Assembly: GCA_949287095.1 (NCBI GenBank)
Contig: CASEFA010000004.1
Span: forward strand, 1 to 64,000
Direction: 5' to 3'
DNA: 64,000 bases
Source of the DNA: an uncultured Bacillota bacterium
Lineage (GTDB): Bacteria; Bacillota; Clostridia; Peptostreptococcales; Anaerovoracaceae
The notes beneath the pieces were generated by a model. It was not told where the DNA came from, did no database searches, and worked only from the letters and a program-made list of their open reading frames with translations. The position numbers and the translations under genes were made by a program. Shown here piece after piece: positions 1 to 64,000 of this stretch (position 1 is the first letter of the stretch; each line of letters starts with the position of its first letter).

Positions 1-111
1 AATATCGTCAGCTGTTTCGATATCATATTCTTCGATTAGAGCTGCGATGATATTTTTCTTGTTTTCATTGAGTGGTTTAACGTGGTAAACTTCTTTTTTC
101 TTATTAGCCAT
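1..111 (-). CDS. IS256/mutator-family transposase, N-terminal fragment (partial)
   Basis: The first 37 codons are visible, starting at ATG 111 behind an AGGAGG site. The protein begins MANKKKEVYHVKPLNENKKN and continues with a helix of the pattern LIEEYDIETADDI. This matches my memory of the N-terminus of clostridial IS256-family (mutator) transposases, where a LIEEY-x-I-x-TAEDIQ segment precedes the conserved ALKDLLGGT region. The DDE catalytic domain is outside the window, so the family call rests on the N-terminus only. The gene runs off the left edge. Confidence 0.55.
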   Translation of the reverse strand, partial: MANKKKEVYHVKPLNENKKNIIAALIEEYDIETADDI

Positions 112-195
112 AAAAATATCCTCCTATGGTTGATTAGATTTTACCATAGAAGGATAATCTCATGTGGTATTTACAGACTTTTTTTCACAGACTCC
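1..195 (-). mobile_element. Edge of an IS256-like insertion sequence (truncated by window)
   Basis: The window opens inside an insertion sequence: a transposase N-terminus (1-111, minus) followed by about 80 bases of non-coding end sequence. Two short direct repeats of GTCTGT (minus strand) lie at about 173-178 and 187-192, where a terminal repeat would be expected, but the exact end and any target duplication cannot be fixed because the other end is outside the window. The element stops only a few bases before the DUF47 stop codon at 196. Confidence 0.5.
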
Positions 196-819
196 TTATT
201 TTATTGATTTAATTTTAGCATCGCTGATGCTGTCGGCCGCTTTGCCGATTTTGTTGGCCAGACTGTTCAGGTCCTTGGAAAACTCCCGCATTACGATAAC
301 ATCCTTAAGGGTTTCCTTGCATCTGTCCAGATCGCTGATATTTTCCCAGTACAGCCGTTTAACCTGATTCTCGTTTTTTTTCGCTCTTACAATATCGTCC
401 CAGAAGTTCTCAATCCTGTCGTCGGCCCACTCACTCATGGCATCGGTAAGAGAATAGATGGACGAATCTATCAGCCTTATCATTTCAATATTTTTCCGCG
501 TAGGACTGTAGTGGAAAAACAGAATGAAATCCTTAAGGTCTTTAATCTTATCTGTAACGTCGTCTATGGACCGGGACAGAGAAAAGAGGTCGTGACGGTC
601 CAGAGGCGTTATAAAGGAGTTTTCAACGTAGTCGATAAGATCTCTGCGGACTTTGTCGGCTTTCTTTTCACAGGCTTCAATTTCTTCTGCCAGATCCTCC
701 TCGTTATTTTCAGCAAGACGAAGAAGAAGCATACTGCTTCGCATCGTTATTTCACACTGCCGTTTCAGCATATGATAAAAATTTGGGCGCTCGCCCTTTT
801 TAAAGAAACTCTTTTTCAT
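196..819 (-). CDS. DUF47 (PhoU-like) accessory protein of the PiT phosphate transporter
   Basis: This 207-residue, highly charged, all-helical protein has the DUF47/PhoU-like pattern, including the segment SFITPLDRHDLFSLSRSIDD, characteristic of the family. DUF47 proteins are nearly always encoded beside PiT transporters and are thought to modulate phosphate uptake from the cytoplasmic side. I chose ATG 819 because AGGAGC lies about seven bases upstream; a further in-frame ATG at 837 overlaps the upstream pit gene but has no good site. It is the second gene of the minus-strand pair pit-DUF47. Its stop lies right beside the insertion-sequence end, so the last residues could be altered by the insertion. 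Confidence 0.85.
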   Translation of the reverse strand: MKKSFFKKGERPNFYHMLKRQCEITMRSSMLLLRLAENNEEDLAEEIEACEKKADKVRRDLIDYVENSFITPLDRHDLFSLSRSIDDVTDKIKDLKDFILFFHYSPTRKNIEMIRLIDSSIYSLTDAMSEWADDRIENFWDDIVRAKKNENQVKRLYWENISDLDRCKETLKDVIVMREFSKDLNSLANKIGKAADSISDAKIKSIK

Positions 820-833
820 TTTTTCAGCTCCTG

Positions 834-1826
834 TCATATCAGAATAAGTATTTTAAACATGACGGCTCCAATCAGAGCCGATGCGGGAATTGTGATGAGC
901 CATGCGGCTGCGATGCGGCCGGTTATCGTCCAGTTGACGCCCTTTGGCGTCTTTTCGGTACCCACGCCCATTACCGATGAGGTAACAACTTGGGTTGCGC
1001 TTATGGGAAGACCTGTCACGTTCGCTGCGGATATGACGAAAATAGTCGCCATCTGGGATGCGAAAGAATTTTGGATATTGATTTTAGTTATGTCCATGCC
1101 GACGGTTTTAATCATATTGTATCCGCCTGTGACCGTACCCAGGGCCAGAGCAGCCGAGCAGGAAAGTACCAGCCAGAAAGGCACTGAGATTTCAGAACCG
1201 GAAAAGGACGCGAGTCCTATGGCGATAAGCCCCATCACCTTCTGAGCATCGTTGCTGCCGTAGCTGAACGCCAGGAAAAAACTGCTGAGCTTATGGAGAA
1301 ACATGATCCTGCGGCTCCATACTATGGTGGCGTTTTTCAGCATACGGTTCTGAAGCATCAGGAAAATATATCCCATAAAAAAACCAGCGACGGGCGATAT
1401 GAACATGGCCAGAATCACTTTCACAAAGATAGAATGCCACATTATGTATACTGTGCCGTAGCCGGCTATGCCGCTTCCGATCATGGAGCCTATCATGGAA
1501 TGAGAAGCGCTGGATGGAAGTCTGACTATCCATGTGAATATGTTCCACACGAGACTTCCGGCAAAGGCTGCCGTTACAAAGGTGAAGCAGCCGTCACGAT
1601 TGCCTGTAAGAAGGGGAACCGGATCCACGATGTTTTCCGATATGGTAAAAGCCACTGCAGTTCCAAGAAGGACGGAACCCAGAAAGTTGGCAATTCCGGC
1701 TGTGCCAACGGCTCGTCCTGCCGAAAGAAGGCGGGAAGATATAGAGGTGGCGACGACTGTGCCGCCGTCATGCATTCCGTTTATATATGCGAAAATCAGA
1801 CCGATAAAAATCATAAAATAGAACAT
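834..1826 (-). CDS. pit: PiT-family inorganic phosphate transporter
   Basis: This 330-residue, multi-pass membrane protein imports inorganic phosphate, probably with a cation. The second family signature is intact as GSNDAQKVMG (residues 190-199), and the mid-protein PSSASHSMIGSMIG (104-117) matches the usual P-T/S-S-S-T/S-H-x-x-I-G segment. The first signature, normally NGFHDxANAxAT, reads NGMHDGGTVVAT (16-27), so the conserved Asn after HD is missing. The start at 1826 has CAGGAG ten bases upstream. The DUF47 partner follows directly, as in most bacterial PiT operons. Confidence 0.85.
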   Translation of the reverse strand: MFYFMIFIGLIFAYINGMHDGGTVVATSISSRLLSAGRAVGTAGIANFLGSVLLGTAVAFTISENIVDPVPLLTGNRDGCFTFVTAAFAGSLVWNIFTWIVRLPSSASHSMIGSMIGSGIAGYGTVYIMWHSIFVKVILAMFISPVAGFFMGYIFLMLQNRMLKNATIVWSRRIMFLHKLSSFFLAFSYGSNDAQKVMGLIAIGLASFSGSEISVPFWLVLSCSAALALGTVTGGYNMIKTVGMDITKINIQNSFASQMATIFVISAANVTGLPISATQVVTSSVMGVGTEKTPKGVNWTITGRIAAAWLITIPASALIGAVMFKILILI

Positions 1827-1999
1827 GGTATCACTCCTGAATTGTATACCATAAATTATATATGTGTAACAAATGTGTGCGCTTTTAAAACTTACAAAAT
1901 TTTGCCATCAAATTAGGAATAATACCAAAACATCTGTTTATCGAATAGTTATAAAATTTATCCATAAGTAAAATGCTTCTGTACAAAGGAGAGTGTACG

Positions 2000-3466
2000 A
2001 TGAAAGATAAGAAAGAAAAAAAGAAAGAGAAACCCGAAAGAGCAAAAAGAAAGCCTAACATGATTGAAGCGCTGTCTGCAGTAGTGGTGCTTCTCGTAAT
2101 CTTCTTTTTCGGTTCCCTGGGAGATCTGCCTGCGCCGGCTCTTATAGGAATCGCCCTTTGCTACATAGTATTCCTCGGATGGAGATGCGGATACACGTGG
2201 AGCGAAATGGAAGACTACACGGCCGAAAAAATCAAGTCTGCCGCCCCGGCAATGTCCGTACTCATAGCGGTAGGATTTCTTCTTGGAGCATGGATGTACT
2301 CAGGAACAATCCCGATGTTCATATACTACGGGGTTCAGCTGGTATCTGAAAAGTGGATACTGGTTTCGGCCTTTGTACTGTGTGCGATATTTTCAACATG
2401 CACGGGAACATCATGGGGTTCTGCAGCCACGGCCGGAGTTGCGATGATGGGAATAGCAACTGCCATGCCTAATGTGAACATTGCCGCAGTGGCTGGAGCA
2501 TGCTACACAGGCGCCATATTCGGAGATAAACTGTCACCGCTGTCTGATACGACAATCTTAGCGTCATTATCAACGAAAAACGACATATTCGACCACATCA
2601 GACATATGTCGAAGACGGTAATACCCGGAGCAGTAATCGGACTTATCGTATATATTATAATGGGAATAAGGACTACTGCCAGCGGCGTGGGACTGCCGGA
2701 GAACACGCTGAGACTTCTCGACACCCTGGATACGGCGTACAACTGGAATATAATTGTGCTCATACCTCTGGCAATCGTTGTATACGGTGCAATTACAAAG
2801 AAACCTTCTACAGTCGTAATGATGATTTCTGCAGTGGTGGCTATGCTTATAGGAGTTTTCTATCAGGGATTTACACTTTCTGACGGAGTAACTGCGCTGT
2901 ACAACGGATTCGACCTTGAAATGGTGGAACATGCAAAGGAAGGCTTTATCGCAGCAGATGCAGGTGATGATGCAATGGAGCTTCTGAACAGAGGCGGACT
3001 TGCATCCATGATGAAATCATTTATCCTGATTTATATATGCTTCTACTTTGCAGGAATCATGGAGCAGATAGGTGCGATAGATGTGCTGCTCGGAAAAGTT
3101 CTCGCTTCCGTAAAGACGCGGTTCGGGCTCATATTTGCCACGTCCGTATCCTGTGTAATTCTGGTAGCCATAGGAGGAAGTTCATCTCTGGCTCTTCTGC
3201 TTACAGGCGAAATGTACAGTGAGAAGTATAAGAAGATGGGACTTTCAACACTTAATCTTTCCAGAACCATGGAGGACTTCTGTACAGGTATGGCCGGATT
3301 TATTCCGTGGTCGGGTTCCGGTGTATACTACCCTTCGGTTCTCGGTGTAGGAATAGCTCAGTACTTCCCTTACTGCTTCATGAGCTACAGCATCTGGATT
3401 ATAGCGTACATCTATGCGGCAACAGGCATATGCATCAAGCCGCTTGAGAATAAGGAGGAGAAATAA
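2000..3466 (+). CDS. NhaC-family Na+/H+ antiporter-type carrier
   Basis: This 488-residue membrane protein has a lysine-rich N-terminus followed by about a dozen hydrophobic segments. It carries NhaC-family patterns such as the segment around TCTGTSWGSAATAGVAMMGI and the later GDKLSPLSDTTILAS. The family exchanges Na+ for H+, and some members instead exchange organic acids or amino acids. ATG 2000 is preferred over an upstream ATG at 1973 because AAAGGAGAG sits just in front of it. It overlaps the PHP gene by one base, and the amino-acid enzymes downstream suggest it may carry a substrate or product of that pathway (inference). Confidence 0.8.
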   Translation: MKDKKEKKKEKPERAKRKPNMIEALSAVVVLLVIFFFGSLGDLPAPALIGIALCYIVFLGWRCGYTWSEMEDYTAEKIKSAAPAMSVLIAVGFLLGAWMYSGTIPMFIYYGVQLVSEKWILVSAFVLCAIFSTCTGTSWGSAATAGVAMMGIATAMPNVNIAAVAGACYTGAIFGDKLSPLSDTTILASLSTKNDIFDHIRHMSKTVIPGAVIGLIVYIIMGIRTTASGVGLPENTLRLLDTLDTAYNWNIIVLIPLAIVVYGAITKKPSTVVMMISAVVAMLIGVFYQGFTLSDGVTALYNGFDLEMVEHAKEGFIAADAGDDAMELLNRGGLASMMKSFILIYICFYFAGIMEQIGAIDVLLGKVLASVKTRFGLIFATSVSCVILVAIGGSSSLALLLTGEMYSEKYKKMGLSTLNLSRTMEDFCTGMAGFIPWSGSGVYYPSVLGVGIAQYFPYCFMSYSIWIIAYIYAATGICIKPLENKEEK

Positions 3467-4293
3467 TGATTCCCGATATGCACGTCCACACCAGGTGGTC
3501 AAGCGATTCATCGGTACCTGTCAGAGAGCAGATAGAGAGGGCCGCTGCGCTGGGAATGAAGCAGATATGCATAACGGATCATCAGGATTTTGATGCACCG
3601 AAGTTCCCGCCGGATTATTTCACATTCCTCATCGATGATAAGGGAGACGATGACACTGTTAAAAAGTATGTTGACGACATACTGGAGATTAAAGATGAAT
3701 ATGCCGGCAGAATAGAAGTACTGGCCGGAATCGAGCTTGGAATACAGCCTCACCTCACGGAAAAACTTAACGCATTTGCAGACAGATTTCCCTTCGATTT
3801 CATAATCGGATCGACTCATACGTTCTGCGGAATGGATGCGGAAGATAAAAGACATTACGAGAATGTCGATGTAGAGGAAGCCGTAAGACAATATTTCATG
3901 GACGAACTTGTCAACGTGAAGGGATTTAAAAAATTCGACGTTGCAGGACACATGGATTTTGTTCTCAGATACGGTCCGGGTGCGGCAGAAACATTCACAT
4001 ACGGAAAATATGCGGATGTTATAGACGAGATACTTAAAGAACTCATTCAGTCGGGCAGAGGAATAGAATGCAACACCTCCAAGTTCAAAGCGAAGAACAT
4101 GATAAATCCCGACAGGGAAATTATCAGACGTTACGCAGAGCTGGGCGGTGAGATAATAACATTCGGCTCGGATTCTCACGTATCTGAAAGGCTGGGTGAA
4201 GGATTTAAGGAAGCAGGAGAAATCGTCAGGGAATGTGGATTGAAATATTATGCTGTTTTCCGTCAGCATAAGCCGGAATTCTATCCGATTTAG
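3466..4293 (+). CDS. PHP-domain phosphoesterase, histidinol-phosphatase-like
   Basis: This 275-residue protein has all PHP metal-site motifs in order: DMHVHT near the start, ITDHQDFD, GIELGIQPH, GSTHTF, GHMDFVLRYG and the closing FGSDSHVSERLG. The fold uses two or three metal ions to hydrolyse phosphate esters. The overall order and length resemble HisJ/HisK-type histidinol phosphatase, but no other histidine biosynthesis gene is nearby, so the true substrate may differ. Its ATG overlaps the last base of the carrier gene stop, showing co-transcription. A strong terminator hairpin follows at 4315-4354. Confidence 0.75.
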   Translation: MIPDMHVHTRWSSDSSVPVREQIERAAALGMKQICITDHQDFDAPKFPPDYFTFLIDDKGDDDTVKKYVDDILEIKDEYAGRIEVLAGIELGIQPHLTEKLNAFADRFPFDFIIGSTHTFCGMDAEDKRHYENVDVEEAVRQYFMDELVNVKGFKKFDVAGHMDFVLRYGPGAAETFTYGKYADVIDEILKELIQSGRGIECNTSKFKAKNMINPDREIIRRYAELGGEIITFGSDSHVSERLGEGFKEAGEIVRECGLKYYAVFRQHKPEFYPI

Positions 4294-4314
4294 GCGAATG
4301 TTTCTCGCGGAAGT

Positions 4315-4354
4315 AAGAGTCGGTATTAACTTTTAAGGTGATACCGACTCTTTT
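4315..4354 (+). terminator. Rho-independent terminator after the PHP gene
   Basis: A 12-bp perfect stem, AAGAGTCGGTAT pairing with ATACCGACTCTT, encloses a 14-base loop and ends in TTTT. It separates the carrier-PHP pair from the ornithine cyclodeaminase-like gene. Confidence 0.8.
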
Positions 4355-4400
4355 CCATAAAAGAATATTGTAGTAGAATTGTAAACGGGGAGGAAATGAT

Positions 4401-5423
4401 ATGAAAATGAAAGTTCTGAGCAGAAACGACATATTATCTGCTATCGACATGAAGAAGATGATGGAGACGGTGGAGAATGTATATCGGGCTAAGGCGGAAG
4501 GAAAGACGGAAGTCTGGCCTACGGTATTCTATGACTTTAAAACCGGAGAGCAGGATATGGATATAAAGTCCGGATATCTGAAGAGCGAGGGAATTCACGG
4601 CCTTAAAGTCATCAACTGGACTGCTGCGAACGAGACAAAGGGACTTCCGTCTCTTGTGGGCATCATCACAGTGTTTGAGACGAAGACAGGCATGCCTCTG
4701 GGCGTTCTCGACGGAAGTGTTATAACCGGTTTGAGAACCGGGTGCGCCGGAGCCATAGGAGCCGGATACCTTGCGGGAAAGAAAAGAGATACGCTGTTCG
4801 TTCTGGGGGCCGGAAACCAGGCGCTGTATCAGATAGGCGCTTTTATCCTCAGGTTTCCGGAGCTCAGGAAGATATACGTTGCGGATCCTGTGGTTCCGGA
4901 GAAAGCTGCAGCCTTTGTCGGAACCGTTAAGGAAAGACTTATGTCAGAGCTTAAGATAGATGCAGACAGAGTGGAATTTAAAAACGTAAGCTCGGAAGAG
5001 GATATGGCGGCAGGCGTCAGAGATACCCGCATGATAGTTACGGTTACACCTGCGAGAAATCCCGTTATTAAGAAGGACTGGATACGGCCGGGAACTCACC
5101 TCAGCTGTATAGGCTCAGACATGAGCGGAAAAGAAGAGATAGAAGCTGAAATCTTCAGGGGAGCAAGAGTTTACGCCGATGACCTGCAGCACTGCATAGA
5201 AGTGGGAGAGATGGAGATTCCGCTGAAGACCGGGGTCATTTCCGAAGCTGACATATGCGGCGAAATAGGAGAACTGATTCTTGGGAAAAAACAGGGCCGC
5301 AGGGACGATGATGAAATAACGATTTACGATGCTACAGGAATGGCGCTTCTGGATATTGCGGCAGCAAAGGCAGCCCTTGATATGGCAGAAAAGACAGGCG
5401 CAGGACAGACTGTAGAAATTTAG
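4401..5423 (+). CDS. Ornithine cyclodeaminase / mu-crystallin family protein
   Basis: This 340-residue protein belongs to the ornithine cyclodeaminase/mu-crystallin superfamily of NAD(P)-dependent enzymes that act on amino acids or imines. The Rossmann motif LGAGNQA is visible near residue 137, preceded by the family segment RTGCAGAIGAGYLAGK, and the N-terminal half has GIHGLKVINW. Members include ornithine cyclodeaminase, alanine dehydrogenase, ketimine reductases, EutC and SbnB, so the substrate cannot be read from sequence alone. The start follows GGGGAGGAAATGAT. A PLP-dependent lyase and an M20 hydrolase follow closely, implying one catabolic operon. Confidence 0.8.
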   Translation: MKMKVLSRNDILSAIDMKKMMETVENVYRAKAEGKTEVWPTVFYDFKTGEQDMDIKSGYLKSEGIHGLKVINWTAANETKGLPSLVGIITVFETKTGMPLGVLDGSVITGLRTGCAGAIGAGYLAGKKRDTLFVLGAGNQALYQIGAFILRFPELRKIYVADPVVPEKAAAFVGTVKERLMSELKIDADRVEFKNVSSEEDMAAGVRDTRMIVTVTPARNPVIKKDWIRPGTHLSCIGSDMSGKEEIEAEIFRGARVYADDLQHCIEVGEMEIPLKTGVISEADICGEIGELILGKKQGRRDDDEITIYDATGMALLDIAAAKAALDMAEKTGAGQTVEI

Positions 5424-5445
5424 TACAGATATTAAGGAGACGGTT

Positions 5446-6423
5446 ATGGCAGGACAGTTCGGTATTAAAGATGTCAGGGAAGCTTATGAAAGAATAAAGC
5501 CCTATGTTTACAAAACACCTCTGGAAGAGTCACTTTATCTTGGAAAGAACGGAAGGAGATATTTCTTCAAGCTGGAGTGTGCGCAGACGGTCAAAAGCTT
5601 TAAAATCCGCGGCGCCATAAGCAAAATGTCAACTCTGACTGAAGAGGAGAGAAAGCGGGGCGCAGCCACTATTTCATCGGGCAATCACGGCGCATCGGTA
5701 AGCTACGGCGCAAAACTTCTGGGAATAGAAAAGGCGGTTGTAATTGTTCCGGAGACTACGCCGAAGGCAAAGGTGGACAAGATACGCTTTTATGGAGCTG
5801 AAGCTCTGCTTATGGGAAAGGATTATGACGAAGCTCATAAACTGGGCATGGAATACATAGAAGAAAATAAAATGACGTACATCGACGCCTATTATGACGA
5901 CCCTAAAATATACGGCGGTCAGGGCACGATAGGGCTTGAAATCCTGGAACAGCGTTCTGAAATCGATACTATAGTAGTTCCGATAGGCGGAGGGGGACTC
6001 ATTACGGGAATTGCCGCAGCGGCTAAGAGCATAAAACCTGAAATACGCATAATAGGCGTGCAGACCGAAGCGTGTCCTGCCATGATACGCGCTCTGAAGG
6101 ATAAAGTGTTTTATGACGAATATCCTGTAACCGGCAGCACGATCTGTGATGCTCTGGTAGGCGGAGTAGGGAAACTGTCCTATGAAATTCTTGGAGATTA
6201 TGTAGACGACATCATAATGGTCAGAGAAAAAACCATCAGGAAAGCAGTCAGATATATGATAAAGGAGGAGAAATTCATCGCCGAGGGCGCATCTGCATCG
6301 ACGGTCGCCGCGGTTATGGATGAGCCGGAAAGAGTTGGCGGAAAAAACGTCGCACTGGTGATAAGCGGCGGAAACATTGACGGAGAACTCATGATGGAAA
6401 TCCTGAACGAGCGGGAGGTTTGA
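5446..6423 (+). CDS. Threonine/serine dehydratase-family PLP enzyme
   Basis: This 325-residue fold-type II PLP enzyme has the Schiff-base lysine in SFKIRGA (Lys53), the substrate/phosphate loop SSGNHG (77-82) and the glycine-rich PLP phosphate site PIGGGGLITG. The closest classes are threonine/serine ammonia-lyases without the C-terminal ACT regulatory domain, so it is probably the catabolic or unregulated type. The pairing with an ornithine cyclodeaminase-like gene resembles eutB-eutC (hydroxyectoine use), and more remotely sbnA-sbnB, so an unusual beta-hydroxy or diamino acid is possible (inference). AAGGAG precedes the start. Confidence 0.8.
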   Translation: MAGQFGIKDVREAYERIKPYVYKTPLEESLYLGKNGRRYFFKLECAQTVKSFKIRGAISKMSTLTEEERKRGAATISSGNHGASVSYGAKLLGIEKAVVIVPETTPKAKVDKIRFYGAEALLMGKDYDEAHKLGMEYIEENKMTYIDAYYDDPKIYGGQGTIGLEILEQRSEIDTIVVPIGGGGLITGIAAAAKSIKPEIRIIGVQTEACPAMIRALKDKVFYDEYPVTGSTICDALVGGVGKLSYEILGDYVDDIIMVREKTIRKAVRYMIKEEKFIAEGASASTVAAVMDEPERVGGKNVALVISGGNIDGELMMEILNEREV

Positions 6424-6428
6424 CGGAC

Positions 6429-7631
6429 ATGATCCTAAATGCAAACGACGAGCTTAAGGAAAAGATTAAAAAGACAGTTTCGGATAATATGAGTGAACTC
6501 ATAAAAATCAGGAACTACCTGTATGAAAACCCCGAGGTGGGCGGCGAGGAGGAAAAAGCCTGCGCTGTGATCACTGAATCCCTTGAAAAGCATGGGTTCA
6601 GTCTGACAAGGGAGTTTCATGGAATCCCGTACTGCTTCAGAGCTGAAGCCGACAGCGGCCGGCCCGGGCCATGCGTAGGGCTTACGGCGGAGTTCGACGC
6701 CCTTCCCGGAATGGGACACGGCTGCGGACATAATATCATTGCGACGGCAGCTATGGGAGCGGCTTTCGCCATTCAGGCAATTATAGACAAAACGGGCGGC
6801 AGGGTAGTGCTTTTCGGCACGCCCGGCGAGGAATGTATCTGCAGCAAGGTGCAGCTTACTGAAGAGGGCGCTTTCGACGAGTGTGACGTGGTAATGACGG
6901 TTCATCCTAACCCCGTAAATCTATCCAGTGGAAAAACTCTTGCAATAGACTCATGGCAGGTAGATTTTTACGGAAAGTCGTCCCATGCCGGAGCAAATCC
7001 CGAGGGCGGGATAAACGCACTTGATGCGGCCGTTCATTTTTATACACTTATAGGATTTGAAAAGCAGTATATCGCCGGGACGAATATCTATGGCGTATTT
7101 GCAGACGGTGGTGAAAAATGCAGCGTTATCCCTGACCATGCAGCGGTAAAATATCTCGTCAGAGCAAAGAACACGGCTGAGATAAAGAAGATAAGAGCAA
7201 TGTTCGAGAGGTGTGCGCAGGCTGCGTCGGAAGCTGTAGGCGCAACGTACAGGATATGGAGAAATGAGCCGGCAAACAGAGATATGGTTACCAATCAGGC
7301 ACTGTCTGATACTTTTAACAGGTATTATTCCGGCCTGGGCGGTGGAGATATGCCTCACATCGACAGTACGGGCTCTACAGATATGGGAAATGTCAGCTAT
7401 TCAGTTCCTTCCATTCATCCGTGGATAGGGCTTGACTGCCCGGAATTTCAGCTTCATTCAAAGGAATTTGCAGATATGACTGTAACTGAAGCCGGGGACA
7501 GAACTTTAAGACTTGGGGCGGAGGCTCTTGCACTTACAGGGATGGAAGTTTTGACTTCTCCTGACCTTCTCCGCAGGATAAAAGAGGAATATGAAGAGAC
7601 AAAGAAGAAGCTGGAGATACAGGCTGACTGA
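6429..7631 (+). CDS. M20 family amidohydrolase/peptidase (AbgB-like)
   Basis: This 400-residue, two-metal hydrolase of the M20 superfamily shows the metal-site segment EFDALPGMGHGCGHN, the catalytic pair in GTPGEE and the dimerization-domain His in KSSHAGANPEGG. The order resembles AbgB-type aminoacyl-amide or N-acyl-amino-acid hydrolases. I place the start at ATG 6429, ten bases after GGGAGG; an in-frame TTG at 6420 lies too close to that site. It is the last gene of the cyclodeaminase-dehydratase-hydrolase run, where it could remove an acyl group before or after the lyase step. A bidirectional terminator follows. Confidence 0.8.
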   Translation: MILNANDELKEKIKKTVSDNMSELIKIRNYLYENPEVGGEEEKACAVITESLEKHGFSLTREFHGIPYCFRAEADSGRPGPCVGLTAEFDALPGMGHGCGHNIIATAAMGAAFAIQAIIDKTGGRVVLFGTPGEECICSKVQLTEEGAFDECDVVMTVHPNPVNLSSGKTLAIDSWQVDFYGKSSHAGANPEGGINALDAAVHFYTLIGFEKQYIAGTNIYGVFADGGEKCSVIPDHAAVKYLVRAKNTAEIKKIRAMFERCAQAASEAVGATYRIWRNEPANRDMVTNQALSDTFNRYYSGLGGGDMPHIDSTGSTDMGNVSYSVPSIHPWIGLDCPEFQLHSKEFADMTVTEAGDRTLRLGAEALALTGMEVLTSPDLLRRIKEEYEETKKKLEIQAD

Positions 7632-7635
7632 AAAG

Positions 7636-7674
7636 AAAGCGGCTGCCCGCGTGATGCAGGCAGCCGCTTTGTAT
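7636..7674. terminator. Bidirectional terminator between converging genes
   Basis: A perfect 12-bp stem AAAGCGGCTGCC / GGCAGCCGCTTT with an 11-base loop lies between the M20 gene (plus) and the aminotransferase gene (minus); it can stop transcription from both sides. Confidence 0.8.
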
Positions 7675-7711
7675 CTGCTGATATATCTTTCAGCTGATTT
7701 TGAGAGACAGA

Positions 7712-8833
7712 TTAAATTTCCTTTAAGAGCTCCGTTATCTTAGAAAGACCGTCTTCAAGGGTCTTTGAATCGAAGGCATACCCGATGCGGAGGGCGCCTT
7801 CAATTTCAAATGCAGCTCCCGGTGTGACAAGGACGCCTTTTTCTTTTATGAGCCGGATTGCAAGGTCGTATGAAGGGATATCCTTATCGTAGTATACGAG
7901 AGCTGTGGTTCCCGCCACCGGTTTAAGGTAGTGGACGCCTTCGGTTTCGTTTACCCATTTATCGAGGATGGCTCTGTTTTTCAGGAGAATCTGACGGTTT
8001 CTGTCGAAAATCTTATCTTTATGTTTTAATGCAAGGGAAGCAAACATATCATCAAGGGTTCCGCAGCTGATGGTGTCATAATCCCTTCTGGTATGACAAG
8101 CTTTAAGAACTTCCTCGCTTCTCGTTGCAATCCAGCCTATTCTCAGACCTGCCATGGAGAATATCTTCGACATGCTTCCTACGGAAATTCCTTTGTCGTA
8201 AAGATCTACGATGGAATGCATGTAACTTCCGTCTTCAGATATTCCACGGTACACTTCGTCGCTGAGTATAAACGCACCGACTTCTTCGGCAATCTTGACA
8301 ATTTCCATCATGGTGTCTTTAGGAATCCATGAACCTGTAGGATTGTCCGGGTTATTCACTGTAATCATCCGGGTGTTTTCGTCCACCTGACTTCTTAAAA
8401 GATCCAGGTCAGGCAGGAAATTGTTCTCCAGAGTGAGCTGATGTATGCGGACTTCGGCTCCGATGGATTCCGGGATGGAATAATGCTGCTGATAAGTAGG
8501 CATTACCGAAACCATATTGTCGGTAGGTCTTATCATAGACATTATTACCTGGTGATTTGCACCGATAGCGCCGTGGGTAGGTATAACCTGCTCGGGCGTT
8601 ATGCTCTCATACATGGAAGCGATTCCGCTGAGAAGATCAGGAGAACCGAAAATGTACCCGTATGTAAGACGCTTGTCCTTAAGACCGATAAGGTATTTAT
8701 CGGCGTCTTCACCGGCCATATCCAGAAGTTCTCCCACTGTTATGGAATCAATGCATGTTTCACCTAAGTTATATACTGCTTCATCTTCGTAGTCGTTCAT
8801 CCAGCGCTCTACTTTAAAAGTCTTTATATCCAT
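7712..8833 (-). CDS. Class I/II PLP-dependent aminotransferase
   Basis: This 373-residue fold-type I PLP enzyme transfers amino groups between an amino acid and a 2-oxo acid. It shows NNPDNPTGSWIP (the Asn-Pro-x-Asn-Pro-Thr-Gly cofactor motif), LSDEVYRG, and the PLP lysine in SMSKIFSMAGLRIGW. The start at 8833 is set by AAAGGA nine bases upstream; an in-frame ATG at 8875 has none. It converges on the amino-acid cluster at 4401-7631 but is transcribed separately. Substrate is not predictable; an aspartate/aromatic or capreomycidine-synthase-like member is possible. Confidence 0.85.
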   Translation of the reverse strand: MDIKTFKVERWMNDYEDEAVYNLGETCIDSITVGELLDMAGEDADKYLIGLKDKRLTYGYIFGSPDLLSGIASMYESITPEQVIPTHGAIGANHQVIMSMIRPTDNMVSVMPTYQQHYSIPESIGAEVRIHQLTLENNFLPDLDLLRSQVDENTRMITVNNPDNPTGSWIPKDTMMEIVKIAEEVGAFILSDEVYRGISEDGSYMHSIVDLYDKGISVGSMSKIFSMAGLRIGWIATRSEEVLKACHTRRDYDTISCGTLDDMFASLALKHKDKIFDRNRQILLKNRAILDKWVNETEGVHYLKPVAGTTALVYYDKDIPSYDLAIRLIKEKGVLVTPGAAFEIEGALRIGYAFDSKTLEDGLSKITELLKEI

Positions 8834-9025
8834 ACTATCTGTCCTTTCTTTCGCGGCTGCAAAAGAACCGCACATCTTTACTGATATTATACTATCGGTA
8901 TGACTGCAGAGCTTTATTTATTTTGAGAAAAATACAGGACTTTTTTGTAAAAAATAAAAAGGGACGTCTTCGGTTAAGAAAATCTGTCTGCCCGGGTTCC
9001 GGGGACAAAGAGTTCAATTCTTTTC

Positions 9026-9054
9026 TTGAAGTGGAAGTTTTCATAACGTATAAT
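9026..9054 (+). promoter_or_regulatory. Sigma-A-type promoter for xpaC-telA
   Basis: TTGAAG (-35, 9026-9031) and a perfect TATAAT (-10, 9049-9054) are separated by 17 bases and lie about 37 bases upstream of the xpaC start. Confidence 0.6.
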
Positions 9055-9090
9055 TAAACGAGAACAGGAAGCTTTCGGGAGAAATCAGAA

Positions 9091-10281
9091 ATGAGATATT
9101 CAAGGGACTTTGACGATTTAGGAGAAAACATAAGAAGAACCGTTCAGGAGGCGTGTGACACTATGGACTTTTCCAGCCTCAGCCGTAATATTTCCAACAC
9201 GGTGAACGGAGCCATGAATTCCATATTCGGGGGAAAGGACAGGGAACCGGACCTGAAGGATATTCACCCGGAACCGTTTGCGGGAAAGGAAACGCCCGGC
9301 GGTTATACTTCGGAGCGGAAGTACATAAAGACATACGGAAAGAAAGTCCTGGGGATGATTCTGTCCATAGGAGGTTTTATCGTAGGAGGCGTGTTCACGG
9401 CCGGGGCGCTTATAGTTACGGCTGCGCTGCCTCTTATAGGAGCCAGTGTTACCGCTACGGCAGCCGGTACCCTGGGAGTTATGGCAATTCCATTTCTTGG
9501 AGCAGGAATTTACGGAACGGGCCTTCTGGGAAAAATAAGGAGATATAACGGATATCTTTCTGTTTTAGGCGACCGGGATTACGGTAACATCAGGGATTTT
9601 GCCGAGAGGGTAAGAAAGCCTGAACAGAAAGTTCTTAAGGATGTAGAGTACATGCTTGAGAAGAGGTGGTTCCTCCAGGGTCATCTGGACAGCATGAACG
9701 CGTGCCTTATGACTACCGATAAAGCATATAGAGAATACATGTCCATCATGAGGCAGAAGGAAGAGGCCAAGGCTGCCGAGAAAGCCTCTGCCGAGGAAAA
9801 AGCGGCCCGATACGGTTCAGCCGCCCCAGAAGTCAGAGAAACGCTTGAAAAGGGTGAAGAGTTTATTTCTAAGATCAAGGCGTGCAACGATGCGATTCCG
9901 GGGGAGGAAGTGTCGGAGAAGATATTCCGGATGGAGGTTCTGACCCGGAGAATCTTTGAGAGAGTTAAAGAGGAACCGGATACGGTGGATGACATTCGCA
10001 GGCTGATGGATTACTATCTTCCTACGGCAATAAAGCTTCTGGAAGCCTATGAAGAGCTGGACAGGCAGCCTGTGCAGGGTGAGAATATCGTAACGTCAAA
10101 GAAAGAAATTGAGGACACCCTTGACACTCTCAACGGAGCTTTTGAAAAGCTTCTGGACAATCTGTTCCAGGACACCGCATGGGACGTGTCTTCGGATGTC
10201 TCTGTCCTCAAGACGATGCTTGCCCAGGAGGGACTTACAGGAAAAGATTTTAAATCACATAACACGGAGGTAGACAGATGA
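9091..10281 (+). CDS. xpaC: XpaC-like 5-bromo-4-chloroindolyl phosphate hydrolysis family protein
   Basis: This 396-residue protein has an N-terminal amphipathic region, a hydrophobic hairpin near residues 85-150 (two membrane-inserting helices rich in Gly and Ala), and a long charged, mostly helical cytoplasmic part. This order matches the XpaC family, named for hydrolysis of a chromogenic phosphate in Bacillus but of unknown true role. It overlaps telA by four bases (ATGA), the usual xpaC-telA pairing linked to tellurite, nisin or cell-envelope stress tolerance. GGGAG precedes the start. The family call rests on architecture and context more than on single catalytic residues. Confidence 0.75.
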   Translation: MRYSRDFDDLGENIRRTVQEACDTMDFSSLSRNISNTVNGAMNSIFGGKDREPDLKDIHPEPFAGKETPGGYTSERKYIKTYGKKVLGMILSIGGFIVGGVFTAGALIVTAALPLIGASVTATAAGTLGVMAIPFLGAGIYGTGLLGKIRRYNGYLSVLGDRDYGNIRDFAERVRKPEQKVLKDVEYMLEKRWFLQGHLDSMNACLMTTDKAYREYMSIMRQKEEAKAAEKASAEEKAARYGSAAPEVRETLEKGEEFISKIKACNDAIPGEEVSEKIFRMEVLTRRIFERVKEEPDTVDDIRRLMDYYLPTAIKLLEAYEELDRQPVQGENIVTSKKEIEDTLDTLNGAFEKLLDNLFQDTAWDVSSDVSVLKTMLAQEGLTGKDFKSHNTEVDR

Positions 10282-11420
10282 CGCAGGATATTAAAGATAT
10301 GAACACATCACCGGAACTTACTCTCGACCCGTTTAAAAACGAAGCGCCTCCGGAAGCTCCGGCACCGGCAGTGAAGGAGGAGACGGCCATGGACGAAACC
10401 GTTCTCTCTGAGGAGGAAAGAAAGATAGCCGACAGCTTCGCACAGCAGATAGACCTGACCGACTCGGCTGTTATTCTGCAGTACGGCGCGGGGACGCAGA
10501 AGAAGATGGCCGATTTTTCCGAGACGGCTCTTGAAAATGTGAGAACCAAGGATCTGGGTGAAGTGGGCGACCTGCTCAGCGGTGTGGTTACAGAGCTTAA
10601 GAGCTTTGATGAAGAGGAGGAAAAGGGTTTCCTCGGATTTTTCAAAAAGCAGGGAAATAAAATCCAGGCGCTTAAGGCAAAGTACGCAAAAGCTGAAGCA
10701 AATATAAACACAATCTGCAAAGCGTTAGAGAGCCATCAGATTCAGCTTCTGAAAGATATTGCGCTTCTCGATAAAATGTATGAACTTAACCTGACATACT
10801 TTAAAGAGCTGACTATGTACATAATCGCAGGAAAGAAAAAGCTGGAGGAGGTACGCGTGGGACAGCTCAGAGAGCTTACGGAAAAGGCCCGGCGGACCGG
10901 ACTTGCTGAGGATGCTCAGGCGGCAAAGGAACTTGGGTCCATGTGTGAAAGGTTCGAGAAAAAGATACACGATCTGGAACTCACCAGGATGATTTCAATT
11001 CAGACGGCTCCGCAGATCCGTCTCGTTCAGAACAACGATACTGTGATGACGGAAAAGATTCAGTCCACTCTGGTGAATACCATCCCTCTCTGGAAGAGCC
11101 AGATGGTACTCGCTCTGGGTGTGGAGCATTCGGCCCAGGCGGCCAAAGCTCAGCGTGAAGTGTCTGATATGACCAATGAGCTTCTCCGGAAAAACGCTGA
11201 AAAGCTCAAGATGGCAACTACGGAGACTGCAAAGGAATCCGAGCGCGGAATAGTGGATATTGAAACTCTCAGGGCTACCAATGAAACTCTTATATCCACT
11301 CTTGATGAAATGATTGTCATTCAGGAGGAAGGCCGCAGGAAGAGGCAGGAGGCCGAGACTGAAATCGCACGTATGGAGCAGGAACTGAAGAGTAAGATGC
11401 TGGAAATTACTCAGAGATAG
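10278..11420 (+). CDS. telA: Toxic anion resistance protein, TelA/KlaA family
   Basis: This 380-residue, soluble, almost wholly helical and coiled-coil protein begins with a Pro/Glu-rich disordered stretch. Its central segment with LTRMISIQTAPQIRLVQNND and the following SQMVLALGVEHSAQAAKAQ is typical of TelA proteins. The family is linked to tellurite and antimicrobial peptide resistance through an unknown mechanism. Its ATG overlaps the xpaC stop, so the two are translationally coupled. The gene ends just before the promoter of a tRNA-Leu gene. Confidence 0.85.
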   Translation: MTQDIKDMNTSPELTLDPFKNEAPPEAPAPAVKEETAMDETVLSEEERKIADSFAQQIDLTDSAVILQYGAGTQKKMADFSETALENVRTKDLGEVGDLLSGVVTELKSFDEEEEKGFLGFFKKQGNKIQALKAKYAKAEANINTICKALESHQIQLLKDIALLDKMYELNLTYFKELTMYIIAGKKKLEEVRVGQLRELTEKARRTGLAEDAQAAKELGSMCERFEKKIHDLELTRMISIQTAPQIRLVQNNDTVMTEKIQSTLVNTIPLWKSQMVLALGVEHSAQAAKAQREVSDMTNELLRKNAEKLKMATTETAKESERGIVDIETLRATNETLISTLDEMIVIQEEGRRKRQEAETEIARMEQELKSKMLEITQR

Positions 11421-11431
11421 ATAAAAAAATC

Positions 11432-11460
11432 TTGCATACCTGAGATTTGCATGTTATACT
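11432..11460 (+). promoter_or_regulatory. Promoter of tRNA-Leu
   Basis: TTGCAT (11432-11437) and TATACT (11455-11460) with a 17-base spacer end about 38 bases before the mature tRNA. Confidence 0.65.
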
Positions 11461-11498
11461 AATACCTGTTCTGCAGTGAAACTGCGGGGCAGGAATAT

Positions 11499-11581
11499 GC
11501 GGTCATGGCGGAATTGGCAGACGCGCACGGTTCAGGTCCGTGTGGGAGACCATGGGGGTTCGAATCCCTTTGACCGCACCA
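11499..11581 (+). tRNA. tRNA-Leu (anticodon CAG)
   Basis: The acceptor GCGGTCA pairs with TGACCGC, followed by A and an encoded CCA. The anticodon CAG at 11533-11535 sits in a 7-base loop on a 5-bp CACGG/CCGTG stem. The long variable arm is typical of class II tRNA-Leu. Confidence 0.95.
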
Positions 11582-11589
11582 TTTTCTTT

Positions 11590-11614
11590 GAAGCCGAGAC
11601 TATCGGCTTCTTTT
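11590..11614 (+). terminator. Terminator after tRNA-Leu
   Basis: GAAGCCGA and TCGGCTTC form a perfect 8-bp stem with a 5-base loop and a following TTTT. Confidence 0.8.
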
Positions 11615-11657
11615 GCTATGTTATAATATTTTCAATACAAGTTTTCGGGTGAATTTT

Positions 11658-12668
11658 ATGAAAACCAGAGAATTTCTCTTTGACAATTACAGAGCGTTTC
11701 TCATAGTCCTCGTTGTACTCGGACACTTCATAGAACCGTCCTATACGGAAACGGCATATCTGACGAATCTTAAATATTTCATCTTCGCATTTCATATGCC
11801 GGCATTTATCTTTATTTCGGGCTATTTCGCCGTGAAAAAATCAAGTCCGGGTAAACTGGTACAGAAACTGCTGGTACCGTATCTCATCTTCGAAGTTATT
11901 TACTATTTCACCTATGAGAATATAATTCACAAGGAAACGGAGCTGGATCTTCTTTATCCTAAGTTCTCACTCTGGTTTCTCCTTGCGATTTTCTGTTACA
12001 AGCTGGTGATACACTTTGCTGTAAGGATTCCGTATCACCTGCCTTTGGCCGTACTGGGGGGGCTGGCCATCGGATTTTCCGGAATGGCAAGCAACTTCAT
12101 CAGCATTCCGAGAATAGTGTATTTCTTTCCGTTCTTCATTCTCGGTTATAACTTCAGGGAAAAGGACATTCTCGGCAGGGTGAGAAGAAGCAGGTACGCC
12201 AAAGGGTTTACGGCTGCGGCCATGCTGGTAATTGCAGCCTTTATCCTCTATCTGGCGCTAGATACGGCGCATCTTGACGTCACGCCGAAAATCTTCTACG
12301 GAAGATACAACTACGACTTTCTGGAGCAGACTCCTCTGACGGGAATTGCTGTCCGCATAGTCGCATATTTTGTCGGCGCACTGCTGACTTTGGCCCTCCT
12401 CTTCGTTATGCCAAAGGGTGAAACGCCGTTTTCAAAGCTGGGAAGGGACACAATGAGCGTCTATCTTTTCCACGGACTCGTCTATAATTACCTGAAGGAC
12501 GCCACGGAGCTTCTGGACGACGTGACCACGGCCGGAAATTTTGTCCTTCTGTTTATGGGAGTGCTGGCGACGGTGTACCTTTTCAGCCGGAAACCTTTTG
12601 TGGAGTTTACGAACAGAATTTCATCCCTGGATCCGGCCCCGGCGCTTCGAAGAGATACGTCGGCGTAG
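11658..12668 (+). CDS. Acyltransferase family 3 membrane protein
   Basis: This 336-residue protein has about ten hydrophobic segments and begins with the pattern DNYRAFLIVLVVLGHFIEP, typical of membrane acyltransferase-3 proteins of the fucose 4-O-acetylase type, in which the conserved His after VLG is thought to be catalytic. Such enzymes O-acetylate cell-surface sugars or lipids using cytoplasmic acyl donors. The start at 11658 is chosen because the hydrophobic domain begins there and GGGTGA lies upstream; an ATG at 11613 would add a non-conserved leader. It stands alone between two tRNA genes, so the target glycan is unknown. Confidence 0.75.
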   Translation: MKTREFLFDNYRAFLIVLVVLGHFIEPSYTETAYLTNLKYFIFAFHMPAFIFISGYFAVKKSSPGKLVQKLLVPYLIFEVIYYFTYENIIHKETELDLLYPKFSLWFLLAIFCYKLVIHFAVRIPYHLPLAVLGGLAIGFSGMASNFISIPRIVYFFPFFILGYNFREKDILGRVRRSRYAKGFTAAAMLVIAAFILYLALDTAHLDVTPKIFYGRYNYDFLEQTPLTGIAVRIVAYFVGALLTLALLFVMPKGETPFSKLGRDTMSVYLFHGLVYNYLKDATELLDDVTTAGNFVLLFMGVLATVYLFSRKPFVEFTNRISSLDPAPALRRDTSA

Positions 12669-12737
12669 AATAGGCCTCGCAATATTTGTTATTGCAGCGG
12701 TGCTGGATATCGCAGAAATAATTTTGAAAAATCCTTC

Positions 12738-12886
12738 CATGGCCACGGCTGTTTGCCAAAAGAGTGCGTTACAGGTTTTTCTGGCAAAAAAGTTTGCCGT
12801 AAGAATCCCGAGATGCAGTATATGGGCAAACCCTGTTTGCCAGAACAGCACTCTAATGGACATATTTGGCAAACATCTATGGCCGG
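12738..12886. repeat. Large imperfect inverted repeat (about 150 bp)
   Basis: Four sequence blocks on the left arm recur as reverse complements in mirrored order on the right arm: TGTTTGCCAAA (12750-12760 / 12865-12875), GAGTGC (12762-12767 / 12848-12853), TTCTGGCAAA (12779-12788 / 12836-12845) and GTTTGCC (12792-12798 / 12825-12831), bounded by GGCCA-type ends near 12741 and 12880. The arms are not identical between blocks. It could be a mobile palindromic repeat (MITE-like) or encode a structured RNA. No convincing gene covers it. Confidence 0.7.
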
Positions 12887-12950
12887 AATCACTTGAAAAC
12901 GTCATTCTTCTCCGCTAAAAGCGGGAGCCGCAAAAATCAACGCCTACACC

Positions 12951-12984
12951 AAAAGAACCGTTCAATCCGAACGGTTCTTTTAAT
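12951..12984 (-). terminator. Terminator of tRNA-Glu
   Basis: A perfect 13-bp stem, GAACGGTTCTTTT paired with AAAAGAACCGTTC, with a 5-base loop lies just downstream of the tRNA on the minus strand; it could also act in the plus direction. Confidence 0.8.
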
Positions 12985-12987
12985 GTG

Positions 12988-13062
12988 TGGTACCGCCTAG
13001 GGGAGTCGAACCCCTGATTCAGCCGTGAGAGGGCTGCGTCTTGACCACTTGACCAAGGCGGC
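12988..13062 (-). tRNA. tRNA-Glu (anticodon CTC)
   Basis: On the minus strand the acceptor GCCGCCT pairs with AGGCGGT (a G-U pair at the first position), followed by A and encoded CCA. The loop CTCTCAC on a CAGCC/GGCTG stem gives anticodon CTC for GAG codons. Confidence 0.93.
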
Positions 13063-13116
13063 ATATTCTGTTTTCCGGTGAGAATAAAAAAGTGATATTG
13101 AAATCTCACCTGTGTT

Positions 13117-13145
13117 ATTATATACTTAATGGCAACGGTTGTCCA
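13117..13145 (-). promoter_or_regulatory. Promoter of tRNA-Glu (minus strand)
   Basis: Reading the minus strand, TGGACA (-35) and a perfect TATAAT (-10) are spaced by 17 bases and end about 55 bases before the tRNA. Confidence 0.6.
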
Positions 13146-13188
13146 GTAAAATTTTTATTTTTGATGAAAAAAAGGAGAGTTCCACATT

Positions 13189-14664
13189 ATGAAGTACAGA
13201 AGCACCAGAGGAGGAGGCGCCGAACTTACTGGCGCTAAGGCGATAATTAAAGGTATAGCGGACGATAAAGGGCTTTTTGTGCCTGCATGTATTCCGGAGC
13301 TTCCTTTCAAGATAGAAGATATGACAGATGCCGGCTACAGAGATGTGGCAAAGGCCGTAATCGGCGCATTCTTTGACGATTACACCGAAGAAGAGATGGC
13401 AGCCTGCGTGAACGGAGCCTACGATAAGAAATTCACCGCGTCAGACATAGTGGAGATAAGCGAGGCGGGAGGAGCGTATTTTCTGGAGCTGTTCCACGGA
13501 AAGACGGCGGCCTTTAAGGACATGGCCCTGTCCATTCTTCCTTACCTTCTGACCGCTGCGGTCAAGAAGGAAAAGGAGGAGGCGAAGATCTGCATACTCA
13601 CAGCAACTTCGGGAGATACCGGAAAGGCGGCTCTTGAAGGCTTTGCGGACGTTCCGGGAACAGAGATAATAGTGTTCTTCCCGGACAGCGGAGTGAGCCA
13701 GGTTCAGGAAAGACAGATGATAACCCAGGAGGGAGCCAACACTCACGTCTTTGCCATAAGAGGAAACTTCGACGACGCTCAGACGGGTGTGAAGAAAATA
13801 TTCGGCGATGACGACTTTGCGAAGGAGCTTAAGGCAAAGGGCGTAAGGCTGTCTTCAGCAAATTCCATCAACATAGGAAGGCTGGTTCCTCAGGTCGCAT
13901 ACTACGTCTACAGCTACATCAAGCTGGTGAAATCGGGAGCGGTAAAGAATGGAGAGCCGATGAACGTGGTGGTTCCGACGGGCAACTTCGGAAACATTCT
14001 GGCCGCATACTACGCGGGGCTTATGGGCGTGCCTGTGGGAAGACTTATATGCGCGTCCAACGAGAACAAAGTCCTCACGGATTTCATAAATACAGGAGTG
14101 TACGATACGAGAAGAGAGTTCCATCTGACCAATTCCCCGTCCATGGACATTCTGGTGTCCAGCAATCTTGAGAGACTTCTCTGGCACCTTTCGGGCGGAG
14201 ACGGAGCCGAGATAGGAAGGCTCATGGAAAAGCTGGAAAAGGACAAGGTGTACGAGGTAAACGATAAAATCAGAGCCGGTATGAAGAAGTTTTACGGCGG
14301 CTTTGCGACGGTGGAGGAGACAGAGGAGACCATAGGAAGAATGTACTCAGAAAACGGATATCTTCTCGACACTCACACGGCGGTCGCATACAAGGTATAC
14401 GAAAACTATGTGAAGGAGACGGGAGACATAACTCCGACGGTCATAGCCGCAACGGCCAGCGCGTATAAATTTGCGGAAAGCGTGGCGGAGGCAATCGGAA
14501 TCAGGGACGGAAAGGACGGCTTTGATTACCTGGAAAAGGTATATGAAAAGACGGGAGTAGAGGTGCCTTACGGACTTAAGAATCTGGATAAAAAGGAGAT
14601 TCGCCACAGGGGAGTCATAGATACGGCGGAAATGAAGGATGCGGTAAGAAAATCCTTGCAGTAG
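13189..14664 (+). CDS. thrC: Threonine synthase
   Basis: This 491-residue PLP enzyme converts O-phosphohomoserine to threonine. The cofactor lysine lies in FHGKTAAFKDMALS near residue 110, matching the HGPTxAFKDxA motif of the longer (class I) threonine synthases, and TSGDTGKAALEG is the phosphate/substrate loop. Length agrees with the fungal/bacterial long type. Other characteristic segments are PTGNFGNILAAYYA and SANSINIGRL. AAAAGGAGAG precedes the start. No other threonine pathway gene adjoins; rpsO follows after a structured leader. Biosynthetic threonine supply together with the dehydratase at 5446 suggests threonine can both be made and degraded. Confidence 0.95.
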   Translation: MKYRSTRGGGAELTGAKAIIKGIADDKGLFVPACIPELPFKIEDMTDAGYRDVAKAVIGAFFDDYTEEEMAACVNGAYDKKFTASDIVEISEAGGAYFLELFHGKTAAFKDMALSILPYLLTAAVKKEKEEAKICILTATSGDTGKAALEGFADVPGTEIIVFFPDSGVSQVQERQMITQEGANTHVFAIRGNFDDAQTGVKKIFGDDDFAKELKAKGVRLSSANSINIGRLVPQVAYYVYSYIKLVKSGAVKNGEPMNVVVPTGNFGNILAAYYAGLMGVPVGRLICASNENKVLTDFINTGVYDTRREFHLTNSPSMDILVSSNLERLLWHLSGGDGAEIGRLMEKLEKDKVYEVNDKIRAGMKKFYGGFATVEETEETIGRMYSENGYLLDTHTAVAYKVYENYVKETGDITPTVIAATASAYKFAESVAEAIGIRDGKDGFDYLEKVYEKTGVEVPYGLKNLDKKEIRHRGVIDTAEMKDAVRKSLQ

Positions 14665-14702
14665 AGACACCTTTGTGGTATCATAAATTGTCAATGTGTT
14701 TA

Positions 14703-14746
14703 CTTTCACTTAGTTCGTCGAAACTCCGACGCGGACCCGGTGAAAG
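14703..14746 (+). promoter_or_regulatory. Structured rpsO leader (candidate S15 autoregulatory element)
   Basis: CTTTCAC (14703-14709) pairs with GTGAAAG (14740-14746), and inside it CGTCG (14716-14720) pairs with CGACG (14727-14731) with a 6-base loop, with flanking GTT/GAC pairs and internal loops. The structure ends shortly before the AGGAGG of rpsO. Bacterial rpsO mRNAs commonly bind S15 in their leader; that this one does is an inference. Confidence 0.5.
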
Positions 14747-14775
14747 CGTATTAAGAAAACAGGAGGAAAACAGAA

Positions 14776-15042
14776 ATGATCACTAAAGAACAGAAAGCAG
14801 CTATCATTAAGGACTATGCAACCAGGGAAGGAGACACCGGATCCCCTGAGGTTCAGGTTGCCGTGCTTACTGCGAGAATCAACGACCTTAACGAGCACCT
14901 TAAGGTTCATAAGAAGGACCATCACTCCAGAAGAGGTCTTCTGAAGATGGTTGGTAAGAGAAGAAACCTTCTTAACTACCTGAAGGAAGTTGATATCGAA
15001 AGATACAGAACTCTTATCGCTCGTTTAGGATTAAGAAAGTAG
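14776..15042 (+). CDS. rpsO: 30S ribosomal protein S15
   Basis: This 88-residue protein is the usual length for S15, a primary 16S rRNA-binding protein of the small-subunit platform. Diagnostic segments are [17 protein letters not shown], the [12 protein letters not shown] loop and the C-terminal [18 protein letters not shown] lies ten bases before the start. The gene precedes pnp, an arrangement conserved across bacteria, with a hairpin at 15061 between them. Confidence 0.97.
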
Positions 15043-15060
15043 TTCATACTGCAAAATTTT

Positions 15061-15097
15061 GGCGGGGTCTTTCATGAACCTCCGCCTTTTGTTTTTA
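15061..15097 (+). terminator. Hairpin with T-tract between rpsO and pnp
   Basis: GGCGG pairs with CCGCC around a central region, followed by TTTTGTTTTT. It may partially terminate rpsO transcription or serve as a processing point before pnp. Confidence 0.65.
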
Positions 15098-15140
15098 TAA
15101 AACGGTAGTGAATAAACAGGAAGGAGTTGTTTATTAGAAG

Positions 15141-17249
15141 ATGGGAAGATTTACAGATTACAGAACGTTCAAGACGGCCGTGGGAGGAAGACTTCTCCAG
15201 CTGGAAATCGGCAAGGTCTGTGAGCAGGCCAACGGGCAGGTTATGGTAAGATACGGTGAATCCGTAGTAAACGTAACGGCTTGCGCGTCCAAGGAGCCGA
15301 GACCTGACATCGACTTCTTTCCTCTCAGCTGTGACTATGAGGAGAGAATGTATGCGGCAGGAAAGATTCCGGGCGGCTTTATAAAGAGAGAGGGAAGACC
15401 GAGCGAAGGCGCGATTTTAAAGTCCAGACTTATGGACAGACCTTTAAGACCGCTTTTCCCGAAGGGATATTTTAACGACGTCGTTGTAGTTGCAACGGTT
15501 ATGTCCGTGGACCCTGACTGCGAAACGGACATCATGGCCATGATAGGATCGTCGGTTGCCCTTGCCACATCTGACATTCCGTGGGAGGGACCTACGGGCT
15601 CCGTCCGCGTGGGAATGGTTGACGGCCAGTTCATCATAAACCCTACTCTGGAGCAGAGAGAGCGTTCCGAGATGAACCTTACCGTAGCAGGAACCAAGGA
15701 CGCCATAATGATGGTAGAAGCCGGAGCTAACGAGGTTCCGGAAAGCGTAATGCTGGACGCTATCCTCTTTGCACACGAAGAGATAAAGAAGATAGTCGAG
15801 TTCATAGACGAAATAGTCGCCGAGGTAGGAAAACCTAAACAGGAGACCAACCTCTACAAGATTCCTGAGGACATCGACGCGGCAGTAAGAGCTTATGCTG
15901 TAGATAAGATGAAAACGGCCATAAAGACCGTTGAAAAGCAGGAAAGACTGGATAATATGGACGCCGTTGAAGTGGAAACAAAAGAACACTTTGCGGAAAT
16001 ATACCCTGATAACGAGAAGGACATAGCTAACGTACTCTACAACATCACCAAGGAGTGCGTAAGATCCATGATACTTGACGACGGTATCAGACCTGACAAC
16101 AGAAAGCTGGAGGAAATAAGACCTATATGGTGCGAGACCGGACTTCTTCCGAGAGTACACGGAAGCGGACTTTTCAAGCGCGGACAGACTCAGGTTCTCT
16201 CCGCCTGCACCCTTGCTCCTTACAGCGAGGCTCAGGTCATAGACGGAATCACCGAGCAGACTGAAAAGAGATACATGCACCACTATAACTTCCCGGGATA
16301 TTCCGTAGGCGAAGCTAAATCGCCGAGATCGCCGGGAAGAAGAGAAATCGGACACGGCGCTCTTGCAGAGCGCGCCCTTCTTCCGGTGCTTCCTTCCGTT
16401 GAAGAGTTCCCTTACGCCATCAGAGTGGTATCTGAGGTTCTCTCCTCCAACGGTTCCACCTCCATGGGCTCCACCTGCGGTTCCTGCATGGCTCTCATGG
16501 ACGCCGGAGTTCCTATTAAAAGACCTGTAGCGGGTATAGCCATGGGTCTCATAGAGAGAGTTGAGGAGGACGGCTCCAGCAAAATGGCAATCCTCTCCGA
16601 CATTCAGGGAATGGAGGACTTCCTGGGAGACATGGACTTTAAGGTAACGGGAACGGAAGTCGGCGTTACCGCTATCCAGATGGATATAAAGGTTCACGGA
16701 CTCTCCAGAGAGATTCTGGAAAAGGCTCTGGAGCAGGCGAGAAAGGGACGTATGTACATCATGGAGCAGATGCTTGAGGAGATTCCTGAGCCGAGAGCAG
16801 AGCTTTCCAAGTACGCTCCGAGAAGCCTCACCATGATGATCGACCCTGACAAGATAAGAATCGTCATCGGACCGGGAGGAAAGACCATAAACAGAATCAT
16901 AGACGAGACCGGCGTAAAGATCGACATCGCAGAGGATCAGTCGGGACTTATCAGCATATACAGCTCGGATATGGAAGGAGCAGAGGCTGCGAAGAAGGAA
17001 ATCGAGCTTCTGACAAAGGATGTAGAGGTAGGCGAAATCTACGAAGGAACCGTAATGCGCATTATGCCGTTCGGAGCTTTCATAGAGATTCTGCCGGGCA
17101 AGGAAGGACTTCTGCACATATCCAAGATGGCTAAGCACAGAGTCGAAAAGGTAGAGGATGAGATGAACATCGGCGACAAGGTTACCGTAAAAGTTACGGA
17201 AATCGACAGCCAGAACAGGATCAACCTCTCCAGAAAAGAGCTTCTGTAA
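15141..17249 (+). CDS. pnp: Polyribonucleotide nucleotidyltransferase (PNPase)
   Basis: This 702-residue enzyme degrades RNA from the 3' end using phosphate. It has two RNase PH domains (about 10-230 and 320-540) joined by a helical domain, a KH domain with [18 protein letters not shown] (about 575-595) and a C-terminal S1 domain starting [18 protein letters not shown] (about 633 onward). Length is normal. It follows rpsO as in most bacteria, and the S1 domain ends directly before the terminator at 17277. The AAGGAG site is 14 bases from the ATG, a longer gap than usual. Confidence 0.97.
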
Positions 17250-17276
17250 GACGAAGCGGACATTTTAAAAGATTAA

Positions 17277-17336
17277 AAAAAGCGCCTGCTCTTCGCGTAT
17301 CGGACCCATTGATACGTAAAGGGACAGGCGCTTTTG
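17277..17336. terminator. Bidirectional terminator after pnp
   Basis: AAAAGCGCCTG pairs with CAGGCGCTTTT around a 36-base loop that itself contains a CGTATC/GATACG hairpin. It serves pnp (plus) and the converging gene ending at 17339. Confidence 0.8.
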
Positions 17337-17338
17337 CG

Positions 17339-18121
17339 CTATCTGAAGTGGGCTTCCGCCAGCAGATTCAAGTATTTCATATCGATCCTGCCGTCCGCTT
17401 CCTCAAATGTGAAGAAAACGTCTCTGAAGGGAACAAAGCCTGCCTTCATATATTTTTCGATTTTCCACAAAAACGTGCTCACACATCCGGCGCTCTCCGG
17501 GCTTCCGCAGTGCTCTAAAAGTCTGAAACACTTATCGCTCTTTACCGCTATGCAGAAGGTCGGGTAGAGAATCGTGCTGCAGGTTTCTATCTGCTCCCGG
17601 TAGTGATAAGAGATTTTCTTCTCATACAGAAGGTCCGCGATCAGAGCCTCTGCCTCGGATCTCACAAGCTCGCCCTTAACTGTTTCAAAGGCAAGGAGAT
17701 TTTCGAACCGTTCGTCCCTTACATACGGGGAATACTCCCATCCGCGGTAATCAACGAAATACGGTTCGTCGAAATTCTCCTCTCCCTCCGGTCTGTACGC
17801 CCGGGGCAGCGAAGTGACGATTGTCTCCGGGTCCGGTGAAAGAAATCCCTCGCACAGGTCAGTGATAAGCTTCTTATTATTTTCTATGGCTGAAATGGAT
17901 ACCTCGAGAAATTTTCTCAGCTTCAGGCTCCTGACCATTTCGGAGGCCTCGCTGCCGATGTATTCGTAACTGCCGTTATACATGCGCTTGTAATAATATC
18001 TTCCGTTCTTAAGATTGGCTGTAAGTCCCCCTGACGGCAGACCTGACAGCATGGCTTCATATCTGTTCTCCAGGAGAACTTCATCGTTCAGCTCCATCAT
18101 TGCCAGATGTTTGATATTCAT
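17339..18121 (-). CDS. Uncharacterized protein with a degenerate PD-(D/E)XK nuclease-like domain
   Basis: This 260-residue protein has an N-terminal part with GRYYYKRMYNGSYEYIG and a long helix (55-95), then RSEAEALIADLLYEKKISYHY (154-174), YPTF (186-189), LLEHCG (201-206) and a C-terminal FFTFEEADGRID. From memory, this matches a clostridial accessory protein family whose C-terminal half reads SE-(x)n-I-x-YRYE ... YPDF ... WEHxG and resembles PD-(D/E)XK nucleases. Here the Asp of PDF is Thr, so metal binding is doubtful. ATG 18121 is chosen for AAAGGA six bases upstream. No partner gene is evident. Confidence 0.45.
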   Translation of the reverse strand: MNIKHLAMMELNDEVLLENRYEAMLSGLPSGGLTANLKNGRYYYKRMYNGSYEYIGSEASEMVRSLKLRKFLEVSISAIENNKKLITDLCEGFLSPDPETIVTSLPRAYRPEGEENFDEPYFVDYRGWEYSPYVRDERFENLLAFETVKGELVRSEAEALIADLLYEKKISYHYREQIETCSTILYPTFCIAVKSDKCFRLLEHCGSPESAGCVSTFLWKIEKYMKAGFVPFRDVFFTFEEADGRIDMKYLNLLAEAHFR

Positions 18122-18291
18122 GACTTTCCTTTCTGCAGGTCTTTTGCCGCGGGGGACTTTAGAAGAGATATGCTCCAAGATTACCACGCCTAGGGTCGAA
18201 TGAAAAGCAAGAACCGCCCGGCATGTCGGAAAAAAGTCATTTTATGTAAGAAATCAGTTATTTTTTGTAAAAGGGGATTTCAGGCAAAAGA

Positions 18292-18318
18292 AAAAGACCG
18301 CTTCCCTTACGGTCTTTT
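18292..18318 (-). terminator. Terminator overlapping the end of the small membrane protein gene
   Basis: AAAAGACCG pairs with CGGTCTTTT across a 9-base loop. The right arm lies inside the last codons of the minus-strand gene ending at 18307, so the stop codon is in the loop. Confidence 0.65.
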
Positions 18319-18531
18319 CCTGTGACGTTTTTTTTCTCTTTCCAGATCATCCGAAAGAAAGATTACGTTATCGCCTGAGGCAGAGCCCGAATCGCCGTCG
18401 CTCTTTTCTGCAGCCTTTGTCCGTCTTTCGCTTTCTATTCTCTTATCTTCTTCGGCTATGGCCCTTGAGGCGAAAAACGCATAAATCCCGAGGGCCACCG
18501 CAAAGATTGCACCTAATATTACCAGCGGCAT
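18307..18531 (-). CDS. Small single-pass membrane protein, unknown function
   Basis: This 74-residue protein has one N-terminal hydrophobic helix (residues 2-21) and then a charged tail rich in Glu, Arg, Lys and Ser that ends in KKRHRKRP. The start at 18531 is firm: AAGGAGG lies seven bases upstream. I do not recognise a family. The short periplasmic side and long basic/acidic cytoplasmic tail suggest a membrane-anchored adaptor, but this is a guess. It is not clearly co-transcribed with the nuclease-like gene, since a terminator sits between them. Confidence 0.6.
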   Translation of the reverse strand: MPLVILGAIFAVALGIYAFFASRAIAEEDKRIESERRTKAAEKSDGDSGSASGDNVIFLSDDLEREKKRHRKRP

Positions 18532-18661
18532 ACAATACCTCCTTCTACTTAAGTCTATTCTACCACGAAATCGGTTCATGTCAAAGGAAAACACCGGAGG
18601 AACGGGGAATTGTCTGAATTGAATAATTGTTACCGCGTACAAAAAACGTGCAATTTAATTA

Positions 18662-18689
18662 TTGACAAAAACAAAAGTAGTGCTATATT
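18662..18689 (+). promoter_or_regulatory. Promoter of the M20-carrier-M20 operon
   Basis: A perfect TTGACA (18662-18667) and TATATT (18684-18689), spaced by 16 bases, lie 35 bases before the first M20 start codon. Confidence 0.7.
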
Positions 18690-18723
18690 TTTATTTGGCA
18701 GTATTAAAAAGCGAGGAAAAGAT

Positions 18724-19917
18724 ATGACAGAAGGAACACTATTGAAGACGGCCTTGAACAATTCGGCCGAGGTTACGGAAATCAGAAGAACGATTCACAG
18801 ACATCCCGAAATAGGGAGAAACGAATTTAAAACTTCCGAGCTCATAAGAAAAAAGCTTACCGAGTACGGTGTGGACGAGATAAAGTCCTACACGCCTACA
18901 TCGGTAGTTGCCATCATAAAGGGCGGCATGGGCGAGGGCAGATGCCTTGCCATAAGAGCCGACATCGACGCGCTTCCTGTCACGGAAGATACGGGACTAC
19001 CCTTCGCAAGTGAAGTTGAAGGCATGATGCACGCCTGCGGTCACGACATGCATGCGGCCATGCTTTTGGGAGTTGCCAAAATGCTCTGCGGTATGAGAGA
19101 CCGGTTTAAGGGAACCGTAAAGCTCATATTCCAGCACAGCGAGGACACCCTTCCCGGCGGAGCCAAGGAGCTTACGGAAAAGGGCGTAATGGAAGACCCT
19201 AAGGTAGATGCGATCTTCGGAATGCATATAATGCCTGACGAGAAGGAATGCGGAAAGCTTGCCTTCATCAAGGGACCTATAACCACGTCGGTGGACTTAT
19301 ACGATTTTACGGTGAAGGGAAAGAGCGGTCACGGCTCTGCGCCTCACACCACCAACGACCCGATTCTTGCGGCGTGCCAGACTGTGGTTCTCCTTCAGCA
19401 GATTCCGTCAAGATACGTGGATCCCATGGAGACCGTGGTATTTCCGGTATGCAGCATACACTCCGGAGATGCGCCTAACGTAATTCCTGAGGAGGCCAAG
19501 TTCAGCGGAATCGCCAGAGGCTACAGCGAGGAAGTGAGGAAGGTCGTAGACGAACAGGTATATAAGATTGCAAAGGGAGTAGAGGAGATTTCGGGCTGTA
19601 AGATAGACATCAATCACTATGAAGGATATCCTGCATGTGTGAACGATGCGGTACTTACGGAAGATGCCATGAAGGCTGTGGAAAGGGAGCTGGGCGAGGG
19701 AAGCACAGTGCTTCTGGACAAGCCTATGAGCTTCAGCGAGGACTTCAGCTATTACACCAATATGACGGGCACGCCGGGAATGTACATGTTCCTCTATGCG
19801 GGCCACGAAGGTGAACTGGTTCCTCTCCACAACCCTAAGATGCATGTGAAGGAGGAGGCAATGCCTTACGGCTGCGCCGCCATGACGGCAGCGGCTTTGG
19901 ACTATCTTAACAGGTAG
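18724..19917 (+). CDS. M20 family amidohydrolase (hippurate/IAA-amino acid hydrolase-like)
   Basis: This 397-residue enzyme hydrolyses an amide bond of N-acyl amino acids in its family. It shows RADIDALPVTEDTG, the metal motif MHACGHDMHAAM, and GHGSAPH in the dimerization domain. The usual QPAEE pair is HSED, keeping the general-base Glu but replacing the second Glu by Asp. The start at 18724 follows GAGGAAAAGAT. It begins a three-gene run with a membrane carrier and a second M20 enzyme, suggesting uptake and cleavage of an acylated amino acid or dipeptide (inference). Confidence 0.85.
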   Translation: MTEGTLLKTALNNSAEVTEIRRTIHRHPEIGRNEFKTSELIRKKLTEYGVDEIKSYTPTSVVAIIKGGMGEGRCLAIRADIDALPVTEDTGLPFASEVEGMMHACGHDMHAAMLLGVAKMLCGMRDRFKGTVKLIFQHSEDTLPGGAKELTEKGVMEDPKVDAIFGMHIMPDEKECGKLAFIKGPITTSVDLYDFTVKGKSGHGSAPHTTNDPILAACQTVVLLQQIPSRYVDPMETVVFPVCSIHSGDAPNVIPEEAKFSGIARGYSEEVRKVVDEQVYKIAKGVEEISGCKIDINHYEGYPACVNDAVLTEDAMKAVERELGEGSTVLLDKPMSFSEDFSYYTNMTGTPGMYMFLYAGHEGELVPLHNPKMHVKEEAMPYGCAAMTAAALDYLNR

Positions 19918-19978
19918 ACTTGAGACAGGGCTCACTCTTTGACATAAAAAAATAACAAGAAAGGACTTATGAAAGAAA

Positions 19979-21193
19979 ATGTACAATTTCGCGCTAGCAT
20001 TTGTCATCTGTGCCATAGCTTACATCATAGGCGAATATGTATCGACTATCACCAAGGCATGGATACCATCCGTATTCGTTACGGCAGTAGTGCTCCTCTT
20101 AGGATACTGGACAGTAATTCCTAAGGAAGTGGTTACCGACGCAGGACTTATTCCTTTTGCCAACACAATCGGCATTTATCTCCTGATTACCCACATGGGT
20201 ACCGTAATAAGCGTAAAACAGCTCATCGAGCAGTGGAGGACCATAGTAATCTGTCTTACGGGACTTGCGGGTATGTGTATCATAGGATACTTCGTAGGCT
20301 CCATGTTCATGGACAAAGAGCTCGTTATCGCAGGACTTCCGCCTCTGACCGGAGGTATAGTTGCAGCTACCACCATGCAGACTGCAGCACAGGAGGCAGG
20401 TCTCGAGCTGGCAGCCCTGTTTGCAATCGCCATGTACTGCGTACAGGGTTTTGCAGGATATCCTCTCACCGCTATATGTCTTCAGAAGTACGGCCGTGAC
20501 CTTCTTAAGGATCTCAGTTCCGGAAAGACCGTTCTCACCGAGCAGCAAAAGGAAGAGATGTACAAGGTAGGTATGACCGTAGTTGCCGATGACAGTAAGA
20601 CCAAGAAGCTTCTTCCGAGAATTCCGGACAAGTGGAACACCCCTATTGTAATGCTCGGTAAGCTGGGACTTATCGCGTACCTTGCGTCCATACTCGGAAC
20701 TGTGGTTCCTGTTGCGAACAACCTGAGCGGAGTAATATGGGCGTTGCTCCTTGGCATCATTTTCACATATATCGGATTCCTTGATACCAACCTTCTGAAC
20801 AGAGCAAACTCCTATCAGATAACCATGTTCGCTCTGATGATGTACGTGTTCGACGGACTTAAGGACTGCACTCCGGATATGCTGAAGGCTATAATCGGAC
20901 CTATGGTAATCCTCATCGTAGTCGGCGTTATAGGTATGGCAATATTCTCGTTCATAATTTCCAAGATTCTGAAGATGCACTTTGCTCTTGCATTTGCCAA
21001 TGGCCTTACAGCCCTCTACGGATTCCCGTGCGACGCTATCATCACCGAATCCACCTGCAAGGCGCTGGGCGCTAACGACGAGGAGAGAGCGTACCTGATG
21101 AGCAAGATGTTCCCATCTATGATTACGGGAGGATTTATCACGGTAACAATCACATCCGTAATCATTGCAGGTCAGTTCGCAAAACTGCTCTAA
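19979..21193 (+). CDS. Multi-pass membrane carrier, possibly ESS/GltS-like
   Basis: This 404-residue protein has about ten hydrophobic helices. A Gly-rich segment, GLPPLTGGIVAATTMQTAAQ (about residues 119-138), and a second such region near residues 340-350 (NGLTALYGFPCDAI) suggest two related halves with re-entrant loops, as in glutamate:sodium symporters and related families. I do not recognise the exact family. It lies between two M20 amidohydrolase genes in the same direction, so it probably moves their substrate or product. The AAGGA site is 14 bases from the chosen ATG, and an out-of-frame ATG lies between them. Confidence 0.6.
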   Translation: MYNFALAFVICAIAYIIGEYVSTITKAWIPSVFVTAVVLLLGYWTVIPKEVVTDAGLIPFANTIGIYLLITHMGTVISVKQLIEQWRTIVICLTGLAGMCIIGYFVGSMFMDKELVIAGLPPLTGGIVAATTMQTAAQEAGLELAALFAIAMYCVQGFAGYPLTAICLQKYGRDLLKDLSSGKTVLTEQQKEEMYKVGMTVVADDSKTKKLLPRIPDKWNTPIVMLGKLGLIAYLASILGTVVPVANNLSGVIWALLLGIIFTYIGFLDTNLLNRANSYQITMFALMMYVFDGLKDCTPDMLKAIIGPMVILIVVGVIGMAIFSFIISKILKMHFALAFANGLTALYGFPCDAIITESTCKALGANDEERAYLMSKMFPSMITGGFITVTITSVIIAGQFAKLL

Positions 21194-21282
21194 TCTCTGA
21201 CTATACAAAATATGAAATACAGGCGGGCACGGCGTAAGACGCGCAGTGTCCGCCAAAAATTTGACTTTACGAGGTGAAAACC

Positions 21283-22452
21283 ATGAACTACGAAGAAGTA
21301 GCCAAAAATTACAACGAGTATCAGGTAACCATGAGAAGATATTTCCATGAAAATCCTGAAATCAGCACTAAGGAATACAACACCAGCAAGGTTGTAAAGG
21401 ACGAGCTTACCAAGATGGGCGTCGAGTGGGTTCCGTGCGGACTTGAGACCGGCGTTCTTGCTACAATCAAAGGAGCAAAGCCGGGAAAGACCATTCTCTT
21501 AAGAGGAGACATGGACGCTCTTTCCGTAACGGAGGAGTCCGGCGTTGAGTATGCCAGCAAGAATGAAGGCGTCATGCACGCCTGCGGCCACGACTGCCAC
21601 ACTTCTATGATGCTCACCGCGGCAAAGATTTTAAACGGCCATAAGGACGAGCTCTGCGGAACCGTAAAGCTTGCCTTCCAGCCTGCCGAGGAAGTCGCCA
21701 TGGGAGCGAAATCCATGGTTGAAAACGGAGCTATGGAAGGAGTTGACGGCTGCTTTGCCATTCACGTATGGGCCGACGTAGAGACGGGACACATTTCCTG
21801 CGATGCCGGTCCAAGAATGGGCGCGGCATATCAGTACGCCATCAACGTAAAGGGTAAGGGCGGTCACGGCGCGGCTCCTCATCAGTGCGTGGACGCCGCC
21901 GTTGTAACATCTGCCATAGTAAGCGACCTTCAGACCATAGTAAGCCGTGAAATCGACCCGATGGATCCTGCAGTAGTTACCGTAGGCGTTATAAACGTAG
22001 GTGAGAGATGGAACGTCGTTCCTGAAAAGGGCAGGATCGAGGGAACCATGAGATGCTTCAGCGACTACCTCTGGGAAAACCTTCCTAAGATGGTGGACCG
22101 CATTGCAGAAAACGCCGCAAAAGCGTTCAGAGCCGAGGTTACGACGGAGTATGTCCGCCTGGTTCCTCCTACCAATAACAATCCAGTCATGGCTGATATC
22201 GCAAAGAATGCGGCAAAGAAGATAATGGGAGAAGACGCTCCCGTAGCTCTGCCTGCAACCATGGGCGGCGAGGATTTTGCGTTCTTCATGGAGAAGGCTC
22301 CCGGCGCAGTAGCGCTCCTCGGCGTAAGAAACGAAGAGTGCGGAGCGATCTGGCCTCAGCATTCCAGCCACTATAGAGTGGACGAGAACGCTCTCGTAAA
22401 GGGCGCGATGCTCTACGTTCAGACGGCAATGGATTTCAATGCCTCTAAATAA
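21283..22452 (+). CDS. M20 family amidohydrolase (second copy in operon)
   Basis: This 389-residue enzyme has all M20D landmarks: RGDMDALSVTEESG, MHACGHDCHTSMM, FQPAEEVAMGA with both acidic residues, and GHGAAPHQCVDA. It is related to, but clearly diverged from, the enzyme at 18724, so the two may cleave different acyl amino acids delivered by the carrier between them. ATG 21283 follows GAGGTG by about six bases; an in-frame GTG at 21274 is part of that site. A terminator hairpin follows at 22488. Confidence 0.87.
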   Translation: MNYEEVAKNYNEYQVTMRRYFHENPEISTKEYNTSKVVKDELTKMGVEWVPCGLETGVLATIKGAKPGKTILLRGDMDALSVTEESGVEYASKNEGVMHACGHDCHTSMMLTAAKILNGHKDELCGTVKLAFQPAEEVAMGAKSMVENGAMEGVDGCFAIHVWADVETGHISCDAGPRMGAAYQYAINVKGKGGHGAAPHQCVDAAVVTSAIVSDLQTIVSREIDPMDPAVVTVGVINVGERWNVVPEKGRIEGTMRCFSDYLWENLPKMVDRIAENAAKAFRAEVTTEYVRLVPPTNNNPVMADIAKNAAKKIMGEDAPVALPATMGGEDFAFFMEKAPGAVALLGVRNEECGAIWPQHSSHYRVDENALVKGAMLYVQTAMDFNASK

Positions 22453-22487
22453 AAAGCAACCTGAAAAACCGGGCGTTAAGCCCAAAG

Positions 22488-22522
22488 AAAACCCGCATGA
22501 GCGTCAAACCGTGCGGGTTTTA
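22488..22522 (+). terminator. Terminator of the M20-carrier-M20 operon
   Basis: AAAACCCGCA pairs with TGCGGGTTTT with a 14-base loop and ends in a T-run. Confidence 0.8.
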
Positions 22523-22589
22523 CAATTTCGGAGATATTTTTCTTGAAAATCCCCCGCCGAAGTGATAGACTAACAGGGTACATGAAAAA

Positions 22590-22822
22590 TCAATAACGCT
22601 TCGGATTTTGACGGAAGACAAAGTAGCCCCGGACTAAAACCCTTACAGAGAGGTAATCGCCTGCTGAGAGATTACCGGTGAACCCGGACGTGAATATCAC
22701 TTCCCGAGTCCGACACTTTAATGAGAGGCACCTTGACAGAGGTAAGCAACTAGGGTGGTACCGCGGTTCCTGAGAATCGTCCCTAATCACGGCGAAAGCC
22801 GGCAGATGAGGGATTTTTTTAT
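22590..22822 (+). promoter_or_regulatory. T-box leader regulating ileS (isoleucine specifier)
   Basis: The conserved T-box AGGGTGGTACCGCG is at 22752-22765. Upstream is a Stem I region with GACAAAGTAG, the paired GGTAATC/GATTACC apical helix, and a specifier loop TGAATATCAC in which ATC (22696-22698) is the isoleucine codon. Downstream, TCCCT-ATC and GAT-AGGGA (22780-22813) form the terminator helix before a T-run. The UGGU in the T-box bulge would pair with ACCA of uncharged tRNA-Ile and favour the antiterminator, turning on ileS. Confidence 0.93.
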
Positions 22823-22886
22823 ACCTGAAAATCTGCGGCCGCCGCTTTGACATAACCGATAAATTATAATGAAAGGGAGAGACTAA

Positions 22887-25800
22887 ATGTTCGAAAAGCT
22901 TTCGGAAAAGCCTGTTGCAGAGGTACAGAACGAACAGGTTGAGAAATGGAAGGAAGAAGATCTTCTTCACAAGTGCGTGACGGCAAGGGAGGGAAGCCCC
23001 GAGTTCGTATTTTACGAGGGACCGCCTACGGCCAACGGAAAACCGGGAATTCATCACGTAATGGCGAGAACCCTTAAGGATTCCGTATGCCGCTACAAGA
23101 CCATGAAGGGATACCAGGTAAACAGAAAGGCCGGCTGGGACACCCACGGACTTCCCGTTGAAATTGAGGTGGAAAAGCAGCTGGGCATGAGCGGCAAGCA
23201 GGACATAGAAAAGTACGGCATCAAAGAGTTCAACGAAAAGTGCCGCGAGTCCGTATTCAAGTACACCGGAATGTGGCGCGAGATGAGTGAGAGAATGGGA
23301 TATCTGGTAGACCTGGATAACCCGTACATCACTTTAGACAATAACTATATAGAGACCGGCTGGTGGATTCTCAAGGAATTCTTCAAGGCCGGAAAAATCT
23401 ACGAAGGACACAAGATTCTTCCTTACTGCCCTCGCTGCGGAACGGGACTTGCTTCCCACGAAGTGGCTCAGGGATATAAGGAAGTAAAGGTAAACACCCT
23501 TGTAGCCAAGTTTAAGAGAAAGGATGCGGAAAACGAGTACTTCCTGGCATGGACCACTACGCCTTGGACTCTCGCTTCCAACACCGTTCTTACAGTAGGC
23601 CCTGACATCGACTACATAAAGGCGAGAATGAACGAAGGCGACGAGGAAGGAAATGTGTTCTACGTTGCGAAGGCTCTCGCGGACAAAGTCCTGGGCGAGG
23701 GAAAATACACGGTTATAGATGAGATGAAGGGCGCGGACCTGGAGTACGTCGAGTACGAGCAGCTGATGCCTTTCGTGAAGGCCGACAAGAAAGCGTTCTT
23801 TGTAACCTGCATGGACTACGTTTCCGTTGAAGACGGTACTGGAATCGTACACACTGCTCCGGCTTTCGGTGAGGACGACTACCAGTGCGGAAGAAAGTAC
23901 GATCTTCCTATGCTTCAGCCTGTAGACGAGAGAGGCTGCTACACTGAGACTCCATGGAAGGGCCACTTCGTAATGGAGGAAGGCCTCGATGTCGAGATTA
24001 TAAAGTGGCTGGCTTCCGAGGACAAAATCTTCTCCAAGGAAAAGATGGAGCATAACTACCCTCACTGCTGGAGATGCGGAACTCCTCTCGTTTACTACGC
24101 AAAGCCGAGCTGGTACATAAAGATGAGCGACTTCAAGGATCAGCTGGTTGCAAACAACAACACCGTAAACTGGTTCCCTGAATTCGTCGGAGAAAAGCGC
24201 TTCGGAAACTGGCTTGCAGAGGTCAAGGACTGGGCCATTTCCAGAACCCGTTACTGGGGAACTCCTATTCCTATCTGGCGCTGCGAATGCGGACACCTTG
24301 AGTGCATAGGAAGCAGAGCCGAGCTTGTGGAAAAGGCTATAGAGGATATAGACGAAAACGTAGAACTTCACAGACCTTACGTTGACGACATACATATAAA
24401 GTGCCCTCACTGCGGAAAGCCTATGACAAGGGTTCCGGAGGTCATGGACTGCTGGTTCGACTCGGGAGCCATGCCTTTCGCCCAGTGGCACTATCCGTTT
24501 GAGAATAAGGAGCACTTCGACGACAGGCTCTTCCCGGCAGACTTCATCTGCGAAGGTATCGATCAGACCAGAGGATGGTTCTACTCTCTAATGGCAATAT
24601 CCACCTTTATAAAGGGAAAGGCTCCGTATAAGAACGTTCTGGTAAACGACCTGATCCTGGACAAAGACGGCAAGAAGATGAGCAAATCCAGGGGCAACAC
24701 CGTTTCACCTTTTGACCTCTTTGATAAATACGGCGCAGACGCCACCAGATGGTACCTCCTTTCCGTATCCCCGGCATGGTCGCCGACGAAGTTCGACGAG
24801 GACGGCCTTAAGGACGTTGTGAGCAAGTTCCTGGGAACCCTGAGGAACGTGTACAACTTCTTCGTCCTCTACTCCAACCAGGACGACGTGGACATGTCCG
24901 AAATGAAGGTCGACTACGACAAGAGACCGGAGCTTGACAGATGGATACTCTCCAAGTACAACCGCCTCATAAGAGACGTCACGGAGTACATGGATAACTA
25001 CGATCACATGAAGACCGTAAGAGCCATAACCGAATTCGTATCCGAAGACCTCTCCAACTGGTACATCAGAAGGGCGAGAAGAAGATTCTACTCCGAGGAG
25101 ATGACCGAGGATAAGATGAGCGTATACGCCACCACCTACGAGGTTTTGGTGGGAACCGCTAAGCTGATAGCTCCTGTTGCTCCGTTCATTTCCGATGAAA
25201 TCTACACAAAGCTTACGGGAGAGGATACGGTTCACACCGCGTACTTCCCTGAGTGCAACGAATCCCTTCTCAATGAAAAGGTGGAGGAGAGAATGGATCT
25301 GGTAAGATCCCTCGTGGCTCTGGGACGCGGAACGAGAGAAAAGGAGAGAATCAAGGTTAGACAGCCGCTTTCCGAAATCATGGTAGACGGCAAGTACAGA
25401 CCTGTGATAGAAGACCTTGCAGACCTTATCAAGGAGGAGCTGAACGTTCGCGAAGTGGTATTCGCGGACAAGCTGGACGAGTTCATGAACTTCAGCCTGA
25501 AGCCTGATTTCAAGGTTGCGGGACCTGTTCTGGGCTCTAAGATAAAGCTCCTTGCCGGAGCTCTCGCAAAGGCTGATGCGGCGGCGCTCACCGCAGAGCT
25601 TGAGGCAAAGGGCAGCGTGGAAATGGACCTTGACGGCGAGAAGTTCGACATAAAGAGAGAATACGTTGACGTGAGAATCAGCGCAAAGGAAGGCTTTGCC
25701 GTTGCCATGGAAAACAACGTATTCACCATTTTAGACACCACCATCACTCCTGAGCTTGCAAGAGAAGGTCTGGCAAGAGAGCTTATCTCCAAGGTTCAGC

Positions 25801-26003
25801 AGATGCGTAAGCAGGAAGACTTTGAGATGATGGACAACATCAGGATCTTTGTCGATGCCGACGATGATGTAAAGGCCGCTATAGATGTCTACGGCGACTA
25901 CATCAGAAAGGAGACCCTTGCGGTTTCAATAGAAGAGAGAGACGGTCTTGAGAAGTACGACCTTAACGGCCACAAGACCGGTATCGGCGTAGAAAGGATT
26001 TAA
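22887..26003 (+). CDS. ileS: Isoleucyl-tRNA synthetase, type 2 with GxHH signature
   Basis: This 1038-residue class I synthetase charges tRNA-Ile. It is longer than the approximately 930-residue type 1 bacterial enzymes and resembles type 2 (eukaryote-like) IleRS, with GWDTHGLPVEIEVEKQLG and the zinc-ligand segment YCPRCGTGLASHE. The first class signature, usually HxGH, reads G-I-H-H (54-57), while the second, KMSKS, is intact in GKKMSKSRGNT. Swapped GxHH signatures mark mupirocin hyper-resistant type 2 IleRS. Expression is under the T-box at 22590. GGGAGAG precedes the start, and rlmN follows one base after the stop. Confidence 0.96.
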   Translation: MFEKLSEKPVAEVQNEQVEKWKEEDLLHKCVTAREGSPEFVFYEGPPTANGKPGIHHVMARTLKDSVCRYKTMKGYQVNRKAGWDTHGLPVEIEVEKQLGMSGKQDIEKYGIKEFNEKCRESVFKYTGMWREMSERMGYLVDLDNPYITLDNNYIETGWWILKEFFKAGKIYEGHKILPYCPRCGTGLASHEVAQGYKEVKVNTLVAKFKRKDAENEYFLAWTTTPWTLASNTVLTVGPDIDYIKARMNEGDEEGNVFYVAKALADKVLGEGKYTVIDEMKGADLEYVEYEQLMPFVKADKKAFFVTCMDYVSVEDGTGIVHTAPAFGEDDYQCGRKYDLPMLQPVDERGCYTETPWKGHFVMEEGLDVEIIKWLASEDKIFSKEKMEHNYPHCWRCGTPLVYYAKPSWYIKMSDFKDQLVANNNTVNWFPEFVGEKRFGNWLAEVKDWAISRTRYWGTPIPIWRCECGHLECIGSRAELVEKAIEDIDENVELHRPYVDDIHIKCPHCGKPMTRVPEVMDCWFDSGAMPFAQWHYPFENKEHFDDRLFPADFICEGIDQTRGWFYSLMAISTFIKGKAPYKNVLVNDLILDKDGKKMSKSRGNTVSPFDLFDKYGADATRWYLLSVSPAWSPTKFDEDGLKDVVSKFLGTLRNVYNFFVLYSNQDDVDMSEMKVDYDKRPELDRWILSKYNRLIRDVTEYMDNYDHMKTVRAITEFVSEDLSNWYIRRARRRFYSEEMTEDKMSVYATTYEVLVGTAKLIAPVAPFISDEIYTKLTGEDTVHTAYFPECNESLLNEKVEERMDLVRSLVALGRGTREKERIKVRQPLSEIMVDGKYRPVIEDLADLIKEELNVREVVFADKLDEFMNFSLKPDFKVAGPVLGSKIKLLAGALAKADAAALTAELEAKGSVEMDLDGEKFDIKREYVDVRISAKEGFAVAMENNVFTILDTTITPELAREGLARELISKVQQMRKQEDFEMMDNIRIFVDADDDVKAAIDVYGDYIRKETLAVSIEERDGLEKYDLNGHKTGIGVERI

Positions 26004-26004
26004 C

Positions 26005-27045
26005 ATGGTAGATCTGAAAAGCCTGACTCTGCCCGAGATGACGGAATTCGTAAAGAGTCTGGGGGAGCCCGCCTTCAGGGCGAAACAGGTTTTCGGCTGG
26101 ATTTACAAGGGAATAACCGACTTCCGGGGGATGAAAAATCTCCCGGAAGTTTTTCGCCTGAAGCTTTCGGAGGTTTCCCGCATAGGAAGGCTTGAAATTC
26201 TGGACGAGCAGGTATCAAAATCCGACGGAACGAGAAAGTTTCTCTTCGGGCTTGCGGACGGAAACGCCGTCGAGAGCGTGTTCATGAAGTACAGGTACGG
26301 CAATTCCATATGCCTTTCGTCCCAGGCGGGATGTAGAATGGGCTGCCGCTTCTGCGCGTCTACCCGGGCGGGCCTTGTGAGAGACCTGACCGCGGGAGAG
26401 ATAGTGTCCCAGCTTCTGGAGGCCGAGGCCGCAACGGGAGAGAAGATAAATCACATAGTGGTGATGGGAACCGGCGAACCCTTTGACAACTACGAAAATC
26501 TTGCCGGGTTTATCCGCATTGTGACGGATTCTACCGGCCGCGGAATGAGCATGCGGAATATCACCGTATCCACCTGCGGTATAGTGCCGGCCATAGAGAG
26601 GTTCGGAGATGACTTCCCTCAGGTGAATCTGGCCGTGTCCCTTCACGGCGCCACGGACGGGGTGAGAGGCTCCATGATGCCCGTAAACGGTAAATGGCCT
26701 GTAGCGGAACTTATATCGGCGTGCAGGGATTATACGGAAAAGACCCACAGGCGCATCACCTTTGAATACACTCTGGTAAACGGAGTCAACGATTCGGACG
26801 GGGACGCGGAAAACCTCTGCCGCCTTCTCCGGGGAATGCTCTGCCACGTGAACCTTATTCCCCTTAACAGGGTGGACGGCACGGGCTTTGACACGGTGAG
26901 CAGAAAGCGGGCCGGGGAGTTTAAGGAAATCCTTGAAAACGCAGGGGTTCCCGCCACGGTCAGAAGGGAGCTGGGCGCCGACATAGACGGAGCCTGCGGA
27001 CAGCTGAGACTTAACAGTATTAAGAGGAGTGGGGCCAATAACTAA
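26005..27045 (+). CDS. rlmN: 23S rRNA (adenine-2503-C2)-methyltransferase RlmN
   Basis: This 346-residue radical-SAM enzyme methylates A2503 of 23S rRNA and A37 of some tRNAs. The [4Fe-4S] ligands are in CRMGCRFCAS (CxxxCxxC), followed by MGTGEPFDNY, a typical RlmN segment, and a C-terminal Cys in GACGQLR that acts in the methylation mechanism. Length is normal. Its start lies one base after ileS, with a ribosome site inside the ileS 3' end, so it is probably co-expressed under T-box control. The base composition appears GC-richer than its neighbours. Confidence 0.95.
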   Translation: MVDLKSLTLPEMTEFVKSLGEPAFRAKQVFGWIYKGITDFRGMKNLPEVFRLKLSEVSRIGRLEILDEQVSKSDGTRKFLFGLADGNAVESVFMKYRYGNSICLSSQAGCRMGCRFCASTRAGLVRDLTAGEIVSQLLEAEAATGEKINHIVVMGTGEPFDNYENLAGFIRIVTDSTGRGMSMRNITVSTCGIVPAIERFGDDFPQVNLAVSLHGATDGVRGSMMPVNGKWPVAELISACRDYTEKTHRRITFEYTLVNGVNDSDGDAENLCRLLRGMLCHVNLIPLNRVDGTGFDTVSRKRAGEFKEILENAGVPATVRRELGADIDGACGQLRLNSIKRSGANN

Positions 27046-27127
27046 CATAAAACTCATTGAAAACAGTTGAATATGAAAAATTCATAGTGTATAATACCTA
27101 TAAACCAAAAGAACGGAGGAAATCATC

Positions 27128-27550
27128 ATGGTCAAAATATTAGTCGGACATAAGGGTACCGGTAAAACTAAACAGATGATAGATCTTGCTAACCAGGAGG
27201 TGGAAACCAGCAAGGGAAGCGTAATCTTCATCAATAAGAACTCCAGGCTGATGTATGATTTGAAATATAGAATCAGAGTAGTATGCATGGAAGAGTACGA
27301 GCACATCACCAACTGCGACGAGTACATCGGATTTATTTATGGAATCATCAGTTCCGATCACGACATCGAAACCATTTACATCGACAGCATTCTTAAGCAT
27401 GCGGATTTCTCACTGGGAGACATTCCTGAGTTTCTTTCCCGTCTTAAGAAGATTTCCAAGAACTACGGCATGGACTTCGTAGTAAGCCTGTCCGCAGAGA
27501 AGGAAGAGATGATCGGAGTAGACTTCAGCGAGTACGAAGTGCTGAACTAA
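27128..27550 (+). CDS. Small P-loop NTPase (conserved in clostridia, function unknown)
   Basis: This 140-residue protein starts with a Walker A motif, GHKGTGKTK (residues 7-15), followed by a short alpha/beta domain and a Walker B-like strand TIYIDSI. It is the size of the small stand-alone P-loop proteins found widely in clostridia and often loosely annotated as PilT-like; I know of no assigned function. There is no membrane segment. The gene has its own GGAGG site and a hairpin terminator after it, so it is a single-gene unit next to rlmN. Confidence 0.7.
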   Translation: MVKILVGHKGTGKTKQMIDLANQEVETSKGSVIFINKNSRLMYDLKYRIRVVCMEEYEHITNCDEYIGFIYGIISSDHDIETIYIDSILKHADFSLGDIPEFLSRLKKISKNYGMDFVVSLSAEKEEMIGVDFSEYEVLN

Positions 27551-27566
27551 ATTTATATGAGAACTG

Positions 27567-27604
27567 GACGTCCTTTCGGAATATATCCGTCAGGGCGTCT
27601 TTTA
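27567..27604 (+). terminator. Terminator of the small P-loop gene
   Basis: GACGTCC pairs with GGGCGTC (one G-U) with a 19-base loop and is followed by TTTT. Confidence 0.6.
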
Positions 27605-27643
27605 CTATTATTTCAGTAATCCGGAAGAATGGAGAAAATTAAA

Positions 27644-28414
27644 ATGATAATAGGGGTGTATCAGTTTGCCAGTACCGGCGATATTACTTCAAACTTGAAA
27701 AAAATAACATACGCCATTAATTCTGCAGCCGAAAAAGGAATTGACTTAATTGCCTTTCATGAATGCGCACTTTGCGGTTATCCTCCGATAGAATCAGAAA
27801 TTGAAAAAGTAAATAAGCAAGATGTTGACAGTGCATTGAAAACAATTTCAGATATCGCTGGAAGACTTTCAATAAATGTTGCTGTTGGTACAATCAGGTT
27901 TGAATCTAATAAAAAATACAATTCGGTGATTCTGTTTGGCAGAGATGGAAGCGTCAGAGGAACATACGACAAAAAAGCTTTATGGGGATGGGACGTTGAT
28001 AATTTCGAACGTGGATCCAAGGGAGGCATATTTGATATAGAAGGTGTAAAGACTGGCTTTAGAATTTGTTTCGACGTGCGTTTTCCCGAACTTTTCAGAG
28101 AACTCTATTCAGAGAAGGCGGATCTGTGCATTGTCTGCCTTTCTGACACATCAAAAGAAGAGAAGATGGAGAGGTACAGCATAATAAAATCCCATCTTAT
28201 ATCGAGAGCGGTGGAGAACGTAATGACTGTAATATCTGTAAATAGCACTACGGATATTCAGACGGCACCGACTGCTGTATTCGACTGCAATGGCGAAACG
28301 ATTATGGAAGCTGAGGCTGGTAAAGAAATGATGCTGGTTTATGATTTTGAGAAACCGGAGATTACCTTCGGGATGAGGGGCAGAATAGAAAACAACAAAA
28401 GATTTATAAAATGA
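27644..28414 (+). CDS. Carbon-nitrogen hydrolase (nitrilase superfamily)
   Basis: This 256-residue enzyme has the catalytic Glu-Lys-Cys triad spread as in the nitrilase superfamily: Glu after the strand LIAFHEC, Lys in GTYDKKALWGWD, and Cys in FRICFDVRFPEL. Such enzymes hydrolyse amides or nitriles. I prefer ATG 27644 because GGAG lies about nine bases upstream; the ATG at 27629 overlaps that site and would give 261 residues. The gene appears more AT-rich than its neighbours and uses more AAA, AAT and ATA codons, which hints at transfer. Substrate is not predictable. Confidence 0.8.
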   Translation: MIIGVYQFASTGDITSNLKKITYAINSAAEKGIDLIAFHECALCGYPPIESEIEKVNKQDVDSALKTISDIAGRLSINVAVGTIRFESNKKYNSVILFGRDGSVRGTYDKKALWGWDVDNFERGSKGGIFDIEGVKTGFRICFDVRFPELFRELYSEKADLCIVCLSDTSKEEKMERYSIIKSHLISRAVENVMTVISVNSTTDIQTAPTAVFDCNGETIMEAEAGKEMMLVYDFEKPEITFGMRGRIENNKRFIK

Positions 28415-28775
28415 TTGAAAAGTATTCTTTGCAGCGACAAGCAGAGGCCTCTCCAACTTGTATTGAGATGTATAATCTTTTTTCATCCTATTATTTTGTG
28501 AAAATTACCTATTTTGCAAACGAAAAAGTTGAAAAAACGGGAAATAAAAGGACGAAATAGGATTGTTTTGAAAACAATACATTACCGGGGCCATTGTAAC
28601 CAATTTTACGGAAAATAATGTTGCTGACGTGACGATATAGAGAAGAAGAGAAGAATACGGTATGACGGCCGAAGGGTTTGAACGGTGTCTGAACAGGTTG
28701 AAAATCTCGGGATGAGAGCCTGTCTGAAATCCACCGAAGGAACCCTGTGGGCATGATGCCGTTTTTTCTTAGTAA
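28415..28775. other. Long AT-rich intergenic region upstream of the sigma-54-type promoter
   Basis: About 360 bases have no convincing gene on either strand. It holds the palindrome at 28562-28578, a pair of CCTATTTT/AAATAGG inverted half-sites about 50 bases apart (near 28507-28560) and a G-rich stretch. The length and position fit the upstream control region of an enhancer-dependent promoter. Confidence 0.5.
28562..28578. promoter_or_regulatory. Palindrome ATTGTTTTGAAAACAAT, candidate activator site
   Basis: A perfect 8+1+8 palindrome lies about 200 bases upstream of the -24/-12 element, a normal distance for an enhancer-binding protein. No activator gene is in the window, so the role is inferred. 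Confidence 0.4.
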
Positions 28776-28790
28776 TGGCACGGGAATTGC
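28776..28790 (+). promoter_or_regulatory. Sigma-54-type (-24/-12) promoter
   Basis: TGGCACG at 28776-28782 and TTGC at 28787-28790 are separated by exactly four bases (GGAA), matching the sigma-54 consensus TGGCAC-G-N4-TTGC. It lies about 84 bases before the serine hydrolase start and drives that gene and the following peptide transporter if co-transcribed. Confidence 0.8.
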
Positions 28791-28873
28791 TTAAATATAT
28801 GCCTGATGGGTATTGCGGATGAAGCAGATATAAATGTTTGAATATTATGAAATAATGGAGACGAATAAGCAGT

Positions 28874-30286
28874 ATGAAATATGACGTTCAGAAATTCGAG
28901 CAGTTTTTCAAAAAGAAGTTTGAAGAAAAAGGATATTCGGGTATGGCGGTTACCATTCGCGGACCGGAAGGAAAGATTTTCGAAAAGGGCTTCGGAAAAA
29001 GAAGCATCTCCAGAGATCTGGCTCCGGACGGAGATACGGTTTTCGGTATCGCCTCGATGAGCAAATCCTTTACCACTCTGGCATGTGCCATTCTGCAGAC
29101 GGAAGGAAAGCTGAATTTTTCCGATCCTGTCTGTAAGTACTTCCCGGATTTTCACATTCCGGGAACGCCGGACGAATGCGTGACCCTGAGAAATCTGGCA
29201 ATGCACAATGCCGGCATACCTCCTATTCCGCCTCTGGAATGGTCCATCGCCATGAACAGTATTGAAAGAGACAGCGAGTGGTACAGAGAAATGCTGAAGA
29301 CTGCTCCTAATAAGATGGAAACCATTGAAGAGGTCATTGAGTATATTTCCAAAGGGGATTACAGGGTAATCGGAGCACCGGGAGAGTACATGAGTTATTC
29401 CAACGAAGGATATGCCATTCTCTCCTACGTGGTCGATAAAGCATCGGGGATGACCCTGGAAGAGTTCCTTAAGAAGAGAATCTTTGAACCGCTGGGTATG
29501 ACCAGAACGGTTCTGGATCTTGACGGTTCGGAAGCGAGAGAACTTGCCGGTGATAACATGACGAGCCTTTTCGAAAGAGATGACGACGGGAATCTCCTGG
29601 AGGATGACAACTGGTCGGTTCTGCCTCCGTTCAGAGGCTGCGCCTGCGTGAAGTCTACATCGTCTGACGTGACCAGATACTATAAGATGCTGTCAGACAA
29701 AGGGGTGTGGGAAGGAAAGCAGGTCATACCTAGCGAGGCTGTCGAAATACTTGTGGGAAGAGAATTCCCGGAAAGAGAGAGGCCGTTTTACTGTTTCGGC
29801 CTTGAGAAAAGACTCATAGACGGCAAAGTTGTATGTGAGCATACGGGAGGACTTCACGGTGTTTCCACCTGCGGAGGCTTTGTTGAAGGCGGATATTCCG
29901 CAGCGGTTCTCTGCAATGAAGGAGATCTTGACGTACAGGACTTCCAGTGGGTGTGCTACAATTTAATACTCGGTCTGCCTCTGGAGACGACTCATTACTG
30001 GGCAGAACCTTCCGGCGGGGAGTTCAGCAGTCCGGGGATGCTTTTCGGAGACTTCTGCTCTCAGGAAGGAATGCCTGCACATTTCATTGTGACCATGGAG
30101 GACGGACGTCTTAAAGCTGACCTCGGATGGGTAAAGACGGAGCTGAAGTACTGCTACGGCAGCGTGTTTGTAGCCTGCGACGAAGAGACCGGAAGAAGAG
30201 TCAGAGTAGTTGAATTCTACATAAGAGACGGCCGTGCGTGGGGCGTGCTGTGTGGAAACAGAATTTACCAGAGGGTGGAGGAGTAA
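28874..30286 (+). CDS. Serine hydrolase of the class C beta-lactamase / DD-peptidase family
   Basis: This 470-residue protein has S61-M-S-K64 (SxxK nucleophile and base), Y175-S-N177 (YxN) and a third motif of HTGG type near residue 315. This is the active site of class C beta-lactamases, DD-peptidases, D-aminopeptidases and esterases. No signal peptide is visible, so a cytoplasmic D-amino-acid peptidase or esterase is more likely than a resistance enzyme. A C-terminal beta domain of about 100 residues follows. It is the first gene behind a sigma-54-type promoter and is followed by a peptide ABC transporter, suggesting it cuts imported peptides. Confidence 0.82.
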   Translation: MKYDVQKFEQFFKKKFEEKGYSGMAVTIRGPEGKIFEKGFGKRSISRDLAPDGDTVFGIASMSKSFTTLACAILQTEGKLNFSDPVCKYFPDFHIPGTPDECVTLRNLAMHNAGIPPIPPLEWSIAMNSIERDSEWYREMLKTAPNKMETIEEVIEYISKGDYRVIGAPGEYMSYSNEGYAILSYVVDKASGMTLEEFLKKRIFEPLGMTRTVLDLDGSEARELAGDNMTSLFERDDDGNLLEDDNWSVLPPFRGCACVKSTSSDVTRYYKMLSDKGVWEGKQVIPSEAVEILVGREFPERERPFYCFGLEKRLIDGKVVCEHTGGLHGVSTCGGFVEGGYSAAVLCNEGDLDVQDFQWVCYNLILGLPLETTHYWAEPSGGEFSSPGMLFGDFCSQEGMPAHFIVTMEDGRLKADLGWVKTELKYCYGSVFVACDEETGRRVRVVEFYIRDGRAWGVLCGNRIYQRVEE

Positions 30287-30341
30287 AGGCGCTCACTCTC
30301 TGATAAATGATAGAGCATACTGAAGAAGGGAGACGATTATT

Positions 30342-31280
30342 ATCAGAAGTTATGTAATCAAGAGACTCGTACAGGGTATTCTCCTGGTAATCGTGGTATC
30401 ATTTCTGGTTTTCAGCCTGATGTACATGATGCCTGGAGACCCTATCGACATGGTGGTAGACCGTAAGGTCTCCCAGGAAAAGAAAGCTGAGATTGCTCAC
30501 GAAATGGGCTATGACCAGCCGTTCCTGACCCAGTACAAGAACTGGGTGGACGACACCATACACGGTGATTTTGGTACTTCTACCAGATATAAGACCGACG
30601 TATGGGGTCTGATGAAAGAAAGAATTCCGTACAGTCTTCAGCTTTGCGGATGGTCGCTGATTTTCGAGCTTATAATAGCTCTTCCGCTGGGACTTTTATG
30701 TGCCATTAAGAAGGATACGCTGTTCGACCGGTTCACGGTAAACTTCTCGTTGTTTTTGACGGCAGTACCGGGATTCTGGCTGGGAGCGCTGTTCATAATA
30801 ATATTCGCGGTGGAGCTGGGATGGTTCCCGATAAGCGGATACGCGGGGCCGGAGTACTTCGTGCTGCCGATAGCCACCTGCGTACTTACCGGTATGGGAG
30901 GAACCCTCCGTATTACAAAATCTGAGGTACTCGACGTAATAAATGAAAAATACGTAACGACAGCTTACGCCAAGGGACTTCCTAAGAGAACGGTAATGAT
31001 AAAGCACGTTCTCAGAAATTCCCTGATTCTGGTAACCACACTGGTGTTCATGTCCATTCCATGGCTCATTTCCGGAGCGGTTATCATCGAGAAGGTATTC
31101 GGACTTCCTGGAATGGGAAATCTCCTTCTTAACTCCATTACCGTACAGGATATGCCGGTAGTTCAGGCAGTACTGCTTCTCATAGCAATTCTGACGGTAT
31201 TATGCAACCTTGCAAGCGATCTGATTATGGGTGTTCTCGACCCTAGAATCAGACTTTCTATGGCAGGAGGTGACAACTAA
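30342..31280 (+). CDS. Oligopeptide/dipeptide ABC transporter permease (DppB/OppB type)
   Basis: This inner-membrane permease has six hydrophobic segments and the DppB-type N-terminus RSYVIKRLVQGILL followed by MPGDP. The cytoplasmic EAA-like loop is visible in the second half (YVTTAYAKGLPKRTVMIKH). In this frame no ATG, GTG or TTG occurs between the stop at 30321 and GTG 30393, yet the family-like residues begin at 30345. GGGAG at 30328-30332 lies 3-9 bases before ATT 30336, ATT 30339 and ATC 30342, so initiation at a rare AUU/AUC codon is likely. GTG 30393 would cut off most of the first helix. Confidence 0.8.
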   Translation: MRSYVIKRLVQGILLVIVVSFLVFSLMYMMPGDPIDMVVDRKVSQEKKAEIAHEMGYDQPFLTQYKNWVDDTIHGDFGTSTRYKTDVWGLMKERIPYSLQLCGWSLIFELIIALPLGLLCAIKKDTLFDRFTVNFSLFLTAVPGFWLGALFIIIFAVELGWFPISGYAGPEYFVLPIATCVLTGMGGTLRITKSEVLDVINEKYVTTAYAKGLPKRTVMIKHVLRNSLILVTTLVFMSIPWLISGAVIIEKVFGLPGMGNLLLNSITVQDMPVVQAVLLLIAILTVLCNLASDLIMGVLDPRIRLSMAGGDN

Positions 31281-31281
31281 A

Positions 31282-32175
31282 ATGAGTACAAATACGGCAG
31301 CTGCAAAAGGTCCTTCCATAGACAGCAAGACTAAGAGAAAGCTCAAGGAAACAGCTTATGCATGCTGGAAGAATAAGAACTTCATGATAGGTTTCTTCAT
31401 TCTCCTGAGCGTAATACTCGTCGCTATATTTGCGGATTTCCTCGCACCTTACGCTTACACTGAACAGAGCGTCGGAGGAAGACTCGAGGCTCCGAGCGCA
31501 GACTTCTGGTTCGGAACCGACCAGCTTGGAAGAGACGTTTTCTCCAGAACAATATACGGTTCCAGAATAGCTCTCTGGGTTGCATTCCTGGGAGGTATCA
31601 TCCAGCTGGCAATAGGTATCGTAGTAGGACTGGCTTCCGGTTATTTCGGAAAGTGGACAGACAGAGTTCTGTCGTTCCTTACTGACCTGACATGGATTAT
31701 ACCGGGAACAATCCTTGCTCTTGCAGTGGTTACCATCATCGGTAAAGGTCTGACAAATACTGTAATCGCTATTTCCTTTGTAGCATGGGCAGGATATGCG
31801 CGTCCGGTAAGAGCAAAGACCATGTCCCTGAAGCACATGGCATTCCTTGAAACAGGTAAGGCATTTGGAGAATCCAACTTCTCTCTCATGGCAAGATACA
31901 TACTGCCGAACGTAATTCCGTCACTGGTAGTAATGGTATCCCTGAATCTTCCGGGAACCATAATGTCCACCACGACACTGTCCTTCCTGGGACTCGGTTC
32001 TCAGCCGCCTTCACCTGACTGGGGACTTGCAATATCCGACGGACTTTCCAACATAACCAGAGCTCCTTGGCTCAGCCTTTTCCCGGGCATTGCACTTGTA
32101 TATACTACATTCGGATTTAACCTCATAGGCGAAGGTCTCAGAGATCTCCTTGACCCGCATATGAAGTCACAGTAG
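31282..32175 (+). CDS. Oligopeptide/dipeptide ABC transporter permease (DppC/OppC type)
   Basis: This 297-residue permease starts with a hydrophilic tail, then the DppC N-terminal helix and the segment HxFGTDQLGRDVFSR-like FWFGTDQLGRDVFSRTIYG, which identifies the DppC/OppC family. Five or more helices and an EAA-like loop (around MAFLETGKAFGESN) follow. ATG 31282 lies one base after the upstream permease stop (its last base is 31280), behind AGGAGGTGA. It forms the heterodimeric channel with the permease at 30342. Confidence 0.92.
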   Translation: MSTNTAAAKGPSIDSKTKRKLKETAYACWKNKNFMIGFFILLSVILVAIFADFLAPYAYTEQSVGGRLEAPSADFWFGTDQLGRDVFSRTIYGSRIALWVAFLGGIIQLAIGIVVGLASGYFGKWTDRVLSFLTDLTWIIPGTILALAVVTIIGKGLTNTVIAISFVAWAGYARPVRAKTMSLKHMAFLETGKAFGESNFSLMARYILPNVIPSLVVMVSLNLPGTIMSTTTLSFLGLGSQPPSPDWGLAISDGLSNITRAPWLSLFPGIALVYTTFGFNLIGEGLRDLLDPHMKSQ

Positions 32176-32189
32176 AAAGGAGTGCGAAT

Positions 32190-33164
32190 ATGAGCGAAGA
32201 ACTGCTTAGATTAGAAAATCTGTCAATAGATTATAAAGTAAAAGAGGGCTACCTTTCTGCTGTAAAGGATGTAAATTTCTCCATCAATAAAGGCGAGATT
32301 TTCGCCGTGGTAGGAGAATCCGGATGCGGAAAGTCCACAGTGGCTCACAGCATAATGAATCTTCTTCCGGGAGGAAACGAGACAATTACCGGAAAGGTCA
32401 TATTCAAGGGCAGAGATCTGAGAGAAGTGACCGAAAAGGAGATGGAGAAGATCAGAGGTAAGGAAATCGGAATGATTTTCCAGAACCCGCTGGATTCTCT
32501 GAACCCTGTATACACCGTAGGAAGTCAGGTGGCGGAGGCCATAGAACTTGACAAGGTGGATAAGCAGGAAGCATGGAACAGAGTAATAGAACTGTTTAAG
32601 GACGTAAAGATGCCGGATGCAGAGGAAAGAGCAAAGAGCTTCCCACACGAGCTTTCCGGAGGAATGCGTCAGCGTGTAATGATAGCAATGATGATTTCGA
32701 GAAATCCGGAGCTGCTGATTGCCGACGAGCCTACCACGGCTCTTGACGTAACCATCGAGGCTCAGATTCTGGCAATCATCAAGGACCTGAAGGAACAGTT
32801 CAATACCGCGGTAATGCTTATTACACATAACTTCGGTCTCGTAGCCGAAGTTGCGGATAAAATCGGTGTAATGTACGCAGGAGAGATGGTGGAAACAGGC
32901 GACGTATTTGAGATTTTCAAAAACCCTGTTCACCCATACACCAGACTCCTCATGGCCGCCCTTCCAAGAAAGACGAAGGATGAAGGAAGACTTCAGACTA
33001 TTGAAGGCAACGTACCGAGAATCACCGAAAAGAAGCCGGGCTGCCGCTTTGCAAACAGATGTCCTTACGCAACGGAGAAATGTAAGACAGAAGATCCTCC
33101 TATGACAATGGTGGGAGAAGATCACATGGTAAGATGTCACGAAATAGGAAAGGAGGAAAAGTAA
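32190..33164 (+). CDS. Peptide ABC transporter ATP-binding protein (DppD/OppD type)
   Basis: This 324-residue ATPase has Walker A GESGCGKST, the Q-loop QNPLDSLNP, the ABC signature LSGGMRQR and Walker B ADEPTTALD. The C-terminal oligopeptide extension carries Cys residues in CRFANRCPYAT and further CK and MVRCH segments, which in this subfamily bind an Fe-S cluster. It follows the permease genes by 14 bases with AAAGGAG. It powers uptake with its partner at 33166. Confidence 0.93.
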   Translation: MSEELLRLENLSIDYKVKEGYLSAVKDVNFSINKGEIFAVVGESGCGKSTVAHSIMNLLPGGNETITGKVIFKGRDLREVTEKEMEKIRGKEIGMIFQNPLDSLNPVYTVGSQVAEAIELDKVDKQEAWNRVIELFKDVKMPDAEERAKSFPHELSGGMRQRVMIAMMISRNPELLIADEPTTALDVTIEAQILAIIKDLKEQFNTAVMLITHNFGLVAEVADKIGVMYAGEMVETGDVFEIFKNPVHPYTRLLMAALPRKTKDEGRLQTIEGNVPRITEKKPGCRFANRCPYATEKCKTEDPPMTMVGEDHMVRCHEIGKEEK

Positions 33165-33165
33165 T

Positions 33166-34143
33166 ATGGAAGAAAGAGCTATGATAGAACTTGACGGACT
33201 GAAGAAGTACTTTTCCATTTCCAAGGGTCTCGTAAAGAAGACGAAGAGCTATGTAAAGGCAGTTGATGACATCACCATGACCATAAACGAAGGTGAAATC
33301 GTCGGACTGGTAGGAGAATCAGGAAGCGGTAAGACCACTCTTGCACGTACCCTTCTCTCCCTGACGAAGATGACCGGAGGAGATGTCTACATCGATGGCG
33401 TAAACCTTGCGAAAGCCACCAGAGCCGATATGAAGAAGCTTCATAGCGACATAGCGGTAGTATTCCAGGATCCTGCTTCCAATCTGAACCCGAGACAGAC
33501 AGTGGAAAGTTCCATTATGAGACCTATGATAGTTCACGGTGCGTCAAAGGCAGAGGCGAGACAGAAAGCAAAGGAAGTACTCGACCTGGTAAAGATGGAC
33601 GAAAGGTATCTGGACAGCTATCCTCATCAGCTTTCCGGAGGACAGCTCCAGAGAATAGCCATAGCAAGAGCCCTTGCGCTGAATCCTAAGATTATGATTC
33701 TGGACGAGCCTACGTCGGCGCTGGATATTTCCGTACAGGCGCAGATTCTCAATCTGCTTCTCGACCTGCAGGAAACACTCCACCTGACTTATCTGGTAAT
33801 AACTCACGACCTTAACGTTATAAAGTATCTCAGCGATAAGATTGCGGTAATGTACCTTGGCAAGCTGGTTGAGTTCGGACCGACGGCTGAAGTTTCAAAT
33901 AACCCTAAGCACCCTTATACGTGGGGACTTATGAGTTCCGCACCTATTCTGGACCCTACTCTCAGAGACAGAGAAAAGCAGCTTCTGTCAGGAGATCCGG
34001 GAAGCCTGATAAAGATAGGCGCCGGCTGCAGGTTCTGTGACAGATGTCAGTATGCTACCGAGGAATGTAAGAATTCCCAGCCGGAAACGGAGGAGGTATC
34101 CCCGGGTCATCAGGTTGCATGTTACCACCCATTACACATATAG
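33166..34143 (+). CDS. Peptide ABC transporter ATP-binding protein (DppF/OppF type)
   Basis: This 325-residue ATPase has Walker A GESGSGKTT, Q-loop QDPASNLNP, signature LSGGQLQRI and Walker B LDEPTSALD. The extra C-terminal Cys-rich tail CRFCDRCQYATEECK matches the DppF/OppF subfamily. The ATG at 33166 follows AGGAGG and lies one base after the partner gene. The run of permease, permease, ATPase, ATPase, binding protein is a complete Dpp/Opp-type importer. Confidence 0.93.
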   Translation: MEERAMIELDGLKKYFSISKGLVKKTKSYVKAVDDITMTINEGEIVGLVGESGSGKTTLARTLLSLTKMTGGDVYIDGVNLAKATRADMKKLHSDIAVVFQDPASNLNPRQTVESSIMRPMIVHGASKAEARQKAKEVLDLVKMDERYLDSYPHQLSGGQLQRIAIARALALNPKIMILDEPTSALDISVQAQILNLLLDLQETLHLTYLVITHDLNVIKYLSDKIAVMYLGKLVEFGPTAEVSNNPKHPYTWGLMSSAPILDPTLRDREKQLLSGDPGSLIKIGAGCRFCDRCQYATEECKNSQPETEEVSPGHQVACYHPLHI

Positions 34144-34151
34144 TAACAGTA

Positions 34152-34207
34152 TGCGGACAGATTCGCTTCAGGCAGAGCGTCAGCGCCTGCCTGAGGGGAA
34201 GTTCGCA
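34152..34207 (+). other. Intercistronic hairpin between ATPase and binding-protein genes
   Basis: CTTCAGGCAG pairs with CTGCCTGAGG (one G-U) with an 11-base loop, extended outward by TGCGGAC/GTTCGCA. There is no T-run, so it is more likely an RNA-stability or processing hairpin than a terminator. Confidence 0.55.
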
Positions 34208-34226
34208 GAAAACATTTAACGCCGTA

Positions 34227-34244
34227 TTGTAAAACATTTTACAA
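34227..34244. promoter_or_regulatory. Candidate Rex operator
   Basis: TTGTAAAACATTTTACAA is an 18-bp inverted repeat (arms of 8, spacer CA) that fits the Rex-type pattern TTGTnAA-N4-TTnACAA. It lies 40 bases upstream of the binding-protein start, and rex is at 57035. The role is inferred from sequence only. Confidence 0.5.
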
Positions 34245-34283
34245 TAAATTAAAGAACTTCAAATTTGATTGGAGGAGGAAGAA

Positions 34284-35849
34284 ATGAAAAAGAAATTATT
34301 GACCCTCGGCCTCATTGCAGCCATGACATTCTCAATGGCAGCATGCGGAGGCGGCGGCGATGAGGCGGCAGATCCTGCTGAGAAGACAGAATTTGTCATG
34401 ACCGACAGCGAATGGTACGGAATCGATACCATGCAGCTTGACTCCACAAGCACCGGTACTGCTCTGATCGCTGAGCCTATGTTCAGCTGGGACGAGGAGA
34501 ACGGAACTCTTACTGACAACATCTGCACAGACTGGACAGTAAGCGAAGACGGTCTTACCGTTACTTTCAACGTTCCTGAGGGAATGACATTCTCCACAGG
34601 AGAAACTCTCGATGCAGGCGACGTAGTTGCATCCATTCAGCACGGACTCGATTCGTCTCCATATGCTGACGGATACTCCAACATCGAAAGCATGGACTAT
34701 GAAGGAAACACTGTAACCCTTCATCTGAGCCACTTCACTTCCGACATGATGTACTATTTCAGCTCCGGATTCCTTACCATCATCGACAGCGGTGAGCTGG
34801 AGTCCATGTCCAACGAAGAACTCATGTGGGGAGCACATCCTTACGGACCTTACTACATCGCAAACCCTGAAGACTATGTATCCGGTTCAGAACTCACTCT
34901 TACCAGATTCGACGACTTCAAGTGCGAGAACCCTGAGGTAGAGAACCACGGACCTATGGCATTCGAAACCATCAGACTCAGATTCAACGTAGAAGAGTTC
35001 ACTGAGATCGAAGAGCTGAAGAACGGTACCATCGATATGCTGGGAACTGTAACTGCAGACGGCAAGATGGAGCTTGAAGGTGCAGAGGGAATAACTCTCG
35101 AAGAGGCTACTTACCCAAGCATCTACTACTGCGAACTCAACACTGACTCCCCTGTATTCTCCGACATCAATGTAAGAAAGGCATTCGCTCTTGCACTTGA
35201 CAGAGAAGGATGGGTTGACATCGTAGACGGAACCATTACTCCTGCATACTCCATGATCTTTGACACTATGCAGAACTTCAACCAGGACGCAAAGGACTAC
35301 TTTGAAGAAAATCTCGCAAACGACGTTGATGAAGCAAACAAGCTTCTCGACGAGGCCGGATGGGAGATGAACGATGACGGATTCCGTTACAAGGACGGAG
35401 AAAAGCTTGCATTCACATGGTATGCATGGACTGACGACACTGCAATCGCTGAAAGAATGGCTGAACAGCTTTCAGCAGTTGGATTCGAAATGAGCATCGA
35501 AGCTATCGACTGGAACTACGTATATGAGAACATCAACAGCGATGACTATGACGCAGGTATCGAATATCTGTCATGGGCAGAGCCTATCCTCATCTTCAAC
35601 AGCTGCTACTATGACCAGAACGCACCTGGAAACAACGATGAGTATCGTGAAATGGTAGCTAAGACGGCTGCAACTATCGACGGTGAGGAAAGAACTGAGA
35701 TGGTTGGCGAAGTTCAGATGATGCTGTTCGAAAACGTTAACATGATTCCGCTGTTCTCCGACCAGAGCTTTATCGCTTACAACTCCGATCTTAAGGGTGT
35801 AAACGTACAGCCTGACGGAACTATGGCACTGAATGATTTATCATACTAA
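34284..35849 (+). CDS. Peptide ABC transporter substrate-binding lipoprotein
   Basis: This 521-residue protein has a lipoprotein signal with the lipobox MAAC (Cys20-type) and a Gly-rich linker, and then the SBP family 5 pattern (peptide/nickel binding). The SEWYGIDT segment recurs in the paralog at 63749. It should be anchored to the outer face of the membrane and deliver peptides to the permeases at 30342-32175. ATG 34284 follows AGGAGG; an in-frame TTG at 34269 is part of that site. It is separated from the ATPase gene by a hairpin and a Rex-like palindrome, so it may be regulated separately. Confidence 0.92.
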   Translation: MKKKLLTLGLIAAMTFSMAACGGGGDEAADPAEKTEFVMTDSEWYGIDTMQLDSTSTGTALIAEPMFSWDEENGTLTDNICTDWTVSEDGLTVTFNVPEGMTFSTGETLDAGDVVASIQHGLDSSPYADGYSNIESMDYEGNTVTLHLSHFTSDMMYYFSSGFLTIIDSGELESMSNEELMWGAHPYGPYYIANPEDYVSGSELTLTRFDDFKCENPEVENHGPMAFETIRLRFNVEEFTEIEELKNGTIDMLGTVTADGKMELEGAEGITLEEATYPSIYYCELNTDSPVFSDINVRKAFALALDREGWVDIVDGTITPAYSMIFDTMQNFNQDAKDYFEENLANDVDEANKLLDEAGWEMNDDGFRYKDGEKLAFTWYAWTDDTAIAERMAEQLSAVGFEMSIEAIDWNYVYENINSDDYDAGIEYLSWAEPILIFNSCYYDQNAPGNNDEYREMVAKTAATIDGEERTEMVGEVQMMLFENVNMIPLFSDQSFIAYNSDLKGVNVQPDGTMALNDLSY

Positions 35850-35892
35850 TACGGACATATTCCTTATTATCTGTATGCTTTATCTAGTAAAG

Positions 35893-35919
35893 ACCGGGAG
35901 CTTTCCGCTTCCGGTTTTT
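35893..35919 (+). terminator. Terminator of the peptide transporter operon
   Basis: ACCGGGAGC pairs with GCTTCCGGT (one G-U) with a TTTCC loop and a T-run. Confidence 0.75.
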
Positions 35920-36001
35920 ACGTTGCAATAAAACGTAAAGTAATGTAAAATATGCTTATCTGTTCCGCCGGGGGAAGGCGGACGGAAAAGAAGGAAGACC
36001 C

Positions 36002-36604
36002 ATGAAGATAAAGCGTTTTACAGGCGGAAACCTTCAGAGTAACGGCTATGTTATATATGTAAGGCCGAAGGGGGACTGCTACATTATAGATCCGGGATAT
36101 AACCACAGAGTGTTTGCGGATTTTGTCAGAGAGAACGGACTTAGTGCTAAAGGAATAATACTGACCCACCTTCACCACGACCACACGGGAGCTTCGGATG
36201 CCGCGGCGGACGTGCTGGGATGTCCTGTGTACATGCATGAGGCAGATGCGGCGGTATACCGGGGAAGAGTGGATGTGACCCTGACGGACAGAGACGTTCT
36301 TGAATTTGAGGGTGAGGAACTTAAAATACTGAACACTCCCGGCCACACTGAAGGCAGCATATGCGTCATGAGTGAAAGGAGCAGGGTCTGCTTCACGGGA
36401 GATACGGTTTTTGATACGGACCTCGGAAGAACCGACCTTGAGGGAGGAAGCGAAGAAAAGATGAAGGCCTCCATAAGAGATATTGTCGATAAATGGGATA
36501 ACGACATACATATATACCCGGGTCACGATGACGGATGCACCATGAAGCAGGTGAGGAAGTACAATACGGAATTTATCGCCATTACGGAAGGAAGGAACAG
36601 ATAA
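36002..36604 (+). CDS. MBL-fold metallo-hydrolase (glyoxalase II-like)
   Basis: This 200-residue protein has the metal motif HLHHDHTG (HxHxDH), GHTEGSIC, GDTVFDTDLGR and the late GHDDGCT. The order and length match small glyoxalase II-like MBL hydrolases, which cleave thioesters or related bonds using two metal ions. GAAGGAAG precedes ATG 36002. HAD and CYTH genes follow within a few bases, so the three form one operon. Substrate is unknown. Confidence 0.85.
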   Translation: MKIKRFTGGNLQSNGYVIYVRPKGDCYIIDPGYNHRVFADFVRENGLSAKGIILTHLHHDHTGASDAAADVLGCPVYMHEADAAVYRGRVDVTLTDRDVLEFEGEELKILNTPGHTEGSICVMSERSRVCFTGDTVFDTDLGRTDLEGGSEEKMKASIRDIVDKWDNDIHIYPGHDDGCTMKQVRKYNTEFIAITEGRNR

Positions 36605-36607
36605 AAC

Positions 36608-37480
36608 ATGAGGAAGCCTGTTAAAATGGTGGCTTTGGACCTTGACGGCACGGCGCTGGATCCTTTTGGAAGAATAACGGAAAGAGAAGAGCTGGCCTTT
36701 AAAAGGGCCATGGACATGGGAGTTCACATAGTTGTGGCGACGGGAAGAGCTTTTCATTCCCTGCCAGATAACGTGTTTTCCATAGGCGGCATAGAGTATG
36801 CCGTAACTTCCAACGGCGCTCAGGTTACGAGGCTTAAGGACAGAACTCTCATCTATGAAAACTGTATAGAAGCAGCCTCGGTGACGGAAATTGCGGATAT
36901 TCTGGAGAAGGCCGGAGTGAGGGCGGAGGCATTTACGGATGGAAGGGCGTATATAGACGTCAGCGAATTTAACGCCATAAAATCGGGAGAGATAATGACA
37001 AGAGACAGCGTATACGTGCTTTCTACGAGAAATCCCGTCGATGATATTTTTGCGTTCATGCGAGAACACAGAGACAGGATAGAGAACATATCCATAAACT
37101 ATCCTTCCAATGAAGCGAAAGAGAAATTCTCGAGGGTGCTCAGGGAAATTCCCGGCGTGACGGTGACTACGTCATTTGCCCTGAACAACGAAATCGGAGG
37201 AGCCACCACAAGCAAGGCCGACGGACTTCTTCATCTTATGGGAGAACTGGGCGTGAAAAAAAGTGAGCTTATGGCATGCGGAGACAGTCCCAACGACGGG
37301 GCTATGATTGAGATGGCTGCTGTGGGAATTGCCATGGGAAATGCTACACCGGATGTCAGAGCCATGGCGGATTTTGTAACGGATTCCAACGCCGAAGACG
37401 GCGTGGCAAAGGCTATTGAAAAGTTTGTTATAGATGGAATGCATGACGGGAGAAAGGCAGGTGAAAGGGAATGGAAATAG
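36608..37480 (+). CDS. HAD superfamily hydrolase, Cof type
   Basis: This 290-residue HAD phosphatase has DLDGTALDP (DxDGT nucleophile motif), TSNGAQ, the late K-x-DGL region and GDSPNDGAMIEMA. Cof-type members dephosphorylate sugar phosphates or cofactors; the substrate here is not predictable. It starts 4 bases after the MBL gene and overlaps the CYTH gene by ten bases, so all three are co-translated. Confidence 0.88.
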   Translation: MRKPVKMVALDLDGTALDPFGRITEREELAFKRAMDMGVHIVVATGRAFHSLPDNVFSIGGIEYAVTSNGAQVTRLKDRTLIYENCIEAASVTEIADILEKAGVRAEAFTDGRAYIDVSEFNAIKSGEIMTRDSVYVLSTRNPVDDIFAFMREHRDRIENISINYPSNEAKEKFSRVLREIPGVTVTTSFALNNEIGGATTSKADGLLHLMGELGVKKSELMACGDSPNDGAMIEMAAVGIAMGNATPDVRAMADFVTDSNAEDGVAKAIEKFVIDGMHDGRKAGEREWK

Positions 37481-38091
37481 AACTCAAATATATTTTAGAA
37501 AGTGAAGATGACGTAGACAGAATCTTTTCCGACAGCTTCATAAGAAGTATAACCGATGAGAATTCTGAGGAAGAGGATGATTACCGGGCAGTATATTATG
37601 ATACGGAAGACCGGCGCTTCTCCCGTGAAAATATGGTTTTCAGACTGAGGCAGGAAGGAAGAAGATGTTTTGCGACTCTGAAATGGAACGGCTCCAGCGA
37701 GTCCGGATTTCACCAGAGGGAAGAGATAAACGTGCCTGTTGCAGATCCTGGAGATATTGCAAATCCTACAGTAGAGGTGTTCAGCCAGAGTCAGATGATA
37801 GGTGAACTCAGAAAGCTCTTAGGTGACAGGAAGCTTATTCCGGTGATGGAGATGAGGTTCAGGAGAAGGCAGATGAGACTGGATACGGGGAAATCCATAT
37901 GCGAGCTTTCCGCCGACATAGGAAGGATAATATGCGGTGAAAAGACGGCGCCTGTTTCGGAGCTGGAATTGGAGCTTTATTCGGGAAGCAGAGAGGATAT
38001 GGAGGCTTTAGGAGCTAAAATTTCATCTAAATTCGGCCTTAAACCGGGAGAAAAGAGTAAATTCAGACAGGGACTTGACCTGTTGGATTAG
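37471..38091 (+). CDS. CYTH domain protein (triphosphate tunnel enzyme-like)
   Basis: This 206-residue protein starts with MEIELKY, containing the CYTH signature ExExK (E2-I-E4-L-K6), and has alternating charged beta strands (FRLRQEGRRCFATLKW) that form the tunnel. CYTH enzymes hydrolyse inorganic triphosphate or thiamine triphosphate, or act as adenylate cyclases. Here the fold is clear but the activity is not. It overlaps the HAD gene by ten bases and is followed by a strong terminator. Confidence 0.8.
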   Translation: MEIELKYILESEDDVDRIFSDSFIRSITDENSEEEDDYRAVYYDTEDRRFSRENMVFRLRQEGRRCFATLKWNGSSESGFHQREEINVPVADPGDIANPTVEVFSQSQMIGELRKLLGDRKLIPVMEMRFRRRQMRLDTGKSICELSADIGRIICGEKTAPVSELELELYSGSREDMEALGAKISSKFGLKPGEKSKFRQGLDLLD

Positions 38092-38100
38092 TTTTTTGCG

Positions 38101-38129
38101 AAAAATGACTGTTTTACAGTCATTTTTCT
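38101..38129 (+). terminator. Terminator after the CYTH gene
   Basis: AAAAATGACTGT pairs perfectly with ACAGTCATTTTT with a 3-base loop, ending in a T-run. Confidence 0.85.
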
Positions 38130-38138
38130 TGGTTTTTC

Positions 38139-38167
38139 TTTACTTTAGATGGGTATAAGTGTATAAT
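38139..38167 (+). promoter_or_regulatory. Promoter of tig
   Basis: TTTACT (38139-38144) and a perfect TATAAT (38162-38167), spaced by 17 bases, lie about 77 bases upstream of the tig start. Confidence 0.6.
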
Positions 38168-38243
38168 AATAGCTATTCGTGCCGTACCTGACGGACGTAT
38201 TTTATCATTATAAGTTAATCAATGCAGGAGGACATATATCTAA

Positions 38244-39575
38244 ATGAAGACTACATTTATTTCCAAAGAAAACAACGAAGTGAAGTTCAAAATGGAGTTC
38301 ACTAAGGAAGAATTTAACGACGCCATAGTAGAAGCATATAAGGCGACTAAAAATCAGTTCGTAATCGACGGCTTCAGAAGAGGAAAGGCTCCGAGAAGCA
38401 TTATTGAAAAGCACTACGGAGAAGGCGTATTCTTCGAAGACGCTATAAACAGCATGCTTGATACCGGATACCCCCAGGCAATCAAGGAACTGGAGCTTGA
38501 AGTAATAGACAGACCTGACATGGATTTTGAGGAAATCGCAAAGGATAAGGACGTTGTGGTTAACGTAACCGTTGCCGTATACCCTGTTGTAGAGGTTAAG
38601 GACTACATGGGAGTCGAGGTGGAGCAGCCTGAGTTTACGGCTGACGAAGCTGATGCGGATAAAGAGCTTGAGTCCATGAGAAAGAGAAACGCCCGCATGA
38701 TCGTAGCCGAAAGAGCCGCAGAGGACGGAGATACCGTTATCCTGGACTATGCAGGATTTGTCGGCGACGAACAGTTCGAAGGAGGTACCGCAGAGAGCCA
38801 GGAACTTAAGCTTGGTTCCGGAATGTTCATCCCGGGCTTTGAGGAGCAGCTTGTAGGCGTTAAGGCGGGAGAGAAGAAGGACGTTAAGGTTACCTTCCCT
38901 GAGGAGTATCACGCAGAGAACCTTGCGGGAAAGGAAGCAGTATTCCACTGCACCGTTCACGAGGTAAAGGAAGAACAGCTTCCTGAACTTGACGATGAGT
39001 TTGCAAAGGACGTAAGTGAGTACGATACCCTTAAGGAGCTTAAGGACTCCATCATCGAGAGAAATGAGAAGATGGCGGCAGACCGCTCCATGAACGCGGG
39101 CAAGGACGCCGTTATAAAGAAGGTTTACGAGCTGAACAAGCCTGAAGTTCCCCGCGTAATGGTAGAGGACGAGATGGACAGAATGATGCAGGAGATAGAT
39201 CAGGAACTGAGATATCAGGGAATGAACCTCCAGCAGTACCTGGGCTTCATCGGACAGGACTACAATGCATTCAGAGAGGACGCAAGGGAGAATGCCACCG
39301 AGAAGGTGGGAACCAGACTGGTTCTCATGTCCATAGTTGACGCAGAGAATGTAGAAATCAGCGAAGAAGAGCTTGAGGCCGAACTGAAGAACCTGGCAGA
39401 GGCATATAAGAGCGACGTGGATAAGGTGAAGGAAATGATCGGCGAAGACGGCATGGTTTACTTCAAGAAGGACATGCAGCTTAAGAAGGTCATCGATCTT
39501 CTCTACGACAAGGCCAGGGTTAAGAAGGTTAAGCCGGAAGAAATCAAGCCGGAAGTTACCGAGGTGGAGAAATAA
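38244..39575 (+). CDS. tig: Trigger factor, ribosome-associated peptidyl-prolyl isomerase
   Basis: This 443-residue chaperone has the ribosome-binding motif [10 protein letters not shown] (about residues 45-54), the FKBP-like isomerase domain (about 155-245, with [11 protein letters not shown] and [11 protein letters not shown]) and a helical C-terminal domain rich in Glu and Lys. It binds nascent chains at the ribosome exit. AGGAGG precedes the start. The stop overlaps clpP by one base, the conserved tig-clpP-clpX order. Confidence 0.97.
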
Positions 39576-40156
39576 TGGCGCTTGTACCATACGTAATTGA
39601 GCAGACGGGAATGGGGGAAAGATCCTATGACATATATTCCAGACTGCTTAAGGACAGAATCATATTTCTGGATCAGGAGATAGACGACCACGTGGCAAGT
39701 CTTGTGGTCGCACAGCTTCTCTTTCTTGAAGCCGAGGATCCGGATAAGGACATATGCATATATATAAACAGCCCCGGCGGTTCCGTCACCGCCGGTATGG
39801 CTATTTACGACACTATGAAATACATAAAGCCTGACGTATCTACCATCTGCGTGGGACTCGCCGCAAGCATGGGAGCCTTTCTTCTTTCATCGGGAACGAA
39901 GGGAAAGAGATTCGCTCTTCCAAACGCGGAGGTTATGATTCATCAGCCTCTGGGAGGTGCCAGAGGACAGGCGTCCGATATCAAGATTCACGCCGAGTGG
40001 ATTCTGAGAACCAGAGAAAATCTGAACAGAATCCTGAGTGAGAACACGGGAAAGCCTGTGGATGTAATAGCTGTGGATACGGACAGAGATAACTTTATGA
40101 CCGCGGACGAAGCCGTAGAGTACGGTCTCATAGACAAGGTCATAGAAAAAAGATAA
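39575..40156 (+). CDS. clpP: ATP-dependent Clp protease proteolytic subunit
   Basis: This 193-residue serine peptidase has Ser98 in GLAASMGAF and His123 in AEVMIHQP, with the helix [17 protein letters not shown] preceding. It forms the double heptamer that degrades proteins unfolded by ClpX. The gene starts in the last base of tig and is followed after 19 bases by clpX, so tig, clpP and clpX are co-transcribed. Confidence 0.98.
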
Positions 40157-40175
40157 AAAGGAGGGGAAAAGGGTC

Positions 40176-41435
40176 ATGACAGACAGAATGAATCCTGAAC
40201 ATCAGCTTCACTGCTCATTCTGCGGCAAGCCCCAGAGCCAGGTGAAAAGACTCATAGCAGGGCCTGACGTTTACATATGCGATGAATGTGTAGAAATGTG
40301 CATGGATATTATCAGCGAGGCTCTTGAAGTGGAGAAGGCCGGAACCGGGACCCGATACGACCTTCCGAAGCCGAAGGATATTTTCGGTTACCTGTCGGAA
40401 TATGTCATCGGACAGGACGATGCGAAGAAATCACTGGCAGTGGCAGTATATAACCACTACAAGAGAATAAACGGTCTTTCCGAAAGGGATAAGGACGAGG
40501 TGGAGCTTCAGAAGAGCAATATAGTTATGATAGGACCTACCGGATCCGGCAAGACTCTGCTTGCACAGTCCCTTGCCAAGATTCTTGACGTACCATTTGC
40601 CATAGCGGATGCTACAGCGCTGACAGAAGCCGGATACGTGGGAGAGGATGTGGAGAACATTCTCTTAAGACTTCTTCAGGCGGCCGACTGGGATATAGAA
40701 AAGGCGCAGAAGGGCATAATATATGTAGATGAGATCGATAAGATCGCAAGGAAATCGGAGAACCCGTCCATAACCAGAGATGTCAGCGGAGAAGGCGTTC
40801 AGCAGGCCCTTTTGAAGATTCTTGAAGGCACGGTCGCCAACGTTCCGCCTCAGGGAGGAAGAAAACATCCTCACCAGGAGTTTATTCCCTTTGACACCAC
40901 CAACGTGCTGTTCATATGCGGCGGCGCATTCTCAGGTCTCGATAAGATAATTCAGAGACGTCAGGGAGAGAAGGTAATAGGTTTCAATTCCGACGTAAAG
41001 CCGAAAGCCGCAGAGGAGAAGGCAATACTGAAGGACGTGCGTCCTGAGGACCTTCTCAAGTTCGGTCTCATCCCCGAGTTTATCGGAAGACTTCCTGTAA
41101 TAGTTACTCTTGATGAGCTGGATGAGGACGCCCTGGTCCGTATAATGAAGGAACCTAAGAACGCTCTCGTAAAGCAGTATAAGAAGCTTTTCGACCTGGA
41201 CGGCGTAGAGCTTTCCGTAAGCGACGAAGCGGTGAGGGCCATAGCCAGAAAGGCAATCGAGAGAAAGACGGGAGCACGAGGCTTAAGAAGCATATTCGAG
41301 AAGGCCATGAACGACATCATGTACGAGATACCTTCAAGGCCTGACGTGACAAAGTGTGTAGTAACCAGGGACACAATAGAAAAGGGCAGACAGCCGAAAC
41401 TTGTATCGGAACAGCTGCCGGAGAAGTGTTCGTAA
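40176..41435 (+). CDS. clpX: Clp protease ATP-binding subunit ClpX
   Basis: This 419-residue AAA+ unfoldase has the N-terminal zinc domain HCSFCGKP...CDECVEMC, Walker [13 protein letters not shown], Walker [12 protein letters not shown], and the pore/sensor segments RGEKVIGF-like QGEKVIGFN. It delivers tagged substrates to ClpP. The AAGGAGGGG site precedes ATG 40176. It is followed by lon after about 110 bases. Confidence 0.97.
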
Positions 41436-41546
41436 AGTAAATACCGGGCGAAAGCCCTTTGACGGGAGGCGGCTATCAAGTCGCTCCTTGTCGTATATTG
41501 CAGGCGGATTTTCCGCACTGCGCAAAATAAGAAAGGAGGGAAAATC

Positions 41547-44021
41547 ATGGGTGACGATATTAAAAAAGTTTTTGAGAGAATAGAAGACGCGCTCAAGGAC
41601 ACGGGAAGAGACTACATGGAGGAAAACGCACCTGAGTCGGAAAACGAGGATTCGGACGATAAAACTGTGGACGACGCGGCCGGCCGGACTTCGGAAAAAG
41701 TCTATCCCTGCGTACCTCTGAGAGGAGTTACCATATTTCCTAACACGGTCATTCATTTTGACATAGGAAGAGATAAATCCATAAGAGCGCTGGAAAGCGC
41801 CATGGCCAGAGACAAGATACTTTTCGTGACAAGCCAGAAAGACGATAACATACTGATTCCTACCTTTGACGACCTTTACAGTCTGGGTACTGTAGTCAGG
41901 GTAAAGCAGATGCTTAAAATAAACGGCGATGCAGTCAGAGTGCTGGTGGAGGGACTCGAAAGAGCCAGAATAAAGGAGCCTGTTACTGAGGAAAGCTTCA
42001 TGACCTGCACTCTTGCGGAAATACCTGAATCCATAGAAGATGCAGGACTGACGGTGGAGGAAAAGGCTGCCGTAAGGATGGCGAGAGACCTGTTCATAGA
42101 GTACGCGGCTCTTACCGGAAGAATTTCCGACGATATGGTGGATAAGATAGTATCGACGGTAAGTCCGGGGAAATTCTGTGACAAAGCCGCCAGCGAGGTT
42201 GCGGTGACTACGGCTGTAAAGCAGCAGCTTCTCGATTCTTTCCCGTTCGGAGAGAGAATTCAGCTTCTGGTTAAGACCTTAACGGAGGAAAACCAGATAG
42301 CTGTAATGGAAAAGCAGCTGAATCAGAAGGTTAAGGAGAACGTAGACACCAACCAGAGAGAGTATTTCCTGAAGGAGAGAATGAAAGCCATTCAGGAGGA
42401 ACTTGGTGATGACGAGGACCCGACCCAGGAAGCCGATCAGTGGCTGAAGAAACTGAACGAGCTTAAGCTGGATGAGACTACTGATGAGAAGATAAGAAAA
42501 GAAATAAAACGCTTTACTCGAATGATGCCGTCTTCGGCTGAAAGCAGCGTCATAAGGACTTACGTGGAGACTCTTCTGGATCTTCCGTGGAATGAAGCGT
42601 CCAAGGTGAATACCAACCTTAAGAAGGCTGAAAAGATTCTGGAAAAGGAGCATTACGGTCTTAAGAACGTCAAGGAGAGAATCATAGAGTATCTCGCGGT
42701 AATTCACCTTGCCAAAGAGCTTAAAGGACCTATCATCTGCCTCGTGGGTCCTCCGGGAGTGGGAAAGACATCTATCGCAAAATCCGTGGCGAATGCCACC
42801 GGAAGGAAGTTCATAAGGATGAGCCTGGGCGGCGTAAGAGACGAAGCGGAGATAAGAGGCCACAGAAGAACGTACATCGGAGCAATTCCGGGAAGAATTA
42901 TAACCGGAATAAAGGAATCCGGTGTGAATAATCCGGTATTCCTATTTGATGAAATAGATAAAATAGGCGCAGATTTCAAAGGAGATCCTTCATCGGCGCT
43001 TCTGGAAGTGCTCGATCCGGAGCAGAACAAGACCTTTACGGATCACTATCTGGAAGTACCTTTCGACCTTTCCAAAGTTCTCTTCATAACTACGGCAAAT
43101 GCCATAGACACCATTCCGCGACCGCTTCTTGACAGAATGGAGGTCATAGAGGTCAGCGGATATACCGAAGAGGACAAGGTAAAAATAGCCAGGGATTACC
43201 TGATTCCAAAGCAGGTCAGGGAGCACGGACTTAAAAAGGACAGTGTAAAGATATCCGAAAACGCCCTTCGCGACATTATAAACTACTATACCAGAGAATC
43301 GGGCGTGAGAAATCTGGAAAGAGAAATCGCATCCATATGCAGGAAAACCGCAAGGCGCATAGTAACCTCTAAAACAAAGAGCGCATCGGTTACGCCTAAG
43401 AATCTTGAAAAATATCTGGGAAAGAAGAAGTTCCACTATGATATTGTCGAAGGCGAAAGTGAAGTCGGCGTGGTTACGGGAATGGCATGGACCGCAGTTG
43501 GAGGAGACACTCTTTCCATCGAGGCGGCAATTCTTCCGGGAAGCGGAAGGCTTTCCCTAACCGGTCAGCTGGGCGACGTTATGCAGGAATCGGCAAAGGC
43601 CGGAGTAAGCTATATAAGGTCAGTTGCGGAAAAACTCGGAATAGAAGAGGATTTCTACAAGAAATACGACCTGCACATTCACGTTCCTGAAGGAGCGGTT
43701 CCGAAAGACGGCCCGTCTGCCGGTGTGACAATGTTCACTGCTGTGGTATCCGCACTCACCGGTGTTCCTGTAAGAAAGGACATTGCCATGACGGGAGAGA
43801 TCACGTTAAGAGGCAAAGTTCTCCCGGTAGGCGGAATCAGGGAAAAGGTGCTTGCGGCTCACAGGGCCGGAGCGCGAACCATTCTGCTTCCGGAGGAGAA
43901 TATGAAGGACGTGGAGGAAATACCTGCTTCCGTGAGAAAGCAGCTGAAATTCATACCGCTGAAAACAGCTTTTGACGCCCTGGATGAGGCGCTGGACAGG
44001 AGAGAAAATGAGGATAGTTAA
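41547..44021 (+). CDS. lon: ATP-dependent protease Lon
   Basis: This 824-residue enzyme has an N-terminal substrate domain with [19 protein letters not shown], Walker [14 protein letters not shown] and the C-terminal protease domain with the catalytic Ser in [15 protein letters not shown] (near residue 724) and the Lys of the dyad later in [13 protein letters not shown]. Before the first domain there is an acidic, low-complexity stretch of about 50 residues. AAAGGAGGG precedes the start. The last 14 bases overlap engB. Confidence 0.97.
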
Positions 44022-44613
44022 ATCGGAGCTTCAGGCAGTGGCTGTAAAGCCTGCCCAGTATCCGGCGGACGACATGCCGGAAATTGCCTTTGCGGGAAGA
44101 TCCAACGTTGGAAAGAGCTCCCTTCTCAACCTTCTTACGGGGAGGAAGAGTCTGGCGAGAGTGAGCGCCAGCCCCGGAAAGACGAGAACGATAAATTTTT
44201 ACCTCATAAATGATACTTTTCGTATAGTCGACCTTCCGGGATACGGCTATGCAAAAGCTGCAAAATCTGTAACTGAGAACTGGGGCCGGATGATGGAAAG
44301 CTATCTTTCGGGACGAGAGGGCCTTCTCAAGGTGGTCCAGCTGGTGGATATCCGCCATGAGCCTACGGCCCAGGACGTTCAGATGTACGAGTATCTCAGG
44401 CATTACGGTCTCGATGGAATAGTGGTCGCGACCAAAGCGGACAAGATTTCCGGAAGTCAGAGGTCAAAGTGTATAGGTGCCATAAGAAAGAAGCTGTGTC
44501 TTACGGCGGAGGATGTTGTAATTCCGGTATCCGCTCTTAAAAAAACCGGAAACGACACGCTTCTGGATTACATAGAAAACCTTATAAACAATAATGGGAA
44601 CATTTCCGAATAA
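44008..44613 (+). CDS. engB: Ribosome biogenesis GTPase EngB/YsxC
   Basis: This 201-residue GTPase assists 50S ribosome assembly. It has G1 GRSNVGKSSLLN, the switch Thr region ASPGKTRT, G3 DLPGYGYAK and G4 TKADK. ATG 44008 lies 14 bases before the lon stop, which fits translational coupling, and gives the usual length. A longer in-frame ATG at 43972 would extend into lon without a ribosome site. Confidence 0.93.
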   Translation: MRIVKSELQAVAVKPAQYPADDMPEIAFAGRSNVGKSSLLNLLTGRKSLARVSASPGKTRTINFYLINDTFRIVDLPGYGYAKAAKSVTENWGRMMESYLSGREGLLKVVQLVDIRHEPTAQDVQMYEYLRHYGLDGIVVATKADKISGSQRSKCIGAIRKKLCLTAEDVVIPVSALKKTGNDTLLDYIENLINNNGNISE

Positions 44614-44703
44614 TGGAAGGTTTTCGGACGAAAATATTAAAAAAAATCCGTGACAGAAGTGCCTTTCGGGGTGTAAAATCAAATAGTAGGACGGAGGTTA
44701 ATA

Positions 44704-45234
44704 ATGAAGGAAAACATAGCCGTAGGGAAGGTTCTCTATACGAGGGAGGAAATAGAAAACCGTGCCAGAGAGCTGGGAAAACAGATTTCTGAGGATTACG
44801 CCGGAGAAGAACTTATTCTTCTCGGCACCCTTAAGGGAGCGGTGATGTGGATGGCGGATCTGATGAAGGAAATAACAGTCGACACTAAAATCGACTTCAT
44901 CTCAGCCAGCAGCTATGGTTCGGGAACCACCAGCAGCGGTGTAGTCAAGGTTACCAAGGATGTCGACATGGATCTGTATCGTAAGAACATACTCATAGTC
45001 GAAGATATCGTGGATACGGGGACGACTCTTAAATTCCTGAAGGAATACCTGGAGGACAGAAACCCTAAGAGCGTAAAAATCTGCACACTTCTCGACAAGC
45101 CGTCCAGAAGGAAGGCTGAAGTGTATGCCGACTATATCGGATTCACGGTGGACGACCTCTTTATTATAGGATACGGTCTGGACTACGATCAGAAGTACAG
45201 AAACCTGCCATACGTGGGGTATCTGGAGAACTGA
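44704..45234 (+). CDS. hpt: Hypoxanthine phosphoribosyltransferase
   Basis: This 176-residue enzyme salvages hypoxanthine and guanine to nucleotides using PRPP. The PRPP-binding loop is LIVEDIVDTGTTLK, with the first-half LGTLKGAVMWMADL and DFISASSYG typical of the bacterial type. GGAGG precedes ATG 44704. It is flanked by engB and pduL with separate ribosome sites. Confidence 0.95.
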   Translation: MKENIAVGKVLYTREEIENRARELGKQISEDYAGEELILLGTLKGAVMWMADLMKEITVDTKIDFISASSYGSGTTSSGVVKVTKDVDMDLYRKNILIVEDIVDTGTTLKFLKEYLEDRNPKSVKICTLLDKPSRRKAEVYADYIGFTVDDLFIIGYGLDYDQKYRNLPYVGYLEN

Positions 45235-45272
45235 CATAATCATAATACATTAACGAAAGAAGGAGAAATAAA

Positions 45273-45845
45273 ATGGGTTACACAGTACCAATCGGAATTT
45301 CCAACAAACACGTGCATTTAAGCCAGGAGCATCTTGAGATTCTCTTCGGAAAGGGTCATGAGCTCACTCCTACCAAGCCTTTAAAGCAGCCTAACCAGTT
45401 TGCGGCAGAGGAAAAGGTCGATATCGTAGGGCCTAAGAGAACCCTTACCGGTATCAGAGTTCTGGGACCTGTAAGAGCTGAAACTCAGGTCGAACTTGCG
45501 CTTACCGATGCCAGAACCATCGGAATCGCAGCTCCGGTAAGAGAGTCCGGAAAGCTTGAGGGAACTCCGGGATGTAAACTCATAGGACCTTGCGGAGAAA
45601 TAGAACTTGATCACGGCGTTATCGCAGCTCTTCGTCACGTTCATTTAAATGACGAGCAGGCTGCAGAAGCCGGAGTAAAGGACGGCGAAATCGTAAGCAT
45701 CAGAATCGGAGGAGAAAGAGGACTGGTATTCGATAACGTCCTTGCCAGAGTCGGCTCCAAGCATTTCAGAGAAGTGCATCTTGACACGGATGAGGGAAAT
45801 GCAGCAGGCTGCGGAAACGACACGGTTTGCGAAATAATTAAATAA
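45273..45845 (+). CDS. pduL: Phosphate propanoyltransferase, PduL family
   Basis: This 190-residue enzyme moves an acyl group between CoA and phosphate (acetyl or propionyl phosphate), an alternative to Pta. It has the zinc-ligand segments SNKHVHLS near the start and ALRHVHLN in the middle, and the conserved GPVRAETQVELA. It has no N-terminal encapsulation peptide, and no microcompartment shell genes are near, so it is probably the soluble, stand-alone type used in fermentation. AGAAGGAG precedes ATG 45273. Confidence 0.93.
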   Translation: MGYTVPIGISNKHVHLSQEHLEILFGKGHELTPTKPLKQPNQFAAEEKVDIVGPKRTLTGIRVLGPVRAETQVELALTDARTIGIAAPVRESGKLEGTPGCKLIGPCGEIELDHGVIAALRHVHLNDEQAAEAGVKDGEIVSIRIGGERGLVFDNVLARVGSKHFREVHLDTDEGNAAGCGNDTVCEIIK

Positions 45846-45860
45846 ATGCACTTTAAGCGG

Positions 45861-45893
45861 TGGGGCTGTGCCTTTTTAGTGCAGCCCCATTTT
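45861..45893 (+). terminator. Terminator after pduL
   Basis: TGGGGCTG and CAGCCCCA form an 8-bp stem with a 13-base loop, followed by TTTT. Confidence 0.7.
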
Positions 45894-45913
45894 GGATATA
45901 GAGGAGGAAGCAC

Positions 45914-46573
45914 ATGAGAAAGTTCAACTATGCGTCATCCATCCTTGCAGCAGTGTTTATACCCCTGATGATCCTGATTCTCAGCTCGAACATCGTGCTG
46001 AGAATATCCGAAACCTACGTGTACCACTTTAACGACAGCCGTGCGACGGCGGGACTTGCGTATAATGTTACCGGTTCAGAATTTGCGGATGAAATAGCCG
46101 GGTACTGGTCGTCCTTTGGCGGTGAATTTCAGGTATACGACGACAACGGCAGATTCAGAGACCCTATTTTTGACGATAAGGAAACAGAAGCCATGAGGAA
46201 GGCGAAAGTTGCGGTGAACCTCCATCTGCTCCTGGGAATCCTTTCCGGAGCCGTCGGCATTGCTTTCTATACGTATCTGTACAGAAAGGGATACCGGGAG
46301 GCATTGAGGAAGCGCGGCTTTCTGGCGGCGGGCATAACGGCCGTACTGATAATAATTCAGGATATACTCATTTCCACAGGAAGGTTCAGAGCGATGCTGT
46401 ACGACAGACTGATAGGCGTGGAGCTGGATGATAAATCTGTTCTCGTCGTACTGCTGGGAAGTCCTTTTTATAAGACTTTCATCATCTTTTCCAGCGTGCT
46501 CGGTCTGGCTCTTCTGGGAATATTCATTTACATACACTACAACCTTACAAAAGCAAAGCGTATATTTTACTGA
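45914..46573 (+). CDS. DUF1461/TIGR01906-like four-helix membrane protein
   Basis: This 219-residue protein has a hydrophobic helix at the N-terminus, a roughly 75-residue extracellular segment and three more helices in the C-terminal half. This layout matches the DUF1461/TIGR01906 family, which includes the lipoprotein intramolecular transacylase Lit. The family usually has a conserved EExxHMxDVK-type segment before the second helix; here that region reads DKETEAMRKAKVAVNLH, so the His is shifted or absent and a Lit-type activity is uncertain. GAGGAGG precedes the start. Confidence 0.55.
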   Translation: MRKFNYASSILAAVFIPLMILILSSNIVLRISETYVYHFNDSRATAGLAYNVTGSEFADEIAGYWSSFGGEFQVYDDNGRFRDPIFDDKETEAMRKAKVAVNLHLLLGILSGAVGIAFYTYLYRKGYREALRKRGFLAAGITAVLIIIQDILISTGRFRAMLYDRLIGVELDDKSVLVVLLGSPFYKTFIIFSSVLGLALLGIFIYIHYNLTKAKRIFY

Positions 46574-46589
46574 TATTGGGAGAGAACGA

Positions 46590-47141
46590 ATGATTTACGT
46601 ATTTTTAGCAAACGGATTTGAAGAAGTTGAAGCCATCACTGTGGTGGATCTCTTCAGAAGAGCGGAAATGCAGGTTAAGACGGTGTCCCTCATGGAGGAT
46701 AAGACCGTCTACGGATCAAAAGGTATAGGGATAGAGGCGGATGTTCTGTTCGGCGGCGTAGACTGGGAGCACTGCACCATGATGGTGCTGCCGGGAGGAA
46801 TGCCGGGAACGGTGAATTTATGCAATCACTACGATTTCAACAATAAACTCAAGGCATACGACGAAAGGGGCGGCCTGATTGCCGCAATCTGCGCCGCGCC
46901 TATGGTTTTAGGAAAAGCCGGAATTCTGGGAGGACACAGAGCCACCATTTACGACGGCATGGAGGTCGAGCTTTTAAACGCAGAGTATACGGGCGAAGAC
47001 GTTACCGTATCGGGAAATATCGTAACGGGAAGAGGGCCGGGTCTTGCCATGGACTTCGCCTTAAAGCTCATAGAGCTGGTAAAGGGCAGAGAGAAAATGG
47101 AGGAAGTCAAGGCCGGACTTCTCTACGAGAAGGAGCTTTAG
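46590..47141 (+). CDS. DJ-1/PfpI family protein
   Basis: This 183-residue protein has the DJ-1 fold landmarks: GFEEVEAIT near the start with its conserved Glu, the Gly-rich VLPGGMPGTVNL, and the nucleophilic Cys in AAICAAPMVLG. It belongs to the glyoxalase III/deglycase-like or thiamine-related DJ-1 group. ATG 46590 is preferred, since the upstream frame would run through the DUF1461 gene; a GGGAGAG site lies about eight bases before it. The PHP gene starts one base after its stop. Confidence 0.87.
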   Translation: MIYVFLANGFEEVEAITVVDLFRRAEMQVKTVSLMEDKTVYGSKGIGIEADVLFGGVDWEHCTMMVLPGGMPGTVNLCNHYDFNNKLKAYDERGGLIAAICAAPMVLGKAGILGGHRATIYDGMEVELLNAEYTGEDVTVSGNIVTGRGPGLAMDFALKLIELVKGREKMEEVKAGLLYEKEL

Positions 47142-47930
47142 ATGAGCTACAAGACCGATATGCACATTCACAGTGTATATTCCGACGGATGGATGAGTCC
47201 TGTGGAACTGGTGAGAAAGTATAAAGACGACGATTACGACGTGGTATCGATTACCGACCACGATAACGTGAAAGGCGTTCACGATGCGCTGGTGTCAGGA
47301 GAAGCCTTGAGGATTCAGGTGGTACCGGGAATAGAACTTTCAACGGGAAAAATTCTTTCCGGAAACGATTACGTAAGCGAAATACACATTCTCGGCTATC
47401 ACATAGATACGGAAAACCCGGGACTTCTTTCCCTTTCCGAAAAGCTTCTGAAAGGAAGAGAGGAGAGAAATGCCGTCGTAAGAGAAGACCTGAGAAACAG
47501 AGGCTATAATCTGGACGAGGGTATAATAAACGAGAGAAACGGCGGGAAGTACGTGGCAAAGCCTGATTTTGTCAGAGCCCTTGCAGCCTGCGGCGTCGAT
47601 AAAAAGGACGCGTGGCGCATGATGGATGAAGCCGCTTTAAGGTACATGCCGGAGACTGAGGAAGGAATAGAAGTCATAAGGTCTGCGGGCGGTATGGCGG
47701 TTCTCGCCCATCCCATGAAGATTTCAGGGCTCAGACCTAATGAGGTGGGCTTTTTCGACAGACTTTCAGATTTTGTCGGAGAGCTTAAGAAGGCCGGCCT
47801 TAAAGGCATGGAATGCTTTCATCCTTCGGCTGGCGAAAAGGAGAGCCTGGAACTCGTAAAAATAGCGGGGAAATATCACCTTCACATTACGGAAGGATCG
47901 GATTTTCACGGAGACAAAGGAGAAGCTTAG
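47142..47930 (+). CDS. PHP-domain phosphoesterase (YciV/RNase AM-like)
   Basis: This 262-residue protein has PHP motifs DMHIHSVYSDG, ITDHDN, GIELSTGK, AHPMK and the final SDFHGDK. The order resembles the 3',5'-nucleoside bisphosphate phosphatase/RNase AM type. The protein ends two residues after HGDK, which is slightly short for this group, but no frameshift is visible. The ATG directly follows the DJ-1 stop, so translation is coupled. The following phoH gene starts 2 bases after its stop. Confidence 0.8.
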   Translation: MSYKTDMHIHSVYSDGWMSPVELVRKYKDDDYDVVSITDHDNVKGVHDALVSGEALRIQVVPGIELSTGKILSGNDYVSEIHILGYHIDTENPGLLSLSEKLLKGREERNAVVREDLRNRGYNLDEGIINERNGGKYVAKPDFVRALAACGVDKKDAWRMMDEAALRYMPETEEGIEVIRSAGGMAVLAHPMKISGLRPNEVGFFDRLSDFVGELKKAGLKGMECFHPSAGEKESLELVKIAGKYHLHITEGSDFHGDKGEA

Positions 47931-47932
47931 TA

Positions 47933-48907
47933 TTGACGGATACAGGATTACCTATGAAGAAGGTGGAGCTTTCGGACGACGTGGACAGAGCGGCTCTGTT
48001 CGGAACTCTGGACGCAAACCTTAAGATGATTACCGAAGCCACGGGAACCGAGATTTTTCAGCGGGACGACGGCCTGACCCTGAAGGGCGGAGATACTGAC
48101 GCAGCGGAGAGGATTCTGGTAGAGATGGCCCACGTTCTCCGCGCAGGAGAAAAGCTCGACAGGCAGAAGGCCGGCTACATCATATCTCTCGGAAGCGAGG
48201 GAACTTCCTATGCGGAAAGCGGTGTAAGCAGGGACGTCATATGTTTTACGGCTGCCGGAAGACCCCTTAAGCCGAAGACCATAGGTCAGAGGAACTACGT
48301 TGAAAGCATAAGGAAAAAGGACATAGTCTTCGGGATAGGTCCCGCTGGAACGGGAAAGACGTACCTTGCCGTAGCCATGGCCGTAACGGCATTTAAGAAT
48401 AAGCAGGTGCAGAAGATAATACTGACCCGCCCTGCGGTGGAAGCGGGAGAGAGCCTGGGTTTTCTGCCCGGCGACATGCAGGACAAGGTGGATCCTTATC
48501 TGAGGCCTCTCTACGATGCACTTTACGACGTTCTCGGAAGAGACAACGCTATGAGACTCAGGGAAAAGGAGGTCATAGAGGTGGTTCCTCTTGCGTATAT
48601 GAGGGGAAGAACTCTTGACAATTCCTTCATCATACTTGACGAGGCTCAGAATACCACCAGAGAGCAGATGAAGATGTTCCTCACCAGAATGGGCTTCGGC
48701 TCCAAGGTGGTGGTGACGGGAGACATTACTCAGATAGACCTGCCTAAGGGAAAGAAGAGCGGCCTCGTGGAGGCGGCGAAAATCCTCAAGGCGGTCAAGG
48801 ACATAGACTTCTGTTACCTTAAGGAAACGGACGTTGTGAGACACGAGCTGGTGAGAAAGATAATCGCGGCCTACGACCAGTACTATAAGAGATATCCCAG
48901 CGAATAG
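47933..48907 (+). CDS. phoH: PhoH family protein (YbeZ-like ATPase)
   Basis: This 324-residue P-loop ATPase has [15 protein letters not shown] (Walker A), ILDEAQNTT (Walker B) and the [16 protein letters not shown] segment of PhoH/YbeZ, and an N-terminal KH-like part. It cooperates with YbeY in 16S rRNA maturation. The most likely start is TTG 47933, nine bases after AAAGGAG; ATG 47954 has only a poor site. It starts 2 bases after the PHP gene and precedes ybeY. Confidence 0.92.
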
Positions 48908-48921
48908 AGGAAACTGTCTTT

Positions 48922-49383
48922 ATGGAAATATATTTTGACGACGAGAGAGGCGATCTCGACGAAAAAACCGAAAACTATATGAGAAAGTCTGCCGAAAAGT
49001 GCGTGACGGGAGAAGGTCTCGATGCCGGAAGGTGCGCTGTAAGCGTTACATTTACTGACAAAGACGGCATAAAGGAACTTAACCGGGACTACCGGGGAGT
49101 GGACAGCGTCACCGACGTTCTTTCATTCCCCCAGTACGACGACTTTGACGAAATATCTGAAGACGGCGAGATACTTCTTGGAGACGTAGTAATATGTAAA
49201 GAACGGGCGGCGGAGCAGGCCCGTGAGTTCGGACACTCTTTGGACAGGGAGATGATTTACCTCTTCACTCACAGCATCCTTCACCTCTTAGGCTACGACC
49301 ACATGGAGGAAGAGGAAAAGAGAGAAATGCGTCTTAAAGAGGAAGAGGTAATGGATTTTCTCGGACTTTCAAGGGAGGTATGA
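48922..49383 (+). CDS. ybeY: Endoribonuclease YbeY
   Basis: This 153-residue metalloprotein matures the 16S rRNA 3' end and takes part in ribosome quality control. It has the zinc motif HSILHLLGYDH (HxxxHxxxxxH) and the upstream NRDYRGVDSVTDVLSFP segment. GAGGAAAC lies upstream. phoH precedes it by 14 bases and cdd follows by 3; the diacylglycerol kinase gene often found between ybeY and cdd is absent. Confidence 0.96.
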   Translation: MEIYFDDERGDLDEKTENYMRKSAEKCVTGEGLDAGRCAVSVTFTDKDGIKELNRDYRGVDSVTDVLSFPQYDDFDEISEDGEILLGDVVICKERAAEQAREFGHSLDREMIYLFTHSILHLLGYDHMEEEEKREMRLKEEEVMDFLGLSREV

Positions 49384-49386
49384 AAA

Positions 49387-49785
49387 ATGAACAGAGAAGT
49401 AACGGAAACCGATCTGAAGCTTTACAGGACCGCCGTGTCCATGCTTGAAAGATCATATTCACCTTTTTCGGGCTTCAGGGTCGGAGCGGCTCTTCTGACA
49501 AAGTCCGGAGAGATAATAACCGGTGTGAACATAGAAAATTCCTCTCTCGGCGCCACCATCTGCGCGGAGAGAACAGCCTTTGTAAAAGCTATATCGGAAG
49601 GGTACAGAGAGTTTGACACCATCGCCATAGCCAGCAGCGGTCAGGAGGCGTGGCCGTGCGGAATATGCAGACAGTTCATGTACGAGTTCGCTCCCGACCT
49701 GAGAGTGGTGACCGGAACGGAGGAGGATAACCTGAGGGTTCTCACCCTTAAGGAGCTTTTGCCGGAGGGATTCAGATTACAATGA
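49387..49785 (+). CDS. cdd: Cytidine deaminase
   Basis: This 132-residue enzyme deaminates cytidine to uridine. It has the zinc/Glu motif CAERTAF and the second zinc pair in PCGICRQFM, and FRVGAALLT near the start. GGGAGG precedes the start, and its stop overlaps era by four bases, so the two are coupled. Confidence 0.96.
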   Translation: MNREVTETDLKLYRTAVSMLERSYSPFSGFRVGAALLTKSGEIITGVNIENSSLGATICAERTAFVKAISEGYREFDTIAIASSGQEAWPCGICRQFMYEFAPDLRVVTGTEEDNLRVLTLKELLPEGFRLQ

Positions 49786-50666
49786 AATCAGGCTTTGCAG
49801 GAATAATAGGACGCCCCAACGTGGGAAAGTCCACCCTTTTAAACAGCATACTGGGCGAGAAAATCGCCATAACCACCGATAAGCCACAGACTACGAGAAA
49901 CAGCATCAGAGGAATATACACCAGGCCCGACGAGGCTCAGATAGTGTTTATCGACACGCCGGGAATCCACAAGGCTCACAGCCGCCTGGGAAGCGCCATG
50001 ACGGAGATGGCGGTGAACACCTTTAAGGAAGTGGACGTTATACTTTTCCTCATAGACGGAAGCGCGAAGAAGGGCCCGGGGGACAGGTACATATTCGACA
50101 TGATCAAAGACCTGGATACTCCGAAGATTCTCGTAATAAACAAGACCGACAAGACGGATTCCGAGAATTTTGCAAGGCTTTATGATGAGTACGAAAAGAC
50201 CGGGGTTTTCCACGCCATATTCGGAACGTCGGCCCTTCTGGGAAAGAACGTGGACGGACTTTTAGATGAAATAGAAAAACTCATGCCGGAAGGCCCCATG
50301 TACTTTCCGGAGGATATGGTCACAGATCACCCGGAAAGATTTCTCGTAAGCGAGATAATAAGGGAAAAGATTCTCATGTATCTTAACGACGAGGTTCCCC
50401 ACGGCGTTGCGGTGGAGATAGAGTCTTTCAGGGAGGAGCCGGGCCTTGCGCGGATAGGAGCCGTAATCTACTGCGAGAAGAAGTCCCATAAGGGAATAAT
50501 AATCGGAAAGCAGGGAAGAAAGCTGAAGGGTATAGGCCAGAGCGCCAGAAAGGAAATCGAGGCTCTGCTGGGGACGAAGGTTTACCTTGAGACGTGGGTC
50601 AAGGTAAAGGAAAACTGGCGCGACAGCGACACGGCCATAGCCAACTTCGGATATAAGGAAAAGTAG
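49782..50666 (+). CDS. era: GTPase Era
   Basis: This 294-residue GTPase binds 16S rRNA and the cell membrane during ribosome assembly. It has G1 GRPNVGKSTLLN, G2/switch PQTTRNSIRG, G3 DTPGIH, G4 NKTDK and a C-terminal KH domain with IIIGKQGRKLKGIGQSAR. The length is normal. It overlaps cdd by four bases and recO begins right at its stop. Confidence 0.97.
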   Translation: MKSGFAGIIGRPNVGKSTLLNSILGEKIAITTDKPQTTRNSIRGIYTRPDEAQIVFIDTPGIHKAHSRLGSAMTEMAVNTFKEVDVILFLIDGSAKKGPGDRYIFDMIKDLDTPKILVINKTDKTDSENFARLYDEYEKTGVFHAIFGTSALLGKNVDGLLDEIEKLMPEGPMYFPEDMVTDHPERFLVSEIIREKILMYLNDEVPHGVAVEIESFREEPGLARIGAVIYCEKKSHKGIIIGKQGRKLKGIGQSARKEIEALLGTKVYLETWVKVKENWRDSDTAIANFGYKEK

Positions 50667-51491
50667 ATGTACACTGATACCGACGGAATAGTATTCAGAC
50701 AGGTCAAGGCGCCCGCAGGGCGACGGATGGTTCTGATATTCACAAGAAAATACGGCAAGATCAGCGTCGGTTCATCCATAACCGAAGGCAAGGGAAGATC
50801 AAAGGCCGCCCTTGCCGTAAGGCCTTTCACCTACGGAAGGTACGATCTGTTCGTGAACAGAGGGTATTACGACCTTAACTCTGCGGAGGTGAAGAGGAGT
50901 TATTACTCTCTGGGCGAGAATCTGGACAAGTACATGTATGCGTCCTTTGTCCTTGAGCTTGCGGAGAAGATGCTGCCTGAAGAGGCGCCTCATCCGGCCA
51001 TGCTGGATCTCATTCTTGCGTTTCTCGCTTCAATGGAGAGAAAGAAGACGGGGTATCTGACGACGGTGCTGGCTTTTGAGGTGAAGGCTCTTTCCATTAT
51101 GGGAGCCCTGCCGGTTCTGGACTGCTGCAGCGTCTGCGGGAGGAAGAGAGACCCGTCGGCTGAAAAGGGAAAACCCGTCGCCTTCAGCATACCGGACGGA
51201 GGAATAATATGCAGGCAATGCCTGAAAAAGAAAGCTGCGGAAGAGGAGCGGAATCGGACGGGACAATTGATTTATACGCCGGAATTTGATATAGTAAATA
51301 TAACAAAATACTTTTTGAAAAAGCCTGTAAGCGCTTTTGATGCTGTAGCTCTGGAGGATGGAGTCTCCAGGGAAATGCAGCGTGTAGTCAGAGAATATAT
51401 CTCGTTTTACTTCGACATCGGCAGGCTGAAGAGCGAAGATATAATAGGGGCATCTGCTGATGCCGCCGGAGAAAAGAATGAGAGATTATAG
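50667..51491 (+). CDS. recO: DNA repair protein RecO
   Basis: This 274-residue protein loads RecA in the RecFOR pathway. It has an N-terminal OB-like barrel, a helical middle and a CxxC/CxxC zinc finger (CSVCGRKRD ... ICRQC). ATG 50667 lies immediately after the era stop. The gene belongs to the conserved era-recO-(DUF4342)-glyS run. Confidence 0.93.
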   Translation: MYTDTDGIVFRQVKAPAGRRMVLIFTRKYGKISVGSSITEGKGRSKAALAVRPFTYGRYDLFVNRGYYDLNSAEVKRSYYSLGENLDKYMYASFVLELAEKMLPEEAPHPAMLDLILAFLASMERKKTGYLTTVLAFEVKALSIMGALPVLDCCSVCGRKRDPSAEKGKPVAFSIPDGGIICRQCLKKKAAEEERNRTGQLIYTPEFDIVNITKYFLKKPVSAFDAVALEDGVSREMQRVVREYISFYFDIGRLKSEDIIGASADAAGEKNERL

Positions 51492-51502
51492 GAGGCGTTA
51501 TT

Positions 51503-52201
51503 ATGGAAATTACATTGGAAAAAATTGAACTGGTAAAGGACAGAACAGGGGTAACCTATAAGGAAGCAAAGGAAGCCCTGGAGGCGGCTGACGGCAACGT
51601 TGTGGACGCCATCATCGAAATTGAGGAAAAGGTGGACTCCGGTGAGAACCGATCCACGAAGGCAAAGAAGGACGCCCTGGTAGCAAAGATGAAAGATATC
51701 GTAAAGAAGGGCAATGTCTCCAGAATCATGATAACAAGAGACGGCGACACCATCCTTAACATACCTCTGACGGCAGGACTTCTGGGAAGCATAGTGGCTC
51801 CTTACGGAATGATAGCCGGAGCTGTAGCCGCATTCGGATTCAAGTGCAAAATTGAATTTATCAGAGATGACGGAAGCGTAATAGACATCTCCGAAAAGGC
51901 CGAAGATCTGTACGAGGATACTAAAGTAAAAGGTGCGGCTCTTTATGGAGATATTAAAGAAAAGGCTCCCGGCGTTTACGAGGATGTAAAGGAAAAGAGC
52001 GGTGCAGCCCTGTCTAAGGCAAAAGAAGCCGCAATGGCCGCAAAGGAAAAAATTAAAAGAGAAAAAGATGTCTTTGAGGACGAAATAGAGGATTATTTTG
52101 ATGATGCCGACATTGAAGACCTTGAAGATGTATTTGAAAAAGGCGCAGATGATGCCGATACGGAAAAAACTGAGGAAAGGGAAGCAGGTAAAGAAGAATA
52201 A
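51503..52201 (+). CDS. DUF4342 protein with UBA-like N-terminal domain
   Basis: This 232-residue protein has an N-terminal helical bundle resembling the UBA-like domain of EF-Ts ([20 protein letters not shown], residues 9-28), a central beta/hydrophobic DUF4342 region with [18 protein letters not shown], and a long Glu/Lys-rich helical tail with [20 protein letters not shown]-like repeats. The function is unknown. AGGAGG precedes ATG 51503. It lies between recO and glyQS, overlapping the latter by one base, so it may be co-transcribed with translation genes. Confidence 0.75.
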
Positions 52202-53604
52202 TGAGCAGTAAGGTAACTATGGAGAAACTCGTCGCACTTGCGAAGAACCGCGGTTACGTGTATCCGGGTTCTGAAATATACGGAGGTCTTGCCAATACGT
52301 GGGATTACGGCCCGCTGGGCGTTGAGTTCAAGAACAACGTAAAGAAAGCATGGTGGAAGAAGTTCGTTCAGGAGAATAAATACAACGTAGGCCTGGACGC
52401 AGCTATTCTCATGAACCCGAGAACATGGGAGGCGTCCGGCCATATCGGCGGATTTGCAGATCCTCTCATTGACTGTAAGGAGTGCAAGGCAAGATTCAGA
52501 GCCGACAAGCTTATCGAGGACTACATGAAGGAGAACGGCGAAGAAGTGGTGACCGTAGACGGATGGTCCAACGAGAAGCTGGAGGGATACATAAAGGAGC
52601 ATCAGGTGAAATGTCCTGAGTGCGGAAAGTCCAACTTTACCGGAATCAGACAGTTCAACCTCATGTTCAAGACGTTCCAGGGCGTAACCGAGGATTCCAA
52701 GTCGGAGATTTATCTCCGTCCTGAAACTGCCCAGGGTATATTTGTTAATTTTAAAAACGTACAGAGAACTTCCAGGAAGAAGATTCCTTTCGGAATAGCT
52801 CAGATAGGCAAATCTTTCAGAAACGAGATTACGCCGGGTAATTTCACATTCAGAACCAGAGAGTTCGAGCAGATGGAACTGGAATTCTTCTGCAAGCCGG
52901 GAACTGACCTTGACTGGTTTGCATACTGGAAGAACTACTGTGAAGAGTTCCTTAAGTCTCTCGGAATGAACATGGAGAACGTCAGACTGAGAGACCATGA
53001 AAAGGAAGAACTTTCCCACTACAGCAACGCCACCACGGACATCGAGTACCTCTTCCCGTTCGGATGGGGCGAGCTCTGGGGCATTGCCGACAGAACAGAT
53101 TTTGACCTGAGAAAGCACAGTGAGTTCTCGGGCCAGGAGATGACATACATCGATCCGGAGACCAACGAGAGATACATTCCGTACTGCATCGAGCCGTCGC
53201 TGGGAGCTGACAGAGTGGCTCTCGCATTCCTTGCCGATGCTTACGATGAGGAAGTTCTCACCTCGGAAGACGGAAAAGAAGACACCAGAGTCGTGCTCAG
53301 ACTGCATCCTGCACTGGCTCCGTTTAAGGCTGCCGTTCTTCCTCTGGCAAAGAAGCTTTCCGGCGTTGCAGAACCTATATATGAGGAGCTTGCAAAGTAC
53401 TTCAATGTGGACTACGATGCGGCAGGTTCCATAGGAAAGAGATACAGAAGAGAAGACGAAATCGGAACACCGTTCTGCATTTGCGTTGACTTCGATACTG
53501 AAACAGACGGATGCGTAACTGTAAGAGACAGAGATTCGATGGATCAGGTAAGAATCCCTGTAGCCGAAGTTCGTTCCTATATAGAAGAAAGACTAATTTT
53601 TTAA
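52201..53604 (+). CDS. glyQS: Glycyl-tRNA synthetase (alpha2, single-subunit type)
   Basis: This 467-residue class II enzyme is the dimeric type found in most Gram-positives and eukaryotes rather than the separate alpha/beta type. Features are [13 protein letters not shown]-like [20 protein letters not shown], the motif 2 region around [15 protein letters not shown], and motif 3 near [16 protein letters not shown]. Length is normal. It starts at the last base of the DUF4342 gene; no T-box is seen. Confidence 0.96.
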
Positions 53605-53675
53605 ATGAGCTGAGGCACTTTCCGACGGCAGATTTAACTGTCGGAATCGGCACAAGGCAGAAGGAGAGATCAGAC

Positions 53676-56306
53676 ATGGACAAGTTTGTTTACTCGTTTA
53701 ATGAAGGCTCCAAGGATATGAGGAGTCTTCTGGGAGGCAAAGGCGCCAATCTTGCCGAAATGACAAAGATTGGACTTCCTGTACCTTTCGGATTTACCGT
53801 AACCACCGAGGCCTGCACCAAGTACTACGAAGAGGGCGGTCAGATTGCGGACAGCATTAAAGATGAAATTTATGAAAAGCTGGCAGAACTTGAAAACGTA
53901 ACGGGAAAGAAGTTCGGAGACCTTGAGAATCCGCTTCTCGTATCCGTTCGTTCCGGTGCAGTGTTCTCCATGCCGGGTATGATGGACACCATTCTCAACC
54001 TGGGACTTAACGACAACACTGTGGAAAGTCTGGCAAAGCTTACGGAAAACGACAGATTCGCATACGACAGCTATCGCAGATTCATCCAGATGTTCGGCGA
54101 CGTTGTTATGGAAATTCCTAAAACAGAGTTTGACAAAATATTTGACGGAGTAAAAGAAAAAGCCGGAGCAAAGTACGACGTAGAGCTTACTACTGACAAC
54201 CTTAAGGAAATCATCGTCGGATACAAGGCTCTCGTTAAGAAATTCATGGGAAGAGATTTCCCTCAGGAACCGGCAGAACAGCTTATGGAAGCTGTAAAAG
54301 CCGTATTCAGATCCTGGAACAACGACAGAGCTATTCTCTACAGAAAGCTGAACCACATTCCTGATTCCCTGGGAACCGCAGTTAACGTGCAGTCCATGGT
54401 ATTCGGAAACATGGGAGACACTTCCGGAACAGGAGTAGCGTTTACCAGAAGCCCGGTTAACGGTGAGAACCGCATCTTCGGCGAGTTCCTCGTAAACGCG
54501 CAGGGTGAAGACGTAGTTGCGGGTATCAGAACTCCTAAGCCTATAGCAGAGATGGAGGAATCCTTCCCTGAGGTATATAAGGACTTCACCAGAATCGCAG
54601 ACGTGCTGGAAAAGCACTACCACGACATGCAGGATATGGAGTTTACCGTAGAGAGAAATAAGCTCTACATGCTCCAGACCAGATCCGGAAAGCGTACCGC
54701 TGCCGCAGCCGTAAAGATTGCGGTAGATATGGTAGAAGAAGGACTTATCGACAGAGAAACGGCTGTAATGCGCGTTGACCCTGAGCAGATAGACCAGCTT
54801 CTGCATCCTAACTTTGACGAGGCGGCAGAGAAGGCTGCACAGTGCATAACCAAGGGACTTCCGGCTTCTCCGGGAGCTGCATGCGGAAGAATCTACTTCA
54901 CCGCAGCGGAGGCAGAAAAGGCTGTAGCGGACGGAAACAAGGCCGTGCTTGTAAGACAGGAGACTTCTCCTGAGGACCTTGCCGGTATGGTTGCGGCAGA
55001 AGGCATCATGACTGCAAGAGGCGGAATGACCTCCCATGCCGCAGTAGTGGCAAGAGGAATGGGCAAGTGCTGCGTTGCAGGCTGCTCCGAGGTTATAGTC
55101 GACGAAGAGAACAAGGTTATGAAGGTAGGCGACCTTACATTCGGCGAAGGCGACTACATCTCCCTGAACGGAACTACAGGAAGCGTATATGCAGGAATGA
55201 TAAAGACCGTTGACCCTGAATTCTCCGGAGATTTCGGAACCATTATGAGCTGGGCTGACGGAATCAGGACCATGAAGGTGAGAACCAATGCCGACAATCC
55301 TAGAGACGCGGCTCAGGCTGTTGCATTCGGTGCGGAAGGTATAGGACTTTGCCGTACTGAGCACATGTTCTTCGAGGAGGAGAGAATTCCTGCAATCAGA
55401 AGAATGATAGTTGCCGATAACGAAGAAGAAAGAAGAGCGGCTCTTGCGGATCTGCTCCCTTATCAGAAAGGCGACTTCAAGGGAATATACGAGGTTATGG
55501 AAGACAGACCTGTGACCATCAGACTTCTGGATCCGCCTCTCCATGAGTTCCTCCCTAAGACCGAAGAGGAGATAAAGCAGCTTTCCGATATTTCCGGAGT
55601 GTCTGTAGAGAAGATAAAGAAGACCGTTACGGAGCTTCACGAGTTCAACCCTATGCTGGGTCACAGAGGCTGCCGTCTTGCGGTAACATATCCTGAAATC
55701 GCAGAAATGCAGACCAGAGCCATCATGGAAGCAGCCATCGAAGTAAAGGCCGAGAAGGGCTTTGACATCGTACCTGAAATCATGATTCCGCTGGTAGGAA
55801 TGAAAGACGAGCTGAAGTACGTAAAGGAAACCGTAGTGTCTACAGCTGAGGCCTGCAAGAAGGAAAAGAATTCCGACATCAAGTACATGGTAGGAACCAT
55901 GGTAGAGATTCCGAGAGCAGCCCTCACTGCGGACGAGATTGCAGAGGAAGCTGAATTCTTCTCATTCGGAACCAACGACCTTACCCAGATGACCTTCGGA
56001 TTCTCCAGAGACGATACCGGTAAGCTGATAAAGGAATACATGGACAAGGGTATTCTGAAGGACGACATATTCCAGTCCATCGACCAGACCGGCGTAGGCA
56101 AGCTGGTTAAGATGGCCGCCGACCTGGGACGCTCCACGAGACCTAATATCAAGCTGGGAATCTGCGGAGAACACGGAGGAGATCCTCGAAGCATCGACTT
56201 CTGCCAGAGAGTTGGACTCAACTACGTATCGTGCTCACCGTTCAGAGTACCTGTAGCGAGAATTGCGGCCGCGCACGCAGCCATCAGTGCAAAAGAAGCA
56301 AAATAA
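53676..56306 (+). CDS. ppdK: Pyruvate, phosphate dikinase
   Basis: This 876-residue enzyme interconverts pyruvate, ATP and phosphate with PEP, AMP and PPi; in anaerobes it often runs as the glycolytic or gluconeogenic pyruvate/PEP step. Features are the N-terminal ATP-binding domain (MRSLLGGKGANLAEMTKIG), the phosphohistidine in GGMTSHAAVVARGMGK (about residue 454-469), and the C-terminal PEP domain with KLGICGEHGG. ATG 53676 follows AAGGAGAG. It lies 71 bases after glyQS, separated by a hairpin. Confidence 0.97.
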   Translation: MDKFVYSFNEGSKDMRSLLGGKGANLAEMTKIGLPVPFGFTVTTEACTKYYEEGGQIADSIKDEIYEKLAELENVTGKKFGDLENPLLVSVRSGAVFSMPGMMDTILNLGLNDNTVESLAKLTENDRFAYDSYRRFIQMFGDVVMEIPKTEFDKIFDGVKEKAGAKYDVELTTDNLKEIIVGYKALVKKFMGRDFPQEPAEQLMEAVKAVFRSWNNDRAILYRKLNHIPDSLGTAVNVQSMVFGNMGDTSGTGVAFTRSPVNGENRIFGEFLVNAQGEDVVAGIRTPKPIAEMEESFPEVYKDFTRIADVLEKHYHDMQDMEFTVERNKLYMLQTRSGKRTAAAAVKIAVDMVEEGLIDRETAVMRVDPEQIDQLLHPNFDEAAEKAAQCITKGLPASPGAACGRIYFTAAEAEKAVADGNKAVLVRQETSPEDLAGMVAAEGIMTARGGMTSHAAVVARGMGKCCVAGCSEVIVDEENKVMKVGDLTFGEGDYISLNGTTGSVYAGMIKTVDPEFSGDFGTIMSWADGIRTMKVRTNADNPRDAAQAVAFGAEGIGLCRTEHMFFEEERIPAIRRMIVADNEEERRAALADLLPYQKGDFKGIYEVMEDRPVTIRLLDPPLHEFLPKTEEEIKQLSDISGVSVEKIKKTVTELHEFNPMLGHRGCRLAVTYPEIAEMQTRAIMEAAIEVKAEKGFDIVPEIMIPLVGMKDELKYVKETVVSTAEACKKEKNSDIKYMVGTMVEIPRAALTADEIAEEAEFFSFGTNDLTQMTFGFSRDDTGKLIKEYMDKGILKDDIFQSIDQTGVGKLVKMAADLGRSTRPNIKLGICGEHGGDPRSIDFCQRVGLNYVSCSPFRVPVARIAAAHAAISAKEAK

Positions 56307-56591
56307 AATCAGGCGACACCCGGGAGTTTGCGACTGACTTTTCGGCGCAGCCCGGCTGAAACTGAATAGGATTTAAACCGAAGGGACATGACGGCATCGC
56401 AAGGGCCTGATGTCCCTTGGTTTTACCTTGAACTTTGAAAACCCCGGGGAAAGAGTAAAGGCAGAGAATTTGACCTGTCTGTGGAGATATGGGCATAAGG
56501 TCAAACCAGCGAATCATAAGCTGTAAACCAAGGCTCCAGGCGCTTAATAAAAGCTGTGCATAACGCGCATGGACAGGAAATAAAAAATCTC
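56307..56591 (+). other. Intergenic region between ppdK and acpP
   Basis: No gene is seen. It contains the terminator at 56375-56424 and a second, perfect 7-bp stem TTTGACC/GGTCAAA (56469-56505) with a long loop. This could be a small RNA or simply a spacer. Confidence 0.4.
56375..56424 (+). terminator. Terminator of ppdK
   Basis: AAACC-AAGGGACAT (one bulged G) pairs with ATGTCCCTTGGTTT across a 20-base loop and ends in a T-run. Confidence 0.75.
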
Positions 56592-56620
56592 TTGCAATAA
56601 CAAAGCCCCTTGACTATAAT
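56592..56620 (+). promoter_or_regulatory. Promoter of acpP
   Basis: TTGCAA (56592-56597) and a perfect TATAAT (56615-56620) are spaced by 17 bases, 76 bases before the acpP start. Confidence 0.6.
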
Positions 56621-56695
56621 AAAGAATGTAATTATTAAGGCCTGTGCTTATGACGACGGCCTGGCTGGAAGATTTACATTGTGGAGGTTTTGAAA

Positions 56696-56929
56696 ATGAC
56701 TACTTTTGAAAAAATAAGAGAGATAATCATGGAGCAGCTTTCTGTAGATGAGTCCATGGTTACCATAGACACTAATCTCATGAAGGATCTGGAGGCAGAC
56801 TCCCTCGATGCTGTAGAGATTATCATGGCTATTGAAGAGGAGTTCGGAATTGAAATTCCTGATGAAGAGGCAGAGAAATTCCAGACTGTAAACGACCTCA
56901 TTAAGTATGTAGACGCGCACGTTGAATAA
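56696..56929 (+). CDS. acpP: Acyl carrier protein
   Basis: This 77-residue, strongly acidic protein carries the phosphopantetheine Ser36 in [12 protein letters not shown]. It shuttles acyl chains in fatty-acid synthesis. ATG 56696 is set by GGAGG eight bases upstream; a GTG at 56681 is inside that region. No other fatty-acid gene adjoins, so this may be a separate paralog. A terminator follows at 56958. Confidence 0.95.
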
Positions 56930-56957
56930 CGGACGAGCCGCGGCTCAGATGACTTGT

Positions 56958-56987
56958 AAACCCGTCAGCTTCGTCTGGCGGGTTTTT
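56958..56987 (+). terminator. Terminator of acpP
   Basis: AAACCCGTCAG pairs with CTGGCGGGTTT (one G-U) with a 6-base loop and ends in TTTTT. Confidence 0.8.
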
Positions 56988-57034
56988 GTGAATACAGAAA
57001 ACCTTTAATTCAGAAAGGACAGGATCGGACTACT

Positions 57035-57703
57035 ATGAAGAAAAATGCGAAAATCTCTAATGCTGTAATAAAGAGACTTCCGAGATACCGCCGCTACCTA
57101 TACGAGCTGAGGAAAAAGGGGGTAGAAAAGATCTCATCCAAAGAGTTCAGCAATCTCATAGGCTATACCGCGTCACAGATAAGACAGGATCTGAACAACT
57201 TCGGCGGATTCGGCCAGCAGGGGTACGGATACAGCGTAGAGGGGCTTTACGACGAGATAAGCGCCATACTGGGACTGGACAGGGAATACAGAATGGTAAT
57301 ACTTGGCGCTGGAAATCTGGGACAGGCCATAATCAAGTACACCAAGGTTCACAAGACCGGATTCAAGGTTTGTGCAGCCTTTGAGGTAAAGCCGTCTCTC
57401 ATAGGAAAGGAAATAGACGGACTTAAGATATACGACTACGAGGATATCGTGGAGTATGTGGAGAACGAGAATATAGACATAGGAATAATCTGCGTGGACG
57501 AGAAAAACGCCCAGGAGGTAGCGGATAAGCTTTCCTTTGCGGGAGTCAAGGGAATCTGGAACTTTGCGCCTACGGACATCGAAGTTCCGCCTCATGTGGC
57601 CATTGAGAACGTTCATCTTTCCGACAGTCTCCATGCTCTGGCATATCACATGAACGACATACATAAGAGAACGGCACATACCGGCGAAAGCGAGAAACAG
57701 TAA
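57035..57703 (+). CDS. rex: Redox-sensing transcriptional repressor Rex
   Basis: This 222-residue repressor senses NADH/NAD+. It has an N-terminal winged helix with YTASQIRQDLNNFGGFGQQG (about residues 48-67) and a Rossmann fold with VILGAGNLGQAI (about 88-99). High NADH releases it from TTGTnAA-N4-TTnACAA-type sites. AGGAC precedes ATG 57035. A candidate operator in this window is at 34227. Confidence 0.95.
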   Translation: MKKNAKISNAVIKRLPRYRRYLYELRKKGVEKISSKEFSNLIGYTASQIRQDLNNFGGFGQQGYGYSVEGLYDEISAILGLDREYRMVILGAGNLGQAIIKYTKVHKTGFKVCAAFEVKPSLIGKEIDGLKIYDYEDIVEYVENENIDIGIICVDEKNAQEVADKLSFAGVKGIWNFAPTDIEVPPHVAIENVHLSDSLHALAYHMNDIHKRTAHTGESEKQ

Positions 57704-57711
57704 AATAAAAC

Positions 57712-57749
57712 GAGGCTGACCCGAACGGGCGCAGCCTCATCTCATTTTT
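57712..57749. terminator. Bidirectional terminator between rex and ferredoxin
   Basis: GAGGCTG and CAGCCTC pair across an internal loop with a T-run to the right; it serves both convergent genes. Confidence 0.7.
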
Positions 57750-57766
57750 CTTATTGACGGATTATA

Positions 57767-57937
57767 TTAGCCCTCAACAGGTGCGTCAACAGGGCATGTT
57801 CCTGCGCAAGCTCCGCAGTCGATGCACTTGTCAGCGTCGATTACGTACTGACCATCACCTTCGGAGATAGCCTCTACAGGACATTCAGCAGCGCATGCGC
57901 CACAGCTAATGCAAGCATCAGTAATTTTGTAAGCCAT
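57767..57937 (-). CDS. 2[4Fe-4S] ferredoxin
   Basis: This 56-residue protein has two CxxCxxCxxxCP clusters: [12 protein letters not shown] (9-20) and [12 protein letters not shown] (38-49), the clostridial bacterioferredoxin pattern. It carries low-potential electrons for pyruvate oxidation, hydrogenase or other ferredoxin enzymes. AAAGGAGG lies a few bases before ATG 57937. Its small size means it is easily missed by length-limited gene searches. The start faces away from the P-loop gene at 58009. Confidence 0.95.
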
Positions 57938-58008
57938 TGTTGTTTCCTCCTTTTAGCCGAGTCATTAAATTCGTTATTATTATAACAGAAGGGCAGAAAT
58001 AAGTAAAG

Positions 58009-58818
58009 ATGAAAGTTTACTCACTGACGGGCAAAAGCGGCACGGGGAAGTCATTCCAGGCCATCAGCCTTTGCAGCGAAAAGGGAATAGAAAGTATAAT
58101 AGACGACGGACTTTTCATTTACCATGACCGCGTTGAGGCGGGAATTTCCGCGAAGCGTCAGAAAACCATGGTCGGAGCCATAAAGACGGCTCTGTTCACC
58201 GACGATGAACATGCGGAAAGCGTAAAGAGAAGAATACGGAAGCTTAATCCGGATACACTGCTCATCATAGGAACATCCGACCGGATGACGGATAAAATAA
58301 GCGCCCGTCTGGAACTTCCGCCGGTGTCCGAGCGTATATACATCGAAGATATTACCACAGAAGAGGAAAGAAATCTGGCAGACAGGCAGCGTCACGGCCA
58401 GGGAAAGCACGTAATACCCGTTCCGACCCTGCAGCTAAAGCGTGACTTTGCCGGGTATTTTCTCGACCCGATGCGTATATTCAAGGAAAGAAGCGTTACG
58501 GGAAAAAGCGGAACGGGGGAGAAAACCGTTGTTCGTCCCACCTTCAGCTATATGGGAGAGTTTTTTATATCGGATACGGTGCTTACGGATATAGCCGTGT
58601 GCGTCGGGGAGGAGACAAAGGGCGTAACGGACGTAATCAATGTTTATGAGAACACGGCGCCCGATAACCTTATGCTGAAAGTCTCAATATCCATAGACAG
58701 AATGTGCCGAATATGGGATGTTGCGGAAGAATTTCAGCGGAAGCTGACAGAAGTAATAGAGACCATGACCGCTTTCAATGTGGTCAGGCTGGACGTAGAA
58801 ATAAAAGCCGTAGTTTAG
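58009..58818 (+). CDS. P-loop NTPase fused to an Asp23/Gls24-like domain
   Basis: This 269-residue protein has Walker A GKSGTGKS (8-15), a P-loop fold with a Walker B-like DTLLIIGTS (82-90), and a C-terminal domain (about 180-269) whose pattern VLTDIAVCVGEETKGVTDVI resembles Asp23/Gls24 (DUF322) envelope-stress proteins. A second motif, VTGKSGTGEK (163-172), repeats the Walker A but with Glu in place of the essential Lys. Asp23-type domains bind or coat membrane regions, so an NTP-controlled membrane role is possible (inference). The ribosome site is weak. ogg follows. Confidence 0.65.
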   Translation: MKVYSLTGKSGTGKSFQAISLCSEKGIESIIDDGLFIYHDRVEAGISAKRQKTMVGAIKTALFTDDEHAESVKRRIRKLNPDTLLIIGTSDRMTDKISARLELPPVSERIYIEDITTEEERNLADRQRHGQGKHVIPVPTLQLKRDFAGYFLDPMRIFKERSVTGKSGTGEKTVVRPTFSYMGEFFISDTVLTDIAVCVGEETKGVTDVINVYENTAPDNLMLKVSISIDRMCRIWDVAEEFQRKLTEVIETMTAFNVVRLDVEIKAVV

Positions 58819-58826
58819 AGGAGAAT

Positions 58827-59675
58827 ATGAACGAGTATATCATCGAAAATGTAAGGGACTTTAATCCGGAACACATATTTGACTGCGGACAGTGCTTCAG
58901 GTGGAACCGGCAGCCGGACGGAGCGTATACGGGTACGGCAAAGGGAAAGACGGTTACCGTAAGACTTGACTCCGGGGAAGGCGGCAGAATTGATGAGGGC
59001 AGACTTATCATAGAAAATACCACGGAAGAGGATTATGAAAAAATATGGCGCAGTTACTTCGACATGGACAGGGATTACGGTCTGATTAAGGAAGAGCTGT
59101 CGAGAGAAGATCCTGTAATGAAGGAGGCTGTGAAAAGGGGAAGCGGAATAAGGATACTGAAGCAGGACTTGTGGGAGACCATAGTTTCCTTCATAATTTC
59201 ACAGAATAACAATATTCCAAGGATAAAGGGGTGCATTGAGAAGCTTGCAGCTCTGGCAGGAGAAAGGCTTGAAGATTACAGAGGCGAAGCGGTTTACGGA
59301 CTTCCTTCGGTGGAGAAACTCGCTTCCATGGAGGCTGAAGATCTCGCTCCCGTGCGTCTCGGCTACAGGGCGCCGTACCTTATAAAGACCGCAAGGATGG
59401 TGAATGAAAGAGGGCTTCCGGAAAGTTATGAGCAGATCGCGGCTCTCTGCGGCGTAGGGCCGAAGGTTGCCAACTGTATAAGTCTTTTCGGGCTGCATAA
59501 TCTGTCCAGCTTTCCTGTAGATGTATGGGTAAGACGGGTCATGAGTGAAATGTACGGCTTCGATGAAAAGGATGTAAAGGGGATGGCGAAATTTGCGGAC
59601 GAAAGGTTCGGAGACCTGGGCGGAATAGCTCAGCAGTACCTTTTTTATTATATCCGTTTGACAAAAGGAGAGTAA
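58827..59675 (+). CDS. ogg: 8-oxoguanine DNA glycosylase, OGG family
   Basis: This 282-residue DNA glycosylase/lyase removes 8-oxoguanine from DNA. It has an N-terminal beta domain (FDCGQCFRWNRQPDG), an HhH motif with the catalytic Lys in LCGVGPKVANC and the Asp in PVDVWVRRVM. ATG 58827 follows GAGGAG and lies 8 bases after the P-loop/Asp23 gene stop. The D-aminoacylase gene follows by five bases. Confidence 0.93.
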   Translation: MNEYIIENVRDFNPEHIFDCGQCFRWNRQPDGAYTGTAKGKTVTVRLDSGEGGRIDEGRLIIENTTEEDYEKIWRSYFDMDRDYGLIKEELSREDPVMKEAVKRGSGIRILKQDLWETIVSFIISQNNNIPRIKGCIEKLAALAGERLEDYRGEAVYGLPSVEKLASMEAEDLAPVRLGYRAPYLIKTARMVNERGLPESYEQIAALCGVGPKVANCISLFGLHNLSSFPVDVWVRRVMSEMYGFDEKDVKGMAKFADERFGDLGGIAQQYLFYYIRLTKGE

Positions 59676-59680
59676 AGGCC

Positions 59681-61264
59681 ATGAAGTACGATCTGCTTTT
59701 GAAAAACTGCCGGCTCATAGACGGCACAGGAAGCCCGTGGAGAAGGGCTGACGTAGGGGTTAAGGACGGTAAAATCGCATTTGTCGGAAAGGAATGTGCA
59801 GACTCAGAAACTGAAGAGACCGTAGATTGCGGGGATTTTTACCTGGCGCCGGGTTTCATCGACATTCATTCACACAGCGACACCACCATATTCGATTATC
59901 CGGCTGCTGAGAGCAGGATTCTCCAGGGTGTAACTACGGAGCTTGGAGGCGACTGCGGTATTTCGGCGGCTCCGGTAAGTCGGGATCCGGAGAAGAAAAA
60001 GCTTCTCGCAGATTATGTAGGTGATCTGACATATGACTGGAACTCTATGGGAGAGTTTCTGGACGCCGTTGAGAAAGTAAAACCGTCCGTTAATTTTGCG
60101 TCGGCTGCGGGCCATGGAACTCTCAGAATAGCGGCCATGGGATTCGACGACAGGAAGCCTTCGGAGGACGAGATGAAGACAATGAAAGAACTTCTGTCCG
60201 AATCTCTTGAGGACGGGGCGTTCTGCCTTTCCAGCGGTCTCATATATCCTCCGGGAGTTTTTTCGGCCACCGATGAAATGGCTGAACTCTGCACCGTTTT
60301 AAACGATTACGGAGCATTTTACGAGACTCACATGAGAAGTGAGAGCGGCGAGGTGGAAGAGGCGGTTGCCGAAGCGATAGAAGTGGCGGAAAGAGCTGGT
60401 GTGCCGCTTCAGATATGTCACCACAAAATCCTCAGAGAGGAGAACTGGGGAAAGAGCGGGGCGACAACGGAAATGATTGAAAAGGCCAGAGAAAGAGGAC
60501 TGGACGTACAGTGCGACCAGTATCCGTACTGCGCTTCCGCAACGTCTCTGGATTCCAATGCGCCCGACTGGGCATTTGAGGGAGGAGTCGACGCACTCCT
60601 TGGAAGGCTGAAAGATCCGGAAACGAGAAAACGGATAAATGAAGAAGTTGAGAAAAGTCACAGAGGCAGATGGGATAAAATTGTCATTTCAAGCACGGCA
60701 AGCGAAAAGTTCGGATGGACGGTGGGAAAGAGTATAGCAGAAATTGCAGAGACCAGAGGAGTAAGCTGTGCGGATGCATGCTTTGATATAGTAGTGGATT
60801 CAGGCGACAGAACCGGAGAGATAAACTACGGAATCTGTGAAGAAGAGGTTGAGTTCATAATGAAAAAGCCTTATGTCATGACAGGCTCCGACGGACAGGC
60901 AATCAGTCTGAACTATAACGGCATGCCTCATCCGAGAAACTATGGAACATTTCCGAGGGTAATTGCTCACTATGCAAGAGACAGAAAGCTGTTTACTGTA
61001 GAAGAGGCCGTGAGAAAAATGACGGCAATGCCTGCAGCGAGAATGGGACTGTCTGACAGAGGTCTGGTTAAGGAAGGATTTATGGCCGATCTGGTTCTCT
61101 TTGATCTTGACAGCCTTGAGGATACCCCGACCTATGACAGACCGATGACTGCGTGCAGAGGAATAAAGAAGGTGTACGTGAACGGAGTTCTGACGGCGGA
61201 GGAAGGCGCGCATACCGGCGCAAGAGCGGGTATGGTTCTGAGAAGAGGCCGAAAAACGAAATAG
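59681..61264 (+). CDS. N-acyl-D-amino-acid deacylase (D-aminoacylase) family amidohydrolase
   Basis: This 527-residue amidohydrolase has the metal motif DIHSHSD, the family segment GGDCGISAAPV, and the HHK region QICHHKILREENWG with carboxylated/ligand-type residues. It hydrolyses N-acyl-D-amino acids to D-amino acids, or acts on D-dipeptide-like substrates. Length is slightly longer than average. AAAGGAG precedes ATG 59681. It fits with the class C serine hydrolase and M20 enzymes as a peptide/D-amino-acid scavenger. Confidence 0.85.
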   Translation: MKYDLLLKNCRLIDGTGSPWRRADVGVKDGKIAFVGKECADSETEETVDCGDFYLAPGFIDIHSHSDTTIFDYPAAESRILQGVTTELGGDCGISAAPVSRDPEKKKLLADYVGDLTYDWNSMGEFLDAVEKVKPSVNFASAAGHGTLRIAAMGFDDRKPSEDEMKTMKELLSESLEDGAFCLSSGLIYPPGVFSATDEMAELCTVLNDYGAFYETHMRSESGEVEEAVAEAIEVAERAGVPLQICHHKILREENWGKSGATTEMIEKARERGLDVQCDQYPYCASATSLDSNAPDWAFEGGVDALLGRLKDPETRKRINEEVEKSHRGRWDKIVISSTASEKFGWTVGKSIAEIAETRGVSCADACFDIVVDSGDRTGEINYGICEEEVEFIMKKPYVMTGSDGQAISLNYNGMPHPRNYGTFPRVIAHYARDRKLFTVEEAVRKMTAMPAARMGLSDRGLVKEGFMADLVLFDLDSLEDTPTYDRPMTACRGIKKVYVNGVLTAEEGAHTGARAGMVLRRGRKTK

Positions 61265-61288
61265 AATCGGGACGGATATGCATAGTCA

Positions 61289-61330
61289 TCGAGGACGAAG
61301 TTTCTCCAAAAAAACAAACTTCGTCTTCGA
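61289..61330 (+). terminator. Long hairpin after the D-aminoacylase gene
   Basis: TCGAGGACGAAGTTT pairs with AAACTTCGTCTTCGA (one G-U), a 15-bp stem with a 12-base loop. A T-run is weak, so it is a probable terminator or mRNA end. Confidence 0.55.
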
Positions 61331-61424
61331 TTTCGTCTTGACAACCAAATTCATTTATGATAGATTAATAGAGCTGAGTTACTGTTAAGGTTTCGTTAAG
61401 AGCTGGAAAAAATTAATGAAAACC

Positions 61425-61453
61425 TTGACACAGCTGAGTAGATATGGTAAACT
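61425..61453 (+). promoter_or_regulatory. Promoter of the tRNA array
   Basis: A perfect TTGACA (61425-61430) and TAAACT (61448-61453) with a 17-base spacer end 35 bases before the first tRNA. Confidence 0.75.
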
Positions 61454-61488
61454 GTCATAGCGTGTCAACGTGATACGATGGACGATGC

Positions 61489-61564
61489 GGGCGTTTAGCT
61501 CAGCTGGGAGAGCATCTGCCTTACAAGCAGAGGGTCATAGGTTCGAGCCCTATAACGCCCACCA
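61489..61564 (+). tRNA. tRNA-Val (TAC)
   Basis: The cloverleaf is complete, with acceptor GGGCGTT/AACGCCC, anticodon TAC at 61522-61524 and encoded CCA. It is the first gene of a 15-tRNA array. Confidence 0.96.
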
Positions 61565-61576
61565 TTATTCAGTCGC

Positions 61577-61653
61577 GGCCTGGTAGTTCAGTTGGTTAGA
61601 ATGCCAGCCTGTCACGCTGGAGGTCGACGGTTCGAGCCCGTTCCAGGTCGCCA
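61577..61653 (+). tRNA. tRNA-Asp (GTC)
   Basis: Acceptor GGCCTGG/CCAGGTC with discriminator G and encoded CCA; anticodon GTC at 61611-61613. Confidence 0.96.
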
Positions 61654-61671
61654 ATTATATTAAAAGCGCAT

Positions 61672-61746
61672 GCTGGCGTGGCTCAACGGTAGAGCAGCTG
61701 ATTTGTAATCAGCAGGTTGGGGGTTCGATTCCCTCCGCCAGCTCCA
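61672..61746 (+). tRNA. tRNA-Thr (TGT)
   Basis: Acceptor GCTGGCG/CGCCAGC, T discriminator and encoded CCA; anticodon TGT at 61704-61706. The 76-base spacer after it is the longest in the array and contains a small CCTG...CAGG hairpin. Confidence 0.96.
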
Positions 61747-61822
61747 GTAAATAAAAATATCGCCTGCCGGTGCGTACCCGGCGTCAGGTAAAATAACAGG
61801 ACTAGATTTGGAAAAACTATTT

Positions 61823-61907
61823 CGAGGGATTCCCGAGTGGCCAAAGGGGGCGGACTGTAAATCCGTTAGCTGAGCTTTCGATGGTTCGAATCCATCTCCC
61901 TCGACCA
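61823..61907 (+). tRNA. tRNA-Tyr (GTA)
   Basis: Acceptor CGAGGGA/TCCCTCG with A and encoded CCA, a long variable arm, and anticodon GTA at 61857-61859. The first base is C rather than the usual G. Confidence 0.94.
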
Positions 61908-61923
61908 ATTTTCTAAATCATGT

Positions 61924-61998
61924 GCGGAAGTGGCTCAGGGGTAGAGCATCGCCTTGCCAAGGCGAGGGTCGCGAGTTCGAATCTCGTCTTCCGCTCCA
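61924..61998 (+). tRNA. tRNA-Gly (GCC)
   Basis: Acceptor GCGGAAG/CTTCCGC, T discriminator and encoded CCA; anticodon GCC at 61956-61958. Confidence 0.96.
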
Positions 61999-62003
61999 AT
62001 TAT

Positions 62004-62077
<74 letters not shown>

Positions 62078-62095
62078 TTTTTTCAAATTTAGTGT

Positions 62096-62172
62096 GGGCT
62101 CATAGCTCAGCTGGATAGAGCAACGGCCTTCTAAGCCGTGTGTCCGGGGTTCGAATCCCTGTGGGCTCACCA
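62096..62172 (+). tRNA. tRNA-Arg (TCT)
   Basis: Acceptor GGGCTCA/TGGGCTC with two G-U pairs, A and encoded CCA; anticodon TCT at 62130-62132, reading AGA, which is the preferred Arg codon in many genes here. Confidence 0.94.
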
Positions 62173-62189
62173 ATTTTACTTGATGACAT

Positions 62190-62264
62190 TGGGGTATCGC
62201 CAAGTGGTAAGGCAACGGACTTTGACTCCGTCATTCGTAGGTTCGAGTCCTGCTACCCCAGCCA
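62190..62264 (+). tRNA. tRNA-Gln (TTG)
   Basis: Acceptor TGGGGTA/TACCCCA, G discriminator and encoded CCA; anticodon TTG at 62222-62224. Confidence 0.96.
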
Positions 62265-62276
62265 GAGGAGTTATTT

Positions 62277-62352
62277 GACCCATTAGCTCAGTCGGCAGAG
62301 CACTTGACTTTTAATCAAGGTGTCCGGAGTTCGAATCTCCGATGGGTCACCA
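62277..62352 (+). tRNA. tRNA-Lys (TTT)
   Basis: Acceptor GACCCAT/ATGGGTC, A and encoded CCA; anticodon TTT at 62310-62312. Confidence 0.96.
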
Positions 62353-62373
62353 TTTGTTACTAACAACCATCGG

Positions 62374-62463
<90 letters not shown>

Positions 62464-62497
62464 GATACTCTCACTCATATCGCATACCGCAAGCCTT

Positions 62498-62593
<96 letters not shown>

Positions 62594-62599
62594 TTATCT

Positions 62600-62675
62600 A
62601 GGGGTATAGCTCAGTTGGTAGAGCAGTGGTCTCCAAAACCACGTGCCGTGGGTTCGAATCCTACTGCCCCTGCCA
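62600..62675 (+). tRNA. tRNA-Trp (CCA)
   Basis: Acceptor AGGGGTA/TGCCCCT, G and encoded CCA; anticodon CCA at 62633-62635. Confidence 0.95.
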
Positions 62676-62693
62676 ATTTCTAAAAAATAATAT

Positions 62694-62770
62694 CGGGGTG
62701 TAGCGCAGTTTGGTAGCGCAACTGGTTTGGGACCAGTGGGCCGCGGGTTCAAATCCTGCCACCCCGACCA
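62694..62770 (+). tRNA. tRNA-Pro (TGG)
   Basis: Acceptor CGGGGTG/CACCCCG, A and encoded CCA; anticodon TGG at 62728-62730. Confidence 0.96.
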
Positions 62771-62782
62771 TTTGTGTAATAG

Positions 62783-62859
62783 GGGCCATTAGCTCAGTTG
62801 GTCAGAGCGTCCGGCTCATAACCGGCAGGTCCTGGGTTCAAGTCCCCGATGGCCCACCA
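62783..62859 (+). tRNA. tRNA with CAT anticodon (elongator Met, or Ile2)
   Basis: Acceptor GGGCCAT/ATGGCCC, A and encoded CCA; anticodon CAT at 62817-62819. The paired G1-C72 argues against initiator tRNA. Positions 27-43 and 50-64 appear mismatched (U-C). Elongator Met is most likely, but a lysidine-modified tRNA-Ile2 cannot be excluded from sequence alone. Confidence 0.88.
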
Positions 62860-62879
62860 TTTCACTTAATATGTTTTGT

Positions 62880-62955
62880 GCCCAGATAGCTCAGTAGGTA
62901 GAGCAGGGGACTGAAAATCCCCGTGTCCTTGGTTCAATTCCGAGTCTGGGCACCA
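62880..62955 (+). tRNA. tRNA-Phe (GAA)
   Basis: Acceptor GCCCAGA/TCTGGGC, A and encoded CCA; anticodon GAA at 62913-62915. It is the last of the array. Confidence 0.96.
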
Positions 62956-62962
62956 TTGTAAA

Positions 62963-63008
62963 GGACGGTCGTTGCAGCGTAAGGCTCGACGGTCGTTTTT
63001 TCGTTTTT
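62963..63008 (+). terminator. Weak hairpin and T-runs after the tRNA array
   Basis: GTCG and CGAC can pair around AGC/GCT, followed by TTTTTT and a further TTTTT. The flanks also carry a direct repeat of GACGGTCGTT, so the stem is short and the terminator call is tentative. Confidence 0.4.
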
Positions 63009-63027
63009 GTCTGAGGAGGCACAGATC

Positions 63028-63666
63028 ATGAAAACGGATAAAGAGTTCATAAGAAAGGTTTTCGAAAATCATCGGGCAAATCCCGTAGGGATGCACAGGT
63101 TTTACACCGTTCTCGTTCCCCTGGTGGAAAAGGAGGGAGAGATGTTTATTCTCCTGGAAAAAAGATCTGAGGATATTAAGGCTGATCCGGGTGAAATCTG
63201 CTTTCCCGGAGGAAGAATGGAAGGCGCTGAAACTCCGGAACAGTGTGCTGTGAGGGAGACGGTGGAAGAATTGGGCATCGGGTCAGATGACATTGAGCTG
63301 GTCGGGGAAGGAAATACTCTTTACGGATACGCAAATTATACGATTTTTTCCAGAATCGGATTCATAGATTATGAGACTTTTGAAAAGATCAGACCTAACA
63401 GCGCTGAGGTAGGGGAAGTCTTCCTGCTGCCTCTGTCATATTTCATGGAAAACGAACCTGAGATATATACTGAACCTGTCGATTTTCATCCGACGGTCTT
63501 TCCTTATGAAAGGGTCAGCATTCCGCCGGATTATAAATGGCGCACGGGGAAGTGGGAAATTCCGGTGTACGAGACGGAGGGACGCATAGTCTGGGGGCTT
63601 ACGGCAAGAATAATAAGAAGCACTGTTGAAACGTTAAGAGTATACAAAATTCACAGAAAAATATAG
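63028..63666 (+). CDS. Nudix hydrolase, CoA-diphosphatase-like
   Basis: This 212-residue hydrolase has a full Nudix box, GRMEGAETPEQCAVRETVEE (GX5EX7REUXEE). The segment just before it, LLEKRSEDIKADPGEICFPG, fits the extra motif of CoA pyrophosphatases (NudL type), which split coenzyme A into phosphopantetheine and 3',5'-ADP. ATG 63028 follows GAGGAGG by eight bases; an in-frame TTG at 63007 would lie before that site. It follows the tRNA array and is separated from the next gene by a promoter-like region. Confidence 0.85.
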   Translation: MKTDKEFIRKVFENHRANPVGMHRFYTVLVPLVEKEGEMFILLEKRSEDIKADPGEICFPGGRMEGAETPEQCAVRETVEELGIGSDDIELVGEGNTLYGYANYTIFSRIGFIDYETFEKIRPNSAEVGEVFLLPLSYFMENEPEIYTEPVDFHPTVFPYERVSIPPDYKWRTGKWEIPVYETEGRIVWGLTARIIRSTVETLRVYKIHRKI

Positions 63667-63686
63667 CGAAATGCAAATGGGCGGTG

Positions 63687-63735
63687 TATAATTACCTCAG
63701 AGCATAATCAGAACTTCGGCGTAAAGGAGCCGAAG
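63687..63735 (+). promoter_or_regulatory. -10 element and 5' UTR hairpin before the second binding protein
   Basis: A perfect TATAAT lies at 63687-63692 without a clear -35. CTTCGGC (63714-63720) and GCCGAAG (63729-63735) form a 7-bp stem with an 8-base loop that ends just before the AAGGAGG of the lipoprotein gene. Confidence 0.5.
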
Positions 63736-63748
63736 AAGGAGGTAAACC

Positions 63749-64000
63749 ATGAAAAAGAAGATTCTTGCCTTAGGCATAGCTGCTGCCATGGTGTTCAGCC
63801 TGGCAGCATGCGGAGGCGGCGGAAATGAAACTGCTTCCAAGGACAACAGCAAGCTCGTCATCATCGACAGCGAATGGTACGGCATCGACACATATCAGCT
63901 GGATTCCAGCGGCGGAATGCAGGGAATGGCTTCCACACCGCTCTTTACGTGGGATTCTGAAACCAACGAAATGGTCGATGGCGTATGCACCGACTGGACT
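63749..64000 (+). CDS. Peptide ABC transporter substrate-binding lipoprotein (partial, paralog of 34284)
   Basis: 84 residues are visible to the right edge. It has a lipoprotein signal with lipobox LAAC and a Gly-rich linker like the protein at 34284, followed by DSEWYGIDT, L-F/S-W-D and CTDWT segments matching its paralog. AAGGAGG precedes the start. It probably begins a second peptide ABC operon whose other genes lie outside the window, or it is a stand-alone receptor for the transporter at 30342-34143. Confidence 0.9.
   Translation, partial: MKKKILALGIAAAMVFSLAACGGGGNETASKDNSKLVIIDSEWYGIDTYQLDSSGGMQGMASTPLFTWDSETNEMVDGVCTDWT

Follow-up and report, generated by a model that had tools for sequence, protein, structure and literature searches.

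A serine hydrolase gene and a peptide importer

The window, i.e., the whole 64-kb stretch of DNA that was analysed, holds a gene for a family S12 serine hydrolase without visible signal peptide, followed by genes for OppB, OppC, OppD, OppF, and OppA (Table 1). The original prediction likewise named such a hydrolase and a full importer. The Opp/Dpp importer is complete, with two permeases, two oligo_HPY ATPases, and a binding protein of the SBP_bac_5 family, whose matches to the nickel, opine, and peptide classes are all below the cut-off. Concerning the start of OppB, there is no in-frame ATG, GTG, or TTG before 30393 (window 30330-30395) and the match to the N-terminal domain starts upstream of it; an ATT near 30336 is a possible start.

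Table 1. Features of the window (plain positions) and of the source genome (positions preceded by the contig).
Feature	Position	Strand	Basis or remark
Candidate activator site 1, direct repeat AATCTTTTTTCATCCTATTA	28474..28493	+	19.6 bits, second best in the window; inverted relative to site 2
Candidate activator site 2, direct repeat AATCCTATTTCGTCCTTTTA	28545..28564	-	22.2 bits, best in the window; 10-bp period
Palindrome ATTGTTTTGAAAACAAT	28562..28578	.	Perfect, 17 bp, 8-bp arms; shares 3 bases with site 2; probably not an activator site
Sigma-54 -24/-12 promoter TGGCACGGGAATTGCT	28776..28791	+	TGGCAY-N5-TTGCW, 0 mismatches; predicted start near 28802
Family S12 serine hydrolase (Pab87/D-peptidase-like)	28874..30286	+	PF00144 7.7e-42; no visible signal peptide
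OppB/DppB permease	30336..31280	+	PF00528 + PF19300; start uncertain
OppC/DppC permease	31288..32175	+	PF00528 + PF12911; start inferred
OppD ATPase	32190..33164	+	PF00005 + PF08352
OppF ATPase	33166..34143	+	PF00005 + PF08352
OppA-type substrate-binding protein	34287..35849	+	PF00496 2.7e-55; lipoprotein-like N-terminus
M55/S58 operon	repeat C1:98332 (22.1 bits); promoter C1:98247		M55 D-aminopeptidase + S58 peptidase
S66 operon	repeat C1:113886 (18.7 bits); promoter C1:113764		Two Gate-domain membrane proteins + S66 LD-carboxypeptidase
Permease/amidohydrolase operon	repeat C5:106924 (21.3 bits); promoter C5:106804		Amino-acid permease + Amidohydro_3 (D-aminoacylase-like)
Candidate activator EBP	C1:98438-100544		PF00158 1.8e-68; GSFTGA

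The hydrolase has the S12 motifs SMSK (SxxK), YSN (YxN), and HTGG (HxG), conserved in the alignment. Its nearest solved relative by sequence is Pab87 (2qmi, E 2.9e-27), which is also the nearest solved fold to the structure model (pLDDT 90; Z 39.2, rmsd 2.7 over 351 residues), and this match supports a predicted beta-lactamase/DD-peptidase fold. Pab87 is a CubicO peptidase from Pyrococcus abyssi with a preference for D-Ala-pNA; it also trims a muropeptide, and its gene lies near those of a D-aminoacylase and a dipeptide ABC transporter (PMC2651629). The two proteins share an S12 domain with a C-terminal beta domain. Unlike Pab87, the hydrolase does not show the CubicO signatures YAEAF/L, FFYLN, and C-terminal ERY; it has YSNE instead (YSNEGYA in the alignment) and a C-terminal RIYQR. 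Judged by these signature motifs, it is not a CubicO member. A further difference from the window system is that Pab87 is archaeal, and archaea are not known to have sigma-54.

Promoter and upstream elements

The -24/-12 site upstream of the hydrolase gene has GG at -24, GC at -12, and the exact spacing. It is the only perfect match to TGGCAY-N5-TTGCW in the window and one of 20 in the source genome (G000, 1.95 Mb, whose contigs are written C1, C5, etc.). Each of the remaining 19 is no more than about 8 kb away from a gene encoding a sigma-54 activator (enhancer-binding protein, EBP). Hence, the motif is specific in G000, and the window promoter is the sole orphan among the perfect sites. The original prediction, which proposed this site and suggested looking for rpoN and an EBP gene, holds on this point: G000 encodes rpoN (C11:35555, PF00309 1.5e-18) and 18 EBPs with strong PF00158 matches, the site is identical at 16 of 16 bases in the sister genome G043, and it recurs upstream of orthologues, some of which have an EBP gene near the operon. 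Sigma-54 control of the operon is thus strongly supported. One might suspect a chance match and transcription from a sigma-70 promoter, as we estimate that around four perfect matches per genome would be expected at uniform base composition, against the 20 seen. This is extremely improbable given the exact conservation in G043, the recurrence of the site together with a repeat in relatives, and a search of the forward strand between 28380 and 28900 that found no sigma-70-like site. Sigma-54 almost certainly uses the window promoter.

To define the activator sites, we used a motif, AATCCTATTTAATCCTATTT, that is a 10-bp direct repeat obtained ab initio from 17 promoters of other genera, with the window's genus excluded. 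It scored 388 bits, against 237-250 for shuffled sets. Among all matches on both strands of the window, the two best fall in the window promoter, and the third best reaches 10.1 bits. The weight-matrix scan covered the window and about 413 kb, and the whole genome was covered by IUPAC patterns; site 2 fits these exactly and is one of 3-4 such matches in G000. A weaker additional half-site lies beside it (28535-28544). In G043, site 1 keeps 20 of 20 bases and site 2 has three changes, all allowed by the motif. Inspection of the relatives' promoters reveals GGATT-like half-sites recurring at 10 bp. Pairs of RGRT at spacing 10 were seen eight times in the relatives, when 0.64 were expected, and none of 300 shuffles reached eight; spacings of 11, 20, and 21 are likewise elevated, and nearly all pairs have one orientation. 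The repeat score is bimodal in 57 orthologue promoters: 11 score at least 16.3 (nine of these belonged to the training set of the motif, the window and L079 being outside it) and the others at most 8.4. A -24/-12 site is present in all 11 high scorers; among the low scorers, only L115 has one near the start. On these patterns of sequence and conservation, the window operon is very probably activated through the direct repeats.

The original prediction had placed the activator on a 17-bp palindrome, which is present and perfect. The expectation for perfect palindromes with arms of at least 8 bp is 0.017 in the 459-bp intergenic region. Since around 1.8 are expected per 64 kb and three were observed, the palindrome is only mildly unusual. 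It might still be the activator site, or the operator of a second regulator such as a CodY-like repressor of peptide uptake: its arms are perfect, it is rare by the intergenic expectation, and the orthologous loci L098 and L130 likewise have palindromes of the TTTTGAAAA type upstream of -24. We find this quite unlikely. In G043, one of the eight pairs is lost and the centre is changed, while the repeats keep to the motif; no counterpart in position or sequence was found in the promoters of the other relatives, nor was the palindrome found at the other repeat-marked operons of G000. The original prediction had suggested a search for it upstream of other -24/-12 sites; G000 has a single exact copy. 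The conserved element is instead the direct repeat, which the original prediction did not mention and whose end falls within the palindrome's left arm, together with its inverted copy at site 1. The palindrome was therefore dropped as an upstream activating sequence after the comparison with relatives. The CodY box is TTTTC-W-GAAAA; a reading of the palindrome as such a box was rejected, its spacing being unlike (TTTT-G-AAAA).

The short palindromes of L098 and L130, centred on TTTTGAAAA/TTTTCAAAA at -79 and -56 relative to -24, respectively, may be a second element or may arise by chance in A+T-rich DNA.

Repeat-marked operons and a candidate activator

A repeat and a sigma-54 site some 70-280 bp apart occur at four places in G000, one of which is the window operon. 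The promoter at C1:98247 reads into genes for an M55 D-aminopeptidase, an S58 peptidase, an Asp/Glu-type racemase, a D-aminoacyl-tRNA deacylase, and a polysaccharide deacetylase. This operon is divergent from the genes of an EBP (contig-1 EBP), an M20 carboxypeptidase, and an alanine racemase. The other two places are the S66 operon and the permease/amidohydrolase operon, the promoter of the latter having one mismatch (TGGCGT). The family assignments should be read with care, as most NCBIfam matches are below the equivalog cut-offs and several of the peptidase families also act on other substrates.

Two further repeat matches were set aside. The one at C21:6963-6982 (21.6 bits) lies between two forward genes and has no -24/-12 site within two mismatches nearby, and the one at C19:2633 is inside a gene.

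The contig-1 EBP is composed of around 200 N-terminal residues, a PAS domain, an AAA+ sigma-54 domain with a GAFTGA-type loop (GSFTGA), and a non-Fis, winged-helix-type DNA-binding C-terminus. At E 0.01, no Fis HTH (HTH_8/HTH_50) was found in this protein or in 10 related EBPs; several of the related proteins hit winged-helix models. The same test finds Fis-type domains in other EBPs of G000. For the N-terminal domain, no sequence relative was found in the PDB. The model of the protein has a modest pLDDT of 70, and its listed matches to solved structures cover only the PAS part. Four other EBPs of G000 have the same C-terminal family.

Across G000, 5 of the 18 EBPs have a non-Fis winged-helix-type C-terminus, and nearly every perfect -24/-12 site adjoins an EBP.

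Of all the EBPs of G000, only the contig-1 EBP has the repeat beside its gene; it is also the closest to the EBPs adjacent to the hydrolase in relatives (47-53%). Its gene is on another contig than the window operon and is unlinked to it. With good confidence, we expect from these comparisons that it would activate the window operon. A different EBP could do so, for instance one of those near the hydrolase paralogues of contigs 12 and 8, which adjoin 59-61% identical hydrolases and have the same C-terminal DNA-binding family. This alternative is improbable, since the promoters of these EBPs are without a strong direct repeat and the hydrolase-adjacent EBPs of relatives are less close to them (41-48%) than to the contig-1 EBP.

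Relatives and the predicted D-peptide regulon

To assess conservation, we compared 55 loci encoding relatives of the hydrolase. L079, L093, L095-L099, L111, L115, and L130 have an upstream -24/-12 site with no more than one mismatch, and the hydrolase gene has a -24/-12 site in G166 and G193 too. The site recurs in about ten related genomes. An EBP gene lies within around 3 kb of the hydrolase orthologue in L093, L095, L098, L099, L111, L130, and G193. Because relatives have both the site and a nearby EBP, sigma-54 control of the hydrolase gene can be said to recur. In G043, where the hydrolase is 98% identical, the EBP, the repeats, and both promoters are kept. In G071, a single repeat and a single -24/-12 site precede one series of genes for a permease, S58, M55, and S66 peptidases, the hydrolase, and OppBCDFA. 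Neighbours of the hydrolase gene in other relatives include S66, S11, and racemase genes. In G158, which has no close orthologue of the hydrolase, the EBP is retained, as are the repeats at the S58 and S66 operons.

The control element is not found everywhere. In the sister species G116, the M55-S58-racemase and M20-Alr genes are still present, and the hydrolase is 92% identical. No EBP was found between its M55 and M20 genes, and neither repeat nor -24/-12 site at the two orthologous promoters, in a 94%-complete metagenome-assembled genome with a contig edge inside the hydrolase gene. It thus seems that G116 lost the activator along with the sites. The hydrolase genes of the genus g12 showed no sigma-54 site, though rpoN is present there. 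Many orthologues in other families lack both repeat and -24/-12 site; hence, the hydrolase-importer unit can do without sigma-54 in places. In the hydrolase tree, the repeat-bearing copies fall inside one supported clade that also holds repeat-less copies; hence, this control was gained or lost more than once.

The hydrolase paralogues of G000 (C12:31091-32518, L061; C8:110701-112131, L063) are each near an EBP of their own and a perfect -24/-12 site. Their hydrolase-side intergenic regions have a conserved TGTCAY/TGACAC-N5-TTGCA without the usual second G, also seen in L094, L129, and L132. In the tree they group with the hydrolases of L166 (G095) and L168 (G011), from another genus, which also lie in the ileS-rlmN neighbourhood, on the opposite strand and without a sigma-54 site.

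We propose the following mechanism. Sigma-54 RNA polymerase would transcribe hydrolase-oppBCDFA from the site at 28776, activated in trans by the contig-1 EBP, which would bind the direct repeats AAATAGGATTAAATAGGATT at 28545-28564 and 28474-28493 and loop to the promoter. The same EBP would control at least three other operons handling D-amino-acid peptides. The window operon would contribute the importer and a cytoplasmic S12 peptidase, and the other operons the D-aminopeptidase (M55), S58 peptidase, LD-carboxypeptidase (S66), racemase, D-aminoacyl-tRNA deacylase, permease, and D-aminoacylase-like hydrolase. This combined set of enzymes and importer points to the scavenging and catabolism of D-amino-acid peptides, which would most likely be peptidoglycan stem peptides of lysed gut bacteria. 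The computed support lies in the promoter, the repeats, the shared gene set, and the association with EBPs; DNA binding, the inducer, and the enzyme substrates are what we infer.

Cleavage of D-residue peptides by the hydrolase is suggested by its relatives and by the co-regulated genes, and the link that the original prediction drew between peptide import and a D-peptidase inside the cell gains support from the other operons with the same control element. One might have expected a general oligopeptide or nutrient importer next to an unrelated hydrolase (an esterase or a beta-lactamase), with sigma-54 responding to starvation and an accidental link to D-peptides. PF00144 spans many activities, and the class of the binding protein, as seen above, would allow it. 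This is unlikely, as the other repeat-marked operons encode D-amino-acid and wall-peptide families, and G071 has them in one run with hydrolase and importer. A D-peptide function is likely in our view, and it is fairly likely that the contig-1 EBP governs a sigma-54 regulon for D-peptides, probably stem peptides of peptidoglycan, in which the window operon serves for import and cleavage.

The dpp operon of Bacillus subtilis, which encodes the D-aminopeptidase DppA and the DppBCDE importer, similarly pairs a cytoplasmic D-stereospecific peptidase with a peptide ABC importer. Unlike in the window operon, the enzyme of the dpp operon is of family M55 rather than S12, and control is by CodY/AbrB rather than sigma-54. 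The known EBP regulons of Clostridiales have dedicated EBPs, sites mostly 100-250 bp upstream, and amino-acid catabolic operons as targets, and some of these EBPs are unlinked to their targets (Nie et al. 2019, PMC6615313). The regulon proposed here resembles them in its sigma-54 promoters and in a dedicated, unlinked EBP with an upstream site, but the 39 EBP groups that have been reconstructed for Clostridiales do not include it, and none of them targets a D-peptidase, LD-carboxypeptidase, or Opp operon (PMC6615313). Moreover, a Fis HTH is present in most of those EBPs, and inverted TGT/ACA repeats are the binding sites of many (PMC6615313), whereas here we find a non-Fis end and a 10-bp direct repeat. 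In the open-access literature, whose coverage is incomplete, we found no paper on sigma-54 with D-aminopeptidase, muropeptides, or DppA/DmpA, or on winged-helix EBPs with direct repeats, and none reporting this regulon.

These results extend what was a single proposed promoter to a regulon that can be tested, comprising four predicted operons, one activator, and an enhancer of defined sequence. We are evenly divided on a broader reading, in which sigma-54 activators of a class not described before, having a novel sensor at the N-terminus, PAS and AAA+ domains, a winged-helix-type end other than Fis, and enhancers made of 10-bp direct repeats, would sense D-amino acids or wall peptides and control a dispersed regulon letting gut Clostridia live on D-amino-acid peptides from the walls of other bacteria. 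If the predicted regulon is real, it would make a group of EBPs whose DNA-binding end is not of the Fis type recognisable by sequence, add the scavenging of D-peptides or peptidoglycan fragments to the functions known for sigma-54 in Clostridia, and suggest a route by which gut bacteria may recover D-amino acids.
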